A stretch of 64,000 nt of DNA from Desulfurococcales archaeon (GTDB taxonomy: Archaea; Thermoproteota; Thermoprotei_A; Sulfolobales; AG1): assembly GCA_009903825.1 (NCBI GenBank), contig WYEN01000104.1:1-64000 (forward strand), read 5' to 3'. Shown here piece by piece: positions 1-64,000 of the stretch. Numbering within the stretch: position 1 is the first letter of the stretch; every line of letters begins with the position of its first letter. The translations under genes were made by a program, and so were the position numbers. The notes beneath the pieces are model-generated. The model saw nothing but the letters and a program-made list of their open reading frames with translations. It had not been told where the DNA came from and did no database searches.

Positions 1-1
1 T

Positions 2-2368
2 CTCGTAGGCTCTTCATCGACAGATCTTTATGCTCCTAATGCTAGCAGATATCTTGTTCAGGCGCCTCTCATGTGGAGCAAAGGATACACTGGAAAAGAT
101 GTTAAGGTTGCTGTGATTGACACAGGAATACAATCTAGACATCCGTGGCTTATAAGACCTGATAACACTAGCGTGGTTGCTTTTCATTATGATGTCACAA
201 ATGATACTTTAGAGTATTGTGGATTTCATGGTACTCATGTCGCCGGCATAATAGCTGCTCAGTTTGATTCTTTTCAGAAAATTGGCATAGGCTCTAACTA
301 TACTTATCCCGGAGTGGCTCCTGACGCAATTATATACGATATAAAAGTGTTTAACAGCTCTTATGAAGATTGTGAATCAACAAAATCCAGCTGGATAATT
401 AAAGGCCTTGAGATAGCTCTCACAGGCCCGGATGGAAAGCCTAACACTGGCGATGAGGCTGACATTATAAGTATGAGCCTTGGCGGATTAGTGGAGCCCT
501 ATATAATACCTTATATAAAAACACATCCACTTATACAAGCGCTTTCTAAGGCTGCATCAATGAATAAGCTTGTTGTGATTGCTGCAGGAAATTACGGACC
601 TGGAGGATATACGATCAATTATATGTGTGTTGCAAGCGGCGTCATATGCGTGGCTGCATCAGGAGATCAATGGAGTCTTGATGTTAACAGACTTTTTACA
701 GCATTCTTCAGCTCTAGAGGACCTATCCCATGGGACACTCCGCCTCTAATGATCTCTGCTCCAGGGATCTTTGTTATATCATCTATACCCACTGATTACA
801 GACCTCCCTATGTGGCTGCTGCCGCAAGCGGAACTTCAATGGCTACTCCACATGTCTCAGGAGTATTGGCATTGTTAAGACAGGCTTTGCCAACTGCCTC
901 TTCAAAAGATCTTGTGATCAGATTAATGAACTCAGGTCTATTATATAAGAACAAAGGTTCGTATGAAGATATATATCCATGGAATAGATATCTGATCACT
1001 CCTAACCAGAGTATTCTTGCAGCAGGAGATCCTTATAAAGATCCTAATCCTATGGTAGAGGGCTTTGGATTTGTAAGAGCCTATGACGCATTATCTAATA
1101 TGATCCAGGTCACTTACGAGACCGGCGATCTTGTAAGATACTTGATCATAGAGCCTGGAGAGAGTAGAAATATAGGGAAAGTATATATAAGAAACATAGG
1201 CTCAAATAAAGTATCAGTCTCATTATATGTTGTAGGGTTCGAGAGCTACGGAGGGTTTAGCAATATAAAAGGATCTATAGATATATCACCGAATCAAATA
1301 ATGATTCAGCCTCTCTCAACAGGCGTAGTAGATCTGAGAGTAAATATTGATAAAAACATTTTTCCAGGGACGTATTCTGGGTATATAGTTGCTGTTGCTA
1401 GAACTGAGGATGGCAGAGAGTTTAATGCAAAAATAATTCTCTCTGTGACAGTCCCGCTGAAAATAGATTCTCAGTATCCAAGAGTTTCTTTACAGACTTT
1501 CGCAGGTTTATCTGCTGAGCCGTTATACTACTTAGGCATATCTTCTCCCGAGTGGATATCGTTTATAATAAATGTGTCTCAGATCCCGTCAACACCTCTT
1601 CTGCTAAGATTTGTATCTAAAGACTCTTTGGTGAATATGCACATAGATGATCTAATGATTATACCTCCGACAAACGAGTTCATAAGTTTAGCTACAGGAA
1701 ACATATTATTCGAACACAAAGGATATCATGTTCTAGTGATCGGATGGTTATATGGAGCGTATGATGAAGGAACTTTATCAATAGATCTTTACTCATCATC
1801 AGAATCTCCAGAGATCATTTTAAGTAGCGTGTCTTATAATATATCTTCTCTCTATAAAGAGCTTGATGAGCTTAGATCTAGGCTCTCCTCACTAGAGCTT
1901 AATATGTCACAGATTTCTTCAAACATATCTGAGATAAACAACATCTTAAGAAACACAAGACTTGACATAGAAGATCTTAGACTGAAGATCATCGACTTAA
2001 ATAGTTCGATTATAGATTTAAGAGATTATCTCGTGAGATATATAGAAGATCTTAATAAAACTGTTTATATAGAGGTTAACGAGCTTTATACCAGATATAC
2101 GATGTTGAATGAGTCTTTGAGAAATTTCAATGCAAGCCTCTCTGAAATTACAAAAAATGTTGGCATACTATATGATGAGGTGTCTAATCTTAGAAATAAC
2201 GTTGAGAAAACAAGCTTAACATTATCTCAAGAAGTCTCTGACCTAAAAAGTTATGTTGATAATAATCTGAGAATATACGTGATATTAATATCTTTGGCTT
2301 TTGCGATCTCTATAATATCACTATTGATCTCATTGTATATTGTGATTAGAAGAAAAAGCTCTTCTTAA
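2..2368 (+). CDS. Subtilisin-like serine protease, membrane-anchored by a coiled-coil stalk (5' end outside window)
   Basis: The reading frame is open to the left edge, so the N-terminus is missing; the first internal ATG is at 71. Counting from that Met, the S8 catalytic triad is visible: Asp17 in VAVIDTG, His53 in HGTHVAG and Ser256 in SGTSMATPHVSG, with the oxyanion Asn174 in AAGNYGPGG. The catalytic domain is followed by beta-rich sequence, then about 150 residues of heptad-like coiled coil (about 590-735) with many N-x-S/T sequons, one membrane helix (about 736-758) and a short basic tail. An extracellular protease held away from the membrane on a stalk is the likely arrangement, as for Staphylothermus surface-layer proteases. 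The substrate is unknown. Confidence 0.9.
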   Translation, partial: LVGSSSTDLYAPNASRYLVQAPLMWSKGYTGKDVKVAVIDTGIQSRHPWLIRPDNTSVVAFHYDVTNDTLEYCGFHGTHVAGIIAAQFDSFQKIGIGSNYTYPGVAPDAIIYDIKVFNSSYEDCESTKSSWIIKGLEIALTGPDGKPNTGDEADIISMSLGGLVEPYIIPYIKTHPLIQALSKAASMNKLVVIAAGNYGPGGYTINYMCVASGVICVAASGDQWSLDVNRLFTAFFSSRGPIPWDTPPLMISAPGIFVISSIPTDYRPPYVAAAASGTSMATPHVSGVLALLRQALPTASSKDLVIRLMNSGLLYKNKGSYEDIYPWNRYLITPNQSILAAGDPYKDPNPMVEGFGFVRAYDALSNMIQVTYETGDLVRYLIIEPGESRNIGKVYIRNIGSNKVSVSLYVVGFESYGGFSNIKGSIDISPNQIMIQPLSTGVVDLRVNIDKNIFPGTYSGYIVAVARTEDGREFNAKIILSVTVPLKIDSQYPRVSLQTFAGLSAEPLYYLGISSPEWISFIINVSQIPSTPLLLRFVSKDSLVNMHIDDLMIIPPTNEFISLATGNILFEHKGYHVLVIGWLYGAYDEGTLSIDLYSSSESPEIILSSVSYNISSLYKELDELRSRLSSLELNMSQISSNISEINNILRNTRLDIEDLRLKIIDLNSSIIDLRDYLVRYIEDLNKTVYIEVNELYTRYTMLNESLRNFNASLSEITKNVGILYDEVSNLRNNVEKTSLTLSQEVSDLKSYVDNNLRIYVILISLAFAISIISLLISLYIVIRRKSSS

Positions 2369-2420
2369 ATAAAAAAGATTTTTTAAGCATCTATTGATAC
2401 TAGATTTTGTGTGAAACACA

Positions 2421-2636
2421 ATGCCTGTCGAGATAAAAGATCTTAATAAATTTCTTGAGATAGCTAGCAGAGCTGTGGAATGTAGAGTTGTTAGAAAAGA
2501 CGACGGGGGAAAGATCAAGGCCAGGACCAGAAGATATTTATATACTTATGTTGTAAGTAAAGAAAACTTCGACGAGATCCTTGAGAAAATCAAAGAAGTA
2601 TGTAAAAATTTGATTGAGATAGGTGCTGAGAAATAG
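2421..2636 (+). CDS. rpl38e: 50S ribosomal protein L38e
   Basis: The 71-residue basic protein matches the L38e family in length and pattern: an MP-EI start, a central basic stretch and the hallmark RRYLYTYVV segment followed by a C-terminal helix. L38e is a small large-subunit protein shared by eukaryotes and some Crenarchaeota, so it is also a taxonomic marker. It starts at ATG about 50 bases after the protease stop, behind an AT-rich promoter-like stretch (TTTTTTAAG near 2380). The next gene begins 21 bases downstream and may be cotranscribed. Confidence 0.88.
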   Translation: MPVEIKDLNKFLEIASRAVECRVVRKDDGGKIKARTRRYLYTYVVSKENFDEILEKIKEVCKNLIEIGAEK

Positions 2637-2657
2637 CATATAGAGGCATTTATATCA

Positions 2658-3155
2658 ATGATCAAATGGTTTGGACATAAAATATATTTTCACGAAAATC
2701 TTATATGGAATTATATTTATTCTCTGAGAATACGTGAGTATCCCATAGAAAGAGGCTCTCTCCCTATATATTTTAGATTAGAACATAGACTAATTGTAGA
2801 TGACAACGATCTTGTTTTAGAAGTGAGGTCTCCTGAGGGTTTTATCTTCGATATAAAAAAGATCGGATATTCTGACAATGTTGATTCTGGGAGACTTCTA
2901 ACAGATCTTTTGTATATATATTTGAGAAGTTATGAAGAAAGAGCTAGATCATATGAGAGCGAGATATATGAATACATAGATCATACGTTAATATATGATA
3001 AATTATGTTCTATCACAAAAAACTTAAGACCTCCAGTGGTGGCAGGTCTTTTAGAAACTATATATATCACCGAGACTGGAAGAAACATATATGCTCAACT
3101 AACTCTACATGTCAATTGGAACTATATTATTGATTACAAAAGTTCTTATAAATAG
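2658..3155 (+). CDS. Hypothetical protein, 165 aa
   Basis: I do not recognise a family. The protein is soluble-looking, rich in Tyr, Ile and Arg, with no signal peptide or membrane helix. The first half looks like mixed beta-strand sequence and a helix with repeated Arg/Glu lies around residues 85-115. It starts at ATG 21 bases after rpl38e on the same strand, so it is probably in the same transcript. Codon use matches its neighbours and there are no internal stops, which supports a real gene. No function can be assigned. Confidence 0.65.
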   Translation: MIKWFGHKIYFHENLIWNYIYSLRIREYPIERGSLPIYFRLEHRLIVDDNDLVLEVRSPEGFIFDIKKIGYSDNVDSGRLLTDLLYIYLRSYEERARSYESEIYEYIDHTLIYDKLCSITKNLRPPVVAGLLETIYITETGRNIYAQLTLHVNWNYIIDYKSSYK

Positions 3156-3218
3156 ATGAGCAGTAATTAAATGCTTAATTTTTAAGTTTTCCTAGACCTA
3201 ATTAAAAAGGTGATTTAA

Positions 3219-3545
3219 ATAGCAAAGATCGTCAGGGTAGTTCTCGATGATGCCTCACATCATCCTCAGCATAAAGAATTTAATGAACTAGCGAAATGGC
3301 TCTCTGAGAGACTAAAGGTGGAGCTAAAGATCTTAGAGGAAGACTATATATATGTAAACGAATATGGTGAGAAAGACGAGTTCGGCTTTGGATGGTTGCC
3401 ACAGCTTTTTGTAGAGGTAGATGATGGCAGAGTAATACCTGTATTAACTAAGATACCTTTTAATCCATCGACGTTAAAACCAGACTTAGATGAGGCTAAA
3501 AGACAGATAGAGAAGATATTAAAAGAAAATAACATAATGATCTAA
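3219..3545 (+). CDS. Hypothetical protein, 108 aa, probable ATA start
   Basis: A GTG at 3318 would give only 75 residues. The frame is open and protein-like back to 3219, where a codon ATA follows a GGTGAT ribosome binding site by about 4 bases. The codon just before it is a TAA stop, so no canonical start exists upstream. The added N-terminus begins AKIVRVVLDDASHHPQHKEF and reads like a folded beta-alpha unit. The full product would be 108 residues, mixed alpha/beta, with a C-terminal basic helix. The family is not recognised. Either initiation occurs at AUA or the annotated GTG start discards a coding N-terminus. Confidence is higher for the gene than for the start. Confidence 0.6.
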   Translation: MAKIVRVVLDDASHHPQHKEFNELAKWLSERLKVELKILEEDYIYVNEYGEKDEFGFGWLPQLFVEVDDGRVIPVLTKIPFNPSTLKPDLDEAKRQIEKILKENNIMI

Positions 3546-3692
3546 GATAGATCTTTTATCATAAATTTTTATTTCTACACACTTTTTCACAAAAGATCTT
3601 TTCTATCCCGATGATTCTTGAACAATAAAGAATCATTTATAAAAGATTTTTTAAGCTACGTATTCTCAGAATTCTTTGGTGAATAAAAATTT

Positions 3693-5114
3693 GTGTTAAA
3701 GATCTATAATACTTTAACTAAAAAAATTGAGGAGTTCACTCCATTTGAGAATAATATTGTGAGAGCATATTTCTGTGGGCCTACGCCTTATGACCATACT
3801 CATATAGGTCATGCAAGGTCTTATATCGCCTTTGATTTTCTAAAGAGATATATATCATCATTGGGATATCACTTTATTCATGTTCAGAATGTAACTGATA
3901 TAGATGATAAGATCATTAGAAGATCTTATGAAGAGAAGAGAGATTGGAGAGAGATTGCAGATTATTACACAAGAGAGTATATAGATCTGATGAATCAGCT
4001 GGGGGTCAAAATAGATTTTCATCCTAAAGTCACAGATCATATAAAAGATATTATAGACTTTATACAAGTATTGATCGATAAAGGACATGCTTATGTAGCC
4101 CCGAGCGGATCTGTGTATTTTGATGTGACGACATATAAAGATTATGGAAGACTAAGTGGAAGAAGTCTACAAGAACAGTGGAGACAAGAGGAAGAGTTTT
4201 TATCTGAGAAAAAGAATCCTTTTGATTTTGCTCTTTGGAAAGCTGCAAAACCTGGAGAACCTTATTGGGACTCTCCATGGGGAAAAGGACGTCCTGGATG
4301 GCATATAGAATGTAGTGTTATGAGCTCAAAATATTTAGGATCAAAAATTGATATACATGGAGGCGGTCAAGATCTTATATTTCCACATCATGAGAACGAG
4401 AGAGCTCAAAGCGAATCTTATTTCGGAACATCTCCCTGGGTGAAATATTGGGTTCACATAGGATATCTCACAATATCTGGTGAGAAAATGAGCAAGAGCT
4501 TAGGAAATATAATTCCTCTTAAAGAAGCCATATCTAAATGGAGTGCTCCAGTTTTAAGGCTATGGATCTTTTCAGCTCATTATAGAAAACCTATTGATTA
4601 TAAAGAAGAATCGTTAGAACAAATGTCTGTGTTATATAAAAGACTGAGAAATGCTCATGAGATCCTTATAAGAATGATTCGTGAGAAGCCTCTGGAACAT
4701 AATTTGTCTGAGAGAGAACTTGAGATATGGAGCAGATTAGATGATCTATGGAGTAGATTTAAAAATGCTTTAGATGAAGATCTTAATACTCCTGAGGCTC
4801 TGGCTCATCTAAATAAATTTATATCTATTATATATTCAGAGATAATCTCTAGAGAGAGCACAGGACTGGTTTTCAAAGCTCTTAACATAATTGATAGAAT
4901 GAATCAGATACTAGGGATCCTACCAGAAACTTTGGCTCCTCCTAAGACCTCTGAAGATTTCGAAGACATGATCAAGCTGATTATAGAGGTTAGAAAAAGA
5001 TTGAGACAAAAGAAGATGTATGATGAAGCTGACTGGATAAGAAATGAGCTTTTGAAACGAGGGATCAGGCTAATGGACTCTAAAGATGAAACTATATGGG
5101 TCAGAGAAAAATAA
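3693..5114 (+). CDS. cysS: Cysteinyl-tRNA synthetase
   Basis: This class I aminoacyl-tRNA synthetase charges tRNA-Cys. Cys28 (zinc ligand) lies in FCGPTPYDHTHIGH, with the HIGH motif at residues 37-40. The other zinc-site motifs WHIECSVM and GGGQDLIFPHHENE follow, and KMSKS is at 265-269. The length of 473 residues is normal, including a C-terminal DALR-like anticodon-recognition domain. It starts at GTG behind GGTGA (3679-3683). A promoter-like TTATAAAAGATTTTTTAAG run lies at about 3638-3656. It ends four bases before the convergent small gene on the minus strand. Confidence 0.97.
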   Translation: MLKIYNTLTKKIEEFTPFENNIVRAYFCGPTPYDHTHIGHARSYIAFDFLKRYISSLGYHFIHVQNVTDIDDKIIRRSYEEKRDWREIADYYTREYIDLMNQLGVKIDFHPKVTDHIKDIIDFIQVLIDKGHAYVAPSGSVYFDVTTYKDYGRLSGRSLQEQWRQEEEFLSEKKNPFDFALWKAAKPGEPYWDSPWGKGRPGWHIECSVMSSKYLGSKIDIHGGGQDLIFPHHENERAQSESYFGTSPWVKYWVHIGYLTISGEKMSKSLGNIIPLKEAISKWSAPVLRLWIFSAHYRKPIDYKEESLEQMSVLYKRLRNAHEILIRMIREKPLEHNLSERELEIWSRLDDLWSRFKNALDEDLNTPEALAHLNKFISIIYSEIISRESTGLVFKALNIIDRMNQILGILPETLAPPKTSEDFEDMIKLIIEVRKRLRQKKMYDEADWIRNELLKRGIRLMDSKDETIWVREK

Positions 5115-5118
5115 AGGA

Positions 5119-5373
5119 TCATTTCTCTTCTTCTTTGCCAAGCTCTAGATCTGTGTATGTCTCAATAATATTTTTCCTATATGCATATTCAAACACGACC
5201 CTATGATCTATTTCATCAATTTTTATGTTATCGACATTCAGCTTTTTCTCATCTCTTAACCATTTTATGAAATCGTCTAACAATCCTGCATCAATTATCC
5301 TCTGTATCATCTCTATCTTATCAAAATCTTCAGGAATATTATTAATGATCCTAATGTTTTTCTCTTTCTTCAT
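5119..5373 (-). CDS. Hypothetical protein, 84 aa
   Basis: A longer frame reaches 5442. The ATG at 5373 is preferred because GTGGTG lies just upstream and the residues before it look non-coding. The product MKKEKNIRIINNIPEDFDKI... is a charged, soluble, probably all-helical small protein with an acidic C-terminus ending GKEEEK. No family is recognised. It converges with cysS with four bases between the stop codons. The minus-strand genes beyond it (fttA) lie upstream of its start with about 120 bases of AT-rich spacer, so it probably has its own promoter. Confidence 0.6.
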   Translation of the reverse strand: MKKEKNIRIINNIPEDFDKIEMIQRIIDAGLLDDFIKWLRDEKKLNVDNIKIDEIDHRVVFEYAYRKNIIETYTDLELGKEEEK

Positions 5374-5493
5374 AAATTGAACACCACGAAAAGAATTATT
5401 TCTAGTTATATATAGACTTTCATCAGATAAAAGATTTAACACGTTTGATCATTGCAATGATCAATAAAAATCTCGTAATAAAGTATAAAATCA

Positions 5494-7440
5494 TCAGGAT
5501 CTTTTTAGAACTATAGTATCTAATACATCTGGAACTAATATATCTAAACTTTTGTATATTCTCCTAAGATCTTTATCTTTTTCAATATAGCTGGCAAAGC
5601 TCTCAATAATAGATGCCTCACCATGATTTAATATTATCTTTCTAGGCTTAGGCTCTATATTCTTTAGAAAATCTATAAGTTGAGAACGATCGCTATGTCC
5701 TGAGAATCCTTCCACGCTGTGAACTTCTAAAGCTACTTTAATAACTCTCATTCTGCCATCTTCATCTGGTAAAAGAATCTCTTTCTCTCCATCTTTTATT
5801 CTTCTGCCTAAAGTACCCTGAACCTGATAATTAACAAATATAAGACTATTACGAGGATCTCCAGCTAGCTCTCTGAAATATTCTATTATAGGCCCTCCAG
5901 TCATCATACCACTGGTTGCCATTATTATTGAAGGTTCTTTGGAACTTATTACATCTGATCTGGCGTTTCTATCATCAACTCTCTGAAAAGTTGGATAGTT
6001 AAACGGGTTTTCTCCAGATTTAAATAATTGAAATACTTCTTTTGATAAAAGCTCTGGGTAAGCCATGTATATAGATGTCACCTCGTCAATCATTCCTTCT
6101 ATATACACGGGAATCTCAGGTAGAGATTTGTTTAGAAAAGCTTCTCTAAGGATCAACATGATCTCTTGAGCCCTGCCTACACTCAAGGTTGGTATAAGCA
6201 CTTTTCCTCCTCTTTTTAAAGTCTCTCTAATAATGCCTATGAATCTCTCTTCAGCCTCTTCTCTCTGTGGAAGCACAGTTGTTCCATAAGTGCTCTCTAA
6301 GATCATAGCATCAATTCTCGGGAACTGATCATCTGCTTTATCTAATAACTTCGTCTTCTGATACTTCATATCGCTGGTGTAAAGAATGTTGTAATAACCG
6401 TTGCCTATGTGAAGATGAGCCATTGCAGATCCTAGTATATGTCCTGCATTATAAAACGTTAATTTTATATCTGGTGTTATATCTGTGGTCTCGTTATATT
6501 TAAGAGGTATTGTATGTAATATCATCTGCTGAACTTCTTTATGTGAATAAGGCATTTTTTTGCCTTCTCTACGCGCAAGATCTAGTATATCAAGCTGTAG
6601 CAAGGCCATGAGATCTCTAGTTGCCTCAGTAGTATATACAGGCCCTCTATAGCCGAATTTAAATAGTAGAGGGACAAGGCCGCAATGATCAACATGAGCA
6701 TGTGTCACAATGACTGCGTCAATATCTTCAGGAGAGATCTCTAGAGCATCTAATCTCGGGTATTTGTTAGGAGGTCTCTCAATGCCTGGGTTTAGACCAA
6801 AGTCTAGAAGAACTTTGCTTTCGGCAGTCTCTACAAGCACGGCTGATCTGCCTACCTCTCTGAAGCCTCCTAAAGCTGTTATTTTCACAAACTTGTTTCC
6901 TATGACAGATCCTCTGTGAATACTCTCTCCAACAGATCTTAATACTCTAATTCTATAATCATTTTCTTGAAGCATATAATTGATGATCCCTTCTAATAAT
7001 CTTGATTCTTGAGGAAGTTTTCTTACAACCTTGGGTCTCCAACCTGTCTCTATAAGGATCTGTTTTAAAGTTTTTCCTTCATCACCTATCACAAGACCGG
7101 GCTTCACAGCTTTTATTATGACTTCTCCAAGAACATCATCAAATAATATATCTTTTTCTGTGACGCCAGCGTCAGGGTCTAAGATACTTAGAATTATCTT
7201 TTTAGCTTCTTCTTTCTTTTTTCGAGAGCTCTCATCTACTTTTACTATGATCCTTTTCTTGATAGTCTTAGCAATATTTCTAATAAACATATTGTTTGAT
7301 ACTATAAACTCAGGATTTCTCACATAGATCACTATGTAAGGTCCCTCAAACTCAATTTTTTTGAGCCCAGCTTCTACAGGGATATTTGAGGCTATAGTTT
7401 TTCTTATATTATCAAGTATTTTATCTCTCAATCTAGCCAC
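5494..7440 (-). CDS. fttA: KH-domain beta-CASP ribonuclease aCPSF1 / transcription termination factor FttA
   Basis: The order is two N-terminal KH-type RNA-binding segments (about residues 1-140), then a metallo-beta-lactamase core with the HAHVDH zinc motif near residue 246 and further metal-site histidines, the inserted beta-CASP domain, and a C-terminal EVHSVEGFSGHSDR motif. The length of 648 matches the family. In archaea this protein is a 5'-3' exonuclease and endonuclease that cleaves nascent RNA and terminates transcription. It lies 74 bases downstream of psmB on the same strand, a common archaeal pairing. The ATG start fits the usual MARLRDKIL-like N-terminus. Confidence 0.95.
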   Translation of the reverse strand: MARLRDKILDNIRKTIASNIPVEAGLKKIEFEGPYIVIYVRNPEFIVSNNMFIRNIAKTIKKRIIVKVDESSRKKKEEAKKIILSILDPDAGVTEKDILFDDVLGEVIIKAVKPGLVIGDEGKTLKQILIETGWRPKVVRKLPQESRLLEGIINYMLQENDYRIRVLRSVGESIHRGSVIGNKFVKITALGGFREVGRSAVLVETAESKVLLDFGLNPGIERPPNKYPRLDALEISPEDIDAVIVTHAHVDHCGLVPLLFKFGYRGPVYTTEATRDLMALLQLDILDLARREGKKMPYSHKEVQQMILHTIPLKYNETTDITPDIKLTFYNAGHILGSAMAHLHIGNGYYNILYTSDMKYQKTKLLDKADDQFPRIDAMILESTYGTTVLPQREEAEERFIGIIRETLKRGGKVLIPTLSVGRAQEIMLILREAFLNKSLPEIPVYIEGMIDEVTSIYMAYPELLSKEVFQLFKSGENPFNYPTFQRVDDRNARSDVISSKEPSIIMATSGMMTGGPIIEYFRELAGDPRNSLIFVNYQVQGTLGRRIKDGEKEILLPDEDGRMRVIKVALEVHSVEGFSGHSDRSQLIDFLKNIEPKPRKIILNHGEASIIESFASYIEKDKDLRRIYKSLDILVPDVLDTIVLKRS

Positions 7441-7514
7441 CTTTTATAGAAAATATTTTTGATAGCCACACCTGATTTTAATAATCTGTCAGTCTAGTCT
7501 ATCATTAATTTGAT

Positions 7515-8150
7515 TTAGGCTATTGAGAAATAAAAGCTTTTCACACCAGATTTTGTTATAGCAACCACGTCAACTCCCTCCCCTGTGAATACATCTCGTT
7601 TTACAGCAGCAACTACAGCTTGTCTTGCCAACTCAACTGCTTTATCAAGATCCATGTCCTCAGAATATGCATTTTCTAAGATCCCTATTGCAGTAGGACT
7701 TCCGCTTCCAGTAGCTACATATCTCTCTTCAGTAAGATCTCCGAAAATATTTATCTGAAAAAGTCTCGGTCTCTCATCTATGTCGATTCCTCCTAACAAA
7801 AGCTGAACTATATATGGGAAATATTTGCTCTCATTTAATAAAAGTGATAATAAACTGGCCATTGCTCTTAGACTCATTCTTTTTCCAGTTCTCACATAAT
7901 GAAGTCTGTTTTCTGCTCTTATATAGTCAGCCAAGATCTGTGCATCAGCAACTAATCCTGCTATTGTCATTGCCGTCCTCTCATCTATTATTTCAATCTT
8001 TTTAACATTTCTATGAGCAACATAGATCCCTGCTGAAGCTCTTTTATCTGCTGCTAATATAACAAAGTCTCTAGTTGCTATACCAACTGTTGTAGTTCCT
8101 TTCAAGACCTTCTCTACCACATCTCTTATCATCTCGCTTCTCTTTATCAT
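7515..8150 (-). CDS. psmB: Proteasome subunit beta
   Basis: This is the catalytic subunit of the archaeal 20S proteasome. A short propeptide of 18 residues ends in KG followed by Thr19-Thr-Thr-Val-Gly, so autocleavage would expose Thr19 as the N-terminal nucleophile. Lys51-equivalent sequence AADKRASAG and the downstream SGSPTAIGILE and GVDVVAI motifs are present. The length of 211 is normal. It is transcribed away from the G1P dehydrogenase gene, with 59 bases of shared promoter region between them, and runs toward fttA. Crenarchaea usually have two beta paralogues; the AADK lysine and GTTTVG suggest an active one. Confidence 0.95.
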   Translation of the reverse strand: MIKRSEMIRDVVEKVLKGTTTVGIATRDFVILAADKRASAGIYVAHRNVKKIEIIDERTAMTIAGLVADAQILADYIRAENRLHYVRTGKRMSLRAMASLLSLLLNESKYFPYIVQLLLGGIDIDERPRLFQINIFGDLTEERYVATGSGSPTAIGILENAYSEDMDLDKAVELARQAVVAAVKRDVFTGEGVDVVAITKSGVKSFYFSIA

Positions 8151-8209
8151 CTTATGTTCAACTCATTTATATATATTGAGATAGCTTTTATAATATTTGT
8201 AGAAGATTT

Positions 8210-9280
8210 ATGTATAAAGAATCAGATGTGCATCAAATAGATCTTCCTAAGAGAATTGTTATTGGAACAAAGGTCAGAGAAGATCTTCCTAGACATCTTA
8301 AGGAGCTTGATATAAAAGGTGTTGTAATAATCATAACAGGATCCTCGAGCACTATTTCCATAGGAGATGAAATAAGAAGTATTCTCTCAAATCATGGTTA
8401 TGAGGTTTTTACATTTAAGACGAGAGAGCCTACTATTGATGAAGTCAGAAAGATCGTTAATGATGTTCTCAAAGATCATTTGAAGCCTAAAGCAGTCTTA
8501 GGGGTTGGGGGAGGAAAAGCTATTGATGTGGCTAAATATGTTTCTAAAGAGCTTCATACAGATCTTATATCTATCCCAACCACTTTATCTCATGATGGTG
8601 TTGCCTCGCCGTTTGCCTCTTTAAAAGGTATGAATACTTTAGTATCTATAAAAACCACGACCCCTCTAATGATCATGGTTGATATGGATTATATTATTAA
8701 AGCTCCGAGAAGACATTTAATAGCTGGCGTAGGAGATCTTGTGGCTAAATATACTGCCGTTTTAGACTGGAGATTAGCTCATAATCTTTTAGGAGAATAT
8801 TATGCAGAATATGCAGCCTCATTAGCTATTCACAGTGCTAATCACGTTTTAACTTCATGGGAGAAGATTAAATACGGATCTGAAGAGGGTTATAGAGTTG
8901 TTGCAGAAGGATTGATAAGTAGTGGAGTAGCGATGTGTATAGCAGGATCTACTAGACCGGCCAGCGGCTCTGAACATTTATTTAGTCACGCGCTTGATTT
9001 TGTGGCTAACTATCCAGCTCTTCATGGAGAACAAGTTGGGGTCGGCACTATAATGATGGCTTATCTTCATGGAAAAAACTGGCGTAAGATAAGAAATATT
9101 CTTAAGAATATAGGCGCTCCAGTGACAGCTAGAGAGTTGGGGGTCTCAGAGGAGAAGATAATTGAGGCATTAACTATTGCTCACAAGATCAGACCTGATA
9201 GATATACTATATTAGGGAGAGAAGGTCTCTCGTGGAAAGCTGCTGAGAATCTGGCTAGAAATACAGGAGTCATATCATAA
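8210..9280 (+). CDS. egsA: sn-Glycerol-1-phosphate dehydrogenase
   Basis: The enzyme reduces dihydroxyacetone phosphate to sn-glycerol-1-phosphate, the step that sets archaeal membrane-lipid stereochemistry. The nucleotide-binding GVGGGKAIDVAKY motif is followed by SIPTTLSHDGVASP, and the zinc-site histidines are in SHALDF and LHGEQVGVG. The length of 356 residues is typical. It begins at ATG, divergent from psmB. It sits just before the translation cluster and is separated from rps19e by 77 bases that contain a TATA-like ATAAGGTATAAAA, so the next cluster probably has its own promoter. Confidence 0.96.
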   Translation: MYKESDVHQIDLPKRIVIGTKVREDLPRHLKELDIKGVVIIITGSSSTISIGDEIRSILSNHGYEVFTFKTREPTIDEVRKIVNDVLKDHLKPKAVLGVGGGKAIDVAKYVSKELHTDLISIPTTLSHDGVASPFASLKGMNTLVSIKTTTPLMIMVDMDYIIKAPRRHLIAGVGDLVAKYTAVLDWRLAHNLLGEYYAEYAASLAIHSANHVLTSWEKIKYGSEEGYRVVAEGLISSGVAMCIAGSTRPASGSEHLFSHALDFVANYPALHGEQVGVGTIMMAYLHGKNWRKIRNILKNIGAPVTARELGVSEEKIIEALTIAHKIRPDRYTILGREGLSWKAAENLARNTGVIS

Positions 9281-9357
9281 TCTTAAATTAATATTTCTGA
9301 GACAAAGATCTTTTCTATCTTTATAAGGTATAAAAAATCTTATTTATTGGTATAACG

Positions 9358-9828
9358 ATGGTCACAGCTAAAGATGTTCCAGCAGATCTTTTGATAAAAA
9401 GATTGGCTGAGAAATTAAAGAGAGAGTTTGGAGAAATAATAAATCCTCCTCCCTGGTCTTTATATGTGAAGACAGGAGTCTCTAAAGAGAAGCCTCCTCA
9501 AGATGCAGATTGGTGGTATGTGAGAGCAGCATCGATCCTTAGAAAATTATATTTAGCAGAAGAGCCTATAGGTATTGAGAGATTCAGAACTATATACGGA
9601 GGTCTTAAGAGAAGAGGTTCAGCACCTCCTCATTTTAGAAAGGCAAGCGGCTCTATAATTAGAAGGATCCTGCAACAATTAGAGAGAGCTGGTCTTGTCA
9701 GAAAAGTTAGTAAAAGAGGTAGAATATTAAGTAGCAGAGGAAGATCTTATGTAGACAAGGTTGTGTACGAGATCTTTCAAGAGCTTATTAAGGAGAGACC
9801 AGAGCTTATAAAGTATGGAAGTAAATAA
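9358..9828 (+). CDS. rps19e: 30S ribosomal protein S19e
   Basis: The 156-residue protein carries the S19e pattern: TAKDVPADLLI at the N-terminus, DWWYVRAASILRKLY in the middle and a winged-helix RNA-binding part with GGLKRRG and SGSIIRRILQQLERAGLV. It belongs to the small subunit body and is needed for 30S maturation. It heads the conserved archaeal cluster rps19e, pdcd5, rpl39e, rpl31e, eif6, rpl18ae, pfdA. All run in the same direction with gaps of a few to about twenty bases or small overlaps, so a single operon is likely. Confidence 0.96.
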   Translation: MVTAKDVPADLLIKRLAEKLKREFGEIINPPPWSLYVKTGVSKEKPPQDADWWYVRAASILRKLYLAEEPIGIERFRTIYGGLKRRGSAPPHFRKASGSIIRRILQQLERAGLVRKVSKRGRILSSRGRSYVDKVVYEIFQELIKERPELIKYGSK

Positions 9829-9849
9829 CTTATCATAGGTGTTAAAAAC

Positions 9850-10215
9850 ATGAGTTACTACGAGGATGCAAGTGAATTATCCGATGAAGAGCTGGAGATG
9901 ATTAAGAGAAGAAAATTAGAAGAGATATACAGAAGAAGAGAAGCTGAGAAACTTGAAAGAGAAAAGAGGTTAAGAGAAGAAGCTATTAAGAGAGAGATGC
10001 TTAGAAGAATATTAACTCCTGAGGCTAGAGAGAGACTTTCAAATCTGAGACTTGTCAAGCCTGAGCTTGTTGAGGCTTTAGAGAATCAGTTGATAACTTT
10101 AGCTCAAAGTGGCAGAGTAAAGATTCCTATAACAGATGAAGAGCTTAAAGAGATTCTTGCACAGATCTCAGAGAGAACTAGGAGAGACTTTAAGATAACA
10201 ATTAAAGAGAAGTAG
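9850..10215 (+). CDS. DNA-binding protein of the PDCD5/TFAR19 family
   Basis: A 121-residue, strongly charged helical protein: an acidic start, then a long Arg/Lys/Glu helix, then the PDCD5 core [28 protein letters not shown] and [23 protein letters not shown]. Archaeal members bind nucleic acid non-specifically and are always found beside rps19e and rpl39e, as here. It starts at ATG 21 bases after rps19e. Its precise role in translation or chromatin is not established. Confidence 0.93.
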
Positions 10216-10229
10216 GCTGAGGCGATCAT

Positions 10230-10388
10230 ATGGCTAGAAATAAACATGTGGCTAGAAAACTTAGACTTATAAAGAGAGAGAAAAGTAATTCTCCAATACC
10301 TCTGTGGGTTGTTGCCAAGACTCTTAGAAAAGTCAGATACAGACCCAGACTAAGACATTGGAGAAGATCTAAGTTAAAAGACGTGTAA
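10230..10388 (+). CDS. rpl39e: 50S ribosomal protein L39e
   Basis: The translation from ATG 10230 gives 52 residues, MARNKHVARKLRLIKREKSN followed by a Pro-Leu-Trp core and the Arg-rich RYRPRLRHWRRSKLKDV tail, ending in TAA. This matches L39e, which lines the ribosomal exit tunnel. Size, extreme basicity and position between the PDCD5 homologue and rpl31e all fit. A GAGGCGATC ribosome binding site lies just upstream of the start. Confidence 0.95.
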   Translation: MARNKHVARKLRLIKREKSNSPIPLWVVAKTLRKVRYRPRLRHWRRSKLKDV

Positions 10389-10400
10389 GGCTGAGATAAA

Positions 10401-10679
10401 ATGGTTAAACCTAAGGATGAAGCTATATATGTGATCCCGCTTAGAAGAGTCTACTGGGGCGGGAGTAGAAGAAATAGAGGTCAGAGAGCTGTTAGAATGA
10501 TCAGGGAATTTATTAAAAGACATTTTAATGCTCAGAGAGTTATTATTGATCAGAGCCTAAATGAGTATATTTTCTCAAGAAAAATCGAGAAGCCTCCACG
10601 AAAAGTTGTTGTGAAGATATTTAAGATTGACGAGGGAGTTTATAAAGCAACATTAGCATCAATAGTTGAAAGGGTCTGA
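10401..10679 (+). CDS. rpl31e: 50S ribosomal protein L31e
   Basis: The 92-residue product has the L31e signature IPLRRVYWGGSRRNRGQRAV near the N-terminus, then VRMIREFIKRHF and a beta-rich C-terminus. L31e lies near the exit-tunnel opening. It begins 12 bases after rpl39e behind GGCTGAGAT and ends two bases before eif6, so translational coupling in the operon is likely. Confidence 0.95.
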   Translation: MVKPKDEAIYVIPLRRVYWGGSRRNRGQRAVRMIREFIKRHFNAQRVIIDQSLNEYIFSRKIEKPPRKVVVKIFKIDEGVYKATLASIVERV

Positions 10680-10681
10680 TC

Positions 10682-11383
10682 ATGTCACTTATAGAGACTT
10701 ATCCAGTGGAGAAGGCTTCTTTTTTTAGAAATCCTAATATAGGTCTCTATGTATTTGTTAACAATTATGTGGCAATAGCTCCGCCAGGAATAGATCCTGA
10801 TCTTAAGAAGTTATTATTTGATATTTTAAGAGTTAAAAAGATTATTGAGACAAAGATCTCTGATATATCACTTGTTGGAGTAATGATTGGAGGAAATGAT
10901 TCAGGCATACTACTTCCGAGAACAGTGAGAGAAGAGGAACTTAATATTCTGAAGAGAGAGTTTGAGGGCAACATAGAGATACTTAAGACAAATGCAAATG
11001 CCATAGGAAATATAATATTAGCAAACTCTAGAGCAGCCTTAGTGTATAGAGAGATCGAGAGTGATATAATAAAGATCATTAAAGACACTCTTGATCTAGA
11101 GGTTGTCGAGAGAGGATCTTTAGCAAATATACCTACGATAGGATCTGTAGGTGTTGTAACGAACAGAGGAGGAATTGTTCATCCAGACGTGAGTAGAGAG
11201 GAGCTGGAGAGATTAAAAGAGCTTTTTAAAGTGCCTATAGATGTGGGCACAATTAATTTCGGAATACCGTTCATAAGATCAGGTCTTTTAGCAAATGATA
11301 AAGGTGCTCTTGTGGGTGGAAACACTACAGGACCTGAAATCTTAAGAATTTCTAAAATATTAGGATTTAGTGGATTAAAATGA
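10682..11383 (+). CDS. eif6: Translation initiation factor aIF6
   Basis: The 233-residue protein belongs to the eIF6 anti-association factors, which bind the large subunit and block joining to 30S. The pentein-repeat fold is visible as repeated motifs such as GSVGVVTNRGGIVHPD and GNTTGPEILRISKILGF. The N-terminal part has NIGLYVFVNNYVAIAP. It starts at ATG two bases after rpl31e and overlaps rpl18ae by four bases (ATGA), which indicates translational coupling. Confidence 0.95.
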   Translation: MSLIETYPVEKASFFRNPNIGLYVFVNNYVAIAPPGIDPDLKKLLFDILRVKKIIETKISDISLVGVMIGGNDSGILLPRTVREEELNILKREFEGNIEILKTNANAIGNIILANSRAALVYREIESDIIKIIKDTLDLEVVERGSLANIPTIGSVGVVTNRGGIVHPDVSREELERLKELFKVPIDVGTINFGIPFIRSGLLANDKGALVGGNTTGPEILRISKILGFSGLK

Positions 11384-11655
11384 GTGAAGTAAAGATCTTT
11401 AGAGTGACTGGTCTGGCATTATTTGGACATGATAAGTATCCTGAGTGGAGAAAATTTGTTGTTGATGTAAGAGCTTTAAAACCTGAACATGCTGTTGAAC
11501 ATGTGTATTCAGTATTAGGAGGTAGACATAAGTTGAAGAGAGGTAACATAAAGATCATAGATGTTAAAGAGATTTCTCCCGAGGAGACTAAAGATCATTT
11601 TATAAGAGATCTTTCTAAGATAGAGGGGTTTGAAATTGGGAGTAGAAAAAGCTGA
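11380..11655 (+). CDS. rpl18a: 50S ribosomal protein L18Ae (LX)
   Basis: The 91-residue protein matches archaeal LX: VKIFRVTGLALFGHDKYPEW, then ALKPEHAVEHVYSVLGGRHKLKR and a short acidic C-terminus. Archaeal LX equals one repeat of eukaryotic L18a/L20. It overlaps eif6 by four bases at its start, and its own 3' end overlaps the start of the prefoldin gene by 26 bases. Confidence 0.93.
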   Translation: MSEVKIFRVTGLALFGHDKYPEWRKFVVDVRALKPEHAVEHVYSVLGGRHKLKRGNIKIIDVKEISPEETKDHFIRDLSKIEGFEIGSRKS

Positions 11656-12088
11656 AGAGAGAGATCAGAGGATAGAGGCTCTGGTATCAGAGCTAGGTAG
11701 ATTAGAAGATCATTTGAGAGCTTTACAGCAGAATGCAAGTATAATTCTTCAAGAGATTAATGAGATAAAGATTGCTAAAGAAGCTTTAGAAGGCATCAAA
11801 AAATATTCTGTAGAAGATGTTTTGATAAGTATAGACAGAAGAGGCCATGTATATCTTAAAGGCTCTGTGTCTTCTAGAGATATTGTTTTAGCTCATATTG
11901 GAGGCGAGTATCTGGCTGAGGTCTCAATAGATGATGCAATGAAGATCCTTGATGATAAAGAGAGTGAACTTAGAAAGGCTCTAGAGACATTGAATCAAGA
12001 GATGAACGAGGTGGCTCAGCTGTATGAGAGACTTCAAAACACATTGGCAGCATTATTAGCTGAGAGAGAGAAAAGTTCTACCAAATAA
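11630..12088 (+). CDS. pfdA: Prefoldin subunit alpha
   Basis: The 152-residue protein has the prefoldin alpha architecture: an N-terminal coiled-coil helix, a central double beta-hairpin (VLISIDRRGHVYLKGSV, VLAHIGGEYLAEVS) and a C-terminal coiled-coil helix. The hexamer captures unfolded proteins and hands them to the thermosome. The start is TTG at 11630 or a second TTG at 11636, both inside the end of rpl18ae. It closes the translation cluster. In many archaea ftsY follows here; in this genome ftsY is at 36389. Confidence 0.92.
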   Translation: MKLGVEKAEERDQRIEALVSELGRLEDHLRALQQNASIILQEINEIKIAKEALEGIKKYSVEDVLISIDRRGHVYLKGSVSSRDIVLAHIGGEYLAEVSIDDAMKILDDKESELRKALETLNQEMNEVAQLYERLQNTLAALLAEREKSSTK

Positions 12089-12152
12089 ATATCCTTTTAA
12101 GAATTCAGAGTTTTTATAAATCTTAATAAAGAAGTGACTTGGGTGTCTAATT

Positions 12153-13343
12153 TTGTTAGGTAGAGAAGTTTTTATCGTAGATATTCTTAGAACTCCTTTC
12201 ACAAGATTTAGTAGAAAAGAGCCTGAGAAAGATCCTTTCTATGATATTAGGCCTGAAGAGCTTGCTGGAATGGTTGTCAGAGGAATTTTAGAAAGAAACA
12301 ATGTTTCCCCTAGTGATATAGATGATCTTTTGATAGGATCAGCATTACAAGTAGGAGAGCAATGGCTTTATGGAGGTAGACATGTTGTATTCTCAGCTAA
12401 ATTGCCGTATACAGTCCCCGCGACAGCCATAGACAGACAATGCGCCTCTTCAGTGACTAGTGTTGTATATGGAGCGCTTGAGATAGCCTCGGGAATGGCT
12501 GATATAGTTATTGCTGGCGGCGTTGAGAAGATGTCTAAAGTCCCTATGTATGATAATCCTCATATAGAGACTAATCCAAAATTCTTTACAGACCCAGAGT
12601 ATGCTGAGTACGAGTTATCTATAGGATATATAATGGGTCTGACTGCTGAGAGACTTGCTGAAGAGTCTGGTATTAAAAGAGAGGAGATGGACAGATGGTC
12701 TCTCAGAAGTCATCAGAGAGCTTGGAAGGCTTATCAAGAGGGATATTTCGAAAAAGAGATTCTCCCAGTAAAAATTCGTAAAGGAGGATCTGAGCAAGTT
12801 ATTGATAAAGATCAGTCTGTGAGACCTGATACAAGTCTAGAGAAACTTCTTCAGCTACCACCAGCTTTCAAACCTGGTGGAGTGATCACTGCTGGAAACT
12901 CCTCACCTCTGAATACTGGAGCAGCATTCGTACTTCTAATGTCCTCAGAAGCGTTAAAGAAATACGGGCTTCAGCCGATGGCTAAGATAAGAAGTTTCGC
13001 TTTTGCAGGCGTTCCTCCCGCTGTGATGGGTAAAGGTCCTGTCCCAGCTTCTAAAAAAGCTGTTGAGAAAGCCGGGCTTAAGATTAAAGATATTGATATA
13101 TGGGAGATTAATGAGGCTTTTGCAGTAGTCACATTATATGCCATAAGAGAGCTAAATATTGAAGAGGAAAGAGTTAATCTAAGAGGAGGCGCAATAGCTA
13201 TAGGACATCCTTTGGGAGCCACAGGAGCAAGGATCATAGGTACTTTAGCTAGACAACTTGTTATCGATGGAAAAGATTATGGAGTAGCCACATTATGTGT
13301 AGGAGGAGGACAGGGAGCTGCTGTTGTGCTAGAAAGAGTATGA
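12153..13343 (+). CDS. Thiolase (acetyl-CoA C-acyltransferase)
   Basis: A thiolase of the FadA/PhaA type with all active-site motifs: nucleophilic Cys in DRQCASSVTSV, EINEAFAV, GGAIAIGHPLGATGARI and the second Cys in CVGGGQG. The enzyme joins or splits acetyl-CoA units, for mevalonate synthesis or beta-oxidation-like breakdown. The length of 396 is normal. It starts at TTG after GTGACTTGGGTG. No DUF35 or HMG-CoA synthase neighbour is present, unlike the archaeal mevalonate cluster, so a catabolic role with the acyl-CoA ligase at 37542 is equally possible. Confidence 0.92.
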   Translation: MLGREVFIVDILRTPFTRFSRKEPEKDPFYDIRPEELAGMVVRGILERNNVSPSDIDDLLIGSALQVGEQWLYGGRHVVFSAKLPYTVPATAIDRQCASSVTSVVYGALEIASGMADIVIAGGVEKMSKVPMYDNPHIETNPKFFTDPEYAEYELSIGYIMGLTAERLAEESGIKREEMDRWSLRSHQRAWKAYQEGYFEKEILPVKIRKGGSEQVIDKDQSVRPDTSLEKLLQLPPAFKPGGVITAGNSSPLNTGAAFVLLMSSEALKKYGLQPMAKIRSFAFAGVPPAVMGKGPVPASKKAVEKAGLKIKDIDIWEINEAFAVVTLYAIRELNIEEERVNLRGGAIAIGHPLGATGARIIGTLARQLVIDGKDYGVATLCVGGGQGAAVVLERV

Positions 13344-13443
13344 ATCTTTTTATATAATCATATGAAATTTTTGATTCTCATGCCAAGGATCTTCGCTTAG
13401 TCTTTTTAAGATTTTCTAAAATTATAGGAATCGGAGATGACGT

Positions 13444-14760
13444 ATGGTTTCTAAAACATTTTTATCAATTTACACAATTGTGTTAATAGTCATAGGCGTG
13501 TTAATAGGTTATGGCATATCAGCAATATATCCGCCTGTTAAAACAACTTATACATATACAGTAGAAAAGATTGCTCCAGCTACTGGAGCAGGCGGAGTAG
13601 CCACTTACACAGTCACAACTACGTTATCTCCTCAGGTCATGCCTCAGGAGAAGCTTAGAGTCTTATTCATATATGTAGGACCTATAGGAGATCTTGGGTG
13701 GACACATGCTCACGACATGGGGAGAAGATATGTTGAGAAGCTTCTCCCATGGGTTGAGACTAAATATCTCGAGAGTGTTGATCCTGCTAAAGCATATGAT
13801 ATAATGGCACAACAAATAGCAAGTTATAGACCTAACATAATATTTACTACAAGCTATGATTTTATGGATGCCACAGTGAGAGCAGCACAATCATTTAGAA
13901 ACGTCATATTCTTCCATTGTTCTGGCGATAAAAGAGATATTAATCTAGGAACATATTTCGCAGATCTTTATCAGGCATATTATATAAATGGTCTAATGGC
14001 GGGAGCATTAACAAAGACAGGTAAAATAGGCTATGTAGCAGCACATTTAATACCAGAGGTCATAAGACATATTAACGCCTTCACTATCGGCGCCATAGAG
14101 ACTGGCTCTCAACTGGGTAAGAATATTACTGTATACGTGATTGAGATAGGTGCTTGGTATGACCCTGAGAAGGCTAGAGCTGCTGCCGCGACTTTAGTAG
14201 AGAAGTATGGTGTGGACGTGTTGGCTTTTACAGAAGACTCTACAGCAGTTGTTGAATATGCCGAGACTCTTTATAAAGCTGGAAAGACAGTATATGTATT
14301 CGGCCACTATAGTCCTATGTATAAATATGGTCCAGACGTAGTCGTATCTGGTCAGCTTGTGAATTGGGGTCCTATATATCTGGATATAATTATGAAAGTT
14401 GCTGCAGGAGTATATAACACTACTAATCTTAAAAATGTAGATTATTGGTGGCTGCTTGCTCAGGGAGCTGTGGATGTAGGAGCTGATTTCGGGATGTTTG
14501 TTAATCCAAAATATGAAAATGATTTGAAACAGATATATGTTGTAGATAAAGTAGATGGGATGAGAAAAAGCGTTTATCAGCTTGCTTTAGATAGATATAA
14601 TGCTATGAAAGAGAGTAACATAGGGTTTGATCCTTTCACAGGCCCTCTATATGATAACGAGGGCAAACTGCGTGTTCCTGAAGGCGTGAGAATGAGATAT
14701 CATGATATATGGTATATAACATGGTTTGTTAAAGGAGTCGTAAATCTTGGCAAGGCCTGA
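13444..14760 (+). CDS. BMP-family ABC transporter substrate-binding protein (nucleoside type)
   Basis: The N-terminus has one hydrophobic segment (about residues 7-28) followed by a Thr/Pro-rich linker, as in crenarchaeal binding proteins anchored outside the membrane. The mature part shows the basic-membrane-protein fold: VLFIYVGPIGDLGWTHAHD, the IIFTTSYDFMD segment and GKIGYVAAH. Family members bind purine nucleosides or related ligands. A GGAGATGA site lies three bases before the ATG. The next three genes encode the ATPase and two permeases, so this is the ligand receptor of that importer. Confidence 0.88.
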   Translation: MVSKTFLSIYTIVLIVIGVLIGYGISAIYPPVKTTYTYTVEKIAPATGAGGVATYTVTTTLSPQVMPQEKLRVLFIYVGPIGDLGWTHAHDMGRRYVEKLLPWVETKYLESVDPAKAYDIMAQQIASYRPNIIFTTSYDFMDATVRAAQSFRNVIFFHCSGDKRDINLGTYFADLYQAYYINGLMAGALTKTGKIGYVAAHLIPEVIRHINAFTIGAIETGSQLGKNITVYVIEIGAWYDPEKARAAAATLVEKYGVDVLAFTEDSTAVVEYAETLYKAGKTVYVFGHYSPMYKYGPDVVVSGQLVNWGPIYLDIIMKVAAGVYNTTNLKNVDYWWLLAQGAVDVGADFGMFVNPKYENDLKQIYVVDKVDGMRKSVYQLALDRYNAMKESNIGFDPFTGPLYDNEGKLRVPEGVRMRYHDIWYITWFVKGVVNLGKA

Positions 14761-14772
14761 GGGAGTAGGATC

Positions 14773-16218
14773 TTGTTTATAGAATTAGATAAAATAAATA
14801 AATTTTTTGGAGATTATAAAGCTCTTGATAATGTATCCATGTATTTTAGATCTGGAGAAATTGTTAGTATATTAGGTGAAAATGGTGCTGGAAAAACAAC
14901 TTTATTAAACATAGTCTACGGACTTTACAGACCTGACTCAGGGATCATCAGTATCGATGGGGAGAGACTTAGATACATCACGCCTAGATACTCTATTAAT
15001 AAAGGAATATTTCTTGTTCAACAGTTTCCAAGACTTATAGAGACTATGACAGGACTAGAAAATCTAGTTCTATTATTAAATGAAAGAAGGGAAGACGTGA
15101 GAAAGTTATTAGATGAGTACAGCGATAGATTCAAGATCTATGTAGATTATAATAAGAAGGTGTCAGATATGACGTTAATTGAGAGACAGAAACTTTACAC
15201 ATTGATGTCGTTAATACAAAATGCTAAAATGATCTTGCTAGATGAGCCGAACACTTTATTAACAAATGATCTTGAGTATATAAATTTTCTAAGAAGATTC
15301 TCGAGAGAACATGAAGGAGGAGTTGTAATATGTTCTCACAAGATTAAGGCTGTCTTAGATATCTCTGACAGGATCTATATTATGAGAAGAGGTAGAGTAT
15401 TAAAAGAGTACAGGAGTGTCTCAAAAGAATATTATGATGAGATATTAGATATCATGTTTGGACATAATTCCGACACATCTACTGTATATAAATCTGTTGA
15501 AAAATCTAATAGAGATGAAGAGATCTCAAGAGAATTTTCAAAAGATCTTTTTAAAACTAAAGATCTTGTGGTGAGAGATGACATAGGAGCCATAGATCTT
15601 AGTGTTAAAAGAGGCGAGATAGTTTCTATAGTCACAATAGCGGGTAGAGGCGATAAAGAATTATTTAATGTTTTAGCAGGCTTAACACATCCTCTGAAAG
15701 GATCTATAGTTTATGATGGTGAGGACATCACTAAAAAACCTACCTACGAGAGAATATCTAGAGGAATCCTCTATATACCTGATAATAGACTGGAGATTAT
15801 AAACCCGAGGTATAAGATTAGAGAGTTATTAGGACTATGGAAGATAAATAGCTCAGGTGTTGTCTGTATAGATAAAATGAATGTAGTCTACAGATCATTA
15901 GAGTCTCAGATCTCTGAGCTTTCAGGAGGAAATATAACCAGGCTGTTAATATCGATCATATTATGTACAAAGCCTCATCTCGTGATCTCACACAACATAT
16001 TCAATGGACTAGATCAGAGAGGATATGCACATGCCTTAAAAATTATTAGAGATTTGAGGCAAGAACGCATGAGCTTCCTCATGATCTTAAATGATTATGA
16101 AGAGGCTTTAGAAATCTCAGACAGAATATACGTGTTAAATGAAGAAGGTTCTAAAGAGATCTCTATTGAAAAAGCTAGATTAGAGCCAAAAATATTATGG
16201 AGAGAATTAGTATCATGA
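14773..16218 (+). CDS. ABC transporter ATP-binding protein with two ATPase domains (nucleoside/sugar type)
   Basis: Two fused nucleotide-binding domains as in the RbsA/YufO family. Domain 1 has an intact Walker A GENGAGKTT and Walker B MILLDEP, but its signature is degraded to MTLIERQ. Domain 2 has an intact LSGGN signature but a degraded Walker A (IAGRGDKE) and Walker B (VISHNIFNGLD). Pairing domain 1 Walker A with the domain 2 signature gives one working ATP site; the other site would be dead. It starts at TTG 12 bases after the binding-protein gene and overlaps the permease gene by four bases. Confidence 0.9.
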   Translation: MFIELDKINKFFGDYKALDNVSMYFRSGEIVSILGENGAGKTTLLNIVYGLYRPDSGIISIDGERLRYITPRYSINKGIFLVQQFPRLIETMTGLENLVLLLNERREDVRKLLDEYSDRFKIYVDYNKKVSDMTLIERQKLYTLMSLIQNAKMILLDEPNTLLTNDLEYINFLRRFSREHEGGVVICSHKIKAVLDISDRIYIMRRGRVLKEYRSVSKEYYDEILDIMFGHNSDTSTVYKSVEKSNRDEEISREFSKDLFKTKDLVVRDDIGAIDLSVKRGEIVSIVTIAGRGDKELFNVLAGLTHPLKGSIVYDGEDITKKPTYERISRGILYIPDNRLEIINPRYKIRELLGLWKINSSGVVCIDKMNVVYRSLESQISELSGGNITRLLISIILCTKPHLVISHNIFNGLDQRGYAHALKIIRDLRQERMSFLMILNDYEEALEISDRIYVLNEEGSKEISIEKARLEPKILWRELVS

Positions 16219-17306
16219 TCTCTATATATGTAAGAAGAAAAATACAGGATCCAGGAGTATTTAAGATGCTGTTTTTATCTCTAGGATTATTTGTAAGCAT
16301 TTTTTTAATAGGTACAATGATCATAGCATTGGTCGGAGGCTTAGGCATCAAAGAATTATTAACAGACGTGTTTAACAAAGATCTTCTTCTCTCGCCAATA
16401 CTTATAAGATATACAGTGATTATATCATTAATATCTCTAGCTCTTATGATAAATGTCGCGAGCGGATTCACTAATTTAGGAGGTGAAGGTCAGATCACTC
16501 TTGGAATGTTAGGATTATTATTAGCAAGCATCTATCTCCCAGATCTTTCGATAGGTCTCGTGATCTCTTTATTACTAATATTTATTTGGCAGATGATCCC
16601 TTATATACTAAAGATCTATAGAGACGTCAGCGATGTTTTGACAAGTTTTATAATGAATTTCATAGCTTTATTCATGATCAATCATATAGTCACTTATGTA
16701 TTTAGAGGAGATATAGCACGACCGAGAAGTCCTCCTATTAATGAGAAATTATCTCTTCATTATGTCTCTGGCGACAACTTTTTATCTCTACTCTTTTCAA
16801 GAGTCTCTATAGAGTCTATTGTAACACTTTTGATCTTTATTATTCTTCTCTATATAGTCTTGTTAAGACATCGTATAGGATATTCTATTAGGATGATCGG
16901 TTACTCAGTTAAGACAGCATCTTTATCTGGTGTGAAAATACCTATATACATGATCATAAGTGTCATGATAAGCTCTCTTCTCTTATCAATTGCCTCAGCA
17001 GAGATGTTGTTAGGTGGTGAGAGAAGAATTTATTATAATGATTATGCTAAGATCGGGATGAGCTCTATGAGTTTCGGTCTAGGCTATACAGCGCTGGGAA
17101 TAGCGTTATTGTCAAACGGAAGATCTTATCTGATCCTTATATATTCTTATCTACTTTCTATAGGATACATGATCGTTTTTACCTCATATGGATATTTCAG
17201 ACTTATATTAGGCACTGCTGTCATAGGATTATCATTGCTCTCAGCTTTGTTAACAGATCTTTTGTTGAGATATGAGGTGAAGATCTCATGGTCCCAGAGA
17301 CGTTGA
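16215..17306 (+). CDS. ABC transporter permease, BMP/nucleoside family
   Basis: The protein is very hydrophobic with about ten membrane segments and the family motif GFTNLGGEGQITLGMLG near residues 85-100. It resembles YufP-type permeases for nucleosides and BPD_transp_2 sugar permeases. The ATG at 16215 overlaps the ATPase stop (ATGA), which fits translational coupling; an earlier ATG at 16197 would add six residues. It overlaps the second permease gene by 19 bases. Confidence 0.88.
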   Translation: MISIYVRRKIQDPGVFKMLFLSLGLFVSIFLIGTMIIALVGGLGIKELLTDVFNKDLLLSPILIRYTVIISLISLALMINVASGFTNLGGEGQITLGMLGLLLASIYLPDLSIGLVISLLLIFIWQMIPYILKIYRDVSDVLTSFIMNFIALFMINHIVTYVFRGDIARPRSPPINEKLSLHYVSGDNFLSLLFSRVSIESIVTLLIFIILLYIVLLRHRIGYSIRMIGYSVKTASLSGVKIPIYMIISVMISSLLLSIASAEMLLGGERRIYYNDYAKIGMSSMSFGLGYTALGIALLSNGRSYLILIYSYLLSIGYMIVFTSYGYFRLILGTAVIGLSLLSALLTDLLLRYEVKISWSQRR

Positions 17307-18181
17307 TACTACAGATAATAGGTATGGGAGCCGTCTTAATATATAGTTTATTAGGCGAGATCATATCAGAGAGAAGTGGCATAGTAAATCTGAGTATAGA
17401 AGGATCTATAGCTTTTAGTGCTGCAACTTCTTACGCGATAACTATTGCATATCATAATCCTCTTATAGGTCTTTTATTCGGCGTCTTATCGGGTATTATA
17501 CCATCTATCTTTATGACGCTGACGTCTGTATACATGCCTTTGAATATGATTGTTTCTGGAATAGTTTTCTCAAGCATATTCTCAGCAGCATCAATAGTAG
17601 TAGGAAACTCGGTGCCTAGGCTCCCTCAGGAGAGGCTTGTGTTTATTAATGAGAACACTACTCTAATGATAATATTCTTATCAGCAGTCTCCTCTGCTAT
17701 AGTTCTAAAACTTTTTATTGGAAGAAGAATAGGTCTTTTAATAAGATCTGCTGGAGAAGATCCCTATTCAGCATATTCTTTAGGAATAAATCCTTGGAGA
17801 ATAAGAATGTTTGGATTAATATTCTCAGGAGCTATGGGAGGTTTAACAGGCTCGTTATTAACTCTGTCACCAATGATCTCTATGATCTGGAGGGAGAATA
17901 TTACCGCAGGCACAGGATTTATTATAGTAGCTGTGACACCATCAACTCTGTGGGATCCTATTATAGCAATATTCATAGGAATATTCTTCGGCAGCATACC
18001 TCTGATAAGTATCTATCTACAGACGTCAGGAATGATGTTCTCAGCTGAGTTAGCAAGTCTATTACCTTATCTAATAGCTTTATCTTTATATATAATCTTT
18101 AGAATAGTTCTCGCAAAAAGATCTGGTCTAGTGCCTAGGGCGCTTGGAAAAGAGATCGTCTTAGAAGAAAGATATGAATAG
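17288..18181 (+). CDS. ABC transporter permease, BMP/nucleoside family, second subunit
   Basis: A 297-residue membrane protein of the YufQ type, with the family motif ISERSGIVNLSIEGSIAF near residue 27 and IRSAGEDPYSAYSLGINPWR in the cytoplasmic loop. About eight or nine membrane segments are visible. It forms the heterodimeric channel with the preceding permease and is the last gene of the four-gene transporter operon. The start overlaps the preceding gene. Confidence 0.88.
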   Translation: MVPETLILQIIGMGAVLIYSLLGEIISERSGIVNLSIEGSIAFSAATSYAITIAYHNPLIGLLFGVLSGIIPSIFMTLTSVYMPLNMIVSGIVFSSIFSAASIVVGNSVPRLPQERLVFINENTTLMIIFLSAVSSAIVLKLFIGRRIGLLIRSAGEDPYSAYSLGINPWRIRMFGLIFSGAMGGLTGSLLTLSPMISMIWRENITAGTGFIIVAVTPSTLWDPIIAIFIGIFFGSIPLISIYLQTSGMMFSAELASLLPYLIALSLYIIFRIVLAKRSGLVPRALGKEIVLEERYE

Positions 18182-18264
18182 ATATTATTATTATCATAGA
18201 CTTTTCTCCGACCTAAAAAGATTTTGGCTACCTAGTATTATATCTTATATTTTTTGGATAATAT

Positions 18265-18332
18265 ATAGAGTAGAGATGATGAATGGTATTAACGATGAGA
18301 AGATGATTAAGACGCCAGACGCTGAGTCTATA
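18265..18332 (+). ncRNA. Candidate C/D box sRNA (2'-O-methylation guide)
   Basis: Box C is ATGATGA (18276-18282), a D'-like ATGA is at 18295-18298, a C'-like ATGATTA is at 18303-18309 and box D is CTGA (18322-18325). The two guide spacers, C to D' and C' to D, are each exactly 12 bases, the canonical archaeal spacing. Flanks ATATAGA and TCTATAT can pair as the terminal stem. It lies alone in the spacer between the permease gene and the convergent SDR gene. The boxes D' and C' each have one mismatch. Predicted from pattern only; the guide targets were not searched. Confidence 0.55.
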
Positions 18333-18342
18333 TAATAAAGAT

Positions 18343-19098
18343 TTATCCTGATATTGCCTCAGGAATCTCTATGATACTGCCGCTCATATAGATATTGCTT
18401 TTCTCCACAAGATCATATATAAGATCTGATAGAACGTCTGGATCGGCCGCCTCTCTCAAAGGAGTCTCTCTCTTTATATAATCCTCGTATCTTTTTAACT
18501 CAGGTTTTTCAACCCATGATGGAGCTATTCCTATTACAATAATTCTTTTATCTGCCAATATCTCAGCAAGTATTTTTGTCACATAATTAAGACCTATCTT
18601 CGAGATCACATATGGTGGCGAAGGCTTTAGCACCCTATAGATCTTGTGTCCTCTAGTTGATGATAGACATGATATATTCACGATTTTTCCTTCGTTTCTC
18701 ATATATTTTGATATACTTATAGAAAGCATATAAGGTACAACAAGATTAATTTTTAATATGCTTAGCCATTTGTCAAGATCTAATTTCAAAGGATCTGTGT
18801 CATCCCATATCGCGGCACTATTTATCAATATATCTATTCTTCTAAAACATTCATAAGATCTTTTAGCTAGATCTTCAAAATCATTTATTCTCATAAGATC
18901 TTGCTCAATTATACATATAGAATCTCTCTTACGTTCTAGAGATCCTTTGATCTCTTTATTTATTTTTTCTAAAGAAGATTTATCTCTTATAATAGCCACT
19001 ACTTTATACTCTCTTTCAAAAGCTTTTCTCATAAGATGTGAACCTAAATAGCCTGAGGCTCCTGTCAACACGATCACTGGCTTATCAGCTTCGCCCAT
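18343..19098 (-). CDS. Short-chain dehydrogenase/reductase (SDR) family oxidoreductase
   Basis: A Rossmann-fold oxidoreductase: the cofactor motif TGASGYLGSHL at the N-terminus, DINSAAIWDD in place of the usual NNAG, catalytic Ser in NISCLSSTRG and the YVISK active-site Tyr/Lys. The length of 251 is typical of classical SDRs. Substrate cannot be told from sequence. It is a single gene, transcribed toward the ABC permease, with proS upstream on the same strand. Confidence 0.88.
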   Translation of the reverse strand: MGEADKPVIVLTGASGYLGSHLMRKAFEREYKVVAIIRDKSSLEKINKEIKGSLERKRDSICIIEQDLMRINDFEDLAKRSYECFRRIDILINSAAIWDDTDPLKLDLDKWLSILKINLVVPYMLSISISKYMRNEGKIVNISCLSSTRGHKIYRVLKPSPPYVISKIGLNYVTKILAEILADKRIIVIGIAPSWVEKPELKRYEDYIKRETPLREAADPDVLSDLIYDLVEKSNIYMSGSIIEIPEAISG

Positions 19099-19152
19099 GA
19101 AAAGACCCCAAAGATATAACGATCTTTATTAACACATTATTTTGATTTAATC

Positions 19153-20616
19153 TTAGTATTTACGAGCTAATCTTGCAAAGGTCTTTGCAGGTTTTCCACA
19201 TATGACACACTTAAGATCTTTCGTGTCAATATTTTCTAAAGATGATCCTAAAAGATCTATGCCTTGCCACTTCTCAGAAAGTTTGATGCCGCAAGAATAA
19301 GATCCGCACCAAGGCATCTCTATAATGACAGATTCTTTGTTAATAATCTTCTCAGCCTCTTCTAGAGTATATGCTCTTCGTATTTTACTCTTGAAATACT
19401 CCCATGCTCTCTTTTTCAGATTATTCTCTATCTCATCAAACAACTCAAATATTCTCTTCAAAAGATCTTTTCTATCAATAGTCTCTCTCTTAAACAGATC
19501 TCTTCTAAATAAAGTGATCTTTTCTTCTTTAAGTTCTCTAGGTCCGATCTCTATTCTAATCGGAACTCCTTTGATCTCGTATTTATAAAATTTATCCACT
19601 GGTTTACTCTCTCTATCAAGATCAGCTTTTGCTCTAAGATTCTTTTCTTTAAGTTCTCTCTCTATCTCTAAAGCATAATTCCATACTTTATCAGTCTCTT
19701 CCTCACTTTCTGTAGAAGGTATTGGGACGATAACTATTTGTATAGGAGCATATTTAGGTGGGATCACAGCTCCTTTATCGTCTCCATGAATAGCTATTAA
19801 AGATGCTATAACACGATCAGATACTCCATAGCTTGTCTGCCATCCAAAGTCTCTACTGCCATCTCTTCTATAGATCACTACTTCAAATATTCTTGTAAAG
19901 GTCTGTCCGAGATGATGTACTGTGCCTATTTGTAAAGCTTTTCCATCGGGCATTAATGTGTCAAAAGCTATTGTATAAAGAGCTCCAGGAAACTTGTCCC
20001 ATTCAGGTCTTTTAGATATTATATATGGTATCCCAAGATCATCAAAAAATCTCTTGTAAATATCCACGGCTTCTAACACTTGTCTATCTGCATCTTCAAA
20101 AGATTCATGTAGCGTGTGAGCTTCTTTAAATGTTGTTACTTCTCTTAATCTTATCAATGCCTTAGTCATCTTAGTCTCGTATCTGAACATACTAACGATC
20201 TGATAATATTTCTTGGGAAGCTCTTTATAACTATGATGCCATAAAGACTCCATATATGTGATAGGGATCTCGCTTGTAGGTCTCAGAGCAAGTTTAACAT
20301 CAAGAGGCTCTAATCCTCCGTGAGTCACCCAGTAAACCTGATTTTCAAATCCTTTTATATGTTCACTCTCTCTTCTAATCATATCTTCTGTGATAAGAAG
20401 AGGAAAAAGAACCTCCTCATGTCCTGTAGAGTTCAGCAACTCTCTTAATCTATTTATAACAAGCTCTCTAATTTTAAAGCCGTATGGTCTCCAGACGCCC
20501 ATTCCTTTGACAGGATATCTGCCGTAATCATAGATCTCTGCAGAATCTAAGATCCAGTCGAGCCACTCACTAAACTCCTCTCCATATTTTGAAGATGGCT
20601 TCTTCATATAATTCAC
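19153..20616 (-). CDS. proS: Prolyl-tRNA synthetase (archaeal/eukaryotic type)
   Basis: This class IIa synthetase charges tRNA-Pro. It begins with [21 protein letters not shown]-like sequence and the class II core [11 protein letters not shown], then [13 protein letters not shown], the [13 protein letters not shown] motif 2 region and QTSYGVSDR motif 3. An anticodon-binding domain follows, then the archaeal C-terminal zinc domain with [11 protein letters not shown] and [11 protein letters not shown] and the typical terminal Tyr. The length of 487 is normal. The gene stands about 80 bases from the ATPase proteolipid gene in the same orientation. Confidence 0.96.
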
Positions 20617-20696
20617 TCTTAATATAAGATTTCATGAAAGCTTTAAAGTATTTATTTATATTTAAAAAAGTTTGGAGAAAGAAAAAACTTAAATTC

Positions 20697-21059
20697 TTAA
20701 CCTCCTAACAAGATTAGTAGAATAGCAACTATCAGACCATATATTCCCAGTCCTTCTGCAAGAACTATTATAAGAAATACTCTACCAAACAGCTCTGGCT
20801 TTTCAGCCATTGCAGAGAATCCAGCTGCGCCAGCAATACCTATTGCGATCCCGGCTCCAATAGCAGCAAGACCGATGGCAAGTCCGGCGCCAATATATTT
20901 GCCTAGTTTATCTAGTCCTGTGGTAGGTGCTTGAAAAGATAATCCTCCGCCACTGACTATGTTGGCCACAAATATAAGGGTCAATATGCTTGCTACTATT
21001 AGTACGGCCACAAAAAGTGGTGCATCGAATTGTATTCTTCCTTGTCCTCGGATCGCCAT
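20697..21059 (-). CDS. atpK: A-type ATP synthase subunit K (proteolipid c)
   Basis: The 120-residue protein has an N-terminal hydrophobic leader (about residues 12-35), then the two-helix proteolipid hairpin rich in Gly/Ala (55-83, 92-118). The proton-carrying acid is Glu102 in [13 protein letters not shown]. This ring subunit couples ion flow to rotation. It is the last gene of the F-E-A-B-D-small-K unit. The leader is probably a cleaved or retained first segment, as in crenarchaeal c subunits. Confidence 0.95.
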
Positions 21060-21077
21060 TTTTGAAACACCGTGACC

Positions 21078-21239
21078 TTATTTTTTCAGCTCCTTATAAA
21101 TTCTCTCTTTATAACTTATGATCTCAGAGATTTTTTTCTTTTTATAATCCTCTATTATCTGTCTAAAAATCTCGACATATTTTTTTGTATATTCCTCAGC
21201 TTTCTTCTCAAAATATTCTGAAAGATCTTTTAAAGACAT
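21078..21239 (-). CDS. Small A-type ATP synthase subunit, epsilon-like, 53 aa
   Basis: An ATG frame of 53 codons lies in the otherwise empty spacer between atpD and atpK: MSLKDLSEYFEKKAEEYTKK, then a Tyr/Ile/Lys-rich helix ending YKELKK and TAA. It is all-helical and highly charged. In Sulfolobus the ATPase operon has a roughly 60-residue epsilon gene at exactly this place, between gamma (D) and the proteolipid, so position and size support a homologous accessory subunit. The start is five bases from the atpD stop. Family assignment rests on synteny, not on clear sequence identity. Confidence 0.7.
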   Translation of the reverse strand: MSLKDLSEYFEKKAEEYTKKYVEIFRQIIEDYKKKKISEIISYKERIYKELKK

Positions 21240-21243
21240 TTTA

Positions 21244-21879
21244 TTATGCCCTGAGAATTAGTTTAGATTTCATTATTTTAAGTCTCACAAATTCTTCTCT
21301 AGATCTTTCCTCTAAAACAAGTCTGATCCTTTTTATCACGTTTTGATAAAGAGGAATTATATAATAGTCTAATGAGTTAATTAGTTTCTGAGTATTTCTC
21401 AGCTCAATTAATAATCTATTGATCGTAGCCTCTAACTCGCTTAATTTGACAAGTTCTATCATAAGATCTTTCAATTCATTATTTAATCTGATCATCTGAG
21501 ATGTTGTGAAGAAAAATGATGTTAAAGGGCTTTGAAAAGTCTCCTCCTCAATATCTATAATAGGCACTTTTATTCCAAAAGCAGCTCTCTCTCCCATTGT
21601 TATCTCAACGGTCTTCGGCGTAGAACCTGCTATACTGTTTATAGTGACAAAGCCTAGCTCAGATATTGTGAGAAAATATGTCTGATACGCCTTCTCTAGT
21701 TTCTCAAAAACTCTTCTTCTGATCTCTGAATATTTCTCTAACGCGATCCTTATGTTTAACAGAAGAACCTCTCTTTTATCCTCAAGAATTTTTCTTATTC
21801 TGTTTATAGTGACAAGACTTCTTCTAAGATTGATAAGATTTATCTTAGTGGGAAGGGTCTGTCTAGGATCAAGAGCCAA
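21244..21879 (-). CDS. atpD: A-type ATP synthase subunit D
   Basis: The 211-residue protein is the central-stalk rotor subunit. It begins PTKINLINLRRSLVTINRIR, typical for the family, with a long N-terminal helix, a beta-rich middle (IDIEEETFQSPL) and a long C-terminal coiled-coil helix. It starts one base from the atpB stop, so the genes are translationally coupled. Length fits the family. Confidence 0.94.
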   Translation of the reverse strand: MALDPRQTLPTKINLINLRRSLVTINRIRKILEDKREVLLLNIRIALEKYSEIRRRVFEKLEKAYQTYFLTISELGFVTINSIAGSTPKTVEITMGERAAFGIKVPIIDIEEETFQSPLTSFFFTTSQMIRLNNELKDLMIELVKLSELEATINRLLIELRNTQKLINSLDYYIIPLYQNVIKRIRLVLEERSREEFVRLKIMKSKLILRA

Positions 21880-23280
21880 TCATCTGGCACCTGATCCTCT
21901 GTATTTCGGATGATATTTTCTTATATTAGACTCTTTGATGTTAGTCAGCTCAGCCTCAGGAAGTATAGAAAGTATATCCCAGGCAAGCTCGAGAGTCTCT
22001 TCGATACTTCTATTCTCATAAAATCCTTGAGATAAAAATCTTCTTTCGAAGGCGTCAGCAAATCTCAGATATTTTCTGTCAGTCTCACTCAGACTTTCTT
22101 CACCAACTATCACAACCAGACTTCTCAGCTCTTGAGCTCTTGCATACGCTGCGTAAAGCTGATCTTTTACTTCTGCATGATCTTCTCTAGTCTTCCCAGG
22201 CCCTATACCTTCTTTCATCAGTCTAGAGAGACTTAGAAGAACATTTATAGGCGGGTATATGCCTCTGTTGTATAATCCTCTGTCTAGCACTATCTGACCT
22301 TCAGTTATATATCCAGTAAGATCAGGTATTGGATGTGTTATATCATCTGCGGGCATCGTTAGTATAGGCATCTGTGTTATAGAGCCTTTCTTCCCACGAG
22401 CTCTCCCAGCTCTCTCATATATTGACGCAAGATCTGAATACATGTAACCTGGGTAGCCTTGTCTCCCAGGAACCTCTTCTCTTGCCGAACTGATCTCTCT
22501 CAAAGCCTCAGCATAATTAGTCATGTCAGTCAATATTACTAGAACATGCATATCTCTTTCAAAAGCTAGATACTCAGCTAATGTCAAAGCCACTCTAGGT
22601 GTTATAAGTCTTATCATTGCAGGCTCATTAGCCAGATTTATAAACATTGCAGCTCTTTTTATAGCTCCTGTCTCTTCAAAAAATTTTTTGAAGAAAAGCG
22701 CCTCATCATATTTAACTCCTATAGCTGCAAATACTACAGCAAACTCTTCTCCCTCTCTTCTGACAGTTGCCTGTCTAGCGATCTGAGCCGCCAACATGTT
22801 ATGAGGAAGACCTCCTCCACTGAATATAGGAAGCTTTTGTCCTCTGACAAGAGTGTTCATGCCGTCGATAGCTGAGACTCCTGTCTGTATGAAATCCTCT
22901 GGATATGCTCTTGCCGCGGGATTAAGAGGAGAGCCGTTTACATCATATTTCTCTTCAGCAAGTATCTCGGGTCCTCCATCAATAGGTCTTCCCAATCCAT
23001 CAAATACTCTTCCTAACATATCTTCTGAGACAGGTATCTCCATAGTTTTTCCAAGAAATCTCACGCGTGTTCCTCGAGGACTTATTCCTATGGTTCCCTC
23101 AAAAACCTGAACCACTGCATATCCCATCCCAACTTCAAGAACTCTTCCGCTTCTCTTCTCACCATTTGGAAGCTCTATAGTCACCAGCTCGTCATATGCT
23201 ACATCAGATACTTTCTCAACTATGAGTAGAGGTCCTTTGACTTCTCTTATAGTCTCATATTCTTTCAGATATGATCTCAT
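21880..23280 (-). CDS. atpB: A-type ATP synthase subunit B
   Basis: The 466-residue non-catalytic nucleotide-binding subunit. Conserved sequences include [20 protein letters not shown], the degraded P-loop region [37 protein letters not shown] and [14 protein letters not shown]. It alternates with subunit A in the A3B3 head. Its ATG overlaps the atpA stop by four bases. All motifs appear intact. Confidence 0.97.
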
Positions 23281-26200
23281 ATTTTCTCACCTCTAAACTC
23301 TCTGAAGAAATCTATCACTTTTTTCTCAAGCTCATCTAATTTCTCAAGCTCCTCGTTTCTTATGGTAAATCTTGCTTTAATAATCTCTGTTATAAGACTC
23401 TGACCTTTCTCTTTAATCACTTTCACAGGCACTCCTGAATCTACAAGAGGCTTAGCATTTCTATAGAATGTCATTATCAGCTTCAGAAGCTTAAATTGTT
23501 TCTGTGGCGACGAGAAAGCATCTATAGGATCGTAAGCATTCTGTCTCAAGAACCCGTCTCTGATCATTCTAGCCGTCTCCATAATTAATTTATCAGGCTC
23601 AGGAAGATTCTCTACACCAATTAGTCTCACAACTTCTTTAAGCTCGTTCTCTCTAAGAAGTATATTCATGACCTCATCTCTAACATTTCTCCAAGAGGGA
23701 TCAACCTCTTTAGACCACCAGCTGCTCACAAGATCTGTATATGCTGAATAGCTTGTTATCCAATTGATAGCAGGATAATGTCTTGAGTATGCCAACGTAG
23801 CGTCTAGAGCCCAGAAAACTCTGATAAATCTTCTAGTATGCGTGGTGACAGGCTCTGTAAAATCTCCTCCTGGCGGAGATACCGCTCCTATGACTGTTAC
23901 AGATCCTGTCCTCTCAGGATTACCTAAAGCAATAACTCTGCCAGCTCTCTCATAAAACTCAGCTAATCTACTCTGTAAATAGCTTGGATAGCCTTCTTCA
24001 GCAGGCATCTCCTCTAATCTGTTAGAGATCTCTCTCAAAGCCTCAGCCCATCTGCTTGTGGAGTCTGCGACTAGAAGCACGTCATATCCAAGATCTCTAT
24101 AATACTCTCCTAACGTTATCCCTATGTAAATGCTTGCTTCTCTAGCTGAGACAGGCATATTGCTCGTGTTAGCTATAAGTATAGTTCTCTCCATAAGAGG
24201 TCTTCCTGTCCAAGGATCTTTTGTCTCTGGAAACCTCTCTAAGACCTCTGTCATCTCATTACCTCTCTCGCCACATCCCACATAGATCACAACTTTAGCA
24301 TCACTCCACATAGCGAGACTGTGAAGAGTCACAGTATTATGATATATAGTGGGAAGATCTCCGCCGACAAAATTGTGTGTACCAGGCACTGTCGCATCGT
24401 AGACAGGCCATTCGCCGTATTCAATCTCGATCTTCTCAACCTGATCTACCGTGACCTCTCTGAAGATCTCAGCTAATTTAAGAAGTTTCTCGCTACTTAA
24501 TACTGAGTATTTTGATAACATTACTTGTAATACTCCTCCTTTTTCTGATGTTATCTCAATCTCTCTACCTCTGTTCATCATCTCAATCACTTCATAAGGT
24601 ATACTAAGGATCTCTTGAGGAACATAATTTGTTATCTTATTCTTTAATTTTCTGACTCTCTCTATTATAACATTAATAGGCGTGTTTACACCGACAATTT
24701 TTGTTGTATTCAAAAGATCTTTCTCAATGACCTGTTCAATAAAGTTTATCAGATCATAAACATGATCTATTGTAAGTAAATATGTCTCAAACTCTCCTCC
24801 TTTTCTGTTTACAGGGAATAGAAATTTTCTAACTTTATAGCTAATACCTATTCTAGTAAGAAGATAAGATATGGTTTCTTTGGCATTATCATCAACAGCG
24901 ATAAGATGTAGTTTGTTATCATGATAAAAGCCCATTACTCTGAAATATCCTGCTAAAAAGTATTTCACAGCCTCCTCACTTGCTCTAAACATTATATGAG
25001 GAATCTTTCTTTCAAAGATGTATGATGTCACAATACCGAGTCTCTTTAATAATATTGTGAGCAGTCTTGAATCTATCATAATTATAATGCTTCTTCTTAA
25101 AAAGATGTCTTTGCCATTCCACAAGATCCTGATCTCTCTTAAAATATCTTGACCAAATGTATCAATAAACAGCTTCTTCAAATGATCAGCTTCTATCTCA
25201 GTGAAAGGTATAGATATTTTCACAGATTTTTTCCCAACAATCCTGCCGTTTCCATAAGCCATTCCAAGAAGATATGCAAAGAAACCGTTTATCTCTCTAG
25301 GAATAGACAATTTTATTCGAGATGCTCTAATGATCTTTTCATCTGACGAGACACCTTCTTTAAAAGATATAGCCATAGGATGCGGAGGCTTCCTACCGAT
25401 CTTTTTATATAATTTTTCAACAAACCACAGAGGCGGATATAGATAGCCGTGGAATATGCTATAGACAAAATCAACTTTCACACCTAATTCCTCAGCCAAT
25501 CTCTTTATACCTCCATATTCTCTTCCTGTGAGTTTTCTAATGATCTTGATGACTCTTCTCAAAAGCTTTTCGTCTCTGACTACTGCATCAGGCATATGCT
25601 TATATAAATTCACAATTGCTTTGGTGTCTGCTTGAATTCTTCTGGGCACAACTATAAGATCTCCTCTTCTAATGCTTACAGCAGGCATCTCAACAAATTC
25701 TCCTCTCTCATTAAATATGATAAGTCTATGCACAGGTGTGACTTTTATTATTCTGCCGCTTCTAGTCTTTATTTTTACGATTCTATCTGTCTTACCTCTA
25801 TAGACATGACTTATAGGTGTTTTTACAAGTTTTTTGCCATTGAAGCTATAAATATATATCTCTCTAGAACCTACTCCATAGATCTCTTCTTCAAGACTAA
25901 GATCAGGTTCTCCTCCTTTTATTTTCTCAAAGATCTTTTCTATGGGAACAAGTCTTCCATTAGCTAACAACACTGGGGTTCCTGGAAGAAGACATTTCCC
26001 AGTTCCAAAGGCTCCTGGAATAGCTCCCGTGCCTCCCTTAGCCATAGGAAATAGTGTGTCAATTATTCTCATCCCAGTTATAAGAGGCAGAGTAGGCTCC
26101 AGCTTCATTTTAAAAGGCCTAGGCCTTCTGACAGGCCATCTACTTAACATTCTCAAAATCTTCTTCTCTCCTGAGCTTTCTATAACTGCTATAGGATCTT

Positions 26201-26720
26201 CTATAGTATAATCTCCCTCAGGATATAACTCTATGATTCTTCCTCTGACATCAGGCGGAACTATAATAGGATGTCTTATAAGAGGCGTCTCATCTACATA
26301 TCCCAGAACATCTCCAGGACCTACCTCAGATCCTATAGAGATCTTTTCATTAGGAATAAAATGATATTTAATATCTCTAGGTAGAGAAGGCAGCTTAACG
26401 CCTCTCCTGACATATATAGATCCTGTCTTCTCAAATATTTTACTAAGAGGCCTCTGAATACCATCGTATATCTGTCCTATGAGGCCCGGGCCGAGCTCTG
26501 CTGATAGAGGAGATCCTGTCGCATACACAGGATCTCCAGGTCTTATCCCTGAGGTCGTCTCATAGACTTGTATAAAAGATTTGTTTCCAGAGATCCTTAT
26601 GATCTCTCCTATAAGTCTCTCTTCACCAACTTCAACAACTTCATACATCTGAGGCGAAGGTATATCCTCAGCAACCACGAGGCTACCACTGATCCTTATT
26701 ATTCTCCCTATCCTCTCCAT
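23277..26720 (-). CDS. atpA: A-type ATP synthase catalytic subunit A, with in-frame intein
   Basis: The reading frame is 1147 codons; removing a 553-residue intein leaves 594 residues, the normal length. The catalytic P-loop GAFGTGK (236-242) is broken directly after its Lys, and the host protein resumes at [12 protein letters not shown]. Further extein motifs are [34 protein letters not shown] and [18 protein letters not shown]. Without protein splicing the ATP site cannot form, so activity of the whole enzyme depends on excision. It sits between atpE and atpB in the ATPase operon. Confidence 0.97.
24336..25994 (-). other. Intein in AtpA (P-loop, VMA-b-type site), with decayed LAGLIDADG endonuclease
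   Basis: The intein runs from Cys (first residue, codon 25994-25992) to Asn553 (codon 24338-24336) and is followed by Thr of the extein. Block A starts [10 protein letters not shown]; block B TPVH is at intein residues 86-89; block F is [15 protein letters not shown] (531-545); the C-terminal YHN is at 551-553. Splicing residues all look intact. The endonuclease domain has two LAGLIDADG helices, [10 protein letters not shown] (241-250) and [10 protein letters not shown] (346-355). The acidic catalytic positions are Asn249 and Met354, so DNA cleavage is probably lost. The P-loop site is the one also used by euryarchaeal ATPase inteins. Confidence 0.93.
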
Positions 26721-26727
26721 GATTTAA

Positions 26728-27345
26728 TCAACCTCCAGATAATGTTTTGTTAATAACTGTCTTAAGCTCTTCCTCTATATTATCTATTAGAGTGTTTATG
26801 TCGTATCTATATGTGATCTCTCTATTAGACGTATATGCTATAAAGCCTCCACTAATATTTTTAGAAACATTAATATGGATCCTCCTCAGATCTATTCTTA
26901 TTTTCTCAAGCTCTTTTCTCACAATCTCAACCCCCTCTTCATCTGTCTCTATAACAAATTCGTTGTTCTCAAGATCTTTTGATATAATATTTATGAATCT
27001 TCTTATAAGTTTCTCGTAGATCTCTTTATCGCTTCTCACATAGTTTATGATCTTTTCTCTGACTTCTTTAAATATTTTATCCACAAACTCATTAATCTTC
27101 TCATTAACTTTGTTTCTTAACTCTATATCTAGTCTAGATCTGTTGCTCTCAAGATTATACTCAAGATCTCTTAAAACATCTCTCAACTCTCTACGTCTCG
27201 CCTCAATTAAGCCTTTTATTTTCTCAATAAAATCTTTAGAAAACTCTTTCTCAAGCTCAGAATATGTCTCATCAATTTTTCTAATGATCTTTTCTGATAA
27301 ATAATCGATTATCTTATAAGGATCCCCATATATCTCCCAACTCAT
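26728..27345 (-). CDS. atpE: A-type ATP synthase subunit E
   Basis: A 205-residue peripheral-stalk subunit: a long charged N-terminal coiled-coil helix (about residues 15-110) and a globular C-terminal domain with ISGGFIAYTSNREITYRYDINTLI, the usual subunit E ending. It corresponds to Sulfolobus delta. It lies seven bases before atpA and six bases after atpF. Sequence is divergent but the order F-E-A-B-D supports the call. Confidence 0.9.
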   Translation of the reverse strand: MSWEIYGDPYKIIDYLSEKIIRKIDETYSELEKEFSKDFIEKIKGLIEARRRELRDVLRDLEYNLESNRSRLDIELRNKVNEKINEFVDKIFKEVREKIINYVRSDKEIYEKLIRRFINIISKDLENNEFVIETDEEGVEIVRKELEKIRIDLRRIHINVSKNISGGFIAYTSNREITYRYDINTLIDNIEEELKTVINKTLSGG

Positions 27346-27351
27346 AAAAGA

Positions 27352-27666
27352 TCACCCTACTCCAAGAGCTTTTCTAAGTAGAGAGGAGACATCTATCTCC
27401 TCAATTCTGCTCCATCTACTAGGTATAACAGTGATTATAGGCGTTCTTCGCGTCAACGATATATGGCTTATATAATCTTGGACATAGTCAGCTAAATCCT
27501 TCGTTATATATATGATGCCTATATCTCCAGAGTTGATATAGTTATCAAGTGTTTTTCTAATAACATCTTGATCTGGTTTTTCAATTACAACTCCTTCTAT
27601 TCCTATAAGATTAAACATTCTCACAGTATATTTATCGCCTATAACCAAGATCTTTTTTCTTTCCAC
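27352..27666 (-). CDS. atpF: A-type ATP synthase subunit F
   Basis: A 104-residue subunit with the Rossmann-like AtpF fold: KILVIGDKYTVRMFNLIGIEG, GDIGIIYITKDLADYV and TPIITVIPSRWS. It binds the central stalk and regulates catalysis. It is the first gene of the minus-strand ATPase unit, divergent from atpI; the 190-base spacer between them should hold both promoters. Confidence 0.93.
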   Translation of the reverse strand: MERKKILVIGDKYTVRMFNLIGIEGVVIEKPDQDVIRKTLDNYINSGDIGIIYITKDLADYVQDYISHISLTRRTPIITVIPSRWSRIEEIDVSSLLRKALGVG

Positions 27667-27766
27667 TCTTTAATACCGTAAAAAATGTTTTATTAAAAAT
27701 AAAATAGTTATCTTCGTCAGCATATAAAGATATGATTTGCGATATTATATAATAGACGCTACAGAT

Positions 27767-27781
27767 CATGTTTATAACATG
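27767..27781. promoter_or_regulatory. Inverted repeat in the atpF/atpI divergent promoter region
   Basis: CATGTT and AACATG form a perfect 6-bp inverted repeat around TAT. It lies in the 190-base spacer between the divergently transcribed atpF and atpI units. It could be an operator shared by both, but a short AT-rich palindrome may also be chance. Confidence 0.25.
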
Positions 27782-27856
27782 TTATGAGAATAAGAAATTC
27801 TTTTAATAACTGAAAAATTATTTAGAATAGAAGAGAAAGGAGGGTTAACAAGAAAA

Positions 27857-29968
27857 TTGTTTATGCCTGAGAAAATGAGTTTAATAAAGATTCTTGTCCC
27901 AATAGATTTTGTTGAAGAGACCATCCTAGCTTTGATTGAGAGCAAAGTTTTTCATAATATCTCGAGACCTGGAAAGGGTCTTCATGCTGAGAGAGCTAGA
28001 AGAAACATGGTCGTTATAGAAGAGTCTCTCTCAAAAATAGATCAATACATTAAGATCTTTGGAGGAAAAGTTTTGAAAAAAGAGACTGATGAGATAAATC
28101 CTAAGCCAGACTCTGTTTCACTATTTTTTGATGAGATCATGGAGAAAAGTAAGATTATTGATGAGGAGTTTGAAGAGATATTAAATCTATATAGAGAGTA
28201 TGAGACTAAGATCAGTGAGTTAGATGTTTTAACAAAATATTTATCATATTTCCAGGACTTAGATATAGATCTAAGGAGTTTATTCAGTGGAGAAAATATC
28301 AGAATAAAGATCGTTGCAGTATCTGTTGATAAAGCTGATCAGTTTAAAAAAGAATTAGACAAGAGATTAAGCGAATATCTTTTTATAAATAGATCATCTG
28401 AAGATTTGAAAGAGGTCATAGGATTAATAATATATACATCTGATAAAGAGACTGTGTTAAATGACATGATCAGGTCTTTCAGAATAAGAGTTGTTGAGAT
28501 ACCTGAGAAATACGAGAGAAATCTCAGCAGAGCTTATAAAGATCTTTATTCAGAACTTGTTAAAATGAGAGAGTTTCTTGATAATATTCATGAGAATGCT
28601 AGAGAGAGATATGAAAAGATCAAGACTTTGTTTCAAGAAACTTACTCAGGTCTTCATCTTCTGAGAGATTTTATGAAGATAATGAGCCACAGTATTTTTA
28701 CAGATGAGAATGTCTTGATCGAGGGGTTCATACCAAGCAGATCAAAAGATAAAGTCGTTAAAAAGATCTTGTCGGCCACTAGAGATATGGCGATTATACA
28801 GGTGAGAGATGTGGGAAGACTAGATAAGCTGGAGGAGGAGCCTCCCACATATTTTAACATGTCTAGATGGATGAGACCTTTCAAAATGATCCCAGATCTT
28901 TACGGCCCGCCTAGTTATAATGAGGTCATTCCAATATATATAGTATCTATAACTTTCCCAATAATATTCGGGCTCATGTTTCCAGATCTTGGGCATGGAA
29001 TAGCTTTATTGATAGCTGGATTGTTTATGTATAAATATTTCAAAGATAAAAATGTTGGAATATCTGATCTAGGGCTTCTAATAACTTATCTAGGGATCTC
29101 TTCATCTGTGACAGGCTTTCTAGCGGGAGAATTTTTCGGCCCAGCCACTCCAGTAGCCAGGTTTTTAGAAGGCTTCTACGAAGATCTTCATATACATCCT
29201 CCTCTGAGCCTTCCTATCTATAAATCTGGTGCAGGAGTTGTTGAGGCTTTATACTCATTTATTCTATTATCTGTCAGAATGGCTATGATAACTCTTTTAA
29301 TAAGCTCTTTCTTAGGATTTCTAAACAGCTTGATCAATAGAGAATATGATTATATGTTTGCTCTCTCACTTCCTAGAACAATGATTTTTGTCAGCCTGTT
29401 TATTCCAGCATTCTTTTCTAACGATATTAATGAGGTGGGCTTCTTCTACAGCTATATAAGTCTCGGCCAGTTATTAACTGTCTTAGGAACTCCCATAGTT
29501 GCTGAGACACCTATGATATTTGAGATCGTAAAATGGATCCTTAATATATCTCTTCTATGGATCTTAATTGGAGAATCTGTTGTCGACATATTCAGACACG
29601 GACTGAGAGAAGGCTTATCTAAGCTGAGCTCAGGATTTATGGAGCTTTTTGACACAGTGATCATGGCGATAGGCAACTCAATAAGTTATCTCAGAATAAT
29701 GGGTATAGCATTAGCTCATATAGCAGTTGTAATATCATTCTATGTCCCAGTTATAAGCCTATTATATTCTCCAGGCATATTAGAACAGATATATGCATGG
29801 AGCATATACTCGATAGGTAATCTACTTGCAATGACTCTTGAGGCTGTCATAGCATTTGCTCACACATTAAGGCTTCATCTATATGAGATGTTCAGCAAAT
29901 TCTATAGAGGGACAGGCAGAATATATGAGCCTTTCATACCTATAACATATCACATAGAGACGCTCTAA
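27857..29968 (+). CDS. atpI: A-type ATP synthase subunit I (membrane subunit a)
   Basis: The 703-residue protein has a cytoplasmic N-terminal half of coiled-coil and alpha/beta segments, then about seven or eight membrane helices from residue 370 on. The conserved FGLMFPDLGHGIAL begins the membrane part and SYLRIMGIALAHIAVV carries the essential Arg of the ion channel. It is transcribed divergently from the other head genes. The start is uncertain: TTG 27857, ATG 27863 or ATG 27875; a GGAGGG lies at about 27839-27844. Confidence 0.94.
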   Translation: MFMPEKMSLIKILVPIDFVEETILALIESKVFHNISRPGKGLHAERARRNMVVIEESLSKIDQYIKIFGGKVLKKETDEINPKPDSVSLFFDEIMEKSKIIDEEFEEILNLYREYETKISELDVLTKYLSYFQDLDIDLRSLFSGENIRIKIVAVSVDKADQFKKELDKRLSEYLFINRSSEDLKEVIGLIIYTSDKETVLNDMIRSFRIRVVEIPEKYERNLSRAYKDLYSELVKMREFLDNIHENARERYEKIKTLFQETYSGLHLLRDFMKIMSHSIFTDENVLIEGFIPSRSKDKVVKKILSATRDMAIIQVRDVGRLDKLEEEPPTYFNMSRWMRPFKMIPDLYGPPSYNEVIPIYIVSITFPIIFGLMFPDLGHGIALLIAGLFMYKYFKDKNVGISDLGLLITYLGISSSVTGFLAGEFFGPATPVARFLEGFYEDLHIHPPLSLPIYKSGAGVVEALYSFILLSVRMAMITLLISSFLGFLNSLINREYDYMFALSLPRTMIFVSLFIPAFFSNDINEVGFFYSYISLGQLLTVLGTPIVAETPMIFEIVKWILNISLLWILIGESVVDIFRHGLREGLSKLSSGFMELFDTVIMAIGNSISYLRIMGIALAHIAVVISFYVPVISLLYSPGILEQIYAWSIYSIGNLLAMTLEAVIAFAHTLRLHLYEMFSKFYRGTGRIYEPFIPITYHIETL

Positions 29969-30040
29969 AAATTCTTAAAGGTTATTCTAGACATAAAATC
30001 TTTTTGAATAGAATATGTTAAGTTGTTAAGTTTAAATTGA

Positions 30041-30083
30041 TTACAGCTGAAAGCCTTGTCCTTTAAAACGGTGAGAAGGTCAG
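30041..30083. repeat. Decayed solo IS-end hairpin (mini-element copy)
   Basis: Read on the plus strand, TTACAGCTGAAAGCCTTGTC and the following bases to AGGTCAG align with the reverse complement of the copy at 53959-54002 over about 44 bases, with roughly ten differences. The hairpin core (GCCCTTTAGGGC in the better copy) is mutated to GTCCTTTAAAAC here. Both copies keep TTACA at the start, which resembles an IS200/IS605 target. It lies between atpI and a membrane-protein gene. Confidence 0.55.
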
Positions 30084-30130
30084 ACAAGATCTTTATATGA
30101 TCAAATAGATCTTTTCATCTTAATATGTCT

Positions 30131-30946
30131 TTATCTAATAGTTTTTCTCATGCTGATCTTTCTGAAGATGTATGCATAAAACAGATATTGTAGTGGCCCA
30201 GCGATCAGATTATAATATTTAGGCATCATATTGTTGAGAGCCTCATACCATCTTCCTCTCCAACTCCACAAAAGATCTTGTGGAAGACGTGGCACAGGTA
30301 TTAAAGTGTTGCTTAAAAACGGTATTAAATAGATAAGTGCTACTGTTAACAGAGTAGTTATTATCCACACAACTATTGAAGTTGCCAATATATTTGGTAG
30401 AAGATTAATGTCTCTACGCATGTATCTATAGGTAGCAATGAAGGAATCATCAGAGGCTTCTAAAGATCTGTTGACAGCCAATGCCGCGTATGGAGCATAT
30501 ATAGGATGAACAAATAATCCATAGAAACCTAGTGAGACGCTGTAGACATAAATTATTATTGCCGCAGGATGATAAAAAAGTTCTTCATTAAATACTCCTC
30601 CCAACCCCACTACTATATATGGGACAAGGATCAGTATTATAGGAAGTGAAGATGAGAAGAAACTTTTCAGAAATATTTTGAGAAGAGATTTTTGAAAATA
30701 TTTTTTAAAGACAAAAACTCTAAACACATATATAAATAGAAACAGATCTCCGAGAAGAAGCGTTAGAGAAGATAATCCTATGAGAAGAAGTATATAGCCA
30801 ATTCTATACTCAAAGAGGCTTGAGATCTTTGAAACAAAAATCATATAGACGAGAGAGACAACATAATATAACACAAAAGATATCACAAACAAAGTTAAAA
30901 AACTAAAAACAAAAAAATAATTATTTTTATTTAAAGCTTTATCCAT
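30131..30946 (-). CDS. Multi-spanning membrane protein of unknown function
   Basis: A 271-residue protein with about five strongly hydrophobic helices (near residues 11-35, 47-75, 93-113, 125-150, 188-213) and a positively charged C-terminus (RKISMRKTIR). No family is recognised. Its ATG overlaps the last codons of the large secreted-protein gene upstream by eight bases, so the two are cotranscribed and probably act together at the cell surface. It lies between atpI and the atpH-atpC unit but nothing links it to ATP synthase. Confidence 0.7.
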   Translation of the reverse strand: MDKALNKNNYFFVFSFLTLFVISFVLYYVVSLVYMIFVSKISSLFEYRIGYILLLIGLSSLTLLLGDLFLFIYVFRVFVFKKYFQKSLLKIFLKSFFSSSLPIILILVPYIVVGLGGVFNEELFYHPAAIIIYVYSVSLGFYGLFVHPIYAPYAALAVNRSLEASDDSFIATYRYMRRDINLLPNILATSIVVWIITTLLTVALIYLIPFLSNTLIPVPRLPQDLLWSWRGRWYEALNNMMPKYYNLIAGPLQYLFYAYIFRKISMRKTIR

Positions 30947-33515
30947 ATATTACTTCACCAGGGTATCTTCCATAGAAACCAGGATACCTCTCATCAAAAG
31001 GTGCTGATGCAAGGATTTGACTGCGTGGCCAGCTTGGTATTTTAAATATGATCGGTCTAGTGTACCAACCAACATTAGCACCTATTATTATATAATGTGA
31101 AGTGTCCTGCGGTAAACTACTATATTGTATTCCAAGCTCTAATTCTGCTGCTCTATAATTATTTAATCCAGGAGACCAATAACAAACATAGGTTCCGTCA
31201 GAGGTTATCGAGAGACTTAAAGTTTCTCTAGCCATACTTAATATTGTGATCAGATTTCCAGCAACATACATACCCAACGATACAGGCTGAGAAAGAGTAA
31301 TGGCTCCCACAAGACTTAAAAACTCTACTCCGGTAGAGATGATGCTCCAAGCGACCACCACAGCACCTATGTAATAATCAGCTCTTGTCCCCTCTCTATA
31401 TCTAATAACACAACCAGGGATCGAGTTGGATGAAGGAGGTTTAACAGCTAAATATATCTCGAATATTCTCGGATAGTCCGATGTTGACACTAAATGTTTA
31501 ACAATCATACTCTCAAGATCTGAGTCGCCAAAAGCTGTAGATTCTACGACAATTCCTGATTTATAAAGTGTCCATATTCTACTGTCTTGAGTCATTTGGA
31601 TCTTAAGAAAAGCGCTTTTCATTTGGGCCCATGTTATATAGCTTGTTTCTTTCCATATCTCTGGTGCATATTGATATTCTATTAATATGTCTATATATAG
31701 CTCTACGCCGCTATTACTTGGGAAGTTATGTTCTATTGTTATAAAATGCCCATGACCTCCTAAAGGATTTGACCATTGTAAAAATGTAAAACCTACGTAG
31801 CCAAATGATGGAAGCGGTGGTGCAGAAACAGTTTGAGAGGCAATAGTTGTTCCATCAATCTTAATATTTATAGTGCCTGTATAACTTGTAGAGGAAGGAT
31901 TTCTAACACATATATCGATATACAGAATAGGACTTGAGCCATACAGAGAATCATAATACAGACCATTCATAACATCAGAATCAACAGTCAAAGAAGATAT
32001 TGAAGAGGGCATAATGATCCCTTGACGGTCAGCAGGAAACTCAGGAAAGATCTGAAAGACAGCTCCTCCATATACAGACGGATCTAACATGTCAGAAGCT
32101 TTAGCTCTTTGACAACCTGGCGGAAGATAGTCAGAAACTTTATAAGGTCTCAGAGAGGCTATCCCAACTGAGAGTATCTGATAAGCTTTTGATGTTTCGC
32201 TTGTAGGCATGTTATCCCAGATCTTGCTGATCCTGAGTGTTGACAAGATTATATATGGATATGATCCTCCTGCATAATAATAGGTTATACTTATATTGAA
32301 TCTTCTGGTTGTGTCGAAAGGTATTGATGGATATAGATATATGTTGCTAGGAGTGGAGCTTAGAGTATATGTGTAAGAGTTGCTCCACACGATCTGACCT
32401 GTGTTTGTGTCGATCACATTAATTTGGACTCCTAAATAGGAGTCTGATGAGGAGGTGGAGTTTGCTCTGATGAAAACTACTAAGCTATATATGTTATATC
32501 CAAGATAGATGTTCACTGATCTAGATCCTGTTAATATTGTCTTGTTTAATGTTATAAGAACGAATTCATAAAATCTTGATGGGCCTCCGCCGCCGTCTAT
32601 CAGCTCAGCTGTTGGATATATGTTTCTGAATTCTTCAGATATCTTCTTCTCAGACTCTTTATCTAATATCTCTGCAACAACTCGATCATTGGTCGGGTCG
32701 TATATAAATCCCTCTCTATGTTCATGTGAAACAATTATGTTATCGCTGAGTTTAAGACTGATCAATCTCTCACGGATCGTGTTTAGCCATGTGTTCCAAA
32801 AGATCTCGGCTTTCTCAGCCTCGCCAGCAAAATTTGGAAAAACAATATGTGTCTTAGGTCTCTCTATGTTCAGCACGTCACTTATCTTGGCTAAAAGCTC
32901 CATATCAAACGGCAGATCTCTTAGATGAGGCTTTCTATTATGATCATGATCATAATATATTGCAACTCCTACTGTGAACGACAAGATCTTTACTCCCGTT
33001 TCTGTAAATATTTTTGCTCCTTGAGAAAGTTTTATCACATATCTATCTCTAAGACCGTGTTTAACAGCATAAACATTCCATGGACATGAAGAGAAGTCTT
33101 TACCAGAGCCGGATCTTGGTATTGGAACTGTCAATATCAAAAGATCATTCTCATTCAAAATACCATCATCGACATCGGGCATTAGAATTGCGGCATTAAT
33201 AGGTGAGAGAAATGTTCTAAAGAATTTTCTTGGGACAAGCTTTGGAATAATAAGAGTGTTATTATCATCACAAGATGATGCTATCAAAGAATCAAATCTT
33301 ATGCCATGAAGATCTTTTAAAACACTCACTGGAAGAATTATATGAACAACATCTCTAGAGCTGCTCAAAAGATCTTTATTAATAATCTGTGTGTCCACAG
33401 ATGTGTTCTCATTTAATCCTTTTGCTGAGAGGATCTCTACAGGTGTTATAGAGAGAATCAACAATATAAGATATAGAAGACCTAGGGTCTCTAGATATTT
33501 ATTCAATATATTCAT
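30939..33515 (-). CDS. Large secreted protein of unknown function
   Basis: The frame reaches 33578, but ATG 33515 has a GGGAGAGTG site seven bases upstream and opens with a signal peptide (NKYLETLGLLYLILLILSI). The mature protein of about 830 residues is Ser/Thr/Tyr-rich with much predicted beta structure. A hydrophobic stretch (about 250-330 residues from the signal end to C-terminus, around VVVAWSIISTGVEFLSLVGA) may be a membrane-associated or buried region. The C-terminus is hydrophilic. No domain is recognised. It overlaps the downstream membrane-protein gene. Possibly part of an envelope complex; function is unknown. Confidence 0.75.
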   Translation of the reverse strand: MNILNKYLETLGLLYLILLILSITPVEILSAKGLNENTSVDTQIINKDLLSSSRDVVHIILPVSVLKDLHGIRFDSLIASSCDDNNTLIIPKLVPRKFFRTFLSPINAAILMPDVDDGILNENDLLILTVPIPRSGSGKDFSSCPWNVYAVKHGLRDRYVIKLSQGAKIFTETGVKILSFTVGVAIYYDHDHNRKPHLRDLPFDMELLAKISDVLNIERPKTHIVFPNFAGEAEKAEIFWNTWLNTIRERLISLKLSDNIIVSHEHREGFIYDPTNDRVVAEILDKESEKKISEEFRNIYPTAELIDGGGGPSRFYEFVLITLNKTILTGSRSVNIYLGYNIYSLVVFIRANSTSSSDSYLGVQINVIDTNTGQIVWSNSYTYTLSSTPSNIYLYPSIPFDTTRRFNISITYYYAGGSYPYIILSTLRISKIWDNMPTSETSKAYQILSVGIASLRPYKVSDYLPPGCQRAKASDMLDPSVYGGAVFQIFPEFPADRQGIIMPSSISSLTVDSDVMNGLYYDSLYGSSPILYIDICVRNPSSTSYTGTINIKIDGTTIASQTVSAPPLPSFGYVGFTFLQWSNPLGGHGHFITIEHNFPSNSGVELYIDILIEYQYAPEIWKETSYITWAQMKSAFLKIQMTQDSRIWTLYKSGIVVESTAFGDSDLESMIVKHLVSTSDYPRIFEIYLAVKPPSSNSIPGCVIRYREGTRADYYIGAVVVAWSIISTGVEFLSLVGAITLSQPVSLGMYVAGNLITILSMARETLSLSITSDGTYVCYWSPGLNNYRAAELELGIQYSSLPQDTSHYIIIGANVGWYTRPIIFKIPSWPRSQILASAPFDERYPGFYGRYPGEVIYG

Positions 33516-33679
33516 AAGACACTCTCCCGGTCTTTTTTTGAAAAAATATAAATTTTTCAATAGAAGAATCTGGATCATTAGAAGAGATGATGATATTTAA
33601 ACTTTGAAAGATGAAGACTAAGTGCTGAATTTTTTAAATCTTTATTATGTAGAAAATATATGCTGATCTTAATGAGATT

Positions 33680-34711
33680 TTATATTGAGACGAATCTTCT
33701 GATCATATCTGTAGAGATCAGACCTATTTTCCCACTTGCTATAGACACAAGATCTTCTATATCAAATCTTTTTAATGTAAATACAGACCATAATATGCCG
33801 TAGTTAAATGGATAGGAATACATGTATGAAACAGATTTTTTTCTAACATTTTTTCTTACAAAACCTCTTATATTGATCATTGTCTCAGTAAGATCTTGAG
33901 ATATTAATGTGGAAGGATAGATCCTTCTTAGAAGTGTTAAAAATCTTGTCTCATCAGAAGAACTCATCTCCTCAAGCGTGGAAGGATCTATTTTACAAGA
34001 GTATCTCAAAAGATCTTTTATATATGTGCTTAGCTTATCCTGAATATTGAGCATTATAGTCTTACTTAAAAAGTTTATTATATAAAGATCAGCTTCTGGA
34101 CATATCAGTTCTATTATCTCAGGATACGATGTTAAGATCTCTGAGAACTCCTCTAATAAAGATAGATCTAAAGATAGATTTATTGAGATCTCAGAAGATA
34201 AAGTCTTTGAAAACTCTTTATAATATCTTGAGAATACGTAGAAACCTGATCTCTCGATCTCTGTCATGATCCTTGAGATACTCATCTCCTCGCTGAGAGT
34301 CTTTTCAAGAAATTCGCGTGTTTCCTCAGGCAATAGATTAAGTATTTTTCTCATGTTCTCACTGTGTCTCTCTAATACTCCTCTAATTATTGAGGCAAAC
34401 ATTTTTATCAGCATGATCTTTCTCATTGAGCTTATCAGCATATAGACGTCTGAACCTCCTATCTTCTGAAAAATTTTTGTCAGATTATACAGATGAGAGT
34501 CTAAAGCAAGCTCTAGACTCAAAAGATCCTTTGGATCAATATTTTTAAGATATTGATAATAACTAGTCTCTTTGAGAATATACATATAATCATCTATACT
34601 ATTGGCCTGCAAAAGATCTTGAATATTCTTCTCGTTAAGACATGTAGAATATATAACTCTCAGCTTAGGTGTTATATAGAGAAGATCTGAGCTTAAACTC
34701 ATGTTGATCAC
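33680..34711 (-). CDS. atpC: A-type ATP synthase subunit C
   Basis: A 343-residue, mostly helical protein with the subunit C/AC39 pattern: DLLYITPKLRVIYS at the N-terminus, QANSIDDYMYILKETSYYQYL, and an ending in SIASGKIGLISTDMIRRFVSI. It links the central stalk to the membrane ring. The ATG at 34711 overlaps the atpH stop (ATGA); a second ATG at 34702 is possible. It forms a separate two-gene unit with atpH, about 4 kb from atpI. Confidence 0.85.
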   Translation of the reverse strand: MINMSLSSDLLYITPKLRVIYSTCLNEKNIQDLLQANSIDDYMYILKETSYYQYLKNIDPKDLLSLELALDSHLYNLTKIFQKIGGSDVYMLISSMRKIMLIKMFASIIRGVLERHSENMRKILNLLPEETREFLEKTLSEEMSISRIMTEIERSGFYVFSRYYKEFSKTLSSEISINLSLDLSLLEEFSEILTSYPEIIELICPEADLYIINFLSKTIMLNIQDKLSTYIKDLLRYSCKIDPSTLEEMSSSDETRFLTLLRRIYPSTLISQDLTETMINIRGFVRKNVRKKSVSYMYSYPFNYGILWSVFTLKRFDIEDLVSIASGKIGLISTDMIRRFVSI

Positions 34712-35046
34712 GTCAACTCATATATCTCTAAAAATTTTCTTAAAGCATTTTCAATAGCCTTCTCTCTTCTATTCTCATATATTTTCTCTACCTCTCTAAT
34801 CTTCTCTCTAATCTTTTCATCATATTCTCTCCTGATCCTGTCTATCTCATTCTCAATTCTTTTACGAGCCTCATCAACGATTTTAGAAACCTCTTTCTCC
34901 AAATCTTTATCCAATTGATCTAATAATCTATTCATTTCCTTCGTAAGAGACTCTCTATCCTTCGAGACATCTTCTGAAATGTTTCTTAACAACTTTTCAA
35001 ACTCCTCAAATTTTGATAATAGATTTGCCACATAATCACGGCTCAT
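34708..35046 (-). CDS. atpH: A-type ATP synthase subunit H (peripheral stalk)
   Basis: A 112-residue, wholly coiled-coil protein with heptads of Leu/Ile and many Glu/Lys/Arg, e.g. EIDRIRREYDEKIREKIREV. This is typical for subunit H/G, which pairs with E in the outer stalk. It overlaps atpC by four bases. Sequence of such helices is not diagnostic alone; position before atpC supports the call. Confidence 0.75.
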   Translation of the reverse strand: MSRDYVANLLSKFEEFEKLLRNISEDVSKDRESLTKEMNRLLDQLDKDLEKEVSKIVDEARKRIENEIDRIRREYDEKIREKIREVEKIYENRREKAIENALRKFLEIYELT

Positions 35047-35075
35047 CTTGAGATTCTGCCCCAGTATTTGATTAA

Positions 35076-35888
35076 TTATCTGTTTAAAATCTTTCTTGTA
35101 TATATAAGATAGCCTGTGTGAGAGATCATGACTGTCTTAGGTCTCAAGGCGCCTATTTTTGTCTCGTATTCTCTCTCTAACAGCTCCACAAGTTTAGGAA
35201 GGATCCATTTGTTATCTAAATATAATTTGTTAAGCAGCTTCTCAACTTGATTTATTGTTGGTAGAAAAAATATTACAGGAGCTCCAGGTCTCAAAGCCTC
35301 ATATACCACCTCAGTTACATCCCAGGGATTAGAAAGATCTATTAATGCTGCATCAAGATCTTTCTCATCAACTCCTTTAGAAACATCTCTAATCTTGATC
35401 TCAACATATCTATCTAGACCTATCTTAGAGAGATTATTAAGAGCTGTCTCAGCAAAATCTTCTCTGATCTCATATCCATATACTCTACCATTTGGAGCAA
35501 CCGCTCTTGCTAAAAAAGCTGTTGCAACACCTGACCCCACACCTGCCTCCAGAACTCTCTTGCCGCTACTTAGATCCAGCATGACTAATATTAACCCAAG
35601 ATCTTTCGGATACAAAACTTGTGTAGGTCTTCTAAAGATCTTATACACAAGATCTTCAAGTGAAGGTTTTAGAACATAAGCTTTTACACCTGATGAAAGT
35701 TTTATCTGAGAGCCATAGCTGAGACCTATAAGATCGTCATGATCAATATATCCTTTATCACTACTAAATCTCTCTCCTCTACGGATCTTTATGATATATC
35801 TTCTTCTCTCATCTATATATATGAGAACATATCTCTCTTCACAGACGACGTCTTCACAAAGATCAGTGCTGGTGTCATTCTTCATCAA
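35076..35888 (-). CDS. trmI: tRNA (adenine-N1)-methyltransferase TrmI
   Basis: A 270-residue SAM-dependent methyltransferase with an N-terminal beta domain, then motif I VLEAGVGSGVATAFLARAV, YGYEIREDFAETA, DAALIDLSNPWD and the C-terminal KTVMISHTGYLIYTRK, the TrmI family mark. It forms m1A at tRNA positions 57/58 in archaea, stabilising the T-loop at high temperature. It lies between rps25e and atpH on the same strand. Confidence 0.92.
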   Translation of the reverse strand: MMKNDTSTDLCEDVVCEERYVLIYIDERRRYIIKIRRGERFSSDKGYIDHDDLIGLSYGSQIKLSSGVKAYVLKPSLEDLVYKIFRRPTQVLYPKDLGLILVMLDLSSGKRVLEAGVGSGVATAFLARAVAPNGRVYGYEIREDFAETALNNLSKIGLDRYVEIKIRDVSKGVDEKDLDAALIDLSNPWDVTEVVYEALRPGAPVIFFLPTINQVEKLLNKLYLDNKWILPKLVELLEREYETKIGALRPKTVMISHTGYLIYTRKILNR

Positions 35889-35937
35889 TCAGAAATACCA
35901 ACCCTCATCATAAGATCCTGTCATCTAAAATACGAAA

Positions 35938-36267
35938 TCATTTGCCTGCTGGAACATATATTCTTATTCTATGATTAGAAGAATATAGATTAAGTACTCC
36001 CTCTCTCTCAAGATATCTGAGCAATTTTTTAGATAATGAATATGGAATGCCCAGCTTCTCTTTAGCTTGATATGGAGTGACCACCTTAAGATCTATAAGC
36101 TCTATCTTTGCTCTGCCTATGATCTTTTCATCAAGCTCTGAGACACTGATTTTTTTACTCTCTCTCTCCTCTTTCTTAACCTCTTTCTTAGTCTTCTTCT
36201 CTTTCTCAAGTTCTCTCATCTGTCTTTTCTCCATAGCTGAGATAGGTTTCTTGCCTTTAGTCCCCAT
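35938..36267 (-). CDS. rps25e: 30S ribosomal protein S25e
   Basis: A 109-residue protein with a long Lys/Glu-rich N-terminal extension and the S25e winged-helix core: KVVTPYQAKEKLGIPYSLSK followed by LLRYLEREGVLNLYSSNHRIRIYVP. It sits on the 30S head near the decoding region. It is divergent from ftsY with about 120 bases of AT-rich spacer and is followed by trmI. Confidence 0.94.
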   Translation of the reverse strand: MGTKGKKPISAMEKRQMRELEKEKKTKKEVKKEERESKKISVSELDEKIIGRAKIELIDLKVVTPYQAKEKLGIPYSLSKKLLRYLEREGVLNLYSSNHRIRIYVPAGK

Positions 36268-36388
36268 TGTAATCCCTATAAATAAATACGAGAATAGAAA
36301 AATAAAAATTCTCAGGATCTAAAGCCTTTAAATTGTTTGCACTAGAATTATTATCTTTGACTATAGATATTAAGTCAAGGATTAGAAT

Positions 36389-37321
36389 ATGTTTAGAAAA
36401 ATACGTGAGATATTTTCAAAAGCAATTGATAAGATATCTGAGAAGATGGAGAAGATCTCTGAAGAGAGATTTGGAAAAGAGATTTCTCAAGAAGATATTT
36501 CAAAATTATCTGAGGAGCTGATCATAGATCTTGTTGAGGCGGACGTTGCCTATGAAGTTGCTGAGAATATAATTAAAGATCTGGAGAAAAAGATCGTAGG
36601 GTCGAAGATAGGCTTATTTGAAGATAAAAAAAGATTTATAAAAGATAAATTTAGAGAGATCTTGATAGAATATCTTAAAAGAGGTGAGTGGAACAAAGAT
36701 CTTGTTGAAATGATCAAAAATTCTTCAAAGCCTTATAAGATCCTTTTTATGGGAGTAAATGGTGTTGGAAAGACTACTACAATAGCTAAAGTAGCTAAAT
36801 ATCTAAGAGACAGAGGTCTTAAAGTTCTTGTTGTGGCTGCCGATACTTTCAGAGCAGGTGCTCAAGAACAGCTTGAGATCCACTGTAAAAAACTTTCGAT
36901 ACCGATATTCAGAGGCAGATATGGTTATGACCCGGCGGCTTTAGTCTTTGACTCGATCAAATATGCTCAGAAAAATAGTTTTGATGTCATATTAATAGAT
37001 TCTGCAGGAAGACAGCACACAGATATTGATCTGATGAATGAGATAAAGAAGATCTCAAGAGTGTCTTCACCAGATCTTAAGATCCTGGTTTTAGACGCGT
37101 TAACAGGTAATGACGCTGTGAACCAGGCTATAGAATTTGACAAATATATTGGTGTTGATGGAGTGATATTAACAAAATTAGATGCAGACGCGTCAGGAGG
37201 ATCAGCTCTCAGCATAATAACAACAATCAATAAACCAATAATATTTGTCGGCGTAGGTCAGAAATACGATGATCTTATATCATATAAAGCAGATCTTATA
37301 ATAGAAAAGATCATTGAATAA
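36389..37321 (+). CDS. ftsY: Signal recognition particle receptor FtsY
   Basis: A 310-residue SRP GTPase: a helical N-domain (LSEELIIDLVEADVAYEVAE), G1 GVNGVGKTTTIAKVAKYL, the DTFRAGAQEQL insertion-box element, G3 DSAGRQHTD and G4 TKLDADASGG. The N-terminal A region is very short, as in many archaea. It docks SRP-ribosome complexes at the membrane. In most archaea ftsY follows pfdA; here it is about 24 kb away, divergent from rps25e. Confidence 0.95.
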   Translation: MFRKIREIFSKAIDKISEKMEKISEERFGKEISQEDISKLSEELIIDLVEADVAYEVAENIIKDLEKKIVGSKIGLFEDKKRFIKDKFREILIEYLKRGEWNKDLVEMIKNSSKPYKILFMGVNGVGKTTTIAKVAKYLRDRGLKVLVVAADTFRAGAQEQLEIHCKKLSIPIFRGRYGYDPAALVFDSIKYAQKNSFDVILIDSAGRQHTDIDLMNEIKKISRVSSPDLKILVLDALTGNDAVNQAIEFDKYIGVDGVILTKLDADASGGSALSIITTINKPIIFVGVGQKYDDLISYKADLIIEKIIE

Positions 37322-37541
37322 CCTCTGATCAATTAAATTTTTAAAAATTTTAAAAGCTAGACTAGATAAAAAATAATAAAGATCTTAAAGATATTCCCTC
37401 GGGAGACTACACGTGAACCTTTCATACGAGTTTTCATCGAAGATGATAAACAAAATATTTTAAAGAGATATTAAGGATCTTTATTATCTAGTTCTGAAAA
37501 AATTTTAATTTTAAAATATATGTTATAATGAGGTCGAGATT
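37322..37541. other. 220-base AT-rich intergenic spacer
   Basis: No gene is visible. The middle holds a less AT-rich block (about 37394-37440) with a short CCCTCGGG palindrome, which does not form a recognisable RNA class. The last 50 bases are very AT-rich and probably hold the promoter of the acyl-CoA ligase gene, whose TTG start follows a GAGGTCGAG site. Confidence 0.3.
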
Positions 37542-39293
37542 TTGACGAAAGAAGACATTGTTGAGAAGATTAAGTCAGCTTTCTGGACTGTTAATTATGA
37601 TGATTATGTGCCTAAGAAGCTGGATCTTTTGATAGACACGATCCCGAGCGTATTTAGAAGAATAGCTGAAGAGGAAAGAGATAGAGTATTTCTCATATTT
37701 TTCAATAGAAAATATACTTACAAGGAGATAGATCTTTTGTCAGAGGCTTTTGCAAAAACTCTTATACGAGATGGTTTATCAAAAGGTGATGTAGTTGCTA
37801 TAATGCTTCCTAATACTCCTCAGTTTGTAATTGCTTTGTTAGGTGTTCTTAAGGCAGGCGGCGTTGCAACGCCTATAAACCCGCTTTATACATCGTCTGA
37901 GATGTTATATCAGATCAAGAGTTCAGGAGCTAAATATCTGGTCATACTAGATCTTTTTATAAATAAATATAGAGAGATCGAGAGGGAAGCTGGTCTTAGA
38001 AAAGTTTATGTGACAAGCATCTCAGATGCTTTGAGATTTCCACTGAATATACTTTATAGATTAAAAGAGAGGCCTCCTTCTGTAGAAGAGACTGATGTCA
38101 TAAGAAGAATGTTTAGTGAGATAAGGAGATTCATAAAAGATCCTAGAAGGGTAGATGTAAAGATCTCTCCTGAAGATCTGGCTTTGTTGATGTATACTGG
38201 AGGGACGACGGGAGTTCCTAAAGGAGCTATGATACTTCATAGAAATGTTGTTGCAAACATGCAACAGGTGGCTGCGTGGCATCCTCCTAAACCTGATGGA
38301 AGTCGTAAAGGATATATATATGCAGGAGTTCTTCCATGGTTTCATATATATGGTCTTGTGGCGACGTTATTCACAGGCATATGGACAAGATCTACTATAA
38401 TAGTTTTCCCGAGATGGGATCTAGAGCAGGTGTTGAGAGAGATTGAGAGAAAAAAGATAGAACTTCTTCACGGAGTCCCCACCATATATACTTACATAGT
38501 TAATAGTCCTCTGGCGAAGAAATATAACCTAAGATCTCTTACTGCAGCCATCAGTGGCGCTGCTCCTCTTCCAGTGGAGATCTTAAGAAGATTTGAGGAG
38601 CTTACAGGAGCTAATCTTAGAGAGGGATATGGTCTGACAGAGACCTCAGTAGTCACTCATGTTAATCCTGTCAGAGGAAGATATAAGCCTGGGTCTATAG
38701 GTGTTCCAATACCAAATACATATGCCGCAATAGCAGATCCTGAGAAGCCTATACTACTACCTCCAGGAGAGATTGGTGAGATAGTTATAAGTGGTCCTCA
38801 GGTCTTCGCAGGATATCATAATATGCCTGAGGAGACTGAGAAAGCATTTTTTGAGTTTGGAGGATTTAAATGGTTTAGAACAGGAGATCTAGGGTATATG
38901 GATGAGGAGGGATACTTCTATGTTGTTGATAGAAAGAAGGACATGATAAAATATAAAGGATATTCTGTGTATCCTAGAGAGATCGAGGAGCTTTTGTATA
39001 AACATGAGGCTGTTAAAGAGGCTGCGGTGGTAGGTCTTAAAGATCCTGAGGACGTGGCAGGAGAGATCCCTGTGGCGTTCATAGTATTAAAAGAAGGTTA
39101 TGAAAACAAGATCTCTGAAAACGATCTTTTGGAGTATCTCAAGAAACATCTTGCGTCATATAAAGTTCCTAAGAGAATCGTTTTTGTAAAAGAGCTTCCT
39201 AAATCAGCCGTAGGCAAGATCTTGAAGAGAATGATCAGAGAAAAAGCTAAGACAAAAATTGTTGAAGGAAGAATTCATATAGAGTATCAGTAG
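37542..39293 (+). CDS. AMP-forming acyl-CoA synthetase (long-chain fatty-acid-CoA ligase family)
   Basis: A 583-residue adenylate-forming enzyme with all core motifs: A3 YTGGTTGVPKGAM, A5 REGYGLTETS, A7 FRTGDLGYMDEEGYFYVVDR, A8 KDMIKYKGYSVYP and the A10 Lys in PKSAVGKILKR. It activates a carboxylic acid with ATP and CoA; FadD-like sequence suggests medium or long chains, but the substrate is not certain. It starts at TTG behind GAGGTCGAG. A flippase-like membrane protein follows after six bases. Confidence 0.92.
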   Translation: MTKEDIVEKIKSAFWTVNYDDYVPKKLDLLIDTIPSVFRRIAEEERDRVFLIFFNRKYTYKEIDLLSEAFAKTLIRDGLSKGDVVAIMLPNTPQFVIALLGVLKAGGVATPINPLYTSSEMLYQIKSSGAKYLVILDLFINKYREIEREAGLRKVYVTSISDALRFPLNILYRLKERPPSVEETDVIRRMFSEIRRFIKDPRRVDVKISPEDLALLMYTGGTTGVPKGAMILHRNVVANMQQVAAWHPPKPDGSRKGYIYAGVLPWFHIYGLVATLFTGIWTRSTIIVFPRWDLEQVLREIERKKIELLHGVPTIYTYIVNSPLAKKYNLRSLTAAISGAAPLPVEILRRFEELTGANLREGYGLTETSVVTHVNPVRGRYKPGSIGVPIPNTYAAIADPEKPILLPPGEIGEIVISGPQVFAGYHNMPEETEKAFFEFGGFKWFRTGDLGYMDEEGYFYVVDRKKDMIKYKGYSVYPREIEELLYKHEAVKEAAVVGLKDPEDVAGEIPVAFIVLKEGYENKISENDLLEYLKKHLASYKVPKRIVFVKELPKSAVGKILKRMIREKAKTKIVEGRIHIEYQ

Positions 39294-39299
39294 CTGTTT

Positions 39300-40391
39300 T
39301 TGAAAAATAAAGTTTTTTTGAGAAATCTTTTTTGGGAAAAATATTTGAAGATCAAGATCTCGGCACCATTGATCATAATAAGTGTAAGCTTGATCGCTTA
39401 TATGATCTATGTTTATAGTCTGGGCATTGATAAAGTCATAGAGACTTTTAAAATGATCTCTTTGACATCTCTTATGTTATTAGCTTTATCAATATTTGTC
39501 GCAATTTTTTTCCACGGGCTGGCCTGGCATTTGATATTATTAGGAGGAGGTGTTGATAAACAGAAGGCGAGATTTAGAGAAGTTTTTGGCATAGTATCTA
39601 TAGCACTTTTATCAGGCTATATAATACCTGTTGGAGCTGTGACTGAGTTGATGAGACTTGTATTAACAAACAAGAGATTAGGTCTTGAAAGTTCTAAGAC
39701 TATTTCCACAATAATGATTCATAGAATCTATGTTTCATCATCAGCTTTTCTAATGATCTTCATACTTTTGATTGCTAGATACATAGTCTTAGGAAAGTTA
39801 AATATATCATTCACAGAACTTGTTATAATAATCATATATACTCTTCTAGTGATCATTCCTAATATTGGGCTCACAGGCTTTTTAGGCACGGGATTGTTTA
39901 GAAAGATCCTTGGGAAGATAAAGAGTTTTTTAGAAGAAAAATATTATAAAGAAAAGATCCTTTTTGACCCCAGCTATTTCGTGTATGAATATAAAAATTC
40001 TATAAAAAACATTTTTTTATCAAAATATTCTCTATTATCATTTTTAGCATCTGCTGGCGAATGGCTTTTTCTTACAACATCTATGTATATATTGATCAAT
40101 AGCTTCATGTATGGCATAGGCTTGTTAAATGCTTTTATCATAGCACTTTTTACTCAACTGATCTATTGGATAATGCCTGTCTCAGTCAGCGGATTGGCAG
40201 GTTTTATGGAGTTTATAATAACACTGGCTCTACAGGTATTAGGCATCTCACCATATATAGCTGTAAGTTTTGCTGTAACCTATAGAATAGTGACTTTTCT
40301 TGTTTTATTAATAGTCTCATATCCTATGATGAAGATCTTAAGAATAGAAGATCTTAGAGATCTATTGAGATCCTCTGAGAAAAACTCTTAA
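39300..40391 (+). CDS. Lysylphosphatidylglycerol synthase-type / UPF0104 membrane protein
   Basis: A 363-residue membrane protein with about eight helices. The family pattern is seen in FHGLAWHLILLGGG, a YIIPVGAVTELMRLVL stretch and the SVSGLAGFMEFIITLALQVLGIS region. Archaeal members are membrane transporters or flippases of unknown cargo and lack the aminoacyl-transferase domain. It starts at TTG and is only six bases from the acyl-CoA ligase gene, so the two are probably cotranscribed. Confidence 0.8.
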   Translation: MKNKVFLRNLFWEKYLKIKISAPLIIISVSLIAYMIYVYSLGIDKVIETFKMISLTSLMLLALSIFVAIFFHGLAWHLILLGGGVDKQKARFREVFGIVSIALLSGYIIPVGAVTELMRLVLTNKRLGLESSKTISTIMIHRIYVSSSAFLMIFILLIARYIVLGKLNISFTELVIIIIYTLLVIIPNIGLTGFLGTGLFRKILGKIKSFLEEKYYKEKILFDPSYFVYEYKNSIKNIFLSKYSLLSFLASAGEWLFLTTSMYILINSFMYGIGLLNAFIIALFTQLIYWIMPVSVSGLAGFMEFIITLALQVLGISPYIAVSFAVTYRIVTFLVLLIVSYPMMKILRIEDLRDLLRSSEKNS

Positions 40392-40466
40392 AAAACTGTC
40401 TCTTATGAAGAGTATAAGCTTATATTCAGAATATTTCTTATATATACTAAAGGTGTTGTAGAGAAG

Positions 40467-41246
40467 ATGTATGGATTTAAAGTAGATTTTGATCCTGAGG
40501 AGATAGAGGCTCTGAGAGAGGCATTAAATGATATGAGAGATAAAGTTCATGCAGACATATTTGTGAGTGATGAGTGTGAATGGTGTGAAGCTACAATATC
40601 AATGTTTAAGACTATTTCAGAGAATTCTCCTATGAGAAATGGAGAGAATTTATTTAGATTCAAGGTGTATAAAAAAGGTTCTGATGACAGTATCATTAAA
40701 AAGCTTGGGATAAACAGATTTCCAACAATATACTTCTTAGACGGATCTATAAGATACTATGGTATTCCAGCAGGTGAAGAGATTAGAGCACTTGTAGAGA
40801 CGATAATAAGAATCAGTCAGAACGACAGTGGTCTTGAGCCAGATACTATAAGACGTATTAAAGAGTTTAATTCGAGAGCTGTTATAGAGACTATTGTGAC
40901 CCCATCATGTCCATACTGTCCATATGCTGTTTTATTAGCTAATATGGTCGCATTCGAATCTTATAAAGCTGGAAAGAGCAACATAATATCTGTAGTGGTG
41001 GAGGCTTATGAGAATATGGATATTGCTGAGAAATATGCTGTGACGTCTGTGCCTACTATAGCTATTAATGAGAGAGTAGAGTTTATAGGCGTTCCATACG
41101 AAGATCAGTTGTTAGAATCTATCTATAGAATATCTGCCAAGAAACCTGCTAGAATAGCTCCTATAAAAGATCAGAGGGCTACAGAAGATTCTGAGCTGAA
41201 GAAACTTATTAAAAAAGTTATTGAAGAAATTGATAAAGAGAGATAA
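40467..41246 (+). CDS. Protein disulfide oxidoreductase (two-thioredoxin-domain PDO)
   Basis: A 259-residue protein made of two thioredoxin-fold halves. The first active site is C37-E-W-C40 and the second C148-P-Y-C151, each followed by a cis-Pro (FPT at about 86, VPT in the second half). PDO makes and shuffles intracellular disulfides, common in hyperthermophilic Crenarchaea. It starts at ATG after a GGTGTTGTAGAG site. CPYC in the second half is the usual oxidising site; CEWC in the first is less typical. Confidence 0.93.
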   Translation: MYGFKVDFDPEEIEALREALNDMRDKVHADIFVSDECEWCEATISMFKTISENSPMRNGENLFRFKVYKKGSDDSIIKKLGINRFPTIYFLDGSIRYYGIPAGEEIRALVETIIRISQNDSGLEPDTIRRIKEFNSRAVIETIVTPSCPYCPYAVLLANMVAFESYKAGKSNIISVVVEAYENMDIAEKYAVTSVPTIAINERVEFIGVPYEDQLLESIYRISAKKPARIAPIKDQRATEDSELKKLIKKVIEEIDKER

Positions 41247-41365
41247 TTTTAACTGATTATAATCAGGATCTTTTGATAATAATTTGCGAAAAAGATCTTT
41301 TGAAAATTTTACGTCTTAATAATTTATTAACTCTTTAGTCTCTAAGATTATTTGGTGATAATATT

Positions 41366-42535
<1,170 letters not shown>

Positions 42536-42549
42536 AAGAGGAATCTTTT

Positions 42550-43239
42550 TTGAGACCTCCTGTACTTGTTATCAACTACAAAAATTATAAACAGGCTTAT
42601 GGCGAGAGAGGTCTTAAAATAGCTGAATATGCCAGAAGAATTTCTGAGAGAGAGGATATTGAGATAATTGTTGCGCCACCGTTCACAGAGATCAGAGATA
42701 TTCTGAAGATAGGTGCATATGTATATGCTCAATACGCAGATCCTCTGGGCTACGGCGCTTACACAGGGAGCATTCCTTTAGAGGCTCTGAAAGACATTGG
42801 CGTGAGAGGTGTGATTATTAATCATAGTGAGAAAAAGGTTGATCTAAGATTTATAAATAGTGTTATTGAGATGTCTAGAAAACTTGGTTTAGAGACTCTC
42901 GTATGTGCTGAGAACAATACTGTGGCTAAGATGATCTCTGTTTTAAAACCTGATGCAATAGCTTTAGAACCTCCTGAGCTCATAGGCTCTGGAAAAGCAG
43001 TGTCAAAAGTCAGGCCTGAGATCATCACAGAAGGCGTTGAGATTATTAAAAAAATTGATAGAGATATAAAAGTTTTGGCTGGTGCTGGAATAACTAATTA
43101 TGAGGACGTCTCTAAAGCTGTAGAGCTGGGGTCTGAAGGAGTTCTTGTTGCTTCAGCAATAATGTTGGCTGAAGATCCTGAGAAAATAATTTATGAAATG
43201 ACTAGTGCGCTTAAAAAATCTTGGGAGAAGAAACAATAG
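42550..43239 (+). CDS. tpiA: Triosephosphate isomerase
   Basis: A 229-residue archaeal-length TIM that interconverts dihydroxyacetone phosphate and glyceraldehyde-3-phosphate. Visible are NYKNYKQAYG (catalytic Lys), INHSEKK (His), AIALEPPELIGSGKAVS (Glu base and loop 6) and GAGITNYEDV with VLVASAIM at the phosphate site. It starts at TTG, 14 bases after the FBP aldolase/phosphatase gene. It converges with hsp20, six bases apart. Confidence 0.96.
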   Translation: MRPPVLVINYKNYKQAYGERGLKIAEYARRISEREDIEIIVAPPFTEIRDILKIGAYVYAQYADPLGYGAYTGSIPLEALKDIGVRGVIINHSEKKVDLRFINSVIEMSRKLGLETLVCAENNTVAKMISVLKPDAIALEPPELIGSGKAVSKVRPEIITEGVEIIKKIDRDIKVLAGAGITNYEDVSKAVELGSEGVLVASAIMLAEDPEKIIYEMTSALKKSWEKKQ

Positions 43240-43245
43240 CTTTTT

Positions 43246-43773
43246 TCACTCTACCTTGATCTCTTCGCCAGCTACGCCGCTCTTCTTTTTAAGTTTGATC
43301 TCTAGAATGCCGTTTTTATAAGAAGCCTTGGCACTTTTCACATCAACTTCTGTCGGAAGATCTACTTCTTTATAATATTTTCTTCCATCGCTGGCCTCAA
43401 TAACAAGTCTTCTACCTTCAGCTCTTATCTTAATCTTCTCTTTCTCAACACCAGGCATCTCAGCAACAATAGTCACAGTATCGCCCTCCTCATATACATC
43501 AACTAAAGGCTCTATCTCATCAGAAACAACTCTTCTAGGCCTCCCCTCCTCAATAACAACAGGTCTTCTATTACCAAAAGTCTCTATCTTAGGAACACCA
43601 TCAGGACCAATAGTTATTCTAAAGCCATAGTAATAGCTTTTTCTTTTAACATCTCTAGGAAGCTCTTCCTCAAAGCCGTAGCCCTCCCATCTTCTGATAA
43701 ACTCGTTCATCTCTTCCTCAATCTCTCTAAAAAGCTCATCAAAAAGATCAAATATACTTCTTCTACGTCTCAT
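43246..43773 (-). CDS. Small heat-shock protein, Hsp20 family
   Basis: A 175-residue alpha-crystallin chaperone. An Arg/Glu-rich N-terminal arm is followed by the crystallin domain (EPLVDVYEEGDTVTIVAEMP, KIKIRAEGRRLVIEA, YKNGILEIKLKKK) and a short C-terminal tail EEIKVE that carries an I-x-V-like motif. ATG 43773 follows AGGTGTGG by a few bases and is preferred over a GTG at 43779 that overlaps that site. Confidence 0.93.
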   Translation of the reverse strand: MRRRRSIFDLFDELFREIEEEMNEFIRRWEGYGFEEELPRDVKRKSYYYGFRITIGPDGVPKIETFGNRRPVVIEEGRPRRVVSDEIEPLVDVYEEGDTVTIVAEMPGVEKEKIKIRAEGRRLVIEASDGRKYYKEVDLPTEVDVKSAKASYKNGILEIKLKKKSGVAGEEIKVE

Positions 43774-43812
43774 AACCACACCTAAAAATAATTTTATTAA
43801 AAAACTAAAAAA

Positions 43813-45018
43813 CTAACCTACTGGAACAGGATTCACCGCAACGCCTTGAAAAGCTAGATACTCAATCCCCACCTGATAACTCCCTTGACCATTTATCTGT
43901 GTAAGAACTATAGAAACAAGAAGATTCGCTTGACCAGATACTACTGATTGCCCAGTCTCAGGATTAAATACTGGTATGACAGTATACCCAGAGTATACAA
44001 GATAATCAGTATTACTCTTAGGAGCCCATTCAAAAGTCGTCACAGAAGTGCTTAACAACTTATCATTAGATATTATGCCAAAAGTGAGATTCACAGAAAC
44101 TCTCGTCTGATTACTTTGATCTGATTTATTTTTATCCTGAAAAGTGGACACAACAATTCTGTAATAAACGACAACGACATAAGATCCTGAGACATTTAAG
44201 AGGTCTTTAAATATAAAACTAACACATCCACTATCATTTTTCTTTCCACTCGCACCTTGATCCTGCGAACCCGTTAGATTTAGTGTGACGATGTTTTTAT
44301 TATCTTTATCTCTTGATGTGAGAACATTGTTTGGGTAATTGATGATCAGTCCGACCCAAGGAGTACCTGTTGTATCACAAGTCGCCGATGAGATACTATA
44401 ATTTGCTGACACCCTACTTTTATTTATGGCGTTAGTAAAATTCCAGTAGAACAAGCTTGAAGGAGGTATGAATGGGCTGCCTCCTACAAAGCCTCCTGAA
44501 GGCTGAGATCCTGTTCCGCCTCCTGCTCCTCCGCTTCCCTGGCCGCCTCCTGGAGAAGTATATTGTGGAATAGATAGTTTTATTATCTGATCTGCTATAA
44601 AGAATACAGAGCCTCTCGCGGTCACCACGTATTTCAATTTTATAGGGTCGTAGGAGAGACCTAGCTGGTCAAAGATTTGTTTTAATGATATTCTCTGTCC
44701 TACGTCTATCAATAGATTATTTGTGTAATAATATATTCCTGAGCTGTCTTGTATAACGCTTCTCACAATTTTTATTGGGATGCTTCCTGTGTTTCTTAGA
44801 TAAAACATCTCTGGTGTAGAAGAGGTGTAGTCTGCCTCTACACTTAATTTCTCTAGCTCTCTCAGATTCTGAAAATCTTCGTAACCTCTTATTATCTTCT
44901 CAATATCTGTTCTAGAGCTTGTGAGAAACATAAATAATGGTACTAAGGTTGTTAATAATATTATCACTCCTATTATGAATACCACTAGATTTGAAAGAGC
45001 TTTTTTGTATGAGCTCAT
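43813..45018 (-). CDS. Surface protein with pilin-like N-terminal helix, unknown function
   Basis: The frame extends to 45150, but ATG 45018 opens the obvious coding part and avoids overlap with the divergent gene at 45092. The N-terminus SSYKKALSNLVVFIIGVIIL has a short basic head and one hydrophobic helix, as in archaeal class III (pilin-like) signal peptides or a plain anchor. The rest (about 360 residues) is Ser/Thr/Asn-rich beta-type sequence with a Gly/Ser-rich linker (GGGQGSGGAGGGTGSQPSGG) near the middle. Probably extracellular. No family is recognised. Confidence 0.7.
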   Translation of the reverse strand: MSSYKKALSNLVVFIIGVIILLTTLVPLFMFLTSSRTDIEKIIRGYEDFQNLRELEKLSVEADYTSSTPEMFYLRNTGSIPIKIVRSVIQDSSGIYYYTNNLLIDVGQRISLKQIFDQLGLSYDPIKLKYVVTARGSVFFIADQIIKLSIPQYTSPGGGQGSGGAGGGTGSQPSGGFVGGSPFIPPSSLFYWNFTNAINKSRVSANYSISSATCDTTGTPWVGLIINYPNNVLTSRDKDNKNIVTLNLTGSQDQGASGKKNDSGCVSFIFKDLLNVSGSYVVVVYYRIVVSTFQDKNKSDQSNQTRVSVNLTFGIISNDKLLSTSVTTFEWAPKSNTDYLVYSGYTVIPVFNPETGQSVVSGQANLLVSIVLTQINGQGSYQVGIEYLAFQGVAVNPVPVG

Positions 45019-45091
45019 GTTCTCTAAAAACTGATTCTGTTTCAAAGAATATATATTTTTGTATACATTATAATCAATAGGGATCCCGCTC

Positions 45092-45793
45092 TTGATGATG
45101 AAGAGATTATCTAAAGCACAGACAGAGATTATATCAACAATAATTCTCACATCAATAGGAATAGCAATAGGCTCAGCACTTTTTTATCTAACTCTCACAT
45201 GGGTTAATGATTATTCTTATAAAATAAGGATCTCAAACACTGTGGAAGGCTCTCGATACGACTTTTATGTAGGTATAGAAGATGCCTATGTCGCCGATAA
45301 TACTCTATATCTAGTCGTAAGGATCATTAGAATAGGATCTTTACAGCTTGTGGGAGTCTCTCCATTGATAACTGCTGAGGCCACAAACAATCTTTTGACA
45401 GAGCCTGGAAGAATATGGTATACCAACTTTCAGATGATTTCTGTGGACAACGTCTATTACTCTGAGCCTTTTGAACCTTCTAACGTGATCGTGGAACAAT
45501 TAAGTTTTACACAATGTAATACTCCTAGTAATGGTCTGATCATGTTGTCTTCATCATATCTCTATGTCAAGGCTCAGGATGGCTGGGTCTCTCTAAAAGA
45601 TGTAACGAGAGGGGTCTCCTCCAGTGTGGATCTATGTAAACTTCCTCTTCCGCCGGCTCCTTTAGGACAGCTTGTTGTTAAAATAGGTGTTCCTCAGGGT
45701 TATCAGTGGAAGTATATAGTCGTCTCTCTATGGATCATGATTGGTAATAATGCTTATAATATTGAGAACATTATCTATCCAAACATATATTAA
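45092..45793 (+). CDS. Type IV pilin-like secreted protein
   Basis: The N-terminus MMMKRLSKAQTEIISTIILT then a hydrophobic run to residue 35 has the class III signal-peptide form: basic head, a K-A/Q junction for a PibD-type peptidase, Glu at +3 and a continuous helix. The remaining 200 residues look like a beta-rich extracellular domain with two cysteines (TQCNTP, VDLCKLP). Start is one of three consecutive ATGs. It is divergent from the other surface protein at 45018; both could be filament or envelope parts. Confidence 0.7.
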   Translation: MMMKRLSKAQTEIISTIILTSIGIAIGSALFYLTLTWVNDYSYKIRISNTVEGSRYDFYVGIEDAYVADNTLYLVVRIIRIGSLQLVGVSPLITAEATNNLLTEPGRIWYTNFQMISVDNVYYSEPFEPSNVIVEQLSFTQCNTPSNGLIMLSSSYLYVKAQDGWVSLKDVTRGVSSSVDLCKLPLPPAPLGQLVVKIGVPQGYQWKYIVVSLWIMIGNNAYNIENIIYPNIY

Positions 45794-45812
45794 GTTATTT
45801 CTATATATTAAG

Positions 45813-46505
45813 TTATTTCTCAAGCTCTCTCTTAAGACTGTCTTGGATCTCTCTAATTTTCTTGATCTCTTCTAATGCTTTTGAAATCCATTCTTTATTA
45901 CATTCCATACCTTTTCTAGTGAAATATGACACCGCCTCACTTCTGCTTCTGAAAATCCCCGCGTTAACAAGCTCATCTATAATCTTCAGATCATCAGATC
46001 TTATTCTGACAGATGATACAACCTCTGTATCTCTCTCTACATAGACTCCAGAGGCCACTCTACTGATCTCCTCCCCGATCTCTCTTATTATTTTATCAAG
46101 ACTTCTTATTGTTGCTGTTATTGATGTTGCAACTATCTCTGGAAGTCTTCTGAAACTTACATATATACGTGGAAATGGAAGTCCTCTCTCTTCAGCAGTC
46201 TCCTCAAGCCGATCAACAAGATCATTAAGTCTATCTATGAAAAGATCTATTTTCTTTCTCATGTAATCTCTGATTTTAATCAGCTCATCTTCAGATAATT
46301 TTGAGTCTTCAATTTTAATCTTCAGATCTTCTAAAGAACGTCTCAACTCTCTTCCCAAAGATCTTATCTCATATCTCCAATATCTAAAAGCTTCTCTACC
46401 AGATCCTTTTAAAAGCATTTTCTCAACTTCTTTATAGATCTCATCTAATCTATTCTCAGCTTTCTCAAATATCTCATCAATTTTCTTAATAAAATCATCT
46501 ATCAT
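45813..46505 (-). CDS. Coiled-coil protein with C-terminal ribbon-helix-helix domain
   Basis: A 230-residue protein. Residues 1-150 are long charged helices (EKAENRLDEIYKEVEKMLL, DRLNDLVDRLEETAEERG). Residues about 160-205 read like a CopG/RHH DNA-binding unit: VVSSVRIRSDDLKIIDELVN, then FRSRSEAVSYFTRKGM. A final helix follows. An RHH at the C-terminal side of a coiled coil is unusual. It may be a DNA-binding structural or regulatory protein. It converges with the pilin-like gene, 20 bases apart. Confidence 0.7.
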   Translation of the reverse strand: MIDDFIKKIDEIFEKAENRLDEIYKEVEKMLLKGSGREAFRYWRYEIRSLGRELRRSLEDLKIKIEDSKLSEDELIKIRDYMRKKIDLFIDRLNDLVDRLEETAEERGLPFPRIYVSFRRLPEIVATSITATIRSLDKIIREIGEEISRVASGVYVERDTEVVSSVRIRSDDLKIIDELVNAGIFRSRSEAVSYFTRKGMECNKEWISKALEEIKKIREIQDSLKRELEK

Positions 46506-46607
46506 AGTTACATATCACCAATGTAACACTGTAATTTTGAAATATAAAAATTTTTGTGTCAATATTTATCAATATATTCTTGCTAAAACATATTCTCTGG
46601 AGTCTAA

Positions 46608-47342
46608 TTGAGGATTAAAAAGATTCTTTTCATAGATCTTGACGGCACTCTAGTCGCAAATCCATTGGGATCATACACATTACCTGAGATACGTAGAGTA
46701 CTATCAGAATTCACTGGTTTAGATGAAGAGACTGTTAGAAGAAGTTTTTTAGAGACTCATTTAAAACTTTTAATCGAGGATCCTTTGAAAGCATTTGACT
46801 GGCAGTATATAACAGATCTTTTGTTGAGAAAATATTCTGTCAACAGATCAGTCGATGTCGTATCGATTCATAAGAGATATTGCGACAAAACCTTTGTATA
46901 TGATGACGCAATACTTTTTCTAGAAAAGATCAGATATTCATATGACATAGATATGATGATACTGGCCACAAATGGTTTATCAAAATTTCAGGAGTGCGTC
47001 ATATCTTATGCTAACATTGAGAAATATTTTGATCATGTATATACGCCTGATAAAAAAGGTTGTCTCAAAAACTCTAGATGTTTTTTCGAGACAAAGGATT
47101 CAGTGAATGAGAATGTGTTTAAAATAATGATCGGTGACGATCTTGTGTTTGATATATACTTCCCATCTCTATATGGTCTGAAGACTATATACATAGATCG
47201 TTATGATAAAGGCGTTAGAGAGACTATGTATATGAAGATATTTAATATAAAAATAGATCATGTGAGACCCAACTATATAGCTAAAGATCTTTTTGAGGCT
47301 CAGAAGGTGATTCATGAAATACTCTCTTTAAATAATAGATAA
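46608..47342 (+). CDS. HAD-superfamily hydrolase
   Basis: A 244-residue HAD phosphatase-like protein. Motif I is FIDLDGTLVANP (nucleophile Asp and second Asp), motif II MILATNG, motif III Lys near CLKNSR, and motif IV IMIGDDLVFDI. An all-helical cap lies between motifs I and II. Substrate unknown. It starts at TTG 46608. The interrupted PCC/DUF296 gene begins 16 bases downstream on the same strand, so they probably formed an operon. Confidence 0.85.
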   Translation: MRIKKILFIDLDGTLVANPLGSYTLPEIRRVLSEFTGLDEETVRRSFLETHLKLLIEDPLKAFDWQYITDLLLRKYSVNRSVDVVSIHKRYCDKTFVYDDAILFLEKIRYSYDIDMMILATNGLSKFQECVISYANIEKYFDHVYTPDKKGCLKNSRCFFETKDSVNENVFKIMIGDDLVFDIYFPSLYGLKTIYIDRYDKGVRETMYMKIFNIKIDHVRPNYIAKDLFEAQKVIHEILSLNNR

Positions 47343-47357
47343 TGAAAAATTTCTGAG

Positions 47358-47703
47358 GTGAGTCATCTGAGATTTATTAAGACAAAAGCTGAGGAGATAT
47401 ATATTGTCAGACTAGAACCTGGAGAGAAGATTCCTGAGACATTGATCAGATTGGCTGATTCTGAGAAGACACAGTTTCTAATATTCTATGGGTTAGGAGG
47501 TTTTAGAAGAGCTAGAATAGGATTTTTTAAAGAGGCATCAGGATACGAGATTATTGAGATAAGATCTGGAGAGAATAGAGCTGTAGAAGTTGCATCGATA
47601 ATAGGATCTGTGATATGGAATGGAGAGAGATATCATCCACATATACATGTGGTCCTGGGCTTAACATATAGTGGAGATGTGAGAGAGACTTATTCATACG
47701 CTG
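47358..47703 (+). pseudogene. PCC/DUF296-domain protein, 5' part, interrupted by an IS element
   Basis: The first 115 codons match the plants-and-prokaryotes conserved (PCC/DUF296) domain: YIVRLEPGEKIPETLIRLAD, FLIFYGLGGFRRARIGFF, and ERYHPHIHVVLGLTYSGDV with its metal-binding histidines. The frame runs into the IS element at TYSYA and would stop at 47723. Removing 47704-49273 rejoins it in frame with 49274-49383 to give a 151-residue protein. The GTG start at 47358 lies inside its own GAGGTG; a CTG nine bases later has better spacing, so the start is uncertain. Confidence 0.85.
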
Positions 47704-47860
47704 ATGACCCCTCCCCGCCCTAAAGGGCGGGGTTTCGAACCTCTGGGTCTCGGGTGTTAGCCCTCTGGCGGGGGATTAATGATTTCACGCCGTTATGTGA
47801 TATCAAATAGCTCTCAATTTTTCTTGTTGTTGTAATCTTGTATCCTATTCTTCTTGCTAT
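47704..47860 (-). ncRNA. Predicted TnpB guide RNA (omega/reRNA) from the element's right end
   Basis: TnpB nucleases use an RNA made from the 3' end of tnpB and the right end of the IS, with the guide supplied by flanking DNA. Here the tnpB stop (47720-47722) falls inside the right-end hairpin, so scaffold and gene overlap. The guide would be the adjoining interrupted gene, beginning CAGCGTATGAATAAG on the minus strand. The 5' limit given is arbitrary; no direct evidence of transcription exists. Confidence 0.35.
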
Positions 47861-49210
47861 GTTTAATGCCGCATTTATATCTGCATTAATCTTTTTATTA
47901 GTTTTTCTACATATGTATAGTCCTCTATATATTCTTCCATTTTTATGTATTTCTCCACATATAGAACATTTTATACTTGTATGATCCTCAGGGACGATCT
48001 CAACGTCTATCCCGTACTCTATAAACACATCTATCATCCACAATATTATCTTTCTATACCACCATATGTTATTGTTGTACTCATTACCATTATATTGTGA
48101 GAGCATAATAGGGTATCCAATATATATCTTCATAACTCCTCTACTCCATAATGTCTCAGCTAGAAATCTAATAGCTGTTCTATAGAGATGTCTAAGCCTC
48201 TCATCTCTTTTATATAATGCTTTAAGATATTTCTCATGATAATCTTTCCATCTATGGATCCCAGCGTTTCTAAGCAGATCTCTAACAGCTTGATATGTAG
48301 AGATCTCTCTTTTCCACCAGTAGTATTCAGATTTAATAGATCCTCCTTTGACAAGGAATGCTGATCCGTCTGAGACTACCACAGCAAACAAATTGTTAAG
48401 ACCTATATCTATGAAAGCCTTTTTATCTCCAACAGGATCTCTCTGTTTGATACTTTTAGGATCAACGATCCTATTTTTCTTATCTTTATAATTAGGCATT
48501 ATATAGCCCTTTGGATTTGATTTAGAAGGTTTTTCTCCAACTTCTATAGGTATATAAGCAAACCATCTGCCAGCCTCATAAATAATTTCTAGTCTCCCCT
48601 GTTTGCCTTCCCACTTGATCCTGCCAACATATCTTATACTAAGTTTAAAATCTTTAAGAACCAGACGACCCTCACCTTTATTAATAGGCTCTAAATAATA
48701 TCTATCGTTTCTAATCAACATATAGATCTTCTTTTCTCCTGTGATCTTATCTTTCCAATATCCTGGCGGAGAAATCTTTCTGATATGAGGCGGTAATCTT
48801 CTCTGTCTCTTCATTTTCAAAAGCTCAAAAAATGATTCCCAGGCCTCCTCATTTTTATTAATTACTTGACCAGCATTAACACCTAGAAAATTCTTATACT
48901 TATGATAATATCTTCTGTTGATCTCAATTCTTTTCTCAGGCTTCAGATCGTTCTTAAAAAACAGCTGTCTCTTCTCATAATTAAGCTCATTCCACAACCT
49001 CACAGATGTCAATCCTATGTTAAACAATATCTCCTCCTCATGTTTCTCTGGAAGCAGTCTCAGCCTTACAGCTCTTTTATTACTCTTCTTTCTCTTCTCA
49101 ACAAGCTCTCTAAAAAACTGAAGAGGGTCGGAATCTCTGACGGACACACCTCGGGGATTCCCCCCGCCGGACATTCTAAATTTTCTGTCCGCCAAAGACC
49201 CGACCCACAA
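47720..49210 (-). CDS. tnpB: RNA-guided nuclease TnpB (IS605 OrfB family), altered active site
   Basis: The core starts near RAVRLRLLPEKHEEEIL; RuvC-I Asp is in AFIDIGLNNLFAVV and RuvC-III Asp in NADINAALNIARR. At the RuvC-II place the sequence is KIYIGYPIML, with Gly where Glu is usual; a Glu follows later in VPEDHTS. The zinc ribbon has CSICG and one further Cys in YICRKTN, so three of four ligands. The protein may use a rearranged Glu, as some archaeal TnpBs do, or be nuclease-weak. The start may be TTG 49210 or ATG 49174. Confidence 0.88.
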   Translation of the reverse strand: MWVGSLADRKFRMSGGGNPRGVSVRDSDPLQFFRELVEKRKKSNKRAVRLRLLPEKHEEEILFNIGLTSVRLWNELNYEKRQLFFKNDLKPEKRIEINRRYYHKYKNFLGVNAGQVINKNEEAWESFFELLKMKRQRRLPPHIRKISPPGYWKDKITGEKKIYMLIRNDRYYLEPINKGEGRLVLKDFKLSIRYVGRIKWEGKQGRLEIIYEAGRWFAYIPIEVGEKPSKSNPKGYIMPNYKDKKNRIVDPKSIKQRDPVGDKKAFIDIGLNNLFAVVVSDGSAFLVKGGSIKSEYYWWKREISTYQAVRDLLRNAGIHRWKDYHEKYLKALYKRDERLRHLYRTAIRFLAETLWSRGVMKIYIGYPIMLSQYNGNEYNNNIWWYRKIILWMIDVFIEYGIDVEIVPEDHTSIKCSICGEIHKNGRIYRGLYICRKTNKKINADINAALNIARRIGYKITTTRKIESYLISHNGVKSLIPRQRANTRDPEVRNPAL

Positions 49211-49273
49211 AATATTATAAAAACTTATAAAATATACCCCCCGCCCTAAAGAGCGAGGCTTGCACTTATGCTG

Positions 49274-49383
49274 GCCATTTGATTGAGGCTGAGATCTATC
49301 CTCTTATGGAGCTTTTTATGATGAAAGTCTCTGGCATAAACATTGATGCTCTCAAAGATCTTATGCCGCATAGATTTAGATAA
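49274..49383 (+). pseudogene. PCC/DUF296-domain protein, 3' part, separated by the IS element
   Basis: This fragment encodes GHLIEAEIYPLMELFMMKVS and the ending KDLMPHRFR with TAA, the typical end of the PCC/DUF296 domain. It has no start of its own. It is in frame with the 5' part at 47358-47703 when the IS is removed, giving TYSYA-GHLIEAE across the junction with no lost or added base. Confidence 0.85.
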
Positions 49384-49385
49384 AA

Positions 49386-51335
49386 CTAGCTTATAAAGAT
49401 CACTCTAGATCTTCCAGGGATCTTTTTAATAATCTCCTCGAGATCTAAAGATCTTAACATGATCTCAAGTTCTTTATGTTTTTCAATCCATTTCTCAAAT
49501 ATTTTCTCAGCAACATTCTTAGGAGACTCTTCTCCAGGAGAGATTATTGCATAGATCTTTGCTCTAGATCTTATCAGCTCAGGATCTCCAACAATAACTC
49601 GAGGATATTTGTCATCAATAATCTCAACTCCGATGCCGAGGAGTAATTTCACATTTTTAACCCATCTTTTCTCTCCATAGATCATGAAAGAACCTTTTGG
49701 TAGATACTCTCCTGAGGGAGGCGTCTTAGAGACCTGCTCACCTTTTACATAAAACACGTCTATAGAGCCGTAGCCTGCGCTCCACGCTTTGCTATAACAA
49801 CCTGCGAGATGAGCTGTCTCAGCTATAGATCTCTCCCCAGCCTGAGAGCCTTTTTTAAGTATAAACACAGAGCCTCCATGTATATCAGCGTGAAAGAAAA
49901 GATCTTCTTTCTCAAGATATTTTCTTACAAGCATCTCGTTCTGATCAATATCTCTGCCTCCTATAGCTAGAAAACCTTCTGAGGTTATTATCCAATGAAA
50001 CCTCTCAAACCACTCTATTTCTCTAGATCTTTTTATCTCAGATATTTGTCTAAGTTTCTCAAGCTCGATCTTTCTCTCCATTATTTTTCTCTCAAGATCA
50101 TTGATATTCTCTTTTATTTTCTCAATGCCACGCTCTAGCTGAGAGATCTTTCTAGAGATCTCTATGTAGTTATCTCTGAAATCTCTCAGAAGATCTAGTT
50201 CAAAAGATATTTCTCCACAAGTTATTTTTAATCTACCTCTATCTACTCTATAGACACATTCTATCTCATCTTTCTCAGGACAACTTATTTTCTCACCTTT
50301 CTCTTTCAACAGATCCTTGTAACAAGAAAATATTTTTTCAAAAATATGATAGTTATGATCTATAAGATCTTTAGTCTTGATCATGTTTTCAAGCTCTCTT
50401 GAAATTCTCTCAAGATCTTGTGTCAACTGATCTTTTAATCTAATATATTCATTAATCATCTGATCTTCTTCAACAAAAGATCTTATCTTTGAAACATAAT
50501 ATTCTTTTAATACATCATTAAAACTCTCTTTAGTTATACATATATCTTTTTTTGAAGACGGCTGATATACGTAATACTCAGATGCTTTTTTATTCTGATC
50601 ATATATTACACAAGGCTTAGGATTTTGAATGATCTCATCTATGAATCTCCTCAGATCATTTATTAATCTAATGATCTCTTCACCAGACATCTTCTTAGGA
50701 TCAATATTTTTATCAAGTTTATTTCTATATATATACTCCTCAGCAGTCTCGGGAGGAAGTCCTAGACCAACAACTAATCCTCTAACAAGATCATATCCTT
50801 TTCTAAAGTTCTCAATCAGTTTCTTAAGATCTTTCTCACAATATATGTTTATGTTCTTCGGCGGATAGATATACAAAGAATTGATCTTTAATGCTCTATC
50901 TTTTGTTTTTAAAGATCTGTTTAAAGCCTTGATCTTGTTATTCTCATCTCTTAATACTATAACTCCTCTAGGGATCAGCTCGATAGTCAATGTATATCTT
51001 GAGTCTCTACATAAAATCTCTATCTCAACAATTCTTTCACAAGGCTGTTGTCTTACATCTCTAATCTTACAGTCTCTCACATATCTTCTTAATAGTAATA
51101 CGAAGTTTTCTTCAAAACTAAGATCTTTTTTATCAAAAATAGTCTCGGGAGAAAGAAATATGTAAAAGCCAGGCTTTGATAATAATAATCTCTTCTCGCC
51201 ATCTCTAGATCTTAATCTCAGAACTAGAGAGTCTTTGAAACCATATATATTATCTATCACAGAGTCTCTTAGAAAATTTATGTTCTCTTTGATCCAAACG
51301 TTTATATCAATCCAACTCATATTTTTAATAGGCAC
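49386..51335 (-). CDS. Rqc2/NEMF/RqcH family ribosome-quality-control protein
   Basis: A 649-residue protein with NFACT-N at the start (SWIDINVWIKENINFLRDSV, IDNIYGFKDSLVLRLRS), a helix-hairpin region, a long coiled coil (about residues 300-430) and the NFACT-R domain (FLAIGGRDIDQNEMLVRKYL, DLFFHADIHGGSVFIL). Archaeal homologues bind 60S/50S subunits with stalled peptidyl-tRNA. It starts at GTG 51335 behind GGAG; ATG 51320 is an alternative. The stop is two bases from the split PCC gene on the other strand. Confidence 0.92.
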   Translation of the reverse strand: MPIKNMSWIDINVWIKENINFLRDSVIDNIYGFKDSLVLRLRSRDGEKRLLLSKPGFYIFLSPETIFDKKDLSFEENFVLLLRRYVRDCKIRDVRQQPCERIVEIEILCRDSRYTLTIELIPRGVIVLRDENNKIKALNRSLKTKDRALKINSLYIYPPKNINIYCEKDLKKLIENFRKGYDLVRGLVVGLGLPPETAEEYIYRNKLDKNIDPKKMSGEEIIRLINDLRRFIDEIIQNPKPCVIYDQNKKASEYYVYQPSSKKDICITKESFNDVLKEYYVSKIRSFVEEDQMINEYIRLKDQLTQDLERISRELENMIKTKDLIDHNYHIFEKIFSCYKDLLKEKGEKISCPEKDEIECVYRVDRGRLKITCGEISFELDLLRDFRDNYIEISRKISQLERGIEKIKENINDLERKIMERKIELEKLRQISEIKRSREIEWFERFHWIITSEGFLAIGGRDIDQNEMLVRKYLEKEDLFFHADIHGGSVFILKKGSQAGERSIAETAHLAGCYSKAWSAGYGSIDVFYVKGEQVSKTPPSGEYLPKGSFMIYGEKRWVKNVKLLLGIGVEIIDDKYPRVIVGDPELIRSRAKIYAIISPGEESPKNVAEKIFEKWIEKHKELEIMLRSLDLEEIIKKIPGRSRVIFIS

Positions 51336-51366
51336 TGTATGCTCCAGAAAATAATTTGGTGATAAA

Positions 51367-51624
51367 ATGAAAAAATATTTTGATTACAAATTTTATCTTG
51401 TAAGAATTTTTATTGGAGTCTTTTTTGCATATCTATTTCTGATGACAATATCTATGATATATGTCACAACAGATTTTATTGTCAGAATAATTATCAGCAC
51501 TATATACATGTTTTTAAGCGTGCTAATAGGAGGTTTTATAGCTAGATTTATGGGATATAATTTCTGGAGATATGTTCTCTCTCAGATCGCTGCTTACTAT
51601 CTTGCGACAGTGATCTTAGCATAA
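51367..51624 (+). CDS. Small membrane protein, 85 aa
   Basis: ATG follows GGTGATAAA directly. The product is an 85-residue hydrophobic protein with a basic start (KKYFDYKFYLVRI) and about three membrane helices (13-33, 36-55, 63-84), ending in TVILA. The family is not recognised. It is divergent from the Rqc2 homologue and convergent with the amylase gene. The clean ribosome binding site and length support a real gene. Confidence 0.6.
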   Translation: MKKYFDYKFYLVRIFIGVFFAYLFLMTISMIYVTTDFIVRIIISTIYMFLSVLIGGFIARFMGYNFWRYVLSQIAAYYLATVILA

Positions 51625-51645
51625 AACATGATCTTTGGAATATCT

Positions 51646-53760
51646 TTATAAAAGTACTTCCACATCTCGAGGTCTAGAAGATCTATGTCTTAAAACTCTA
51701 TATCCTTCTCTCAGGTCTATTACAAATCTTTTCTCTGGATATTTTATTTTTATCTGAGAAGGTTTTATAACTAAATATCTTCTTCTAATGTTTTCTCTGG
51801 TGAATACTCCTATAATACTTTCTTCATCTAAGAATCTTTTTATAACTAACGTGTCTCTATCTATAGGATACAATCTTGTGAAACCGATTCTCAGAGTCTC
51901 AAATTTTTTTCTAAGTTTTATAAGTCTTTTAATATGTTCATAGATCTCTCTATTCCATAATTTCTCGTCCCAGATCATAGCTCTTCTATTGTCAGGATCT
52001 CCTCCTCCCTCCATTCCTATCTCATCGCCATAATATATTGAGGGAGAACCATATATTATGAAGAGCAATGTATACATTATCTTTAGAAGTCTAATGTCTT
52101 TATTAATAACCGTATATATTCGTGGCGTGTCATGACTACCGAGGAGATTATATAAAGAATTTGCTGTGTAGATCGGTAGTTTTGAATAGATTTTGTTGAG
52201 ACTTTTAACATATTCATAAGCATCGATCTCTTTGTTTATAAAGAATCTGAGGCTCATGTTATATAAGTCGTAATTCATAGCTAAGACACTGTTGATCCCT
52301 AGCTCATAATTTGTTATATCATTCATGATCTCTAGTATAAGTATCTTGTCTTCTCCAAAAGTTCTAAGCTCTTTAAAAATATTTTCAATTGAATGATCAG
52401 GTATTCCATGTGCAACATCTATTCTTAAACCGTCTATGCCTAGACTCAGCCAGTATCTCACATATGCTCTGAAAAAGTTTATGACCTCCTCTTCATCATG
52501 ATTCCAATTGATCATACGCCATGTTCCTAGAAAAGTCTCGTAAAAAGGTTTTTTCTCTCTAAGTTTCTCTGGAACCTCTTCGCATCTTTTTAATATAAAT
52601 TCTCTGAAAAGCTCACGGGTCTCTTCATCTAATTCATCAAGATCATTAATAATAAATCTGAACCATCTCCAAAATCTTGATCTTTTTCCTTCTTTTAATA
52701 TCTCTATCATCTCTTTAATACATGGAGAAGCATGATGAGGAACAAGATCTATTATGATCTTTATATCTTCTAAATGAGCTTTCTCTATAAGTCTCTTCAG
52801 ATCATTCTCATCACCTAAATAAGGATCTATGCTGAAGTAGTCAGACACATCATATCTATGATAAGATGGAGATAAATGTATTGGCGTCATATATATGGCT
52901 TCTATCCCGAGTTTTTTCAGATGATCTATTTTCTCTATCACACCTTTTAAATCTCCTCCTAAAAAGCCTCTTGGTCTAGGTATGATCTCTGGGCTGATCT
53001 TGTTCGGAGGATCATTGTTTGGATCTGCGTTATAAAAGCTGTCTGGGAAAATTAAATAATATATTGTGCCTATCCACCAAGTCTTTCGTGGATAACCAAA
53101 GATCTTTCTAGGCTCTATATATCTTGTGTCTTCAAAACCGTTGTAGCCATAGAAAACTTTTTTATTCCCAAGATCTAGTGTAAAGATGTATCTCGCAAGA
53201 TCTTTGTTTACATATGTCTCAAAATAATCATAATAATCGTCTGTAAAAAACTTCTCCATGTTATATATTCTTCTTCCTCCTTCATAATCTATTGCTATAA
53301 CATCTACATCTCTCACCTCGTTTTTTAAAGCTCTTAATCTTATCACGATCTTATCTATATATCTTGACAAAAACACAGGATCTGTCTCTACATGTTCTAT
53401 ATAATCTGGATGAAGACCTCCCTCCTCCAAAGATCTTTTGAGTCTCTCAATACCCACATCTGCTATAGATGCTTTAATTCTTCTGTCTAAAAAGTTCATC
53501 TCTATCTTATTAGGATTATCATCTTCATATACATCAAAAAGAGAGTCTACAAAAAAATATGGGTAGTAGCCTTCCCACAGTCTCGTCCAGGCATCACATA
53601 TATCACCAGATCTTCTCATAACAAATCTGCCGGGAATATATGAGGTGAAAGATGAGACTAGATAAAGTCTTTTCACACCGACACAGCTAGTATAAAATCT
53701 CACAATATATCTACCAAATCTATTTCCACCAGACCTCTCTCTATCAACAATCTCATACAT
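51646..53760 (-). CDS. Alpha-amylase family (GH13) neopullulanase/cyclomaltodextrinase-like enzyme
   Basis: A 704-residue GH13 enzyme: an N-terminal beta region of about 230 residues, then the TIM barrel. Conserved region I is DLVPHHAS (His in place of the usual Asn), region II GLRIDVAH with the nucleophile Asp, region III LEIMND with the acid/base Glu, and region IV LGSHDTPR with the third Asp. A C-terminal beta domain ends the protein. There is no signal peptide, so it likely acts inside on maltodextrins or glycogen-like polymer. It starts at ATG 53760. Confidence 0.93.
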   Translation of the reverse strand: MYEIVDRERSGGNRFGRYIVRFYTSCVGVKRLYLVSSFTSYIPGRFVMRRSGDICDAWTRLWEGYYPYFFVDSLFDVYEDDNPNKIEMNFLDRRIKASIADVGIERLKRSLEEGGLHPDYIEHVETDPVFLSRYIDKIVIRLRALKNEVRDVDVIAIDYEGGRRIYNMEKFFTDDYYDYFETYVNKDLARYIFTLDLGNKKVFYGYNGFEDTRYIEPRKIFGYPRKTWWIGTIYYLIFPDSFYNADPNNDPPNKISPEIIPRPRGFLGGDLKGVIEKIDHLKKLGIEAIYMTPIHLSPSYHRYDVSDYFSIDPYLGDENDLKRLIEKAHLEDIKIIIDLVPHHASPCIKEMIEILKEGKRSRFWRWFRFIINDLDELDEETRELFREFILKRCEEVPEKLREKKPFYETFLGTWRMINWNHDEEEVINFFRAYVRYWLSLGIDGLRIDVAHGIPDHSIENIFKELRTFGEDKILILEIMNDITNYELGINSVLAMNYDLYNMSLRFFINKEIDAYEYVKSLNKIYSKLPIYTANSLYNLLGSHDTPRIYTVINKDIRLLKIMYTLLFIIYGSPSIYYGDEIGMEGGGDPDNRRAMIWDEKLWNREIYEHIKRLIKLRKKFETLRIGFTRLYPIDRDTLVIKRFLDEESIIGVFTRENIRRRYLVIKPSQIKIKYPEKRFVIDLREGYRVLRHRSSRPRDVEVLL

Positions 53761-53829
53761 AATATATGACCTGCATTGATTTATGAGAAAATAAAAATAT
53801 ATTCTGAGAAACTATAAACATAGAAGAGG

Positions 53830-53905
53830 GCGGCGGTAGTCTAGCCTGGTCTAGGACGCCGGCCTGCCACGCCGGAGATCCCGGGTTCGAATCCCGGCCG
53901 CCGCA
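53830..53905 (+). tRNA. tRNA-Gly(GCC)
   Basis: A full cloverleaf: acceptor GCGGCGG pairs with CCGCCGC, discriminator A, D-arm, anticodon stem CCGGC/GCCGG with loop CTGCCAC (anticodon GCC), and T-arm CCGGG-TTCGAAT-CCCGG. Length is 76 bases, no intron, and CCA is not encoded. It marks the left side of the accessory region. Confidence 0.97.
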
Positions 53906-53958
53906 TCAAGACCATCTCCACGTTGATCCTTGTTTATAAATTAATGTTCCTTAAAATC

Positions 53959-54002
<44 letters not shown>

Positions 54003-54030
54003 CTTAAGATTAGTTGATTACAAACAAGAG

Positions 54031-54069
54031 ATTTATAAGCTTTGGATACCCCAAGTAAACTTGGGGTAT
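54031..54069 (+). promoter_or_regulatory. TATA box and 24-bp palindromic operator before the AAA ATPase gene
   Basis: ATTTATAAGC (54031-54040) is a likely TATA box. Directly after it, ATACCCCAAGT and ACTTGGGGTAT form a perfect 11-bp inverted repeat around AA (54046-54069), nine bases before the TTG start. The dyad covers the expected transcription start, a position suited to a repressor. Confidence 0.6.
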
Positions 54070-54077
54070 AGTAAGTA

Positions 54078-55187
54078 TTGTTGTTTGATATAAAACCTAA
54101 AGATCGAAGAAACGATCTATATGATTTTGATAAAGAGCTTGAGATGCTTAAAAAAGGTTTAGAGAAAGCTCCTATAACTCTTTTGATTGGAGTTAGAAGA
54201 TCTGGGAAGACATCGCTTCTTAAAGTTGTTTTGAATGAGCTTAATCACCCTTATATATATTTAGACACGAGGCTATCTGTTTATCCGACTTACAGAGATT
54301 TTGCTAATGTTATAAAGATTTCTTTAGAAGATTTTATAATTAGAAACACTTCTTTATACAAGAAAATTGTTGAGAGATTACGTAGAATTGATGGCATAAC
54401 GATCTCTTTATCACCGTTATCCGTAGGCATCTCTTGGAGAGGTGACAAAAGATTCGAGCTTATAGAATTGTTTTCTGCTCTTAATAAAATAGGTTCTGAA
54501 CTTAGAGAGCCTGTTATAATAGCATTTGATGAAGCACAAGAACTTAGAAAAATCACTTGGATAAATTTTTCAAGAATTTTTGCATATGCATATGATAATC
54601 TAGAGTATATTAGAATAGTGTTAACAGGTTCTGAGGTAGGTCTTTTATATAAATTCATAGGTGTCAATGATAGCAAATCACCTCTCTACGGCAGATATAT
54701 ACATGTTGTGTCTACAAGAAGATTAAGTTATGAAGAGTCTATCGATTTTCTTGAGAAAGGATTTAAAGAAGTGAGAGTTGAGATTTCAAGACAAATTATT
54801 GAGAAGGCAGCCAGAACATTTGGAGGCGTCATAGGCTGGCTCACGCTGTTCGGCTACAACTGTTATATGAATATCAAGACCTGTTCTGAAAATATTGATG
54901 AGATTATTAAAACAGCAGTTGATATAGCTAAGCAAGAGATCAAAAATTTTCTAGAGAGCAGAAGAAGTGATAGATATAAGATCCTATTGAAATTATTGAC
55001 AAAAGAAAGAAGCTGGAGCGAGATAAAAAATAGACTTGAAGATATCGAGGGCAGAACAATAAATGATAAAACACTTAACGAACTGCTGGTCACACTACTT
55101 AATCTCTCTATCATAGAGAAAACAGACAACAGATACATGATCTCAGACCCTATAACTAGAAGAGCTGTAGAAGAACTATTAGGCTAG
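54078..55187 (+). CDS. Archaeal AAA ATPase (PF01637 type)
   Basis: A 369-residue STAND-like archaeal ATPase. Walker A is GVRRSGKTSL, Walker B VIIAFDEAQEL, and sensor 1 is in RIVLTGSEVG. A middle part with YGRYIHVVSTRRLSYEESIDFL is typical of the family, and a C-terminal winged helix follows (SWSEIKNRLEDIEGR, LLNLSIIEK). These genes are expanded in hyperthermophilic archaea and linked with mobile regions; their role is not established. It starts at TTG behind the palindrome. Confidence 0.88.
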   Translation: MLFDIKPKDRRNDLYDFDKELEMLKKGLEKAPITLLIGVRRSGKTSLLKVVLNELNHPYIYLDTRLSVYPTYRDFANVIKISLEDFIIRNTSLYKKIVERLRRIDGITISLSPLSVGISWRGDKRFELIELFSALNKIGSELREPVIIAFDEAQELRKITWINFSRIFAYAYDNLEYIRIVLTGSEVGLLYKFIGVNDSKSPLYGRYIHVVSTRRLSYEESIDFLEKGFKEVRVEISRQIIEKAARTFGGVIGWLTLFGYNCYMNIKTCSENIDEIIKTAVDIAKQEIKNFLESRRSDRYKILLKLLTKERSWSEIKNRLEDIEGRTINDKTLNELLVTLLNLSIIEKTDNRYMISDPITRRAVEELLG

Positions 55188-55205
55188 ATCAACTTAAAAA
55201 TTCAG

Positions 55206-55613
55206 CTAGACTGGTATTGTTTTTACTCCAAGTCTTTCAGCAATATCTGCCTGTTTTTTATCACTTGTTATAAGCTCTAGATTTCTTCTTTTAGCAACAG
55301 CTATGAAGAGAGCATCATATATGGTTATATGAATAGTTATATGATTATTAACAGCTATTTCAAATGCATCAGTTAAGTATCGTTCTTGAGATTCCAAAGG
55401 AAAAGGTCTGTTCTCTGTTAAGTCTTTAATGATTTTAACAACTGTCTCATACATGATCTCTTCTTTTATAATCTTTTTCCGGAAAGCATTTAGGGTCTCT
55501 TTAACAGCTAGATCTATGGTTAACACTCCTTCCAACATATATCTTCTGACATCTTCTCATCCTTTCTCACGTGAGAAATATTTGATCAATGCAGAAGAAT
55601 CAATGATCCCCAC
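55206..55613 (-). pseudogene. VapC-type PIN toxin with an in-frame TGA
   Basis: The natural start is GTG 55613, overlapping vapB by 14 bases as in many vapBC pairs. It reads GIIDSSALIKYFSREKG, then TGA at 55559-55557 (codon 19), then EDVRRYMLEGVLTIDLA and the rest to LITSDKKQADIAERLG. The TGA sits where Trp (TGG) would fit, so one substitution explains it. The first PIN Asp is before the stop. An internal start at 55538 would lack that Asp and should be inactive. Archaeal selenocysteine readthrough is not expected in Crenarchaea. Confidence 0.8.
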
Positions 55614-55824
55614 GATCTTCCCTCACACTTCTAACTGAAAAACCCTCTTCGCTAGGTCTCATCTCTGTCAAGATCTTATCCCATTCTTCAACAAATTTTC
55701 TAATCTTAATCTTCCATGCAAGTTCTTCTAAAAATCTTCTAATTTCTTCACTTATATTCACGTTATTTTGTTCTAAAATTTCCTTAATCTCTCTACGAAT
55801 TCTTACACTAATCACAACACTCAT
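55600..55824 (-). CDS. VapB-type antitoxin
   Basis: A 74-residue protein: an N-terminal MetJ/Arc-like strand-helix-helix (SVVISVRIRREIKEILEQNN then ISEEIRRFLEELAWKI) and a C-terminal toxin-binding tail (WDKILTEMRPSEEG). ATG 55824 lies about 30-35 bases after a TTTATATATG TATA-like box, so a leaderless transcript is likely; a TTG at 55842 is an alternative. It overlaps the toxin frame. The antitoxin is intact although its partner toxin is broken. Confidence 0.8.
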   Translation of the reverse strand: MSVVISVRIRREIKEILEQNNVNISEEIRRFLEELAWKIKIRKFVEEWDKILTEMRPSEEGFSVRSVREDRGDH

Positions 55825-55842
55825 AGACCCAATCGTATTCAA

Positions 55843-56139
55843 TAATGTATACTACATATATAAATACAGATTTGTGAAGATTTTCAATTATTTTCTAGCA
55901 GACATTACAGTATATAAACTTGTAGACACAGCCAACTTCTTCTATATAACTGAGAGTTTAATATTTATGAGGGCATATAGATGTTTATACAAGTTTTTCT
56001 GCCTATAGCGAAGAAGACAAGCATAAAAAGGTTTTAAACAAATGATCAACTTTAAGATCTAGCTTCATAGCTGATTATAATCTTAATTTATAAGAGATCT
56101 AGATCTGTTATAGATTTTAAAGTTTTGATAAATATGTTT
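55843..56139. other. 297-base spacer in the toxin-antitoxin region
   Basis: This gap holds the vapB promoter (near 55855) and otherwise AT-rich sequence. A short frame on the plus strand (about 55976-56044) reads IDVYTSFSAYSEEDKHKKVL with a stop after it. It could be a gene remnant but is too short to assign. Confidence 0.3.
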
Positions 56140-56373
56140 TTAATCAACAGTTGGTATGTTTGCTGATTCCTTGGCTATTTCAATAAATTCATCAACACTC
56201 ATATTACTCATCTTGGCGGCAGTTCTAAAATCTCCTGTCTCTATATAGTATTCTAATGCTATTCTGATTTTAGGCGGCTGTGATCTTATGAAATCCCAAT
56301 TTGCATATCTTCTTCTAATCTCTCTAGCTTCTTTAAAACGTTCTATCCACTCTTTTAATATCTTCTCGCTCAT
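56140..56373 (-). CDS. UPF0175-like antitoxin, copy 1
   Basis: A 77-residue helical protein: WIERFKEAREIRRRYANWDF, then RIALEYYIETGDFRTAAKMS and MSVDEFIEIAKESANIP. The second half is like the UPF0175 helix-turn-helix (A-x-A-A-x-x-x-x-M-S-x-x-E-F). Its ATG overlaps the PIN toxin stop by four bases, so it is the third gene of a copy 2-toxin-copy 1 operon. A 99-bp core is identical in DNA to copy 2. Confidence 0.7.
   Translation of the reverse strand: MSEKILKEWIERFKEAREIRRRYANWDFIRSQPPKIRIALEYYIETGDFRTAAKMSNMSVDEFIEIAKESANIPTVD
56230..56328. repeat. 99-bp perfect direct repeat, copy 1
   Basis: Identical base for base to 56971-57069. It covers the middle of the antitoxin gene copy 1. Perfect identity between otherwise divergent flanks points to a recent duplication or gene conversion. 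Confidence 0.95.
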
Positions 56374-56891
56374 TTCAGATGCTCTCTATATCTATCTAAG
56401 TCTCGTCTAGAATAAATATGTTTTGTCTCTTGTTGATAAATTTCTAACTCATCTTTAAAACTATTTATAAGGCCTGATCTCCATAGTAGATACAGTATAT
56501 CAATGCCTCTCAATATTTTAACATTTGAATACTCAGGATCATAACTTGCCAAGGCTATTGCGCCTCCATTTTCAGTCAAAACTGTAAGATCAAGTCTTCT
56601 CCCAGCTACTAGACAGAAAGCCTCTGGATAATCTACTGGTCTTATAGGCAGTCTTCTGCTTCTTGCAACAAGATTCAATGCTTCTCTAGATATATCAGGC
56701 AGCTCAGGAAATATTGCGAGCCCACCTTCTTCTAAACCTTCTGCGATCCATGTTAATGATCTTTCGCTTCTAATCTCTGTTAAAACACTCTCTGGAATAT
56801 AAATTACTTCAAATAGTCTGAATATAAGTCTACTCTTTGAATATCTGATCCAGTCTATCAAAAATGACGTGTCAGCTATAGCACTAGCCAA
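56370..56891 (-). CDS. PIN-like toxin (DUF3368-type)
   Basis: A 173-residue protein with a PIN-like start IADTSFLIDWIR (Asp7), VIYIPESVLTEIRSE, PEAFCLVAGRRLDLTVLTENG in the place of the acidic metal site, and the ending RGIDILYLLWRSGLI that is common in DUF3368 PIN proteins. DUF3368 toxins usually pair with UPF0175 antitoxins, as here. It starts at TTG 56891, overlapping copy 2 of the antitoxin by eight bases. The last 35 residues are an added charged helix. Confidence 0.72.
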   Translation of the reverse strand: MASAIADTSFLIDWIRYSKSRLIFRLFEVIYIPESVLTEIRSERSLTWIAEGLEEGGLAIFPELPDISREALNLVARSRRLPIRPVDYPEAFCLVAGRRLDLTVLTENGGAIALASYDPEYSNVKILRGIDILYLLWRSGLINSFKDELEIYQQETKHIYSRRDLDRYREHLK

Positions 56892-57132
56892 TGCTAGGGA
56901 TCCCAGCTTTAATTCTCAGCTCATTAAACTCCTCCATACTCATTCCAGCTAATTTAGCGGCATTATAAAGATCTCCTGTCTCTATATAGTATTCTAATGC
57001 TATTCTGATTTTAGGCGGCTGTGATCTTATGAAATCCCAATTTGCATATCTTCTTCTAATCTCTCTAGCCTCTCTGAAATACTCTATCCATTCTCTAATT
57101 GTTAAACTAGTCTCTGAAAGTTTAGATATTAT
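56884..57132 (-). CDS. UPF0175-like antitoxin, copy 2, probable ATA start
   Basis: The frame reads SKLSETSLTIREWIEYFREA, then the same core as copy 1 (RRRYANWDFIRSQPPKIRIA), LYNAAKLAGMSMEEFNELRI and TAG. It is open back to a TAA near 57155 but has no ATG, GTG or TTG. Two ATA codons (57132-57130, 57129-57127) follow a GGTGG site by three and six bases. So either AUA is the start or this copy lost its start and is a pseudogene. It is the first gene of the operon and overlaps the toxin gene. Confidence 0.6.
   Translation of the reverse strand: MISKLSETSLTIREWIEYFREAREIRRRYANWDFIRSQPPKIRIALEYYIETGDLYNAAKLAGMSMEEFNELRIKAGIPSIG
56971..57069. repeat. 99-bp perfect direct repeat, copy 2
   Basis: Identical to 56230-56328, same orientation. 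It covers the middle of antitoxin copy 2. The intervening 642 bases contain the toxin gene. Confidence 0.95.
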
Positions 57133-57189
57133 GTTCCACCAGAGTTTATATTATTTTATTTAAAATTTTTATTTTATGAACATGGAGAT

Positions 57190-57897
57190 GTGTTGTCTGA
57201 GAGAATTATTCGAGAGATCTTGTTAATGATCTTAAGAGTAGGAGCTTATGATCTGAAAAAGATCTCTGAATCTCTCAAGATCTCTGAAGAAAAAATTATA
57301 GAGATATTAGACAGCGCAGGGATCTCATATTATGATCTAGAGAAATATGATAAAATAGATCTTGCGCTTAAATATCTAGAGTTTAAAGGAGATCCTGAGA
57401 AAATCTCTGAGCATCTTGATTGGAGAGATTTTGAGAAATTTATTGAGAAAATATTTAGAAACTACGGCTATTACGTCGTCAGAGGCTTAAGAAGTTCTCC
57501 TCCACTGGGATTTGAAATAGATCTTCTTGCAACAGATGTTTTTAAAAGAAGATCATATGTGATAGATTGTAAACATTGGAGAAGAAGTAGAGAGAAAATT
57601 CTAAAAGAAGTTGCAGAAGATCTTATTGAGAGAATAAGAAGATTAGTTAAAAAATGTTTTAGAATAAAAAGGATCTATCCATGGATAAAAGAATCAGATC
57701 ATGTTATTCCAATTATAATAACGCTTAGAGAGACTGAGACAAGAAAAATATTTGATAAAGTAATTGTTGCACCAATTCATTTATTAAAAGATCTTATTGA
57801 AAACATAGATTACTACATAGATCTTCTGGAGATAAAACCTATAAAAATATCATGTGAAACATTAGAATTAGAAGATTTCAAACAAAAGGATCTGTAG
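57190..57897 (+). CDS. Mrr-like restriction endonuclease-fold protein
   Basis: A 235-residue protein: a small helical N-terminal domain (residues 1-70) of HTH type and then a PD-(D/E)XK nuclease fold. The catalytic pattern is seen as FEKFIEKIFRNYGYYVVRGL, then Asp in GFEIDLLA and the D-C-K in YVIDCKHW. It resembles archaeal Mrr-family nucleases found as single genes without a methylase. Start is GTG 57190 or TTG 57193, both close behind GGAGATG. It abuts tRNA-Leu. Confidence 0.78.
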   Translation: MLSERIIREILLMILRVGAYDLKKISESLKISEEKIIEILDSAGISYYDLEKYDKIDLALKYLEFKGDPEKISEHLDWRDFEKFIEKIFRNYGYYVVRGLRSSPPLGFEIDLLATDVFKRRSYVIDCKHWRRSREKILKEVAEDLIERIRRLVKKCFRIKRIYPWIKESDHVIPIIITLRETETRKIFDKVIVAPIHLLKDLIENIDYYIDLLEIKPIKISCETLELEDFKQKDL

Positions 57898-57938
57898 ATA
57901 AAAATTATTTATCTCAAAAACATGATATTCATTATAGG

Positions 57939-58023
57939 GCGGGGGTGCCCGAGCCAGGTCAAAGGGGTCGGGCTCAGGACCCGATGGCGTAGGCCTGCGT
58001 GGGTTCAAATCCCACCCCCCGCA
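57939..58023 (+). tRNA. tRNA-Leu(CAG)
   Basis: Type II tRNA of 85 bases: acceptor GCGGGGG with CCCCCGC, discriminator A, anticodon stem TCGGG/CCCGA with loop CTCAGGA (anticodon CAG), a long variable arm (TGGCGTAGGCCTGC) and T-arm GTGGG-TTCAAAT-CCCAC. No intron and no encoded CCA. It marks the right side of the accessory island. Confidence 0.96.
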
Positions 58024-58036
58024 TAGAACTTTATAC

Positions 58037-58720
58037 TTAGATTTTTTGAGATGTCTTTATGTTTATTATCTCTCCATTTTCGATCTCTATTAAATTATCT
58101 GGAGAAATTTTTTCTACCAAACTCTCTTCATGAATGCTTATTACAACTCCTCTATCTTCCTCTTTTACTCTTCTTAAGATATTGATCAGTTTTGTTCTTT
58201 TGTTTTTATCTAAATGAGAGAACGGCTCGTCTAAAAACATTATTTGAGGTTTCAATATTAATGCTCTTGCTAATGATATCAGCTGAGATTGTCCTGCAGA
58301 AAGTTGCGAAGCATCTCTATATGCAAGTTCTTCGATCTCTAGCTCTTTGAGAACTTCAAAAGCTTTTTCAACAGCCTCTCTCTTGTCAAAACCTCTCAGT
58401 CTTAATCCATAAATTATGTTGTCAACGACAGATCCTCTTAAGATCACAGGTTTCTCATGAACATAAACTATTGTTCTTCTTATGATAAGCTTCTCATGGT
58501 CATCTAAAGACCAGTAGTCTTTATCATCTATATAAACAGATCCTTTCACAGGCTTGTAGATTAAAGATCCTATCTTCATCAAAGTAGTCTTGCCACTTCC
58601 ATTAGGACCTAGAAGAACGGTGATCTCTTTTGTTCTAAAACTTATAGAGATGTTTTTCAAAACCCATTCTCTAGAGTTAGAATATTTATACCACACGTTT
58701 TTCAAAGAGATCATATTCAA
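58037..58720 (-). CDS. tupC: Tungstate ABC transporter ATP-binding protein
   Basis: A 227-residue ABC ATPase with Walker A LGPNGSGKTTLMK, Q-loop, signature QLSAGQSQLISLARAL, Walker B IMFLDEPF and the H-switch His in ISIHEES. It energises the importer encoded upstream. Its start overlaps the permease gene by four bases. Assignment to tungstate rests on the binding protein of the same operon. Confidence 0.88.
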   Translation of the reverse strand: MNMISLKNVWYKYSNSREWVLKNISISFRTKEITVLLGPNGSGKTTLMKIGSLIYKPVKGSVYIDDKDYWSLDDHEKLIIRRTIVYVHEKPVILRGSVVDNIIYGLRLRGFDKREAVEKAFEVLKELEIEELAYRDASQLSAGQSQLISLARALILKPQIMFLDEPFSHLDKNKRTKLINILRRVKEEDRGVVISIHEESLVEKISPDNLIEIENGEIINIKTSQKI

Positions 58721-59358
58721 TATCTTACTCCTCTACCGATAATTTTCAAGACTATTGATGTCATTATCATTATAAAGACTAATATAGATCCTAAGACAAG
58801 TGATGATTCAAACTCTCCTTTAGAGACTCCCAAAGCTATTGCTGTAGTCATCACTCTTGTAAAATCCTTTATATTTCCACCAATCATCAGAGCAATCCCA
58901 AGCTCTCCAACAGCTCTGGAAAAGCCCATTATGCCAGATGCTAAAAGACCTAGATAAGACTCTCGGAAAACAAGAATCATTTTTTGAACCTCGGTTGCTC
59001 CCATGGCAATAGCGAATTCTCCATATATATGTAAGGCGTTTCTCAATATTCTGAAACTTGTGGACATTATAAGAGGGATCACCAGTATAGCTTCTCCTAT
59101 GATTATCGCCTGAGGCGTGTATAATAGATTTAAAAAACCTAGAGGCCCTGATCTGCTGAACAAAAAATATAATAAGAGACCTAAAACAACTGTAGGGATC
59201 CCTACTAAAGACTCTACTATAGAGGATATCAGCTCAACTCTTCTCCTTATGGCAAGAATATATGCTAAAGGCACTCCTATGAAAAAAGCTATTAAAGCAG
59301 CTGATCCTGAGATCCATATAGATCTTAGTGTTATACTTATGATCTCTTCTTCAGCCAT
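58717..59358 (-). CDS. tupB: Tungstate ABC transporter permease
   Basis: A 213-residue membrane protein of the molybdate/tungstate permease type, with about five helices and the EAA-like loop MGATEVQKMILVFRESYLGL. ATG 59358 is preferred: it lies one base after the tupA stop with GAGGGATC five bases upstream. A longer frame from 59391 would overlap tupA by 32 bases. It is the middle gene of the tupABC operon. Confidence 0.88.
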   Translation of the reverse strand: MAEEEIISITLRSIWISGSAALIAFFIGVPLAYILAIRRRVELISSIVESLVGIPTVVLGLLLYFLFSRSGPLGFLNLLYTPQAIIIGEAILVIPLIMSTSFRILRNALHIYGEFAIAMGATEVQKMILVFRESYLGLLASGIMGFSRAVGELGIALMIGGNIKDFTRVMTTAIALGVSKGEFESSLVLGSILVFIMIMTSIVLKIIGRGVRY

Positions 59359-59359
59359 C

Positions 59360-60349
59360 TTAAGATCCCTCGGCAATTCGTAGCCATTCACATGTCAACT
59401 CTTTCTCTCTATCAATAGCAGGATTAAATAAGGAAGCTCCGTACTCTTCTACACCAAATTTTCCTATAAGATCTTTCTGATTATCATATACAAAATCTAG
59501 GAATGTTTTTGCATAAATCTTAAGATCAGATGAACAGCTTTTTACAAGATACATACTGTAGATGTTTATAAGATCAGAGCCTTTAGAAAAGAGCTCCTCT
59601 AAATAGGGCAGTCTACCCTCTTTCTTAAATTTAAGATAAGTTCCTACATCACTGAGAGTATAAGCTTTCATCTCATTAGACATGATCAAGACTTGATCCA
59701 TGCCGGCGCCAGCCTCTCTATACCATGGCCTGCCATGAGGATCAAGACCTGTCTTATTCCATATAGAGAGCTCTTTAATATGTGTGCCTGAGTTATCGCC
59801 TCTACTAATAAAAATAGCTTTGCCATGCTCTCCGGCGTAATATATTCTTCTAAAAGCATCTTCAGCAGAAGTAGCATTTCTAATCATGGCAGGATCATCC
59901 GAAGGACCTACTATAATAAAATAGTTATAAGCAAAAATTCTTCCATACTCAAGAACTCCTTTACTAATATATTGTTGTTCAAGATCAGGTGCGTGAACAA
60001 ATACTGCACAGACATCACCTCTTTCAGCAATTTTAAGTGCTGCACCTGTGCCAACAGGTATAAAATCAATTTTTATAGTAGAATAAAGTTTGTTAAATTG
60101 AGACGCTAAATAACTTAAGAGACCTGTGGCATATAAAGATGTTGTAGTACTGACTCTGATCCTAATCTCATTCTGTGGCGGAGGAGGATATGATGTGAAT
60201 AAAGTCGTTGTAATAGTATATGTAGCAGAGGCTCTGCTAATCTCTTTTGAGATATTATATTGTAATATATTTAATGCGACTAGAAAAAGGATCATTATTA
60301 AAAGAAGTGATATGATGATCTTGTGAGACGAACCTTTGTCAACATACAT
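59360..60349 (-). CDS. tupA: Tungstate-binding protein of the TupABC importer
   Basis: A 329-residue protein with an N-terminal hydrophobic anchor (about residues 11-28) and a Thr/Pro-rich linker. The TupA core is clear: RVSTTTSLYATGLLSYLASQ, FIPVGTGAALKIAERGDV, VHAPDLEQQYISKG and FIIVGPSDDPA, then SRGDNSGTHIKEL. These loops bind tungstate tightly. Tungsten enzymes such as aldehyde ferredoxin oxidoreductase are common in hyperthermophiles. It is the first gene of the operon, divergent from a regulator gene. Confidence 0.93.
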   Translation of the reverse strand: MYVDKGSSHKIIISLLLIMILFLVALNILQYNISKEISRASATYTITTTLFTSYPPPPQNEIRIRVSTTTSLYATGLLSYLASQFNKLYSTIKIDFIPVGTGAALKIAERGDVCAVFVHAPDLEQQYISKGVLEYGRIFAYNYFIIVGPSDDPAMIRNATSAEDAFRRIYYAGEHGKAIFISRGDNSGTHIKELSIWNKTGLDPHGRPWYREAGAGMDQVLIMSNEMKAYTLSDVGTYLKFKKEGRLPYLEELFSKGSDLINIYSMYLVKSCSSDLKIYAKTFLDFVYDNQKDLIGKFGVEEYGASLFNPAIDREKELTCEWLRIAEGS

Positions 60350-60364
60350 ATTAATCCCTATGAA

Positions 60365-60416
60365 CGTGTTATTAAATAAATTTATAAATATATCAGTTGT
60401 TTGATAACAGATAACA
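60365..60416. promoter_or_regulatory. Divergent promoter/operator region between tupA and its putative regulator
   Basis: The heptamer GATAACA occurs twice in tandem (60403-60416), and the inverted form TGTTAT lies at 60367-60372. Between them is TTTATAAATATAT, a good TATA box for tupA on the minus strand. The repeats could bind the regulator encoded on the plus strand. Confidence 0.4.
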
Positions 60417-60453
60417 AAAATTATTATTTTCTAAGAGAAATCTTTTTGAGATT

Positions 60454-61494
60454 ATGAAAAGAGAAGATCTTGTTGTTAGATATAGTGTATACATAGAGTA
60501 TAAAGGAAGAATAGTCATAGATCCTTTTATAGCTCAGATTCTTGAGAAGATTCGAGAGAAGAGATCTCTATATAAAACAGCTCAGAACCTTGGGATCCCA
60601 TATTCAAAAATTTGGGACATAATTGATCGTGTAGAGAGATTGACTGGTGAGAAACTAGTTGAAAGGTATAAAGGAGGAAGAGGTGGAGGAGCATCTCTCA
60701 CATCTTTTGGAGAAGAGCTTCTGAAAATATATAATGATGCTAAAAGTCTTCTCGAGAGAAAACTAGGATCTTTATATATGAGCGGTGGAGCTGTGACAAG
60801 ACCCGAGCTTATTATAGCTCACAGCGACGATCTTCTGATCAATATTTTAATAAATAATGTTAGAAATAAAAATGTTAAGATCCAAAGTCTCTGTCTAGGT
60901 TCTGGTCTCTCTTTGGCAATGTTATCTATAGGTGAGGTGGATGTGGCGTGTATTCATCTATATGATCCTGTGGCTGATAGTTATAACGATAGTTATCTGG
61001 ATAGATTCTGGTTGAAAGATAGAGTTGAGAAAATCATCAGCTACTGGAGAGAACAAGTTTTAGCTTTCAAAGATCAGTCGTTAATAAAAACAGATCTTGA
61101 TGAGATCTTTAGAAAAATTTTTGATGGAGAATTGAGAATTGGCATTAGAAACAGAGGATCCGGAACAAGAATATTATTTGAATATCTTCTCAGAAGATAT
61201 TCAAAGATTTTAAATAAAGATCTTAATAAAGTAAAAGGTTTAGAAAGCGAGTATAATACTCATCTAGAGACTGCTGTAGCAATAAATGAGAGAAAGATTG
61301 ATCTGGCTCTTATGCCTAGATATGCTGCTGAGAAAAACAGGTTGTATTATAAATCTGTAGCATGGGAAAGATATGAATGTTTTATGAGAAAAGAGATTTT
61401 CAATAGTGATGTCGCCGCCAAATTTATTAGTGAGATTAGAGATGAAAAGATTAGAGAGATAATAAAGGATCTGCCTGGCTACAAGATAGAATAA
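60454..61494 (+). CDS. ModE-like HTH regulator fused to a periplasmic-binding-like domain
   Basis: A 346-residue protein. Residues 1-110 form a LysR/ModE-type winged helix (LYKTAQNLGIPYSKIWDIID, GGRGGGASLTSFGEELL). Residues about 115-346 form a PBP-like domain of PF12727 type: RPELIIAHSDDLLINIL, LSIGEVDVACIHLYDP, LRIGIRNRGSGTRILFEYLL. It would sense a ligand, probably tungstate or molybdate, directly. Divergence from tupABC supports control of that operon. Confidence 0.85.
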   Translation: MKREDLVVRYSVYIEYKGRIVIDPFIAQILEKIREKRSLYKTAQNLGIPYSKIWDIIDRVERLTGEKLVERYKGGRGGGASLTSFGEELLKIYNDAKSLLERKLGSLYMSGGAVTRPELIIAHSDDLLINILINNVRNKNVKIQSLCLGSGLSLAMLSIGEVDVACIHLYDPVADSYNDSYLDRFWLKDRVEKIISYWREQVLAFKDQSLIKTDLDEIFRKIFDGELRIGIRNRGSGTRILFEYLLRRYSKILNKDLNKVKGLESEYNTHLETAVAINERKIDLALMPRYAAEKNRLYYKSVAWERYECFMRKEIFNSDVAAKFISEIRDEKIREIIKDLPGYKIE

Positions 61495-61495
61495 C

Positions 61496-62476
61496 TCATA
61501 AGATCCTGAATCTATTCTTCTTAGGATATTCTCCTAAGACAAGTGCTCCAGCACCTATCAAAACTATCTCGTCTCCAAAATCTGTCATCTCAAGAATAGG
61601 TTTTCTATTGATCAGATATTTATTGATTCTATTATTTATCTCGCTAAGGATCCATCTATTGTTTAATATTATAGATCCTCCGAATATAACTATCTCAGGA
61701 TCATATGCATTGATCACAGATGCAGTGCCAGCTGCATGTATCTCGTTACACTCTTCAACTACTTTCTTAGCTAATATATCATTTTTATAATAAGCCTCAT
61801 AAACATCTTTAGCTGTCAGCTCTCTAGAAAAGATCTTTTCTTTTAATATTGTGTCTTTATACGTTTTCTCATCAGATCTATACAGGATCTCTGTGAAACG
61901 AGGTATTCCAGATCCGCTGCACATCCCCTCCCAATGTCCTATTCCACCACATCCACATTTAACTCCCAAAGATCTGTCTATAACTAGATGACCTATCTCA
62001 TGAGCATTACCATCTTTACCTATAAGAGGTTCTCCATCTATTATGACGCCTCCCCCTATTCCTGTGCTCAAAGTTATATAAACAAGATTCTCGAAACCTC
62101 TGCCTTTTCCATATAAATATTCTCCTATTACTGCAGCCACACAATCATTTGCTAAATAAACAGGTTTCTCTTTCGCTATTTTTCTCATTATTCTCCTCAG
62201 ATCGATATTTTTAGCCTTTATATTAGGAGGATTAAGAATTGCTTTCTTAAGATCCATAGGTCCTATACTTCCTATTCCTATGCCAACCAGATCTTTAAAA
62301 AGATCTTTTGATAAAAGTTCTACTCCTTCTAAAATATTTTTCTCAAACTCCTCAAAGTTATCTCCTCTGGTCTCTATCTTTATCTTCTCAATAATCTCTC
62401 CTGAGGAGCCTATGAATCCTATTCTGATCCATGTCGCTCCAATATCAAATGCTAATGCCAGGCTATCAGATTTCAA
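61496..62476 (-). CDS. ROK-family sugar kinase (glucokinase-like)
   Basis: A 326-residue kinase. It has the phosphate motif AFDIGATWIRIGFIG, the catalytic region VYLANDCVAAVIGEYLYG, STGIGGGVIIDG, the ROK His/Cys zinc motif CGCGGIGHWEGMCSG and IVIFGGSIILN. It likely phosphorylates glucose or other hexoses with ATP. It starts at TTG behind GTGATG. The upstream gene in the same direction is the DUF2139 protein, 20 bases away. Confidence 0.92.
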   Translation of the reverse strand: MKSDSLALAFDIGATWIRIGFIGSSGEIIEKIKIETRGDNFEEFEKNILEGVELLSKDLFKDLVGIGIGSIGPMDLKKAILNPPNIKAKNIDLRRIMRKIAKEKPVYLANDCVAAVIGEYLYGKGRGFENLVYITLSTGIGGGVIIDGEPLIGKDGNAHEIGHLVIDRSLGVKCGCGGIGHWEGMCSGSGIPRFTEILYRSDEKTYKDTILKEKIFSRELTAKDVYEAYYKNDILAKKVVEECNEIHAAGTASVINAYDPEIVIFGGSIILNNRWILSEINNRINKYLINRKPILEMTDFGDEIVLIGAGALVLGEYPKKNRFRIL

Positions 62477-62495
62477 AGGTCATCACGTTATTACT

Positions 62496-63971
62496 TCATG
62501 CTAATAGGTCTATAGTCATTACTCCACTCATCTTTTCTCTTAAGTTAAATGAGATTATACGTCTGTATCCGCTGAGATCTATCTTGTTCAAACCTTTTCT
62601 AATCTCTATCTTATCCTCTGAATATAGCTGAGGTGGAAGACCAAGATCATACTCATATATAATCATCTCAGAGTTTTTATCAGAGTATATCGTAAGAATC
62701 TTCTCTTTATATCCGTAGAGAGGTATTCCGCCGAAGGTTCTTCCACTGACATCCTCCAGAGATATCCTTGCGCTATAAGGAGGATTCTCTCCTAATATTA
62801 TGTCTTCATTTATAATAGTTATTCCTCTAACCCCGCTATCAATTAATGAAGCATCTCTCCCGCCTAAATTTGCTGTTGTTGAGTATCCGAGAAGTATTTT
62901 GTCTCCTATTCTCTCCATAGAAGTTATTCTGGCACCGAAAACGCCTACTATCCTGGCCATAGGAGGAGTTATATATAGAAGAACTGTAGGTGAGGTTATA
63001 TAATTCAATCTCTTGCTGAGAAGAATAAGCTCTTGAGAACCTAAATGAAATGCCGCCTCAACATATGAGTTGTAAGATATTAGAAAACCTCCTCCAACAC
63101 TTAATACAGTGGTTCTTCTAGGACTAAGACCTGAAGTTCCTAAATCAAATAATCTTACAAATGATATCTCCTCAAGCTCTGGCTCAACAGGATTTCCTAT
63201 AAAGACGCCGCTTCTTGTGAATGCAAAGTATCTTCCATAGCCTTGTGTTGCAACACCCATTGAATAGTTTCTTGCGCCTCCTTTATCAATAGATATTTTA
63301 GAAAGATCTTTGATCTGATAGTAAGACCATTTTCTAGTATAAAGATCTATACATTGAAAGCCTTCTATAGCATCTATCGTTGATATATCAAAACATACAT
63401 AATCTAGATAATAAGATCCTTTCAAAGCAGGTTTATCACTTAATCTATTCATAGAGCCTCTCTTAGGATCCAAAATATAAACCCCCAGATTCTCATGTCC
63501 ATCAGCTCTTGCTATAAAAAGCTGATCTGATGCAGGATCATATATTATCTCTGAGACTTCCCCAGCCCATTTTTCAACGTCTCCAATACCTTCTTTCCAT
63601 AATAATCTAATAGATCTCTCCCTCAGATCATATTCATGAACATGACTAAACTTGTTATTAAATAATATTCTGCTGCCACCTTCTTCTCTGCCAGCATATA
63701 TAGCAGGCGCGTGAACCCATCCTCCGAAATATATCTTGTCATCAACAGTCTCAACAGCATTATACGTGTCACCGCCTGAGACAGGTTTTGTGCCTACATA
63801 TTCAAATCTATATATCTGATGATCTTCATCATATATGAAATGGCTCTCAGCCTCAAAAGCTAGAGTAAAGTATAAAGTATCTTTATAATATCTCAGACCG
63901 AAGACGCCTCCCGAACCCCATTCTGGACCGATCCTTGGTGAGAAAGTCTTCGGTATTTTGCTCAGATCCAT
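62496..63971 (-). CDS. DUF2139-family protein
   Basis: A 491-residue protein matching the crenarchaeal DUF2139 family: PRIGPEWGSGGVFGLRYYKD, SGGDTYNAVETVDDKIYFGG with a VHAPAIY stretch, and repeated beta-strand units of beta-propeller character throughout. No signal peptide is seen. Function is unknown. Starts at ATG just after GGTGATTAA. It is followed after 20 bases by the ROK sugar kinase, so a role in sugar metabolism is possible but only inferred. Confidence 0.82.
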   Translation of the reverse strand: MDLSKIPKTFSPRIGPEWGSGGVFGLRYYKDTLYFTLAFEAESHFIYDEDHQIYRFEYVGTKPVSGGDTYNAVETVDDKIYFGGWVHAPAIYAGREEGGSRILFNNKFSHVHEYDLRERSIRLLWKEGIGDVEKWAGEVSEIIYDPASDQLFIARADGHENLGVYILDPKRGSMNRLSDKPALKGSYYLDYVCFDISTIDAIEGFQCIDLYTRKWSYYQIKDLSKISIDKGGARNYSMGVATQGYGRYFAFTRSGVFIGNPVEPELEEISFVRLFDLGTSGLSPRRTTVLSVGGGFLISYNSYVEAAFHLGSQELILLSKRLNYITSPTVLLYITPPMARIVGVFGARITSMERIGDKILLGYSTTANLGGRDASLIDSGVRGITIINEDIILGENPPYSARISLEDVSGRTFGGIPLYGYKEKILTIYSDKNSEMIIYEYDLGLPPQLYSEDKIEIRKGLNKIDLSGYRRIISFNLREKMSGVMTIDLLA

Positions 63972-64000
63972 TTAATCACCAACTATACATTTATAGGCTA

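What the first reader, a model, noticed from the sequence alone, without database searches (positions are those of the whole stretch)
47720..49210. TnpB with no canonical RuvC-II glutamate and an incomplete zinc ribbon
The RuvC-II strand reads KIYIGYPIML with Gly at the usual Glu, and the zinc ribbon has three of four cysteines. RuvC-I and RuvC-III Asp remain. It may be a clade with a relocated Glu (EDHTS is a candidate) or a nuclease-dead, RNA-guided DNA binder similar in idea to TldR repressors.
Basis: partly seen in the sequence, partly recalled or inferred. Interest (0 to 1): 0.5.

Follow-up and report, generated by a model that had tools for sequence, protein, structure and literature searches.

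The report
Archaeal TnpB with relocated catalytic glutamate
This is an ordinary multi-copy archaeal jumping-gene RNA-guided DNA cutter whose catalytic glutamate sits at a known alternative place, so it is most likely an active enzyme rather than a dead one.

Summary
The frame 47720-49210(-) encodes a TnpB with Gly365 at the usual RuvC-II Glu and three of four zinc cysteines. The nuclease-dead reading does not hold. Glu408 (PEDHTSIKC) lies exactly six residues before the zinc motif: the published 'alternative glutamate' (Ealt) of Fanzors and some TnpBs (PMC10711439). Of 174 aligned TnpBs, 123 have Glu only at the alternative site, 49 only at the canonical site, none at both; one is cut by a contig end and one has Asp at the canonical site. 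Asp268, Glu408 and Asp444 are kept in 8 of 8 full copies, under purifying selection (dN/dS 0.12-0.22). The element has intact ends, splits a PCC-domain gene, and its right end carries a conserved RNA-like fold. The missing fourth cysteine is a lineage feature: 34 of 34 Ealt proteins with the first three cysteines but no fourth have a histidine that could replace it. I file it as a solo-tnpB (IS1341-type) element with a DΦG/Ealt TnpB: a new member of a known kind. Cleavage is untested, and triad distances could not be measured (no model coordinates). A stronger catalytic-residue oddity in this genome is an IS607 TnpB with His at the RuvC-III Asp (contig C25).

The parts
47704..49273 (-). whole element (1570 bp, solo tnpB, no tnpA); right end at 47704, left end near 49273; GCTG lies just outside the right end (47700-47703) and at 49270-49273, so the left boundary can slide by 4 bases and a 4-bp duplication is not excluded in this copy
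   Evidence: right end ...GGGGTCAT in all 9 copies that reach it; excision restores an open PCC-domain frame (SYAGHLIEAE)
47720..49210 (-). TnpB frame (TTG start, 496 aa; true start may lie downstream)
48407..48409 (-). RuvC-I catalytic Asp268 (FIDIG)
   Evidence: D in 113 of 113 aligned proteins
48116..48118 (-). Gly365 at the canonical RuvC-II Glu position (KIYIGYP)
   Evidence: the profile of 11 Ealt proteins puts its Gly on the Glu of AsCas12f IQMEDL
47987..47989 (-). Glu408, alternative RuvC-II glutamate (PEDHTSIKC, ExxxxxxC)
   Evidence: definition in PMC10711439
47879..47881 (-). RuvC-III catalytic Asp444 (INADINA)
   Evidence: D in 110 of 113 aligned proteins; 2 rows have a gap there and L012 has His
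47900..47968 (-). zinc ribbon Cys415, Cys418, Cys434, Thr437, with His422 as possible replacement ligand
47705..47783 (-). 3' part of the predicted guide RNA (omega/re-RNA) scaffold: three helices ending at GGGGTCA, overlapping the end of tnpB
47713..47732 (-). right-end hairpin CCCCGCCC/GGGCGGGG
49239..49258 (-). left-end hairpin, resembling the right-end hairpin
47358..47703 (+). 5' part of the interrupted PCC (DUF296) gene; the bases just before 47704, read on the minus strand, are the expected guide
49274..49383 (+). 3' part of the interrupted PCC gene

Best explanation
It belongs to the DΦG/Ealt class, in which the catalytic RuvC-II Glu is carried by the strand just before the zinc ribbon (Glu408) instead of the preceding strand (Gly365). 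Asp268, Glu408 and Asp444 most likely bind two metal ions and cut DNA next to a TGA(C)-like motif, guided by an RNA made from the tnpB 3' end plus right end, with the bases downstream of GGGGTCAT as guide. Shown here: the residues, their conservation and mutual exclusion, the element ends, a conserved right-end fold, the fold match. Inferred: RNA guidance, metal binding, cleavage, the target motif, and help from a Y1 transposase that is not in the assembly.
For: Glu408 fits the published ExxxxxxC spacing of Ealt (PMC10711439). In the first 113 aligned proteins, 98 have Glu only at the alternative site (95 Gly, 3 Ser at the canonical one) and 14 only at the canonical site (12 Pro, 2 Ala at the alternative one); one row is cut off; none has both (rows are kin). 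A second set of 61 gives 25, 35 and one Asp/Pro row. A tree of 109 rows of the first set needs one change between the classes (split support 88). Eight copies: dN/dS 0.12-0.22, dS 0.37-0.56 over 28 pairs, triad in 8 of 8. Synonymous change is suppressed in the last 22 codons (2 of 16 against 160 of 311 codons, p=0.003). The right-end fold has 92% of cells paired and 11 cells with double-sided changes. Three other TnpBs that I read in this genome (L040, L041 and the 237-aa frame L042) are canonical: REDL, DPNGTS, four Cys. The model (pLDDT 81) matches ISDra2 TnpB with Z 21.6 over 322 residues and mimivirus Fanzor2 with Z 17.5 over 359; Glu408 follows strand 402-407. Fanzor SpuFz1 cuts dsDNA with D383/E541/D606 (passages).
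Against: No coordinates were available, so triad distances are unmeasured. I saw no assay of an archaeal Ealt TnpB in the listings. No Y1 transposase was found in the assembly (94.87% complete). Purifying selection on the triad would also be seen if the residues served metal-dependent DNA binding. The left flank reads TGAC in 6 of 9 copies; the window copy has TGGCC. Synonymous change is equally low in the first 22 codons (2 of 15), so low variation is not special to the right end. In control (a) two of five measures did not exceed the shuffles, and the search pattern itself fixed most of helix 2.
Confidence: 0.88

Rival explanations
1. Nuclease-dead, RNA-guided DNA binder (TldR-like): loss of the canonical Glu abolishes cutting and the protein represses or marks its target.
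For: The canonical Glu is Gly in 8 of 8 copies. Cas12m2, with a non-canonical triad, silences by binding (passages of PMC10442227).
Against: A glutamate is present at the known alternative site, and in 172 of 174 aligned proteins exactly one of the two sites has Glu. Both aspartates are kept. Seven full-length copies in the genome with both ends, unlike the TldRs described in the passages, which are tied to non-transposon genes.
Confidence: 0.05
2. Ealt TnpB with shifted biochemistry (compatible with the best explanation): cuts target dsDNA but has lost collateral single-strand cutting, as reported for SpuFz1.
For: SpuFz1 showed no robust collateral activity (passages); PMC10711439 suggests that the moved Glu may reduce trans-cleavage (passages).
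Against: I saw no such test of an archaeal Ealt TnpB. For comparison, SisTnpB1 did not cut DNA lacking a target, but that was not a test of target-activated collateral cutting.
Confidence: 0.35
3. Decaying transposon gene: zinc ribbon and RuvC-II are being lost by drift.
For: One Cys is missing; a decayed relative with stop codons exists in the genome (L010).
Against: dN/dS 0.12-0.22 in all 28 pairs; the same Thr437 and His422 in 8 of 8 copies and in L013 at 57% identity.
Confidence: 0.02

Closest known systems
DΦG/Ealt TnpBs (Yoon et al. 2023, PMC10711439)
   Same: Asp-Ile-Gly at RuvC-I, Glu six residues before the first zinc Cys, no canonical Glu
   Different: Fourth zinc Cys absent, so the paper's four-Cys search pattern does not match it; as I rendered that pattern it matches 12 of the 123 Ealt proteins here. 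The paper's tree used a wider set than the pattern.
Fanzor2 and pro-Fanzor TnpBs
   Same: Alternative Glu; fold match to mimivirus Fanzor2 9b0l
   Different: RuvC-I is DIG, not DPG; solo tnpB element with hairpin ends rather than IS607
ISDra2 TnpB and SisTnpB1 (canonical TnpBs; canonical Glu of SisTnpB1 inferred from its D187/E271/D335 spacing)
   Same: Fold; IS200/IS605 context, with tnpB-only elements also described in S. islandicus; structured right end with the guide downstream
   Different: Glu at the canonical site; the canonical TnpBs read in this genome have Pro at the alternative site and four Cys
TldR
   Same: Canonical Glu missing
   Different: TldRs have an inactivated RuvC and are tied to non-transposon genes (passages); here the triad is complete by alignment and the gene lies in an element with both ends

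Membership tests
TnpB (guided_TnpB, NF040570) | score over the curated family cut-off | tested here: met
   102.1 bits against 100
TnpB (guided_TnpB, NF040570) | TnpB/Cas12f fold | tested here: met
   Z 21.6 to 8exa over 322 residues, rmsd 3.3; by Foldseek E-value Cas12f chains come first
TnpB (guided_TnpB, NF040570) | RNA-guided DNA cleavage | not testable with these tools
   needs an assay
DΦG/Ealt TnpB class | D-Φ-G at RuvC-I (Φ = I, L, F, W, Y, M in the paper) | tested here: met
   DIG here; of the 123 Ealt proteins 113 fit the paper's set and 10 have DVG; none has DPG
DΦG/Ealt TnpB class | Glu six residues upstream of the zinc motif, none at the canonical site | tested here: met
DΦG/Ealt TnpB class | four-Cys CxxC...CxxC zinc finger (part of the paper's search pattern, not of its Ealt definition) | tested here: not met
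   CxxC...CxxT
DΦG/Ealt TnpB class | Glu408 placed with both Asp in the active-site pocket | tested here: inconclusive
   secondary structure fits but no coordinates were available
Fanzor / pro-Fanzor | DPG at RuvC-I together with Ealt | tested here: not met
   DIG
TldR | RuvC active-site residues lost | tested here: not met
   Asp268, Glu408, Asp444 all kept
TldR | domesticated: no transposon ends, linked to a non-transposon gene | tested here: not met
   both ends present and flanks differ between copies; neighbouring genes of the other copies were not annotated, and present mobility was not tested
IS200/IS605 family, IS1341-type (solo tnpB) | hairpin ends, variable base after the right end, tnpB alone | tested here: met
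IS200/IS605 family, IS1341-type (solo tnpB) | no target duplication | tested here: inconclusive
   GCTG lies on both sides in the window copy; by eye no shared duplication in the other copies
IS200/IS605 family, IS1341-type (solo tnpB) | Y1 transposase acting on the element | tested here: inconclusive
   no PF01797 match in the assembly, which is incomplete

The most novel reading that the evidence does not exclude
In this archaeal Ealt clade two ligand sites have moved: the catalytic Glu to the strand before the ribbon, and the fourth zinc ligand from the second Cys knuckle to a His near the first (CxxC-x3-H...C), or to CxxC...CxxH in a sister group. Such enzymes are largely missed by four-Cys signatures and may cut DNA without collateral activity.
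Probability: 0.35. Interest if true: 0.4.

Novelty: new member of a known kind. Interest (0 to 1): 0.25.

Why it matters
It corrects a tempting misreading: a missing canonical RuvC-II Glu does not mean a dead TnpB. Screens for dead (TldR-like) TnpBs that check only the canonical column would wrongly flag this class, and screens for Ealt enzymes that require four zinc Cys would miss most of it (111 of the 123 here). The family is probably thermophilic (inferred from its relatives), compact and multi-copy with a defined right end, so it is a practical test of what the moved Glu does.

Tried and rejected
Rejected: nuclease death by loss of the canonical Glu; decay; Fanzor or pro-Fanzor membership (DIG, not DPG). 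I first thought zinc-Cys loss always goes with Ealt (four Cys in 1 of 98 Ealt against 14 of 14 canonical), but the second set gave four Cys in 13 of 25 Ealt and 23 of 35 canonical, so the two traits are separable and the first figure reflected sampling around the query.

Led nowhere: the search for related loci in genome contigs gave one locus; no Y1 transposase in the genome; Rfam gave only three matches, all below gathering scores (mycoplasma_FSE 31.4 bits of 88, HgcC 19.9 of 50, sot0042 14.7 of 88); RNAalifold on the near-identical copies showed no double-sided change in 33 pairs. A large TnpB classification paper (PMC10691335) is not held, so what it says about relocated glutamates or ribbons was not seen.

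Sampling limits: of 170 viral-contig relatives the best 80 were kept. Of 136 distinct frames over 40 bits, those under 340 aa were dropped, leaving 113 rows. Four partial rows (L008, L027, L138, L156) were dropped before the tree, which holds only the first set. In the second set, 30 loci were the tool's picks, one per genome, and 40 were regions that I chose by hand for open frames; frames of 330 aa or more were then kept if they matched an HMM of the first alignment (70 of 84), and the 61 new ones include L040 and L041, which came from the PF07282 search. PF01385 matches this protein over 256-367, which includes the canonical Glu column. It is no random sample. For one search I used 18 of the 23 right ends found; the pattern required GACC and GGTCA, which fixes much of helix 2, and the structure was drawn by eye from these sequences. 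A pattern scan for left ends in the three short elements found none within 6 edits; I read left-end-like hairpins there by eye. Of the 34 proteins without a fourth Cys, L159 and L192 have a Cys one position earlier.

Full report
What is there. The minus-strand frame 47720-49210 encodes a 496-aa TnpB (Pfam and NCBIfam). Residue numbers below count from the TTG at 49210. RuvC-I is FID268IG, the canonical RuvC-II strand reads KIYIG365YP, then VPE408DHTSIKC, ribbon C415-x2-C418...C434-x2-T437, RuvC-III INAD444INA.

Where the glutamate went. PMC10711439 (section 23 read whole, otherwise passages) defines an alternative RuvC-II glutamate, Ealt, six residues upstream of the zinc motif. It is found in Fanzors and some TnpBs, which form a DΦG and a DPG clade. 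Glu408 is at exactly that spacing. I aligned 113 TnpB proteins from this genome, from related genomes and from viral contigs. 98 have Glu at the alternative site with Gly (95) or Ser (3) at the canonical one; 14 have Glu at the canonical site with Pro (12) or Ala (2) at the alternative one; one row is cut off by a contig end; no row has both (Fisher p 4e-18, but rows are kin). A second set of 61 proteins, 59 of them found in the phylum with Pfam's OrfB_IS605 model rather than with this protein and 2 from the own genome, gave 25 alternative, 35 canonical and one with Asp at the canonical site. Over all 174: 123, 49, one Asp row and one cut-off row. A profile of 11 Ealt proteins, this one included, aligned to AsCas12f, puts its Gly on the Glu of IQMEDL and its alternative Glu on the Pro of DPQYTS. 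A tree of 109 rows of the first set needs one change between the two states. In this genome L040, L041 and the shorter L042 are canonical, with REDL, DPNGTS and four Cys: a useful internal contrast.

Is it alive? The genome holds seven full-length copies and two cut by contig ends; an eighth full copy is in a record titled Thermoproteus sp. CP80. Over the 28 pairs of these eight, dN/dS is 0.12-0.22 with dS 0.37-0.56, and the three acidic residues are kept in 8 of 8. So the copies are diverged and under purifying selection. This speaks against decay; it argues for, but does not prove, catalysis.

The element. The right end GGGGTCAT is conserved in the 9 copies that reach it, then sequence diverges. 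The left flank reads TGAC in 6 of the 9 copies that have it; the window copy has TGGCC. Removing 47704-49273 restores an open PCC-domain (DUF296) protein, SYAGHLIEAE. This joined protein aligns through the junction to uninterrupted homologues in four genomes of the order, with a gap of six or seven residues shortly before the junction. Hairpins at both ends, a variable base after the right end, and tnpB alone point to an IS1341-type member of IS200/IS605. GCTG lies on both sides of the window copy, so a 4-bp duplication is not excluded there. No Y1 transposase was found in the 94.87%-complete assembly. Three short elements with this right end but no tnpB lie on contigs C22, C111 and C39; left-end-like hairpins were read there by eye, after a pattern scan had found none. 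They suggest that the ends can be mobilised in trans.

The RNA. Synonymous change is suppressed in the last 22 codons (2 of 16 codons against 160 of 311, p 0.003), but also in the first 22 (2 of 15), where the left end may overlap the frame or the frame may not be coding. The right ends of 18 elements from several sub-families fold into three helices, the outermost ending at the guide: 92.3% of cells paired, 11 cells with changes on both sides, in three pairs; sliding the partners gave at most 2 such cells. Two of five measures did not exceed the shuffles, and helix 2 was partly fixed by the search pattern. This supports a conserved guide-RNA scaffold; transcription is not shown.

The structure. 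AlphaFold2 with a 44-row alignment gave pLDDT 81 and pTM 0.77. Glu408 follows strand 402-407; Gly365 lies in strand 359-366; Asp268 in strand 263-269; Asp444 is at the start of helix 443-454. By VIA-align the highest Z is ISDra2 TnpB (21.6, rmsd 3.3, 322 residues), tied within 1 with a Cas12f chain (20.9); mimivirus Fanzor2 has Z 17.5 (rmsd 4.1, 359 residues). By Foldseek E-value Cas12f chains come first. No coordinates were on hand, so I could not measure the triad. SpuFz1 binds two magnesium ions with D383, N385, E541 and D606, cuts dsDNA and shows no robust collateral cutting (passages of PMC10432273 and PMC11423790). That E541 is the alternative Glu is my inference from PMC10711439.

The zinc ribbon. 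Among Ealt proteins with the first three Cys but no fourth, 30 of 34 have a His within six residues after CxxC, 29 of them as CxxC-x3-H like His422 here (counted from the list), and the other 4 have CxxH at the second knuckle; among four-Cys proteins 15 of 52 have such a His (Fisher p 5e-8, kin not independent). A His ligand in this domain has a precedent in Cas12m2 (HCCC, passage). So the ribbon may well still bind zinc. In 50 of 95 Ealt rows of the tree, all from viral contigs, the first and third Cys are not both present, so zinc may be dispensable in much of the class. My rendering of the published four-Cys pattern (spacing read as 120-160) finds 12 of the 123 Ealt proteins here.

Verdict. 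Relocated glutamate, not a dead enzyme; known class, new archaeal member. The interest lies in correcting the misreading and in the second possible relocation, that of the zinc ligand.

Noticed in passing
L260 (G000:C25:10277-12089) and L166/L262 (G004:C40): IS607-type pair, serine TnpA followed by a TnpB with canonical Glu and four Cys but His in place of the RuvC-III Asp (NAHYVACLN / NVHYVACLN), in two genomes at 63% protein identity over residues 104-430 (the G004 frame is interrupted). A better candidate for an altered nuclease than the gene in the finding, though GtFz1 cuts with Asn at its third position (passage).
   Followed up: partly
G000 contigs C22:6742, C111:32166, C39:2566 (L266-L268): Three short elements with the right end of this family (and left-end-like hairpins read by eye) but no tnpB, MITE-like; they could supply guides in trans.
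   Followed up: partly
L039 (NZ_LCWM02000055.1): An 87%-identical copy in a 3.9-kb, 2.4x-coverage contig titled Thermoproteus sp. CP80: transfer, or a contaminant contig.
   Followed up: no
window 47358-47703 and 49274-49383: A PCC-domain (DUF296) gene is split by the element.
   Followed up: yes
L022 and viral-contig loci such as L065, L074: Ealt TnpBs with no Cys at the ribbon positions but the alternative Glu kept.
   Followed up: partly
L238, L240 (G102): Ealt TnpBs in open frames of 578 and 536 aa with FIDLGV, GLPY/GYPY and four Cys, perhaps the state before Cys loss; not placed on the tree.
   Followed up: no
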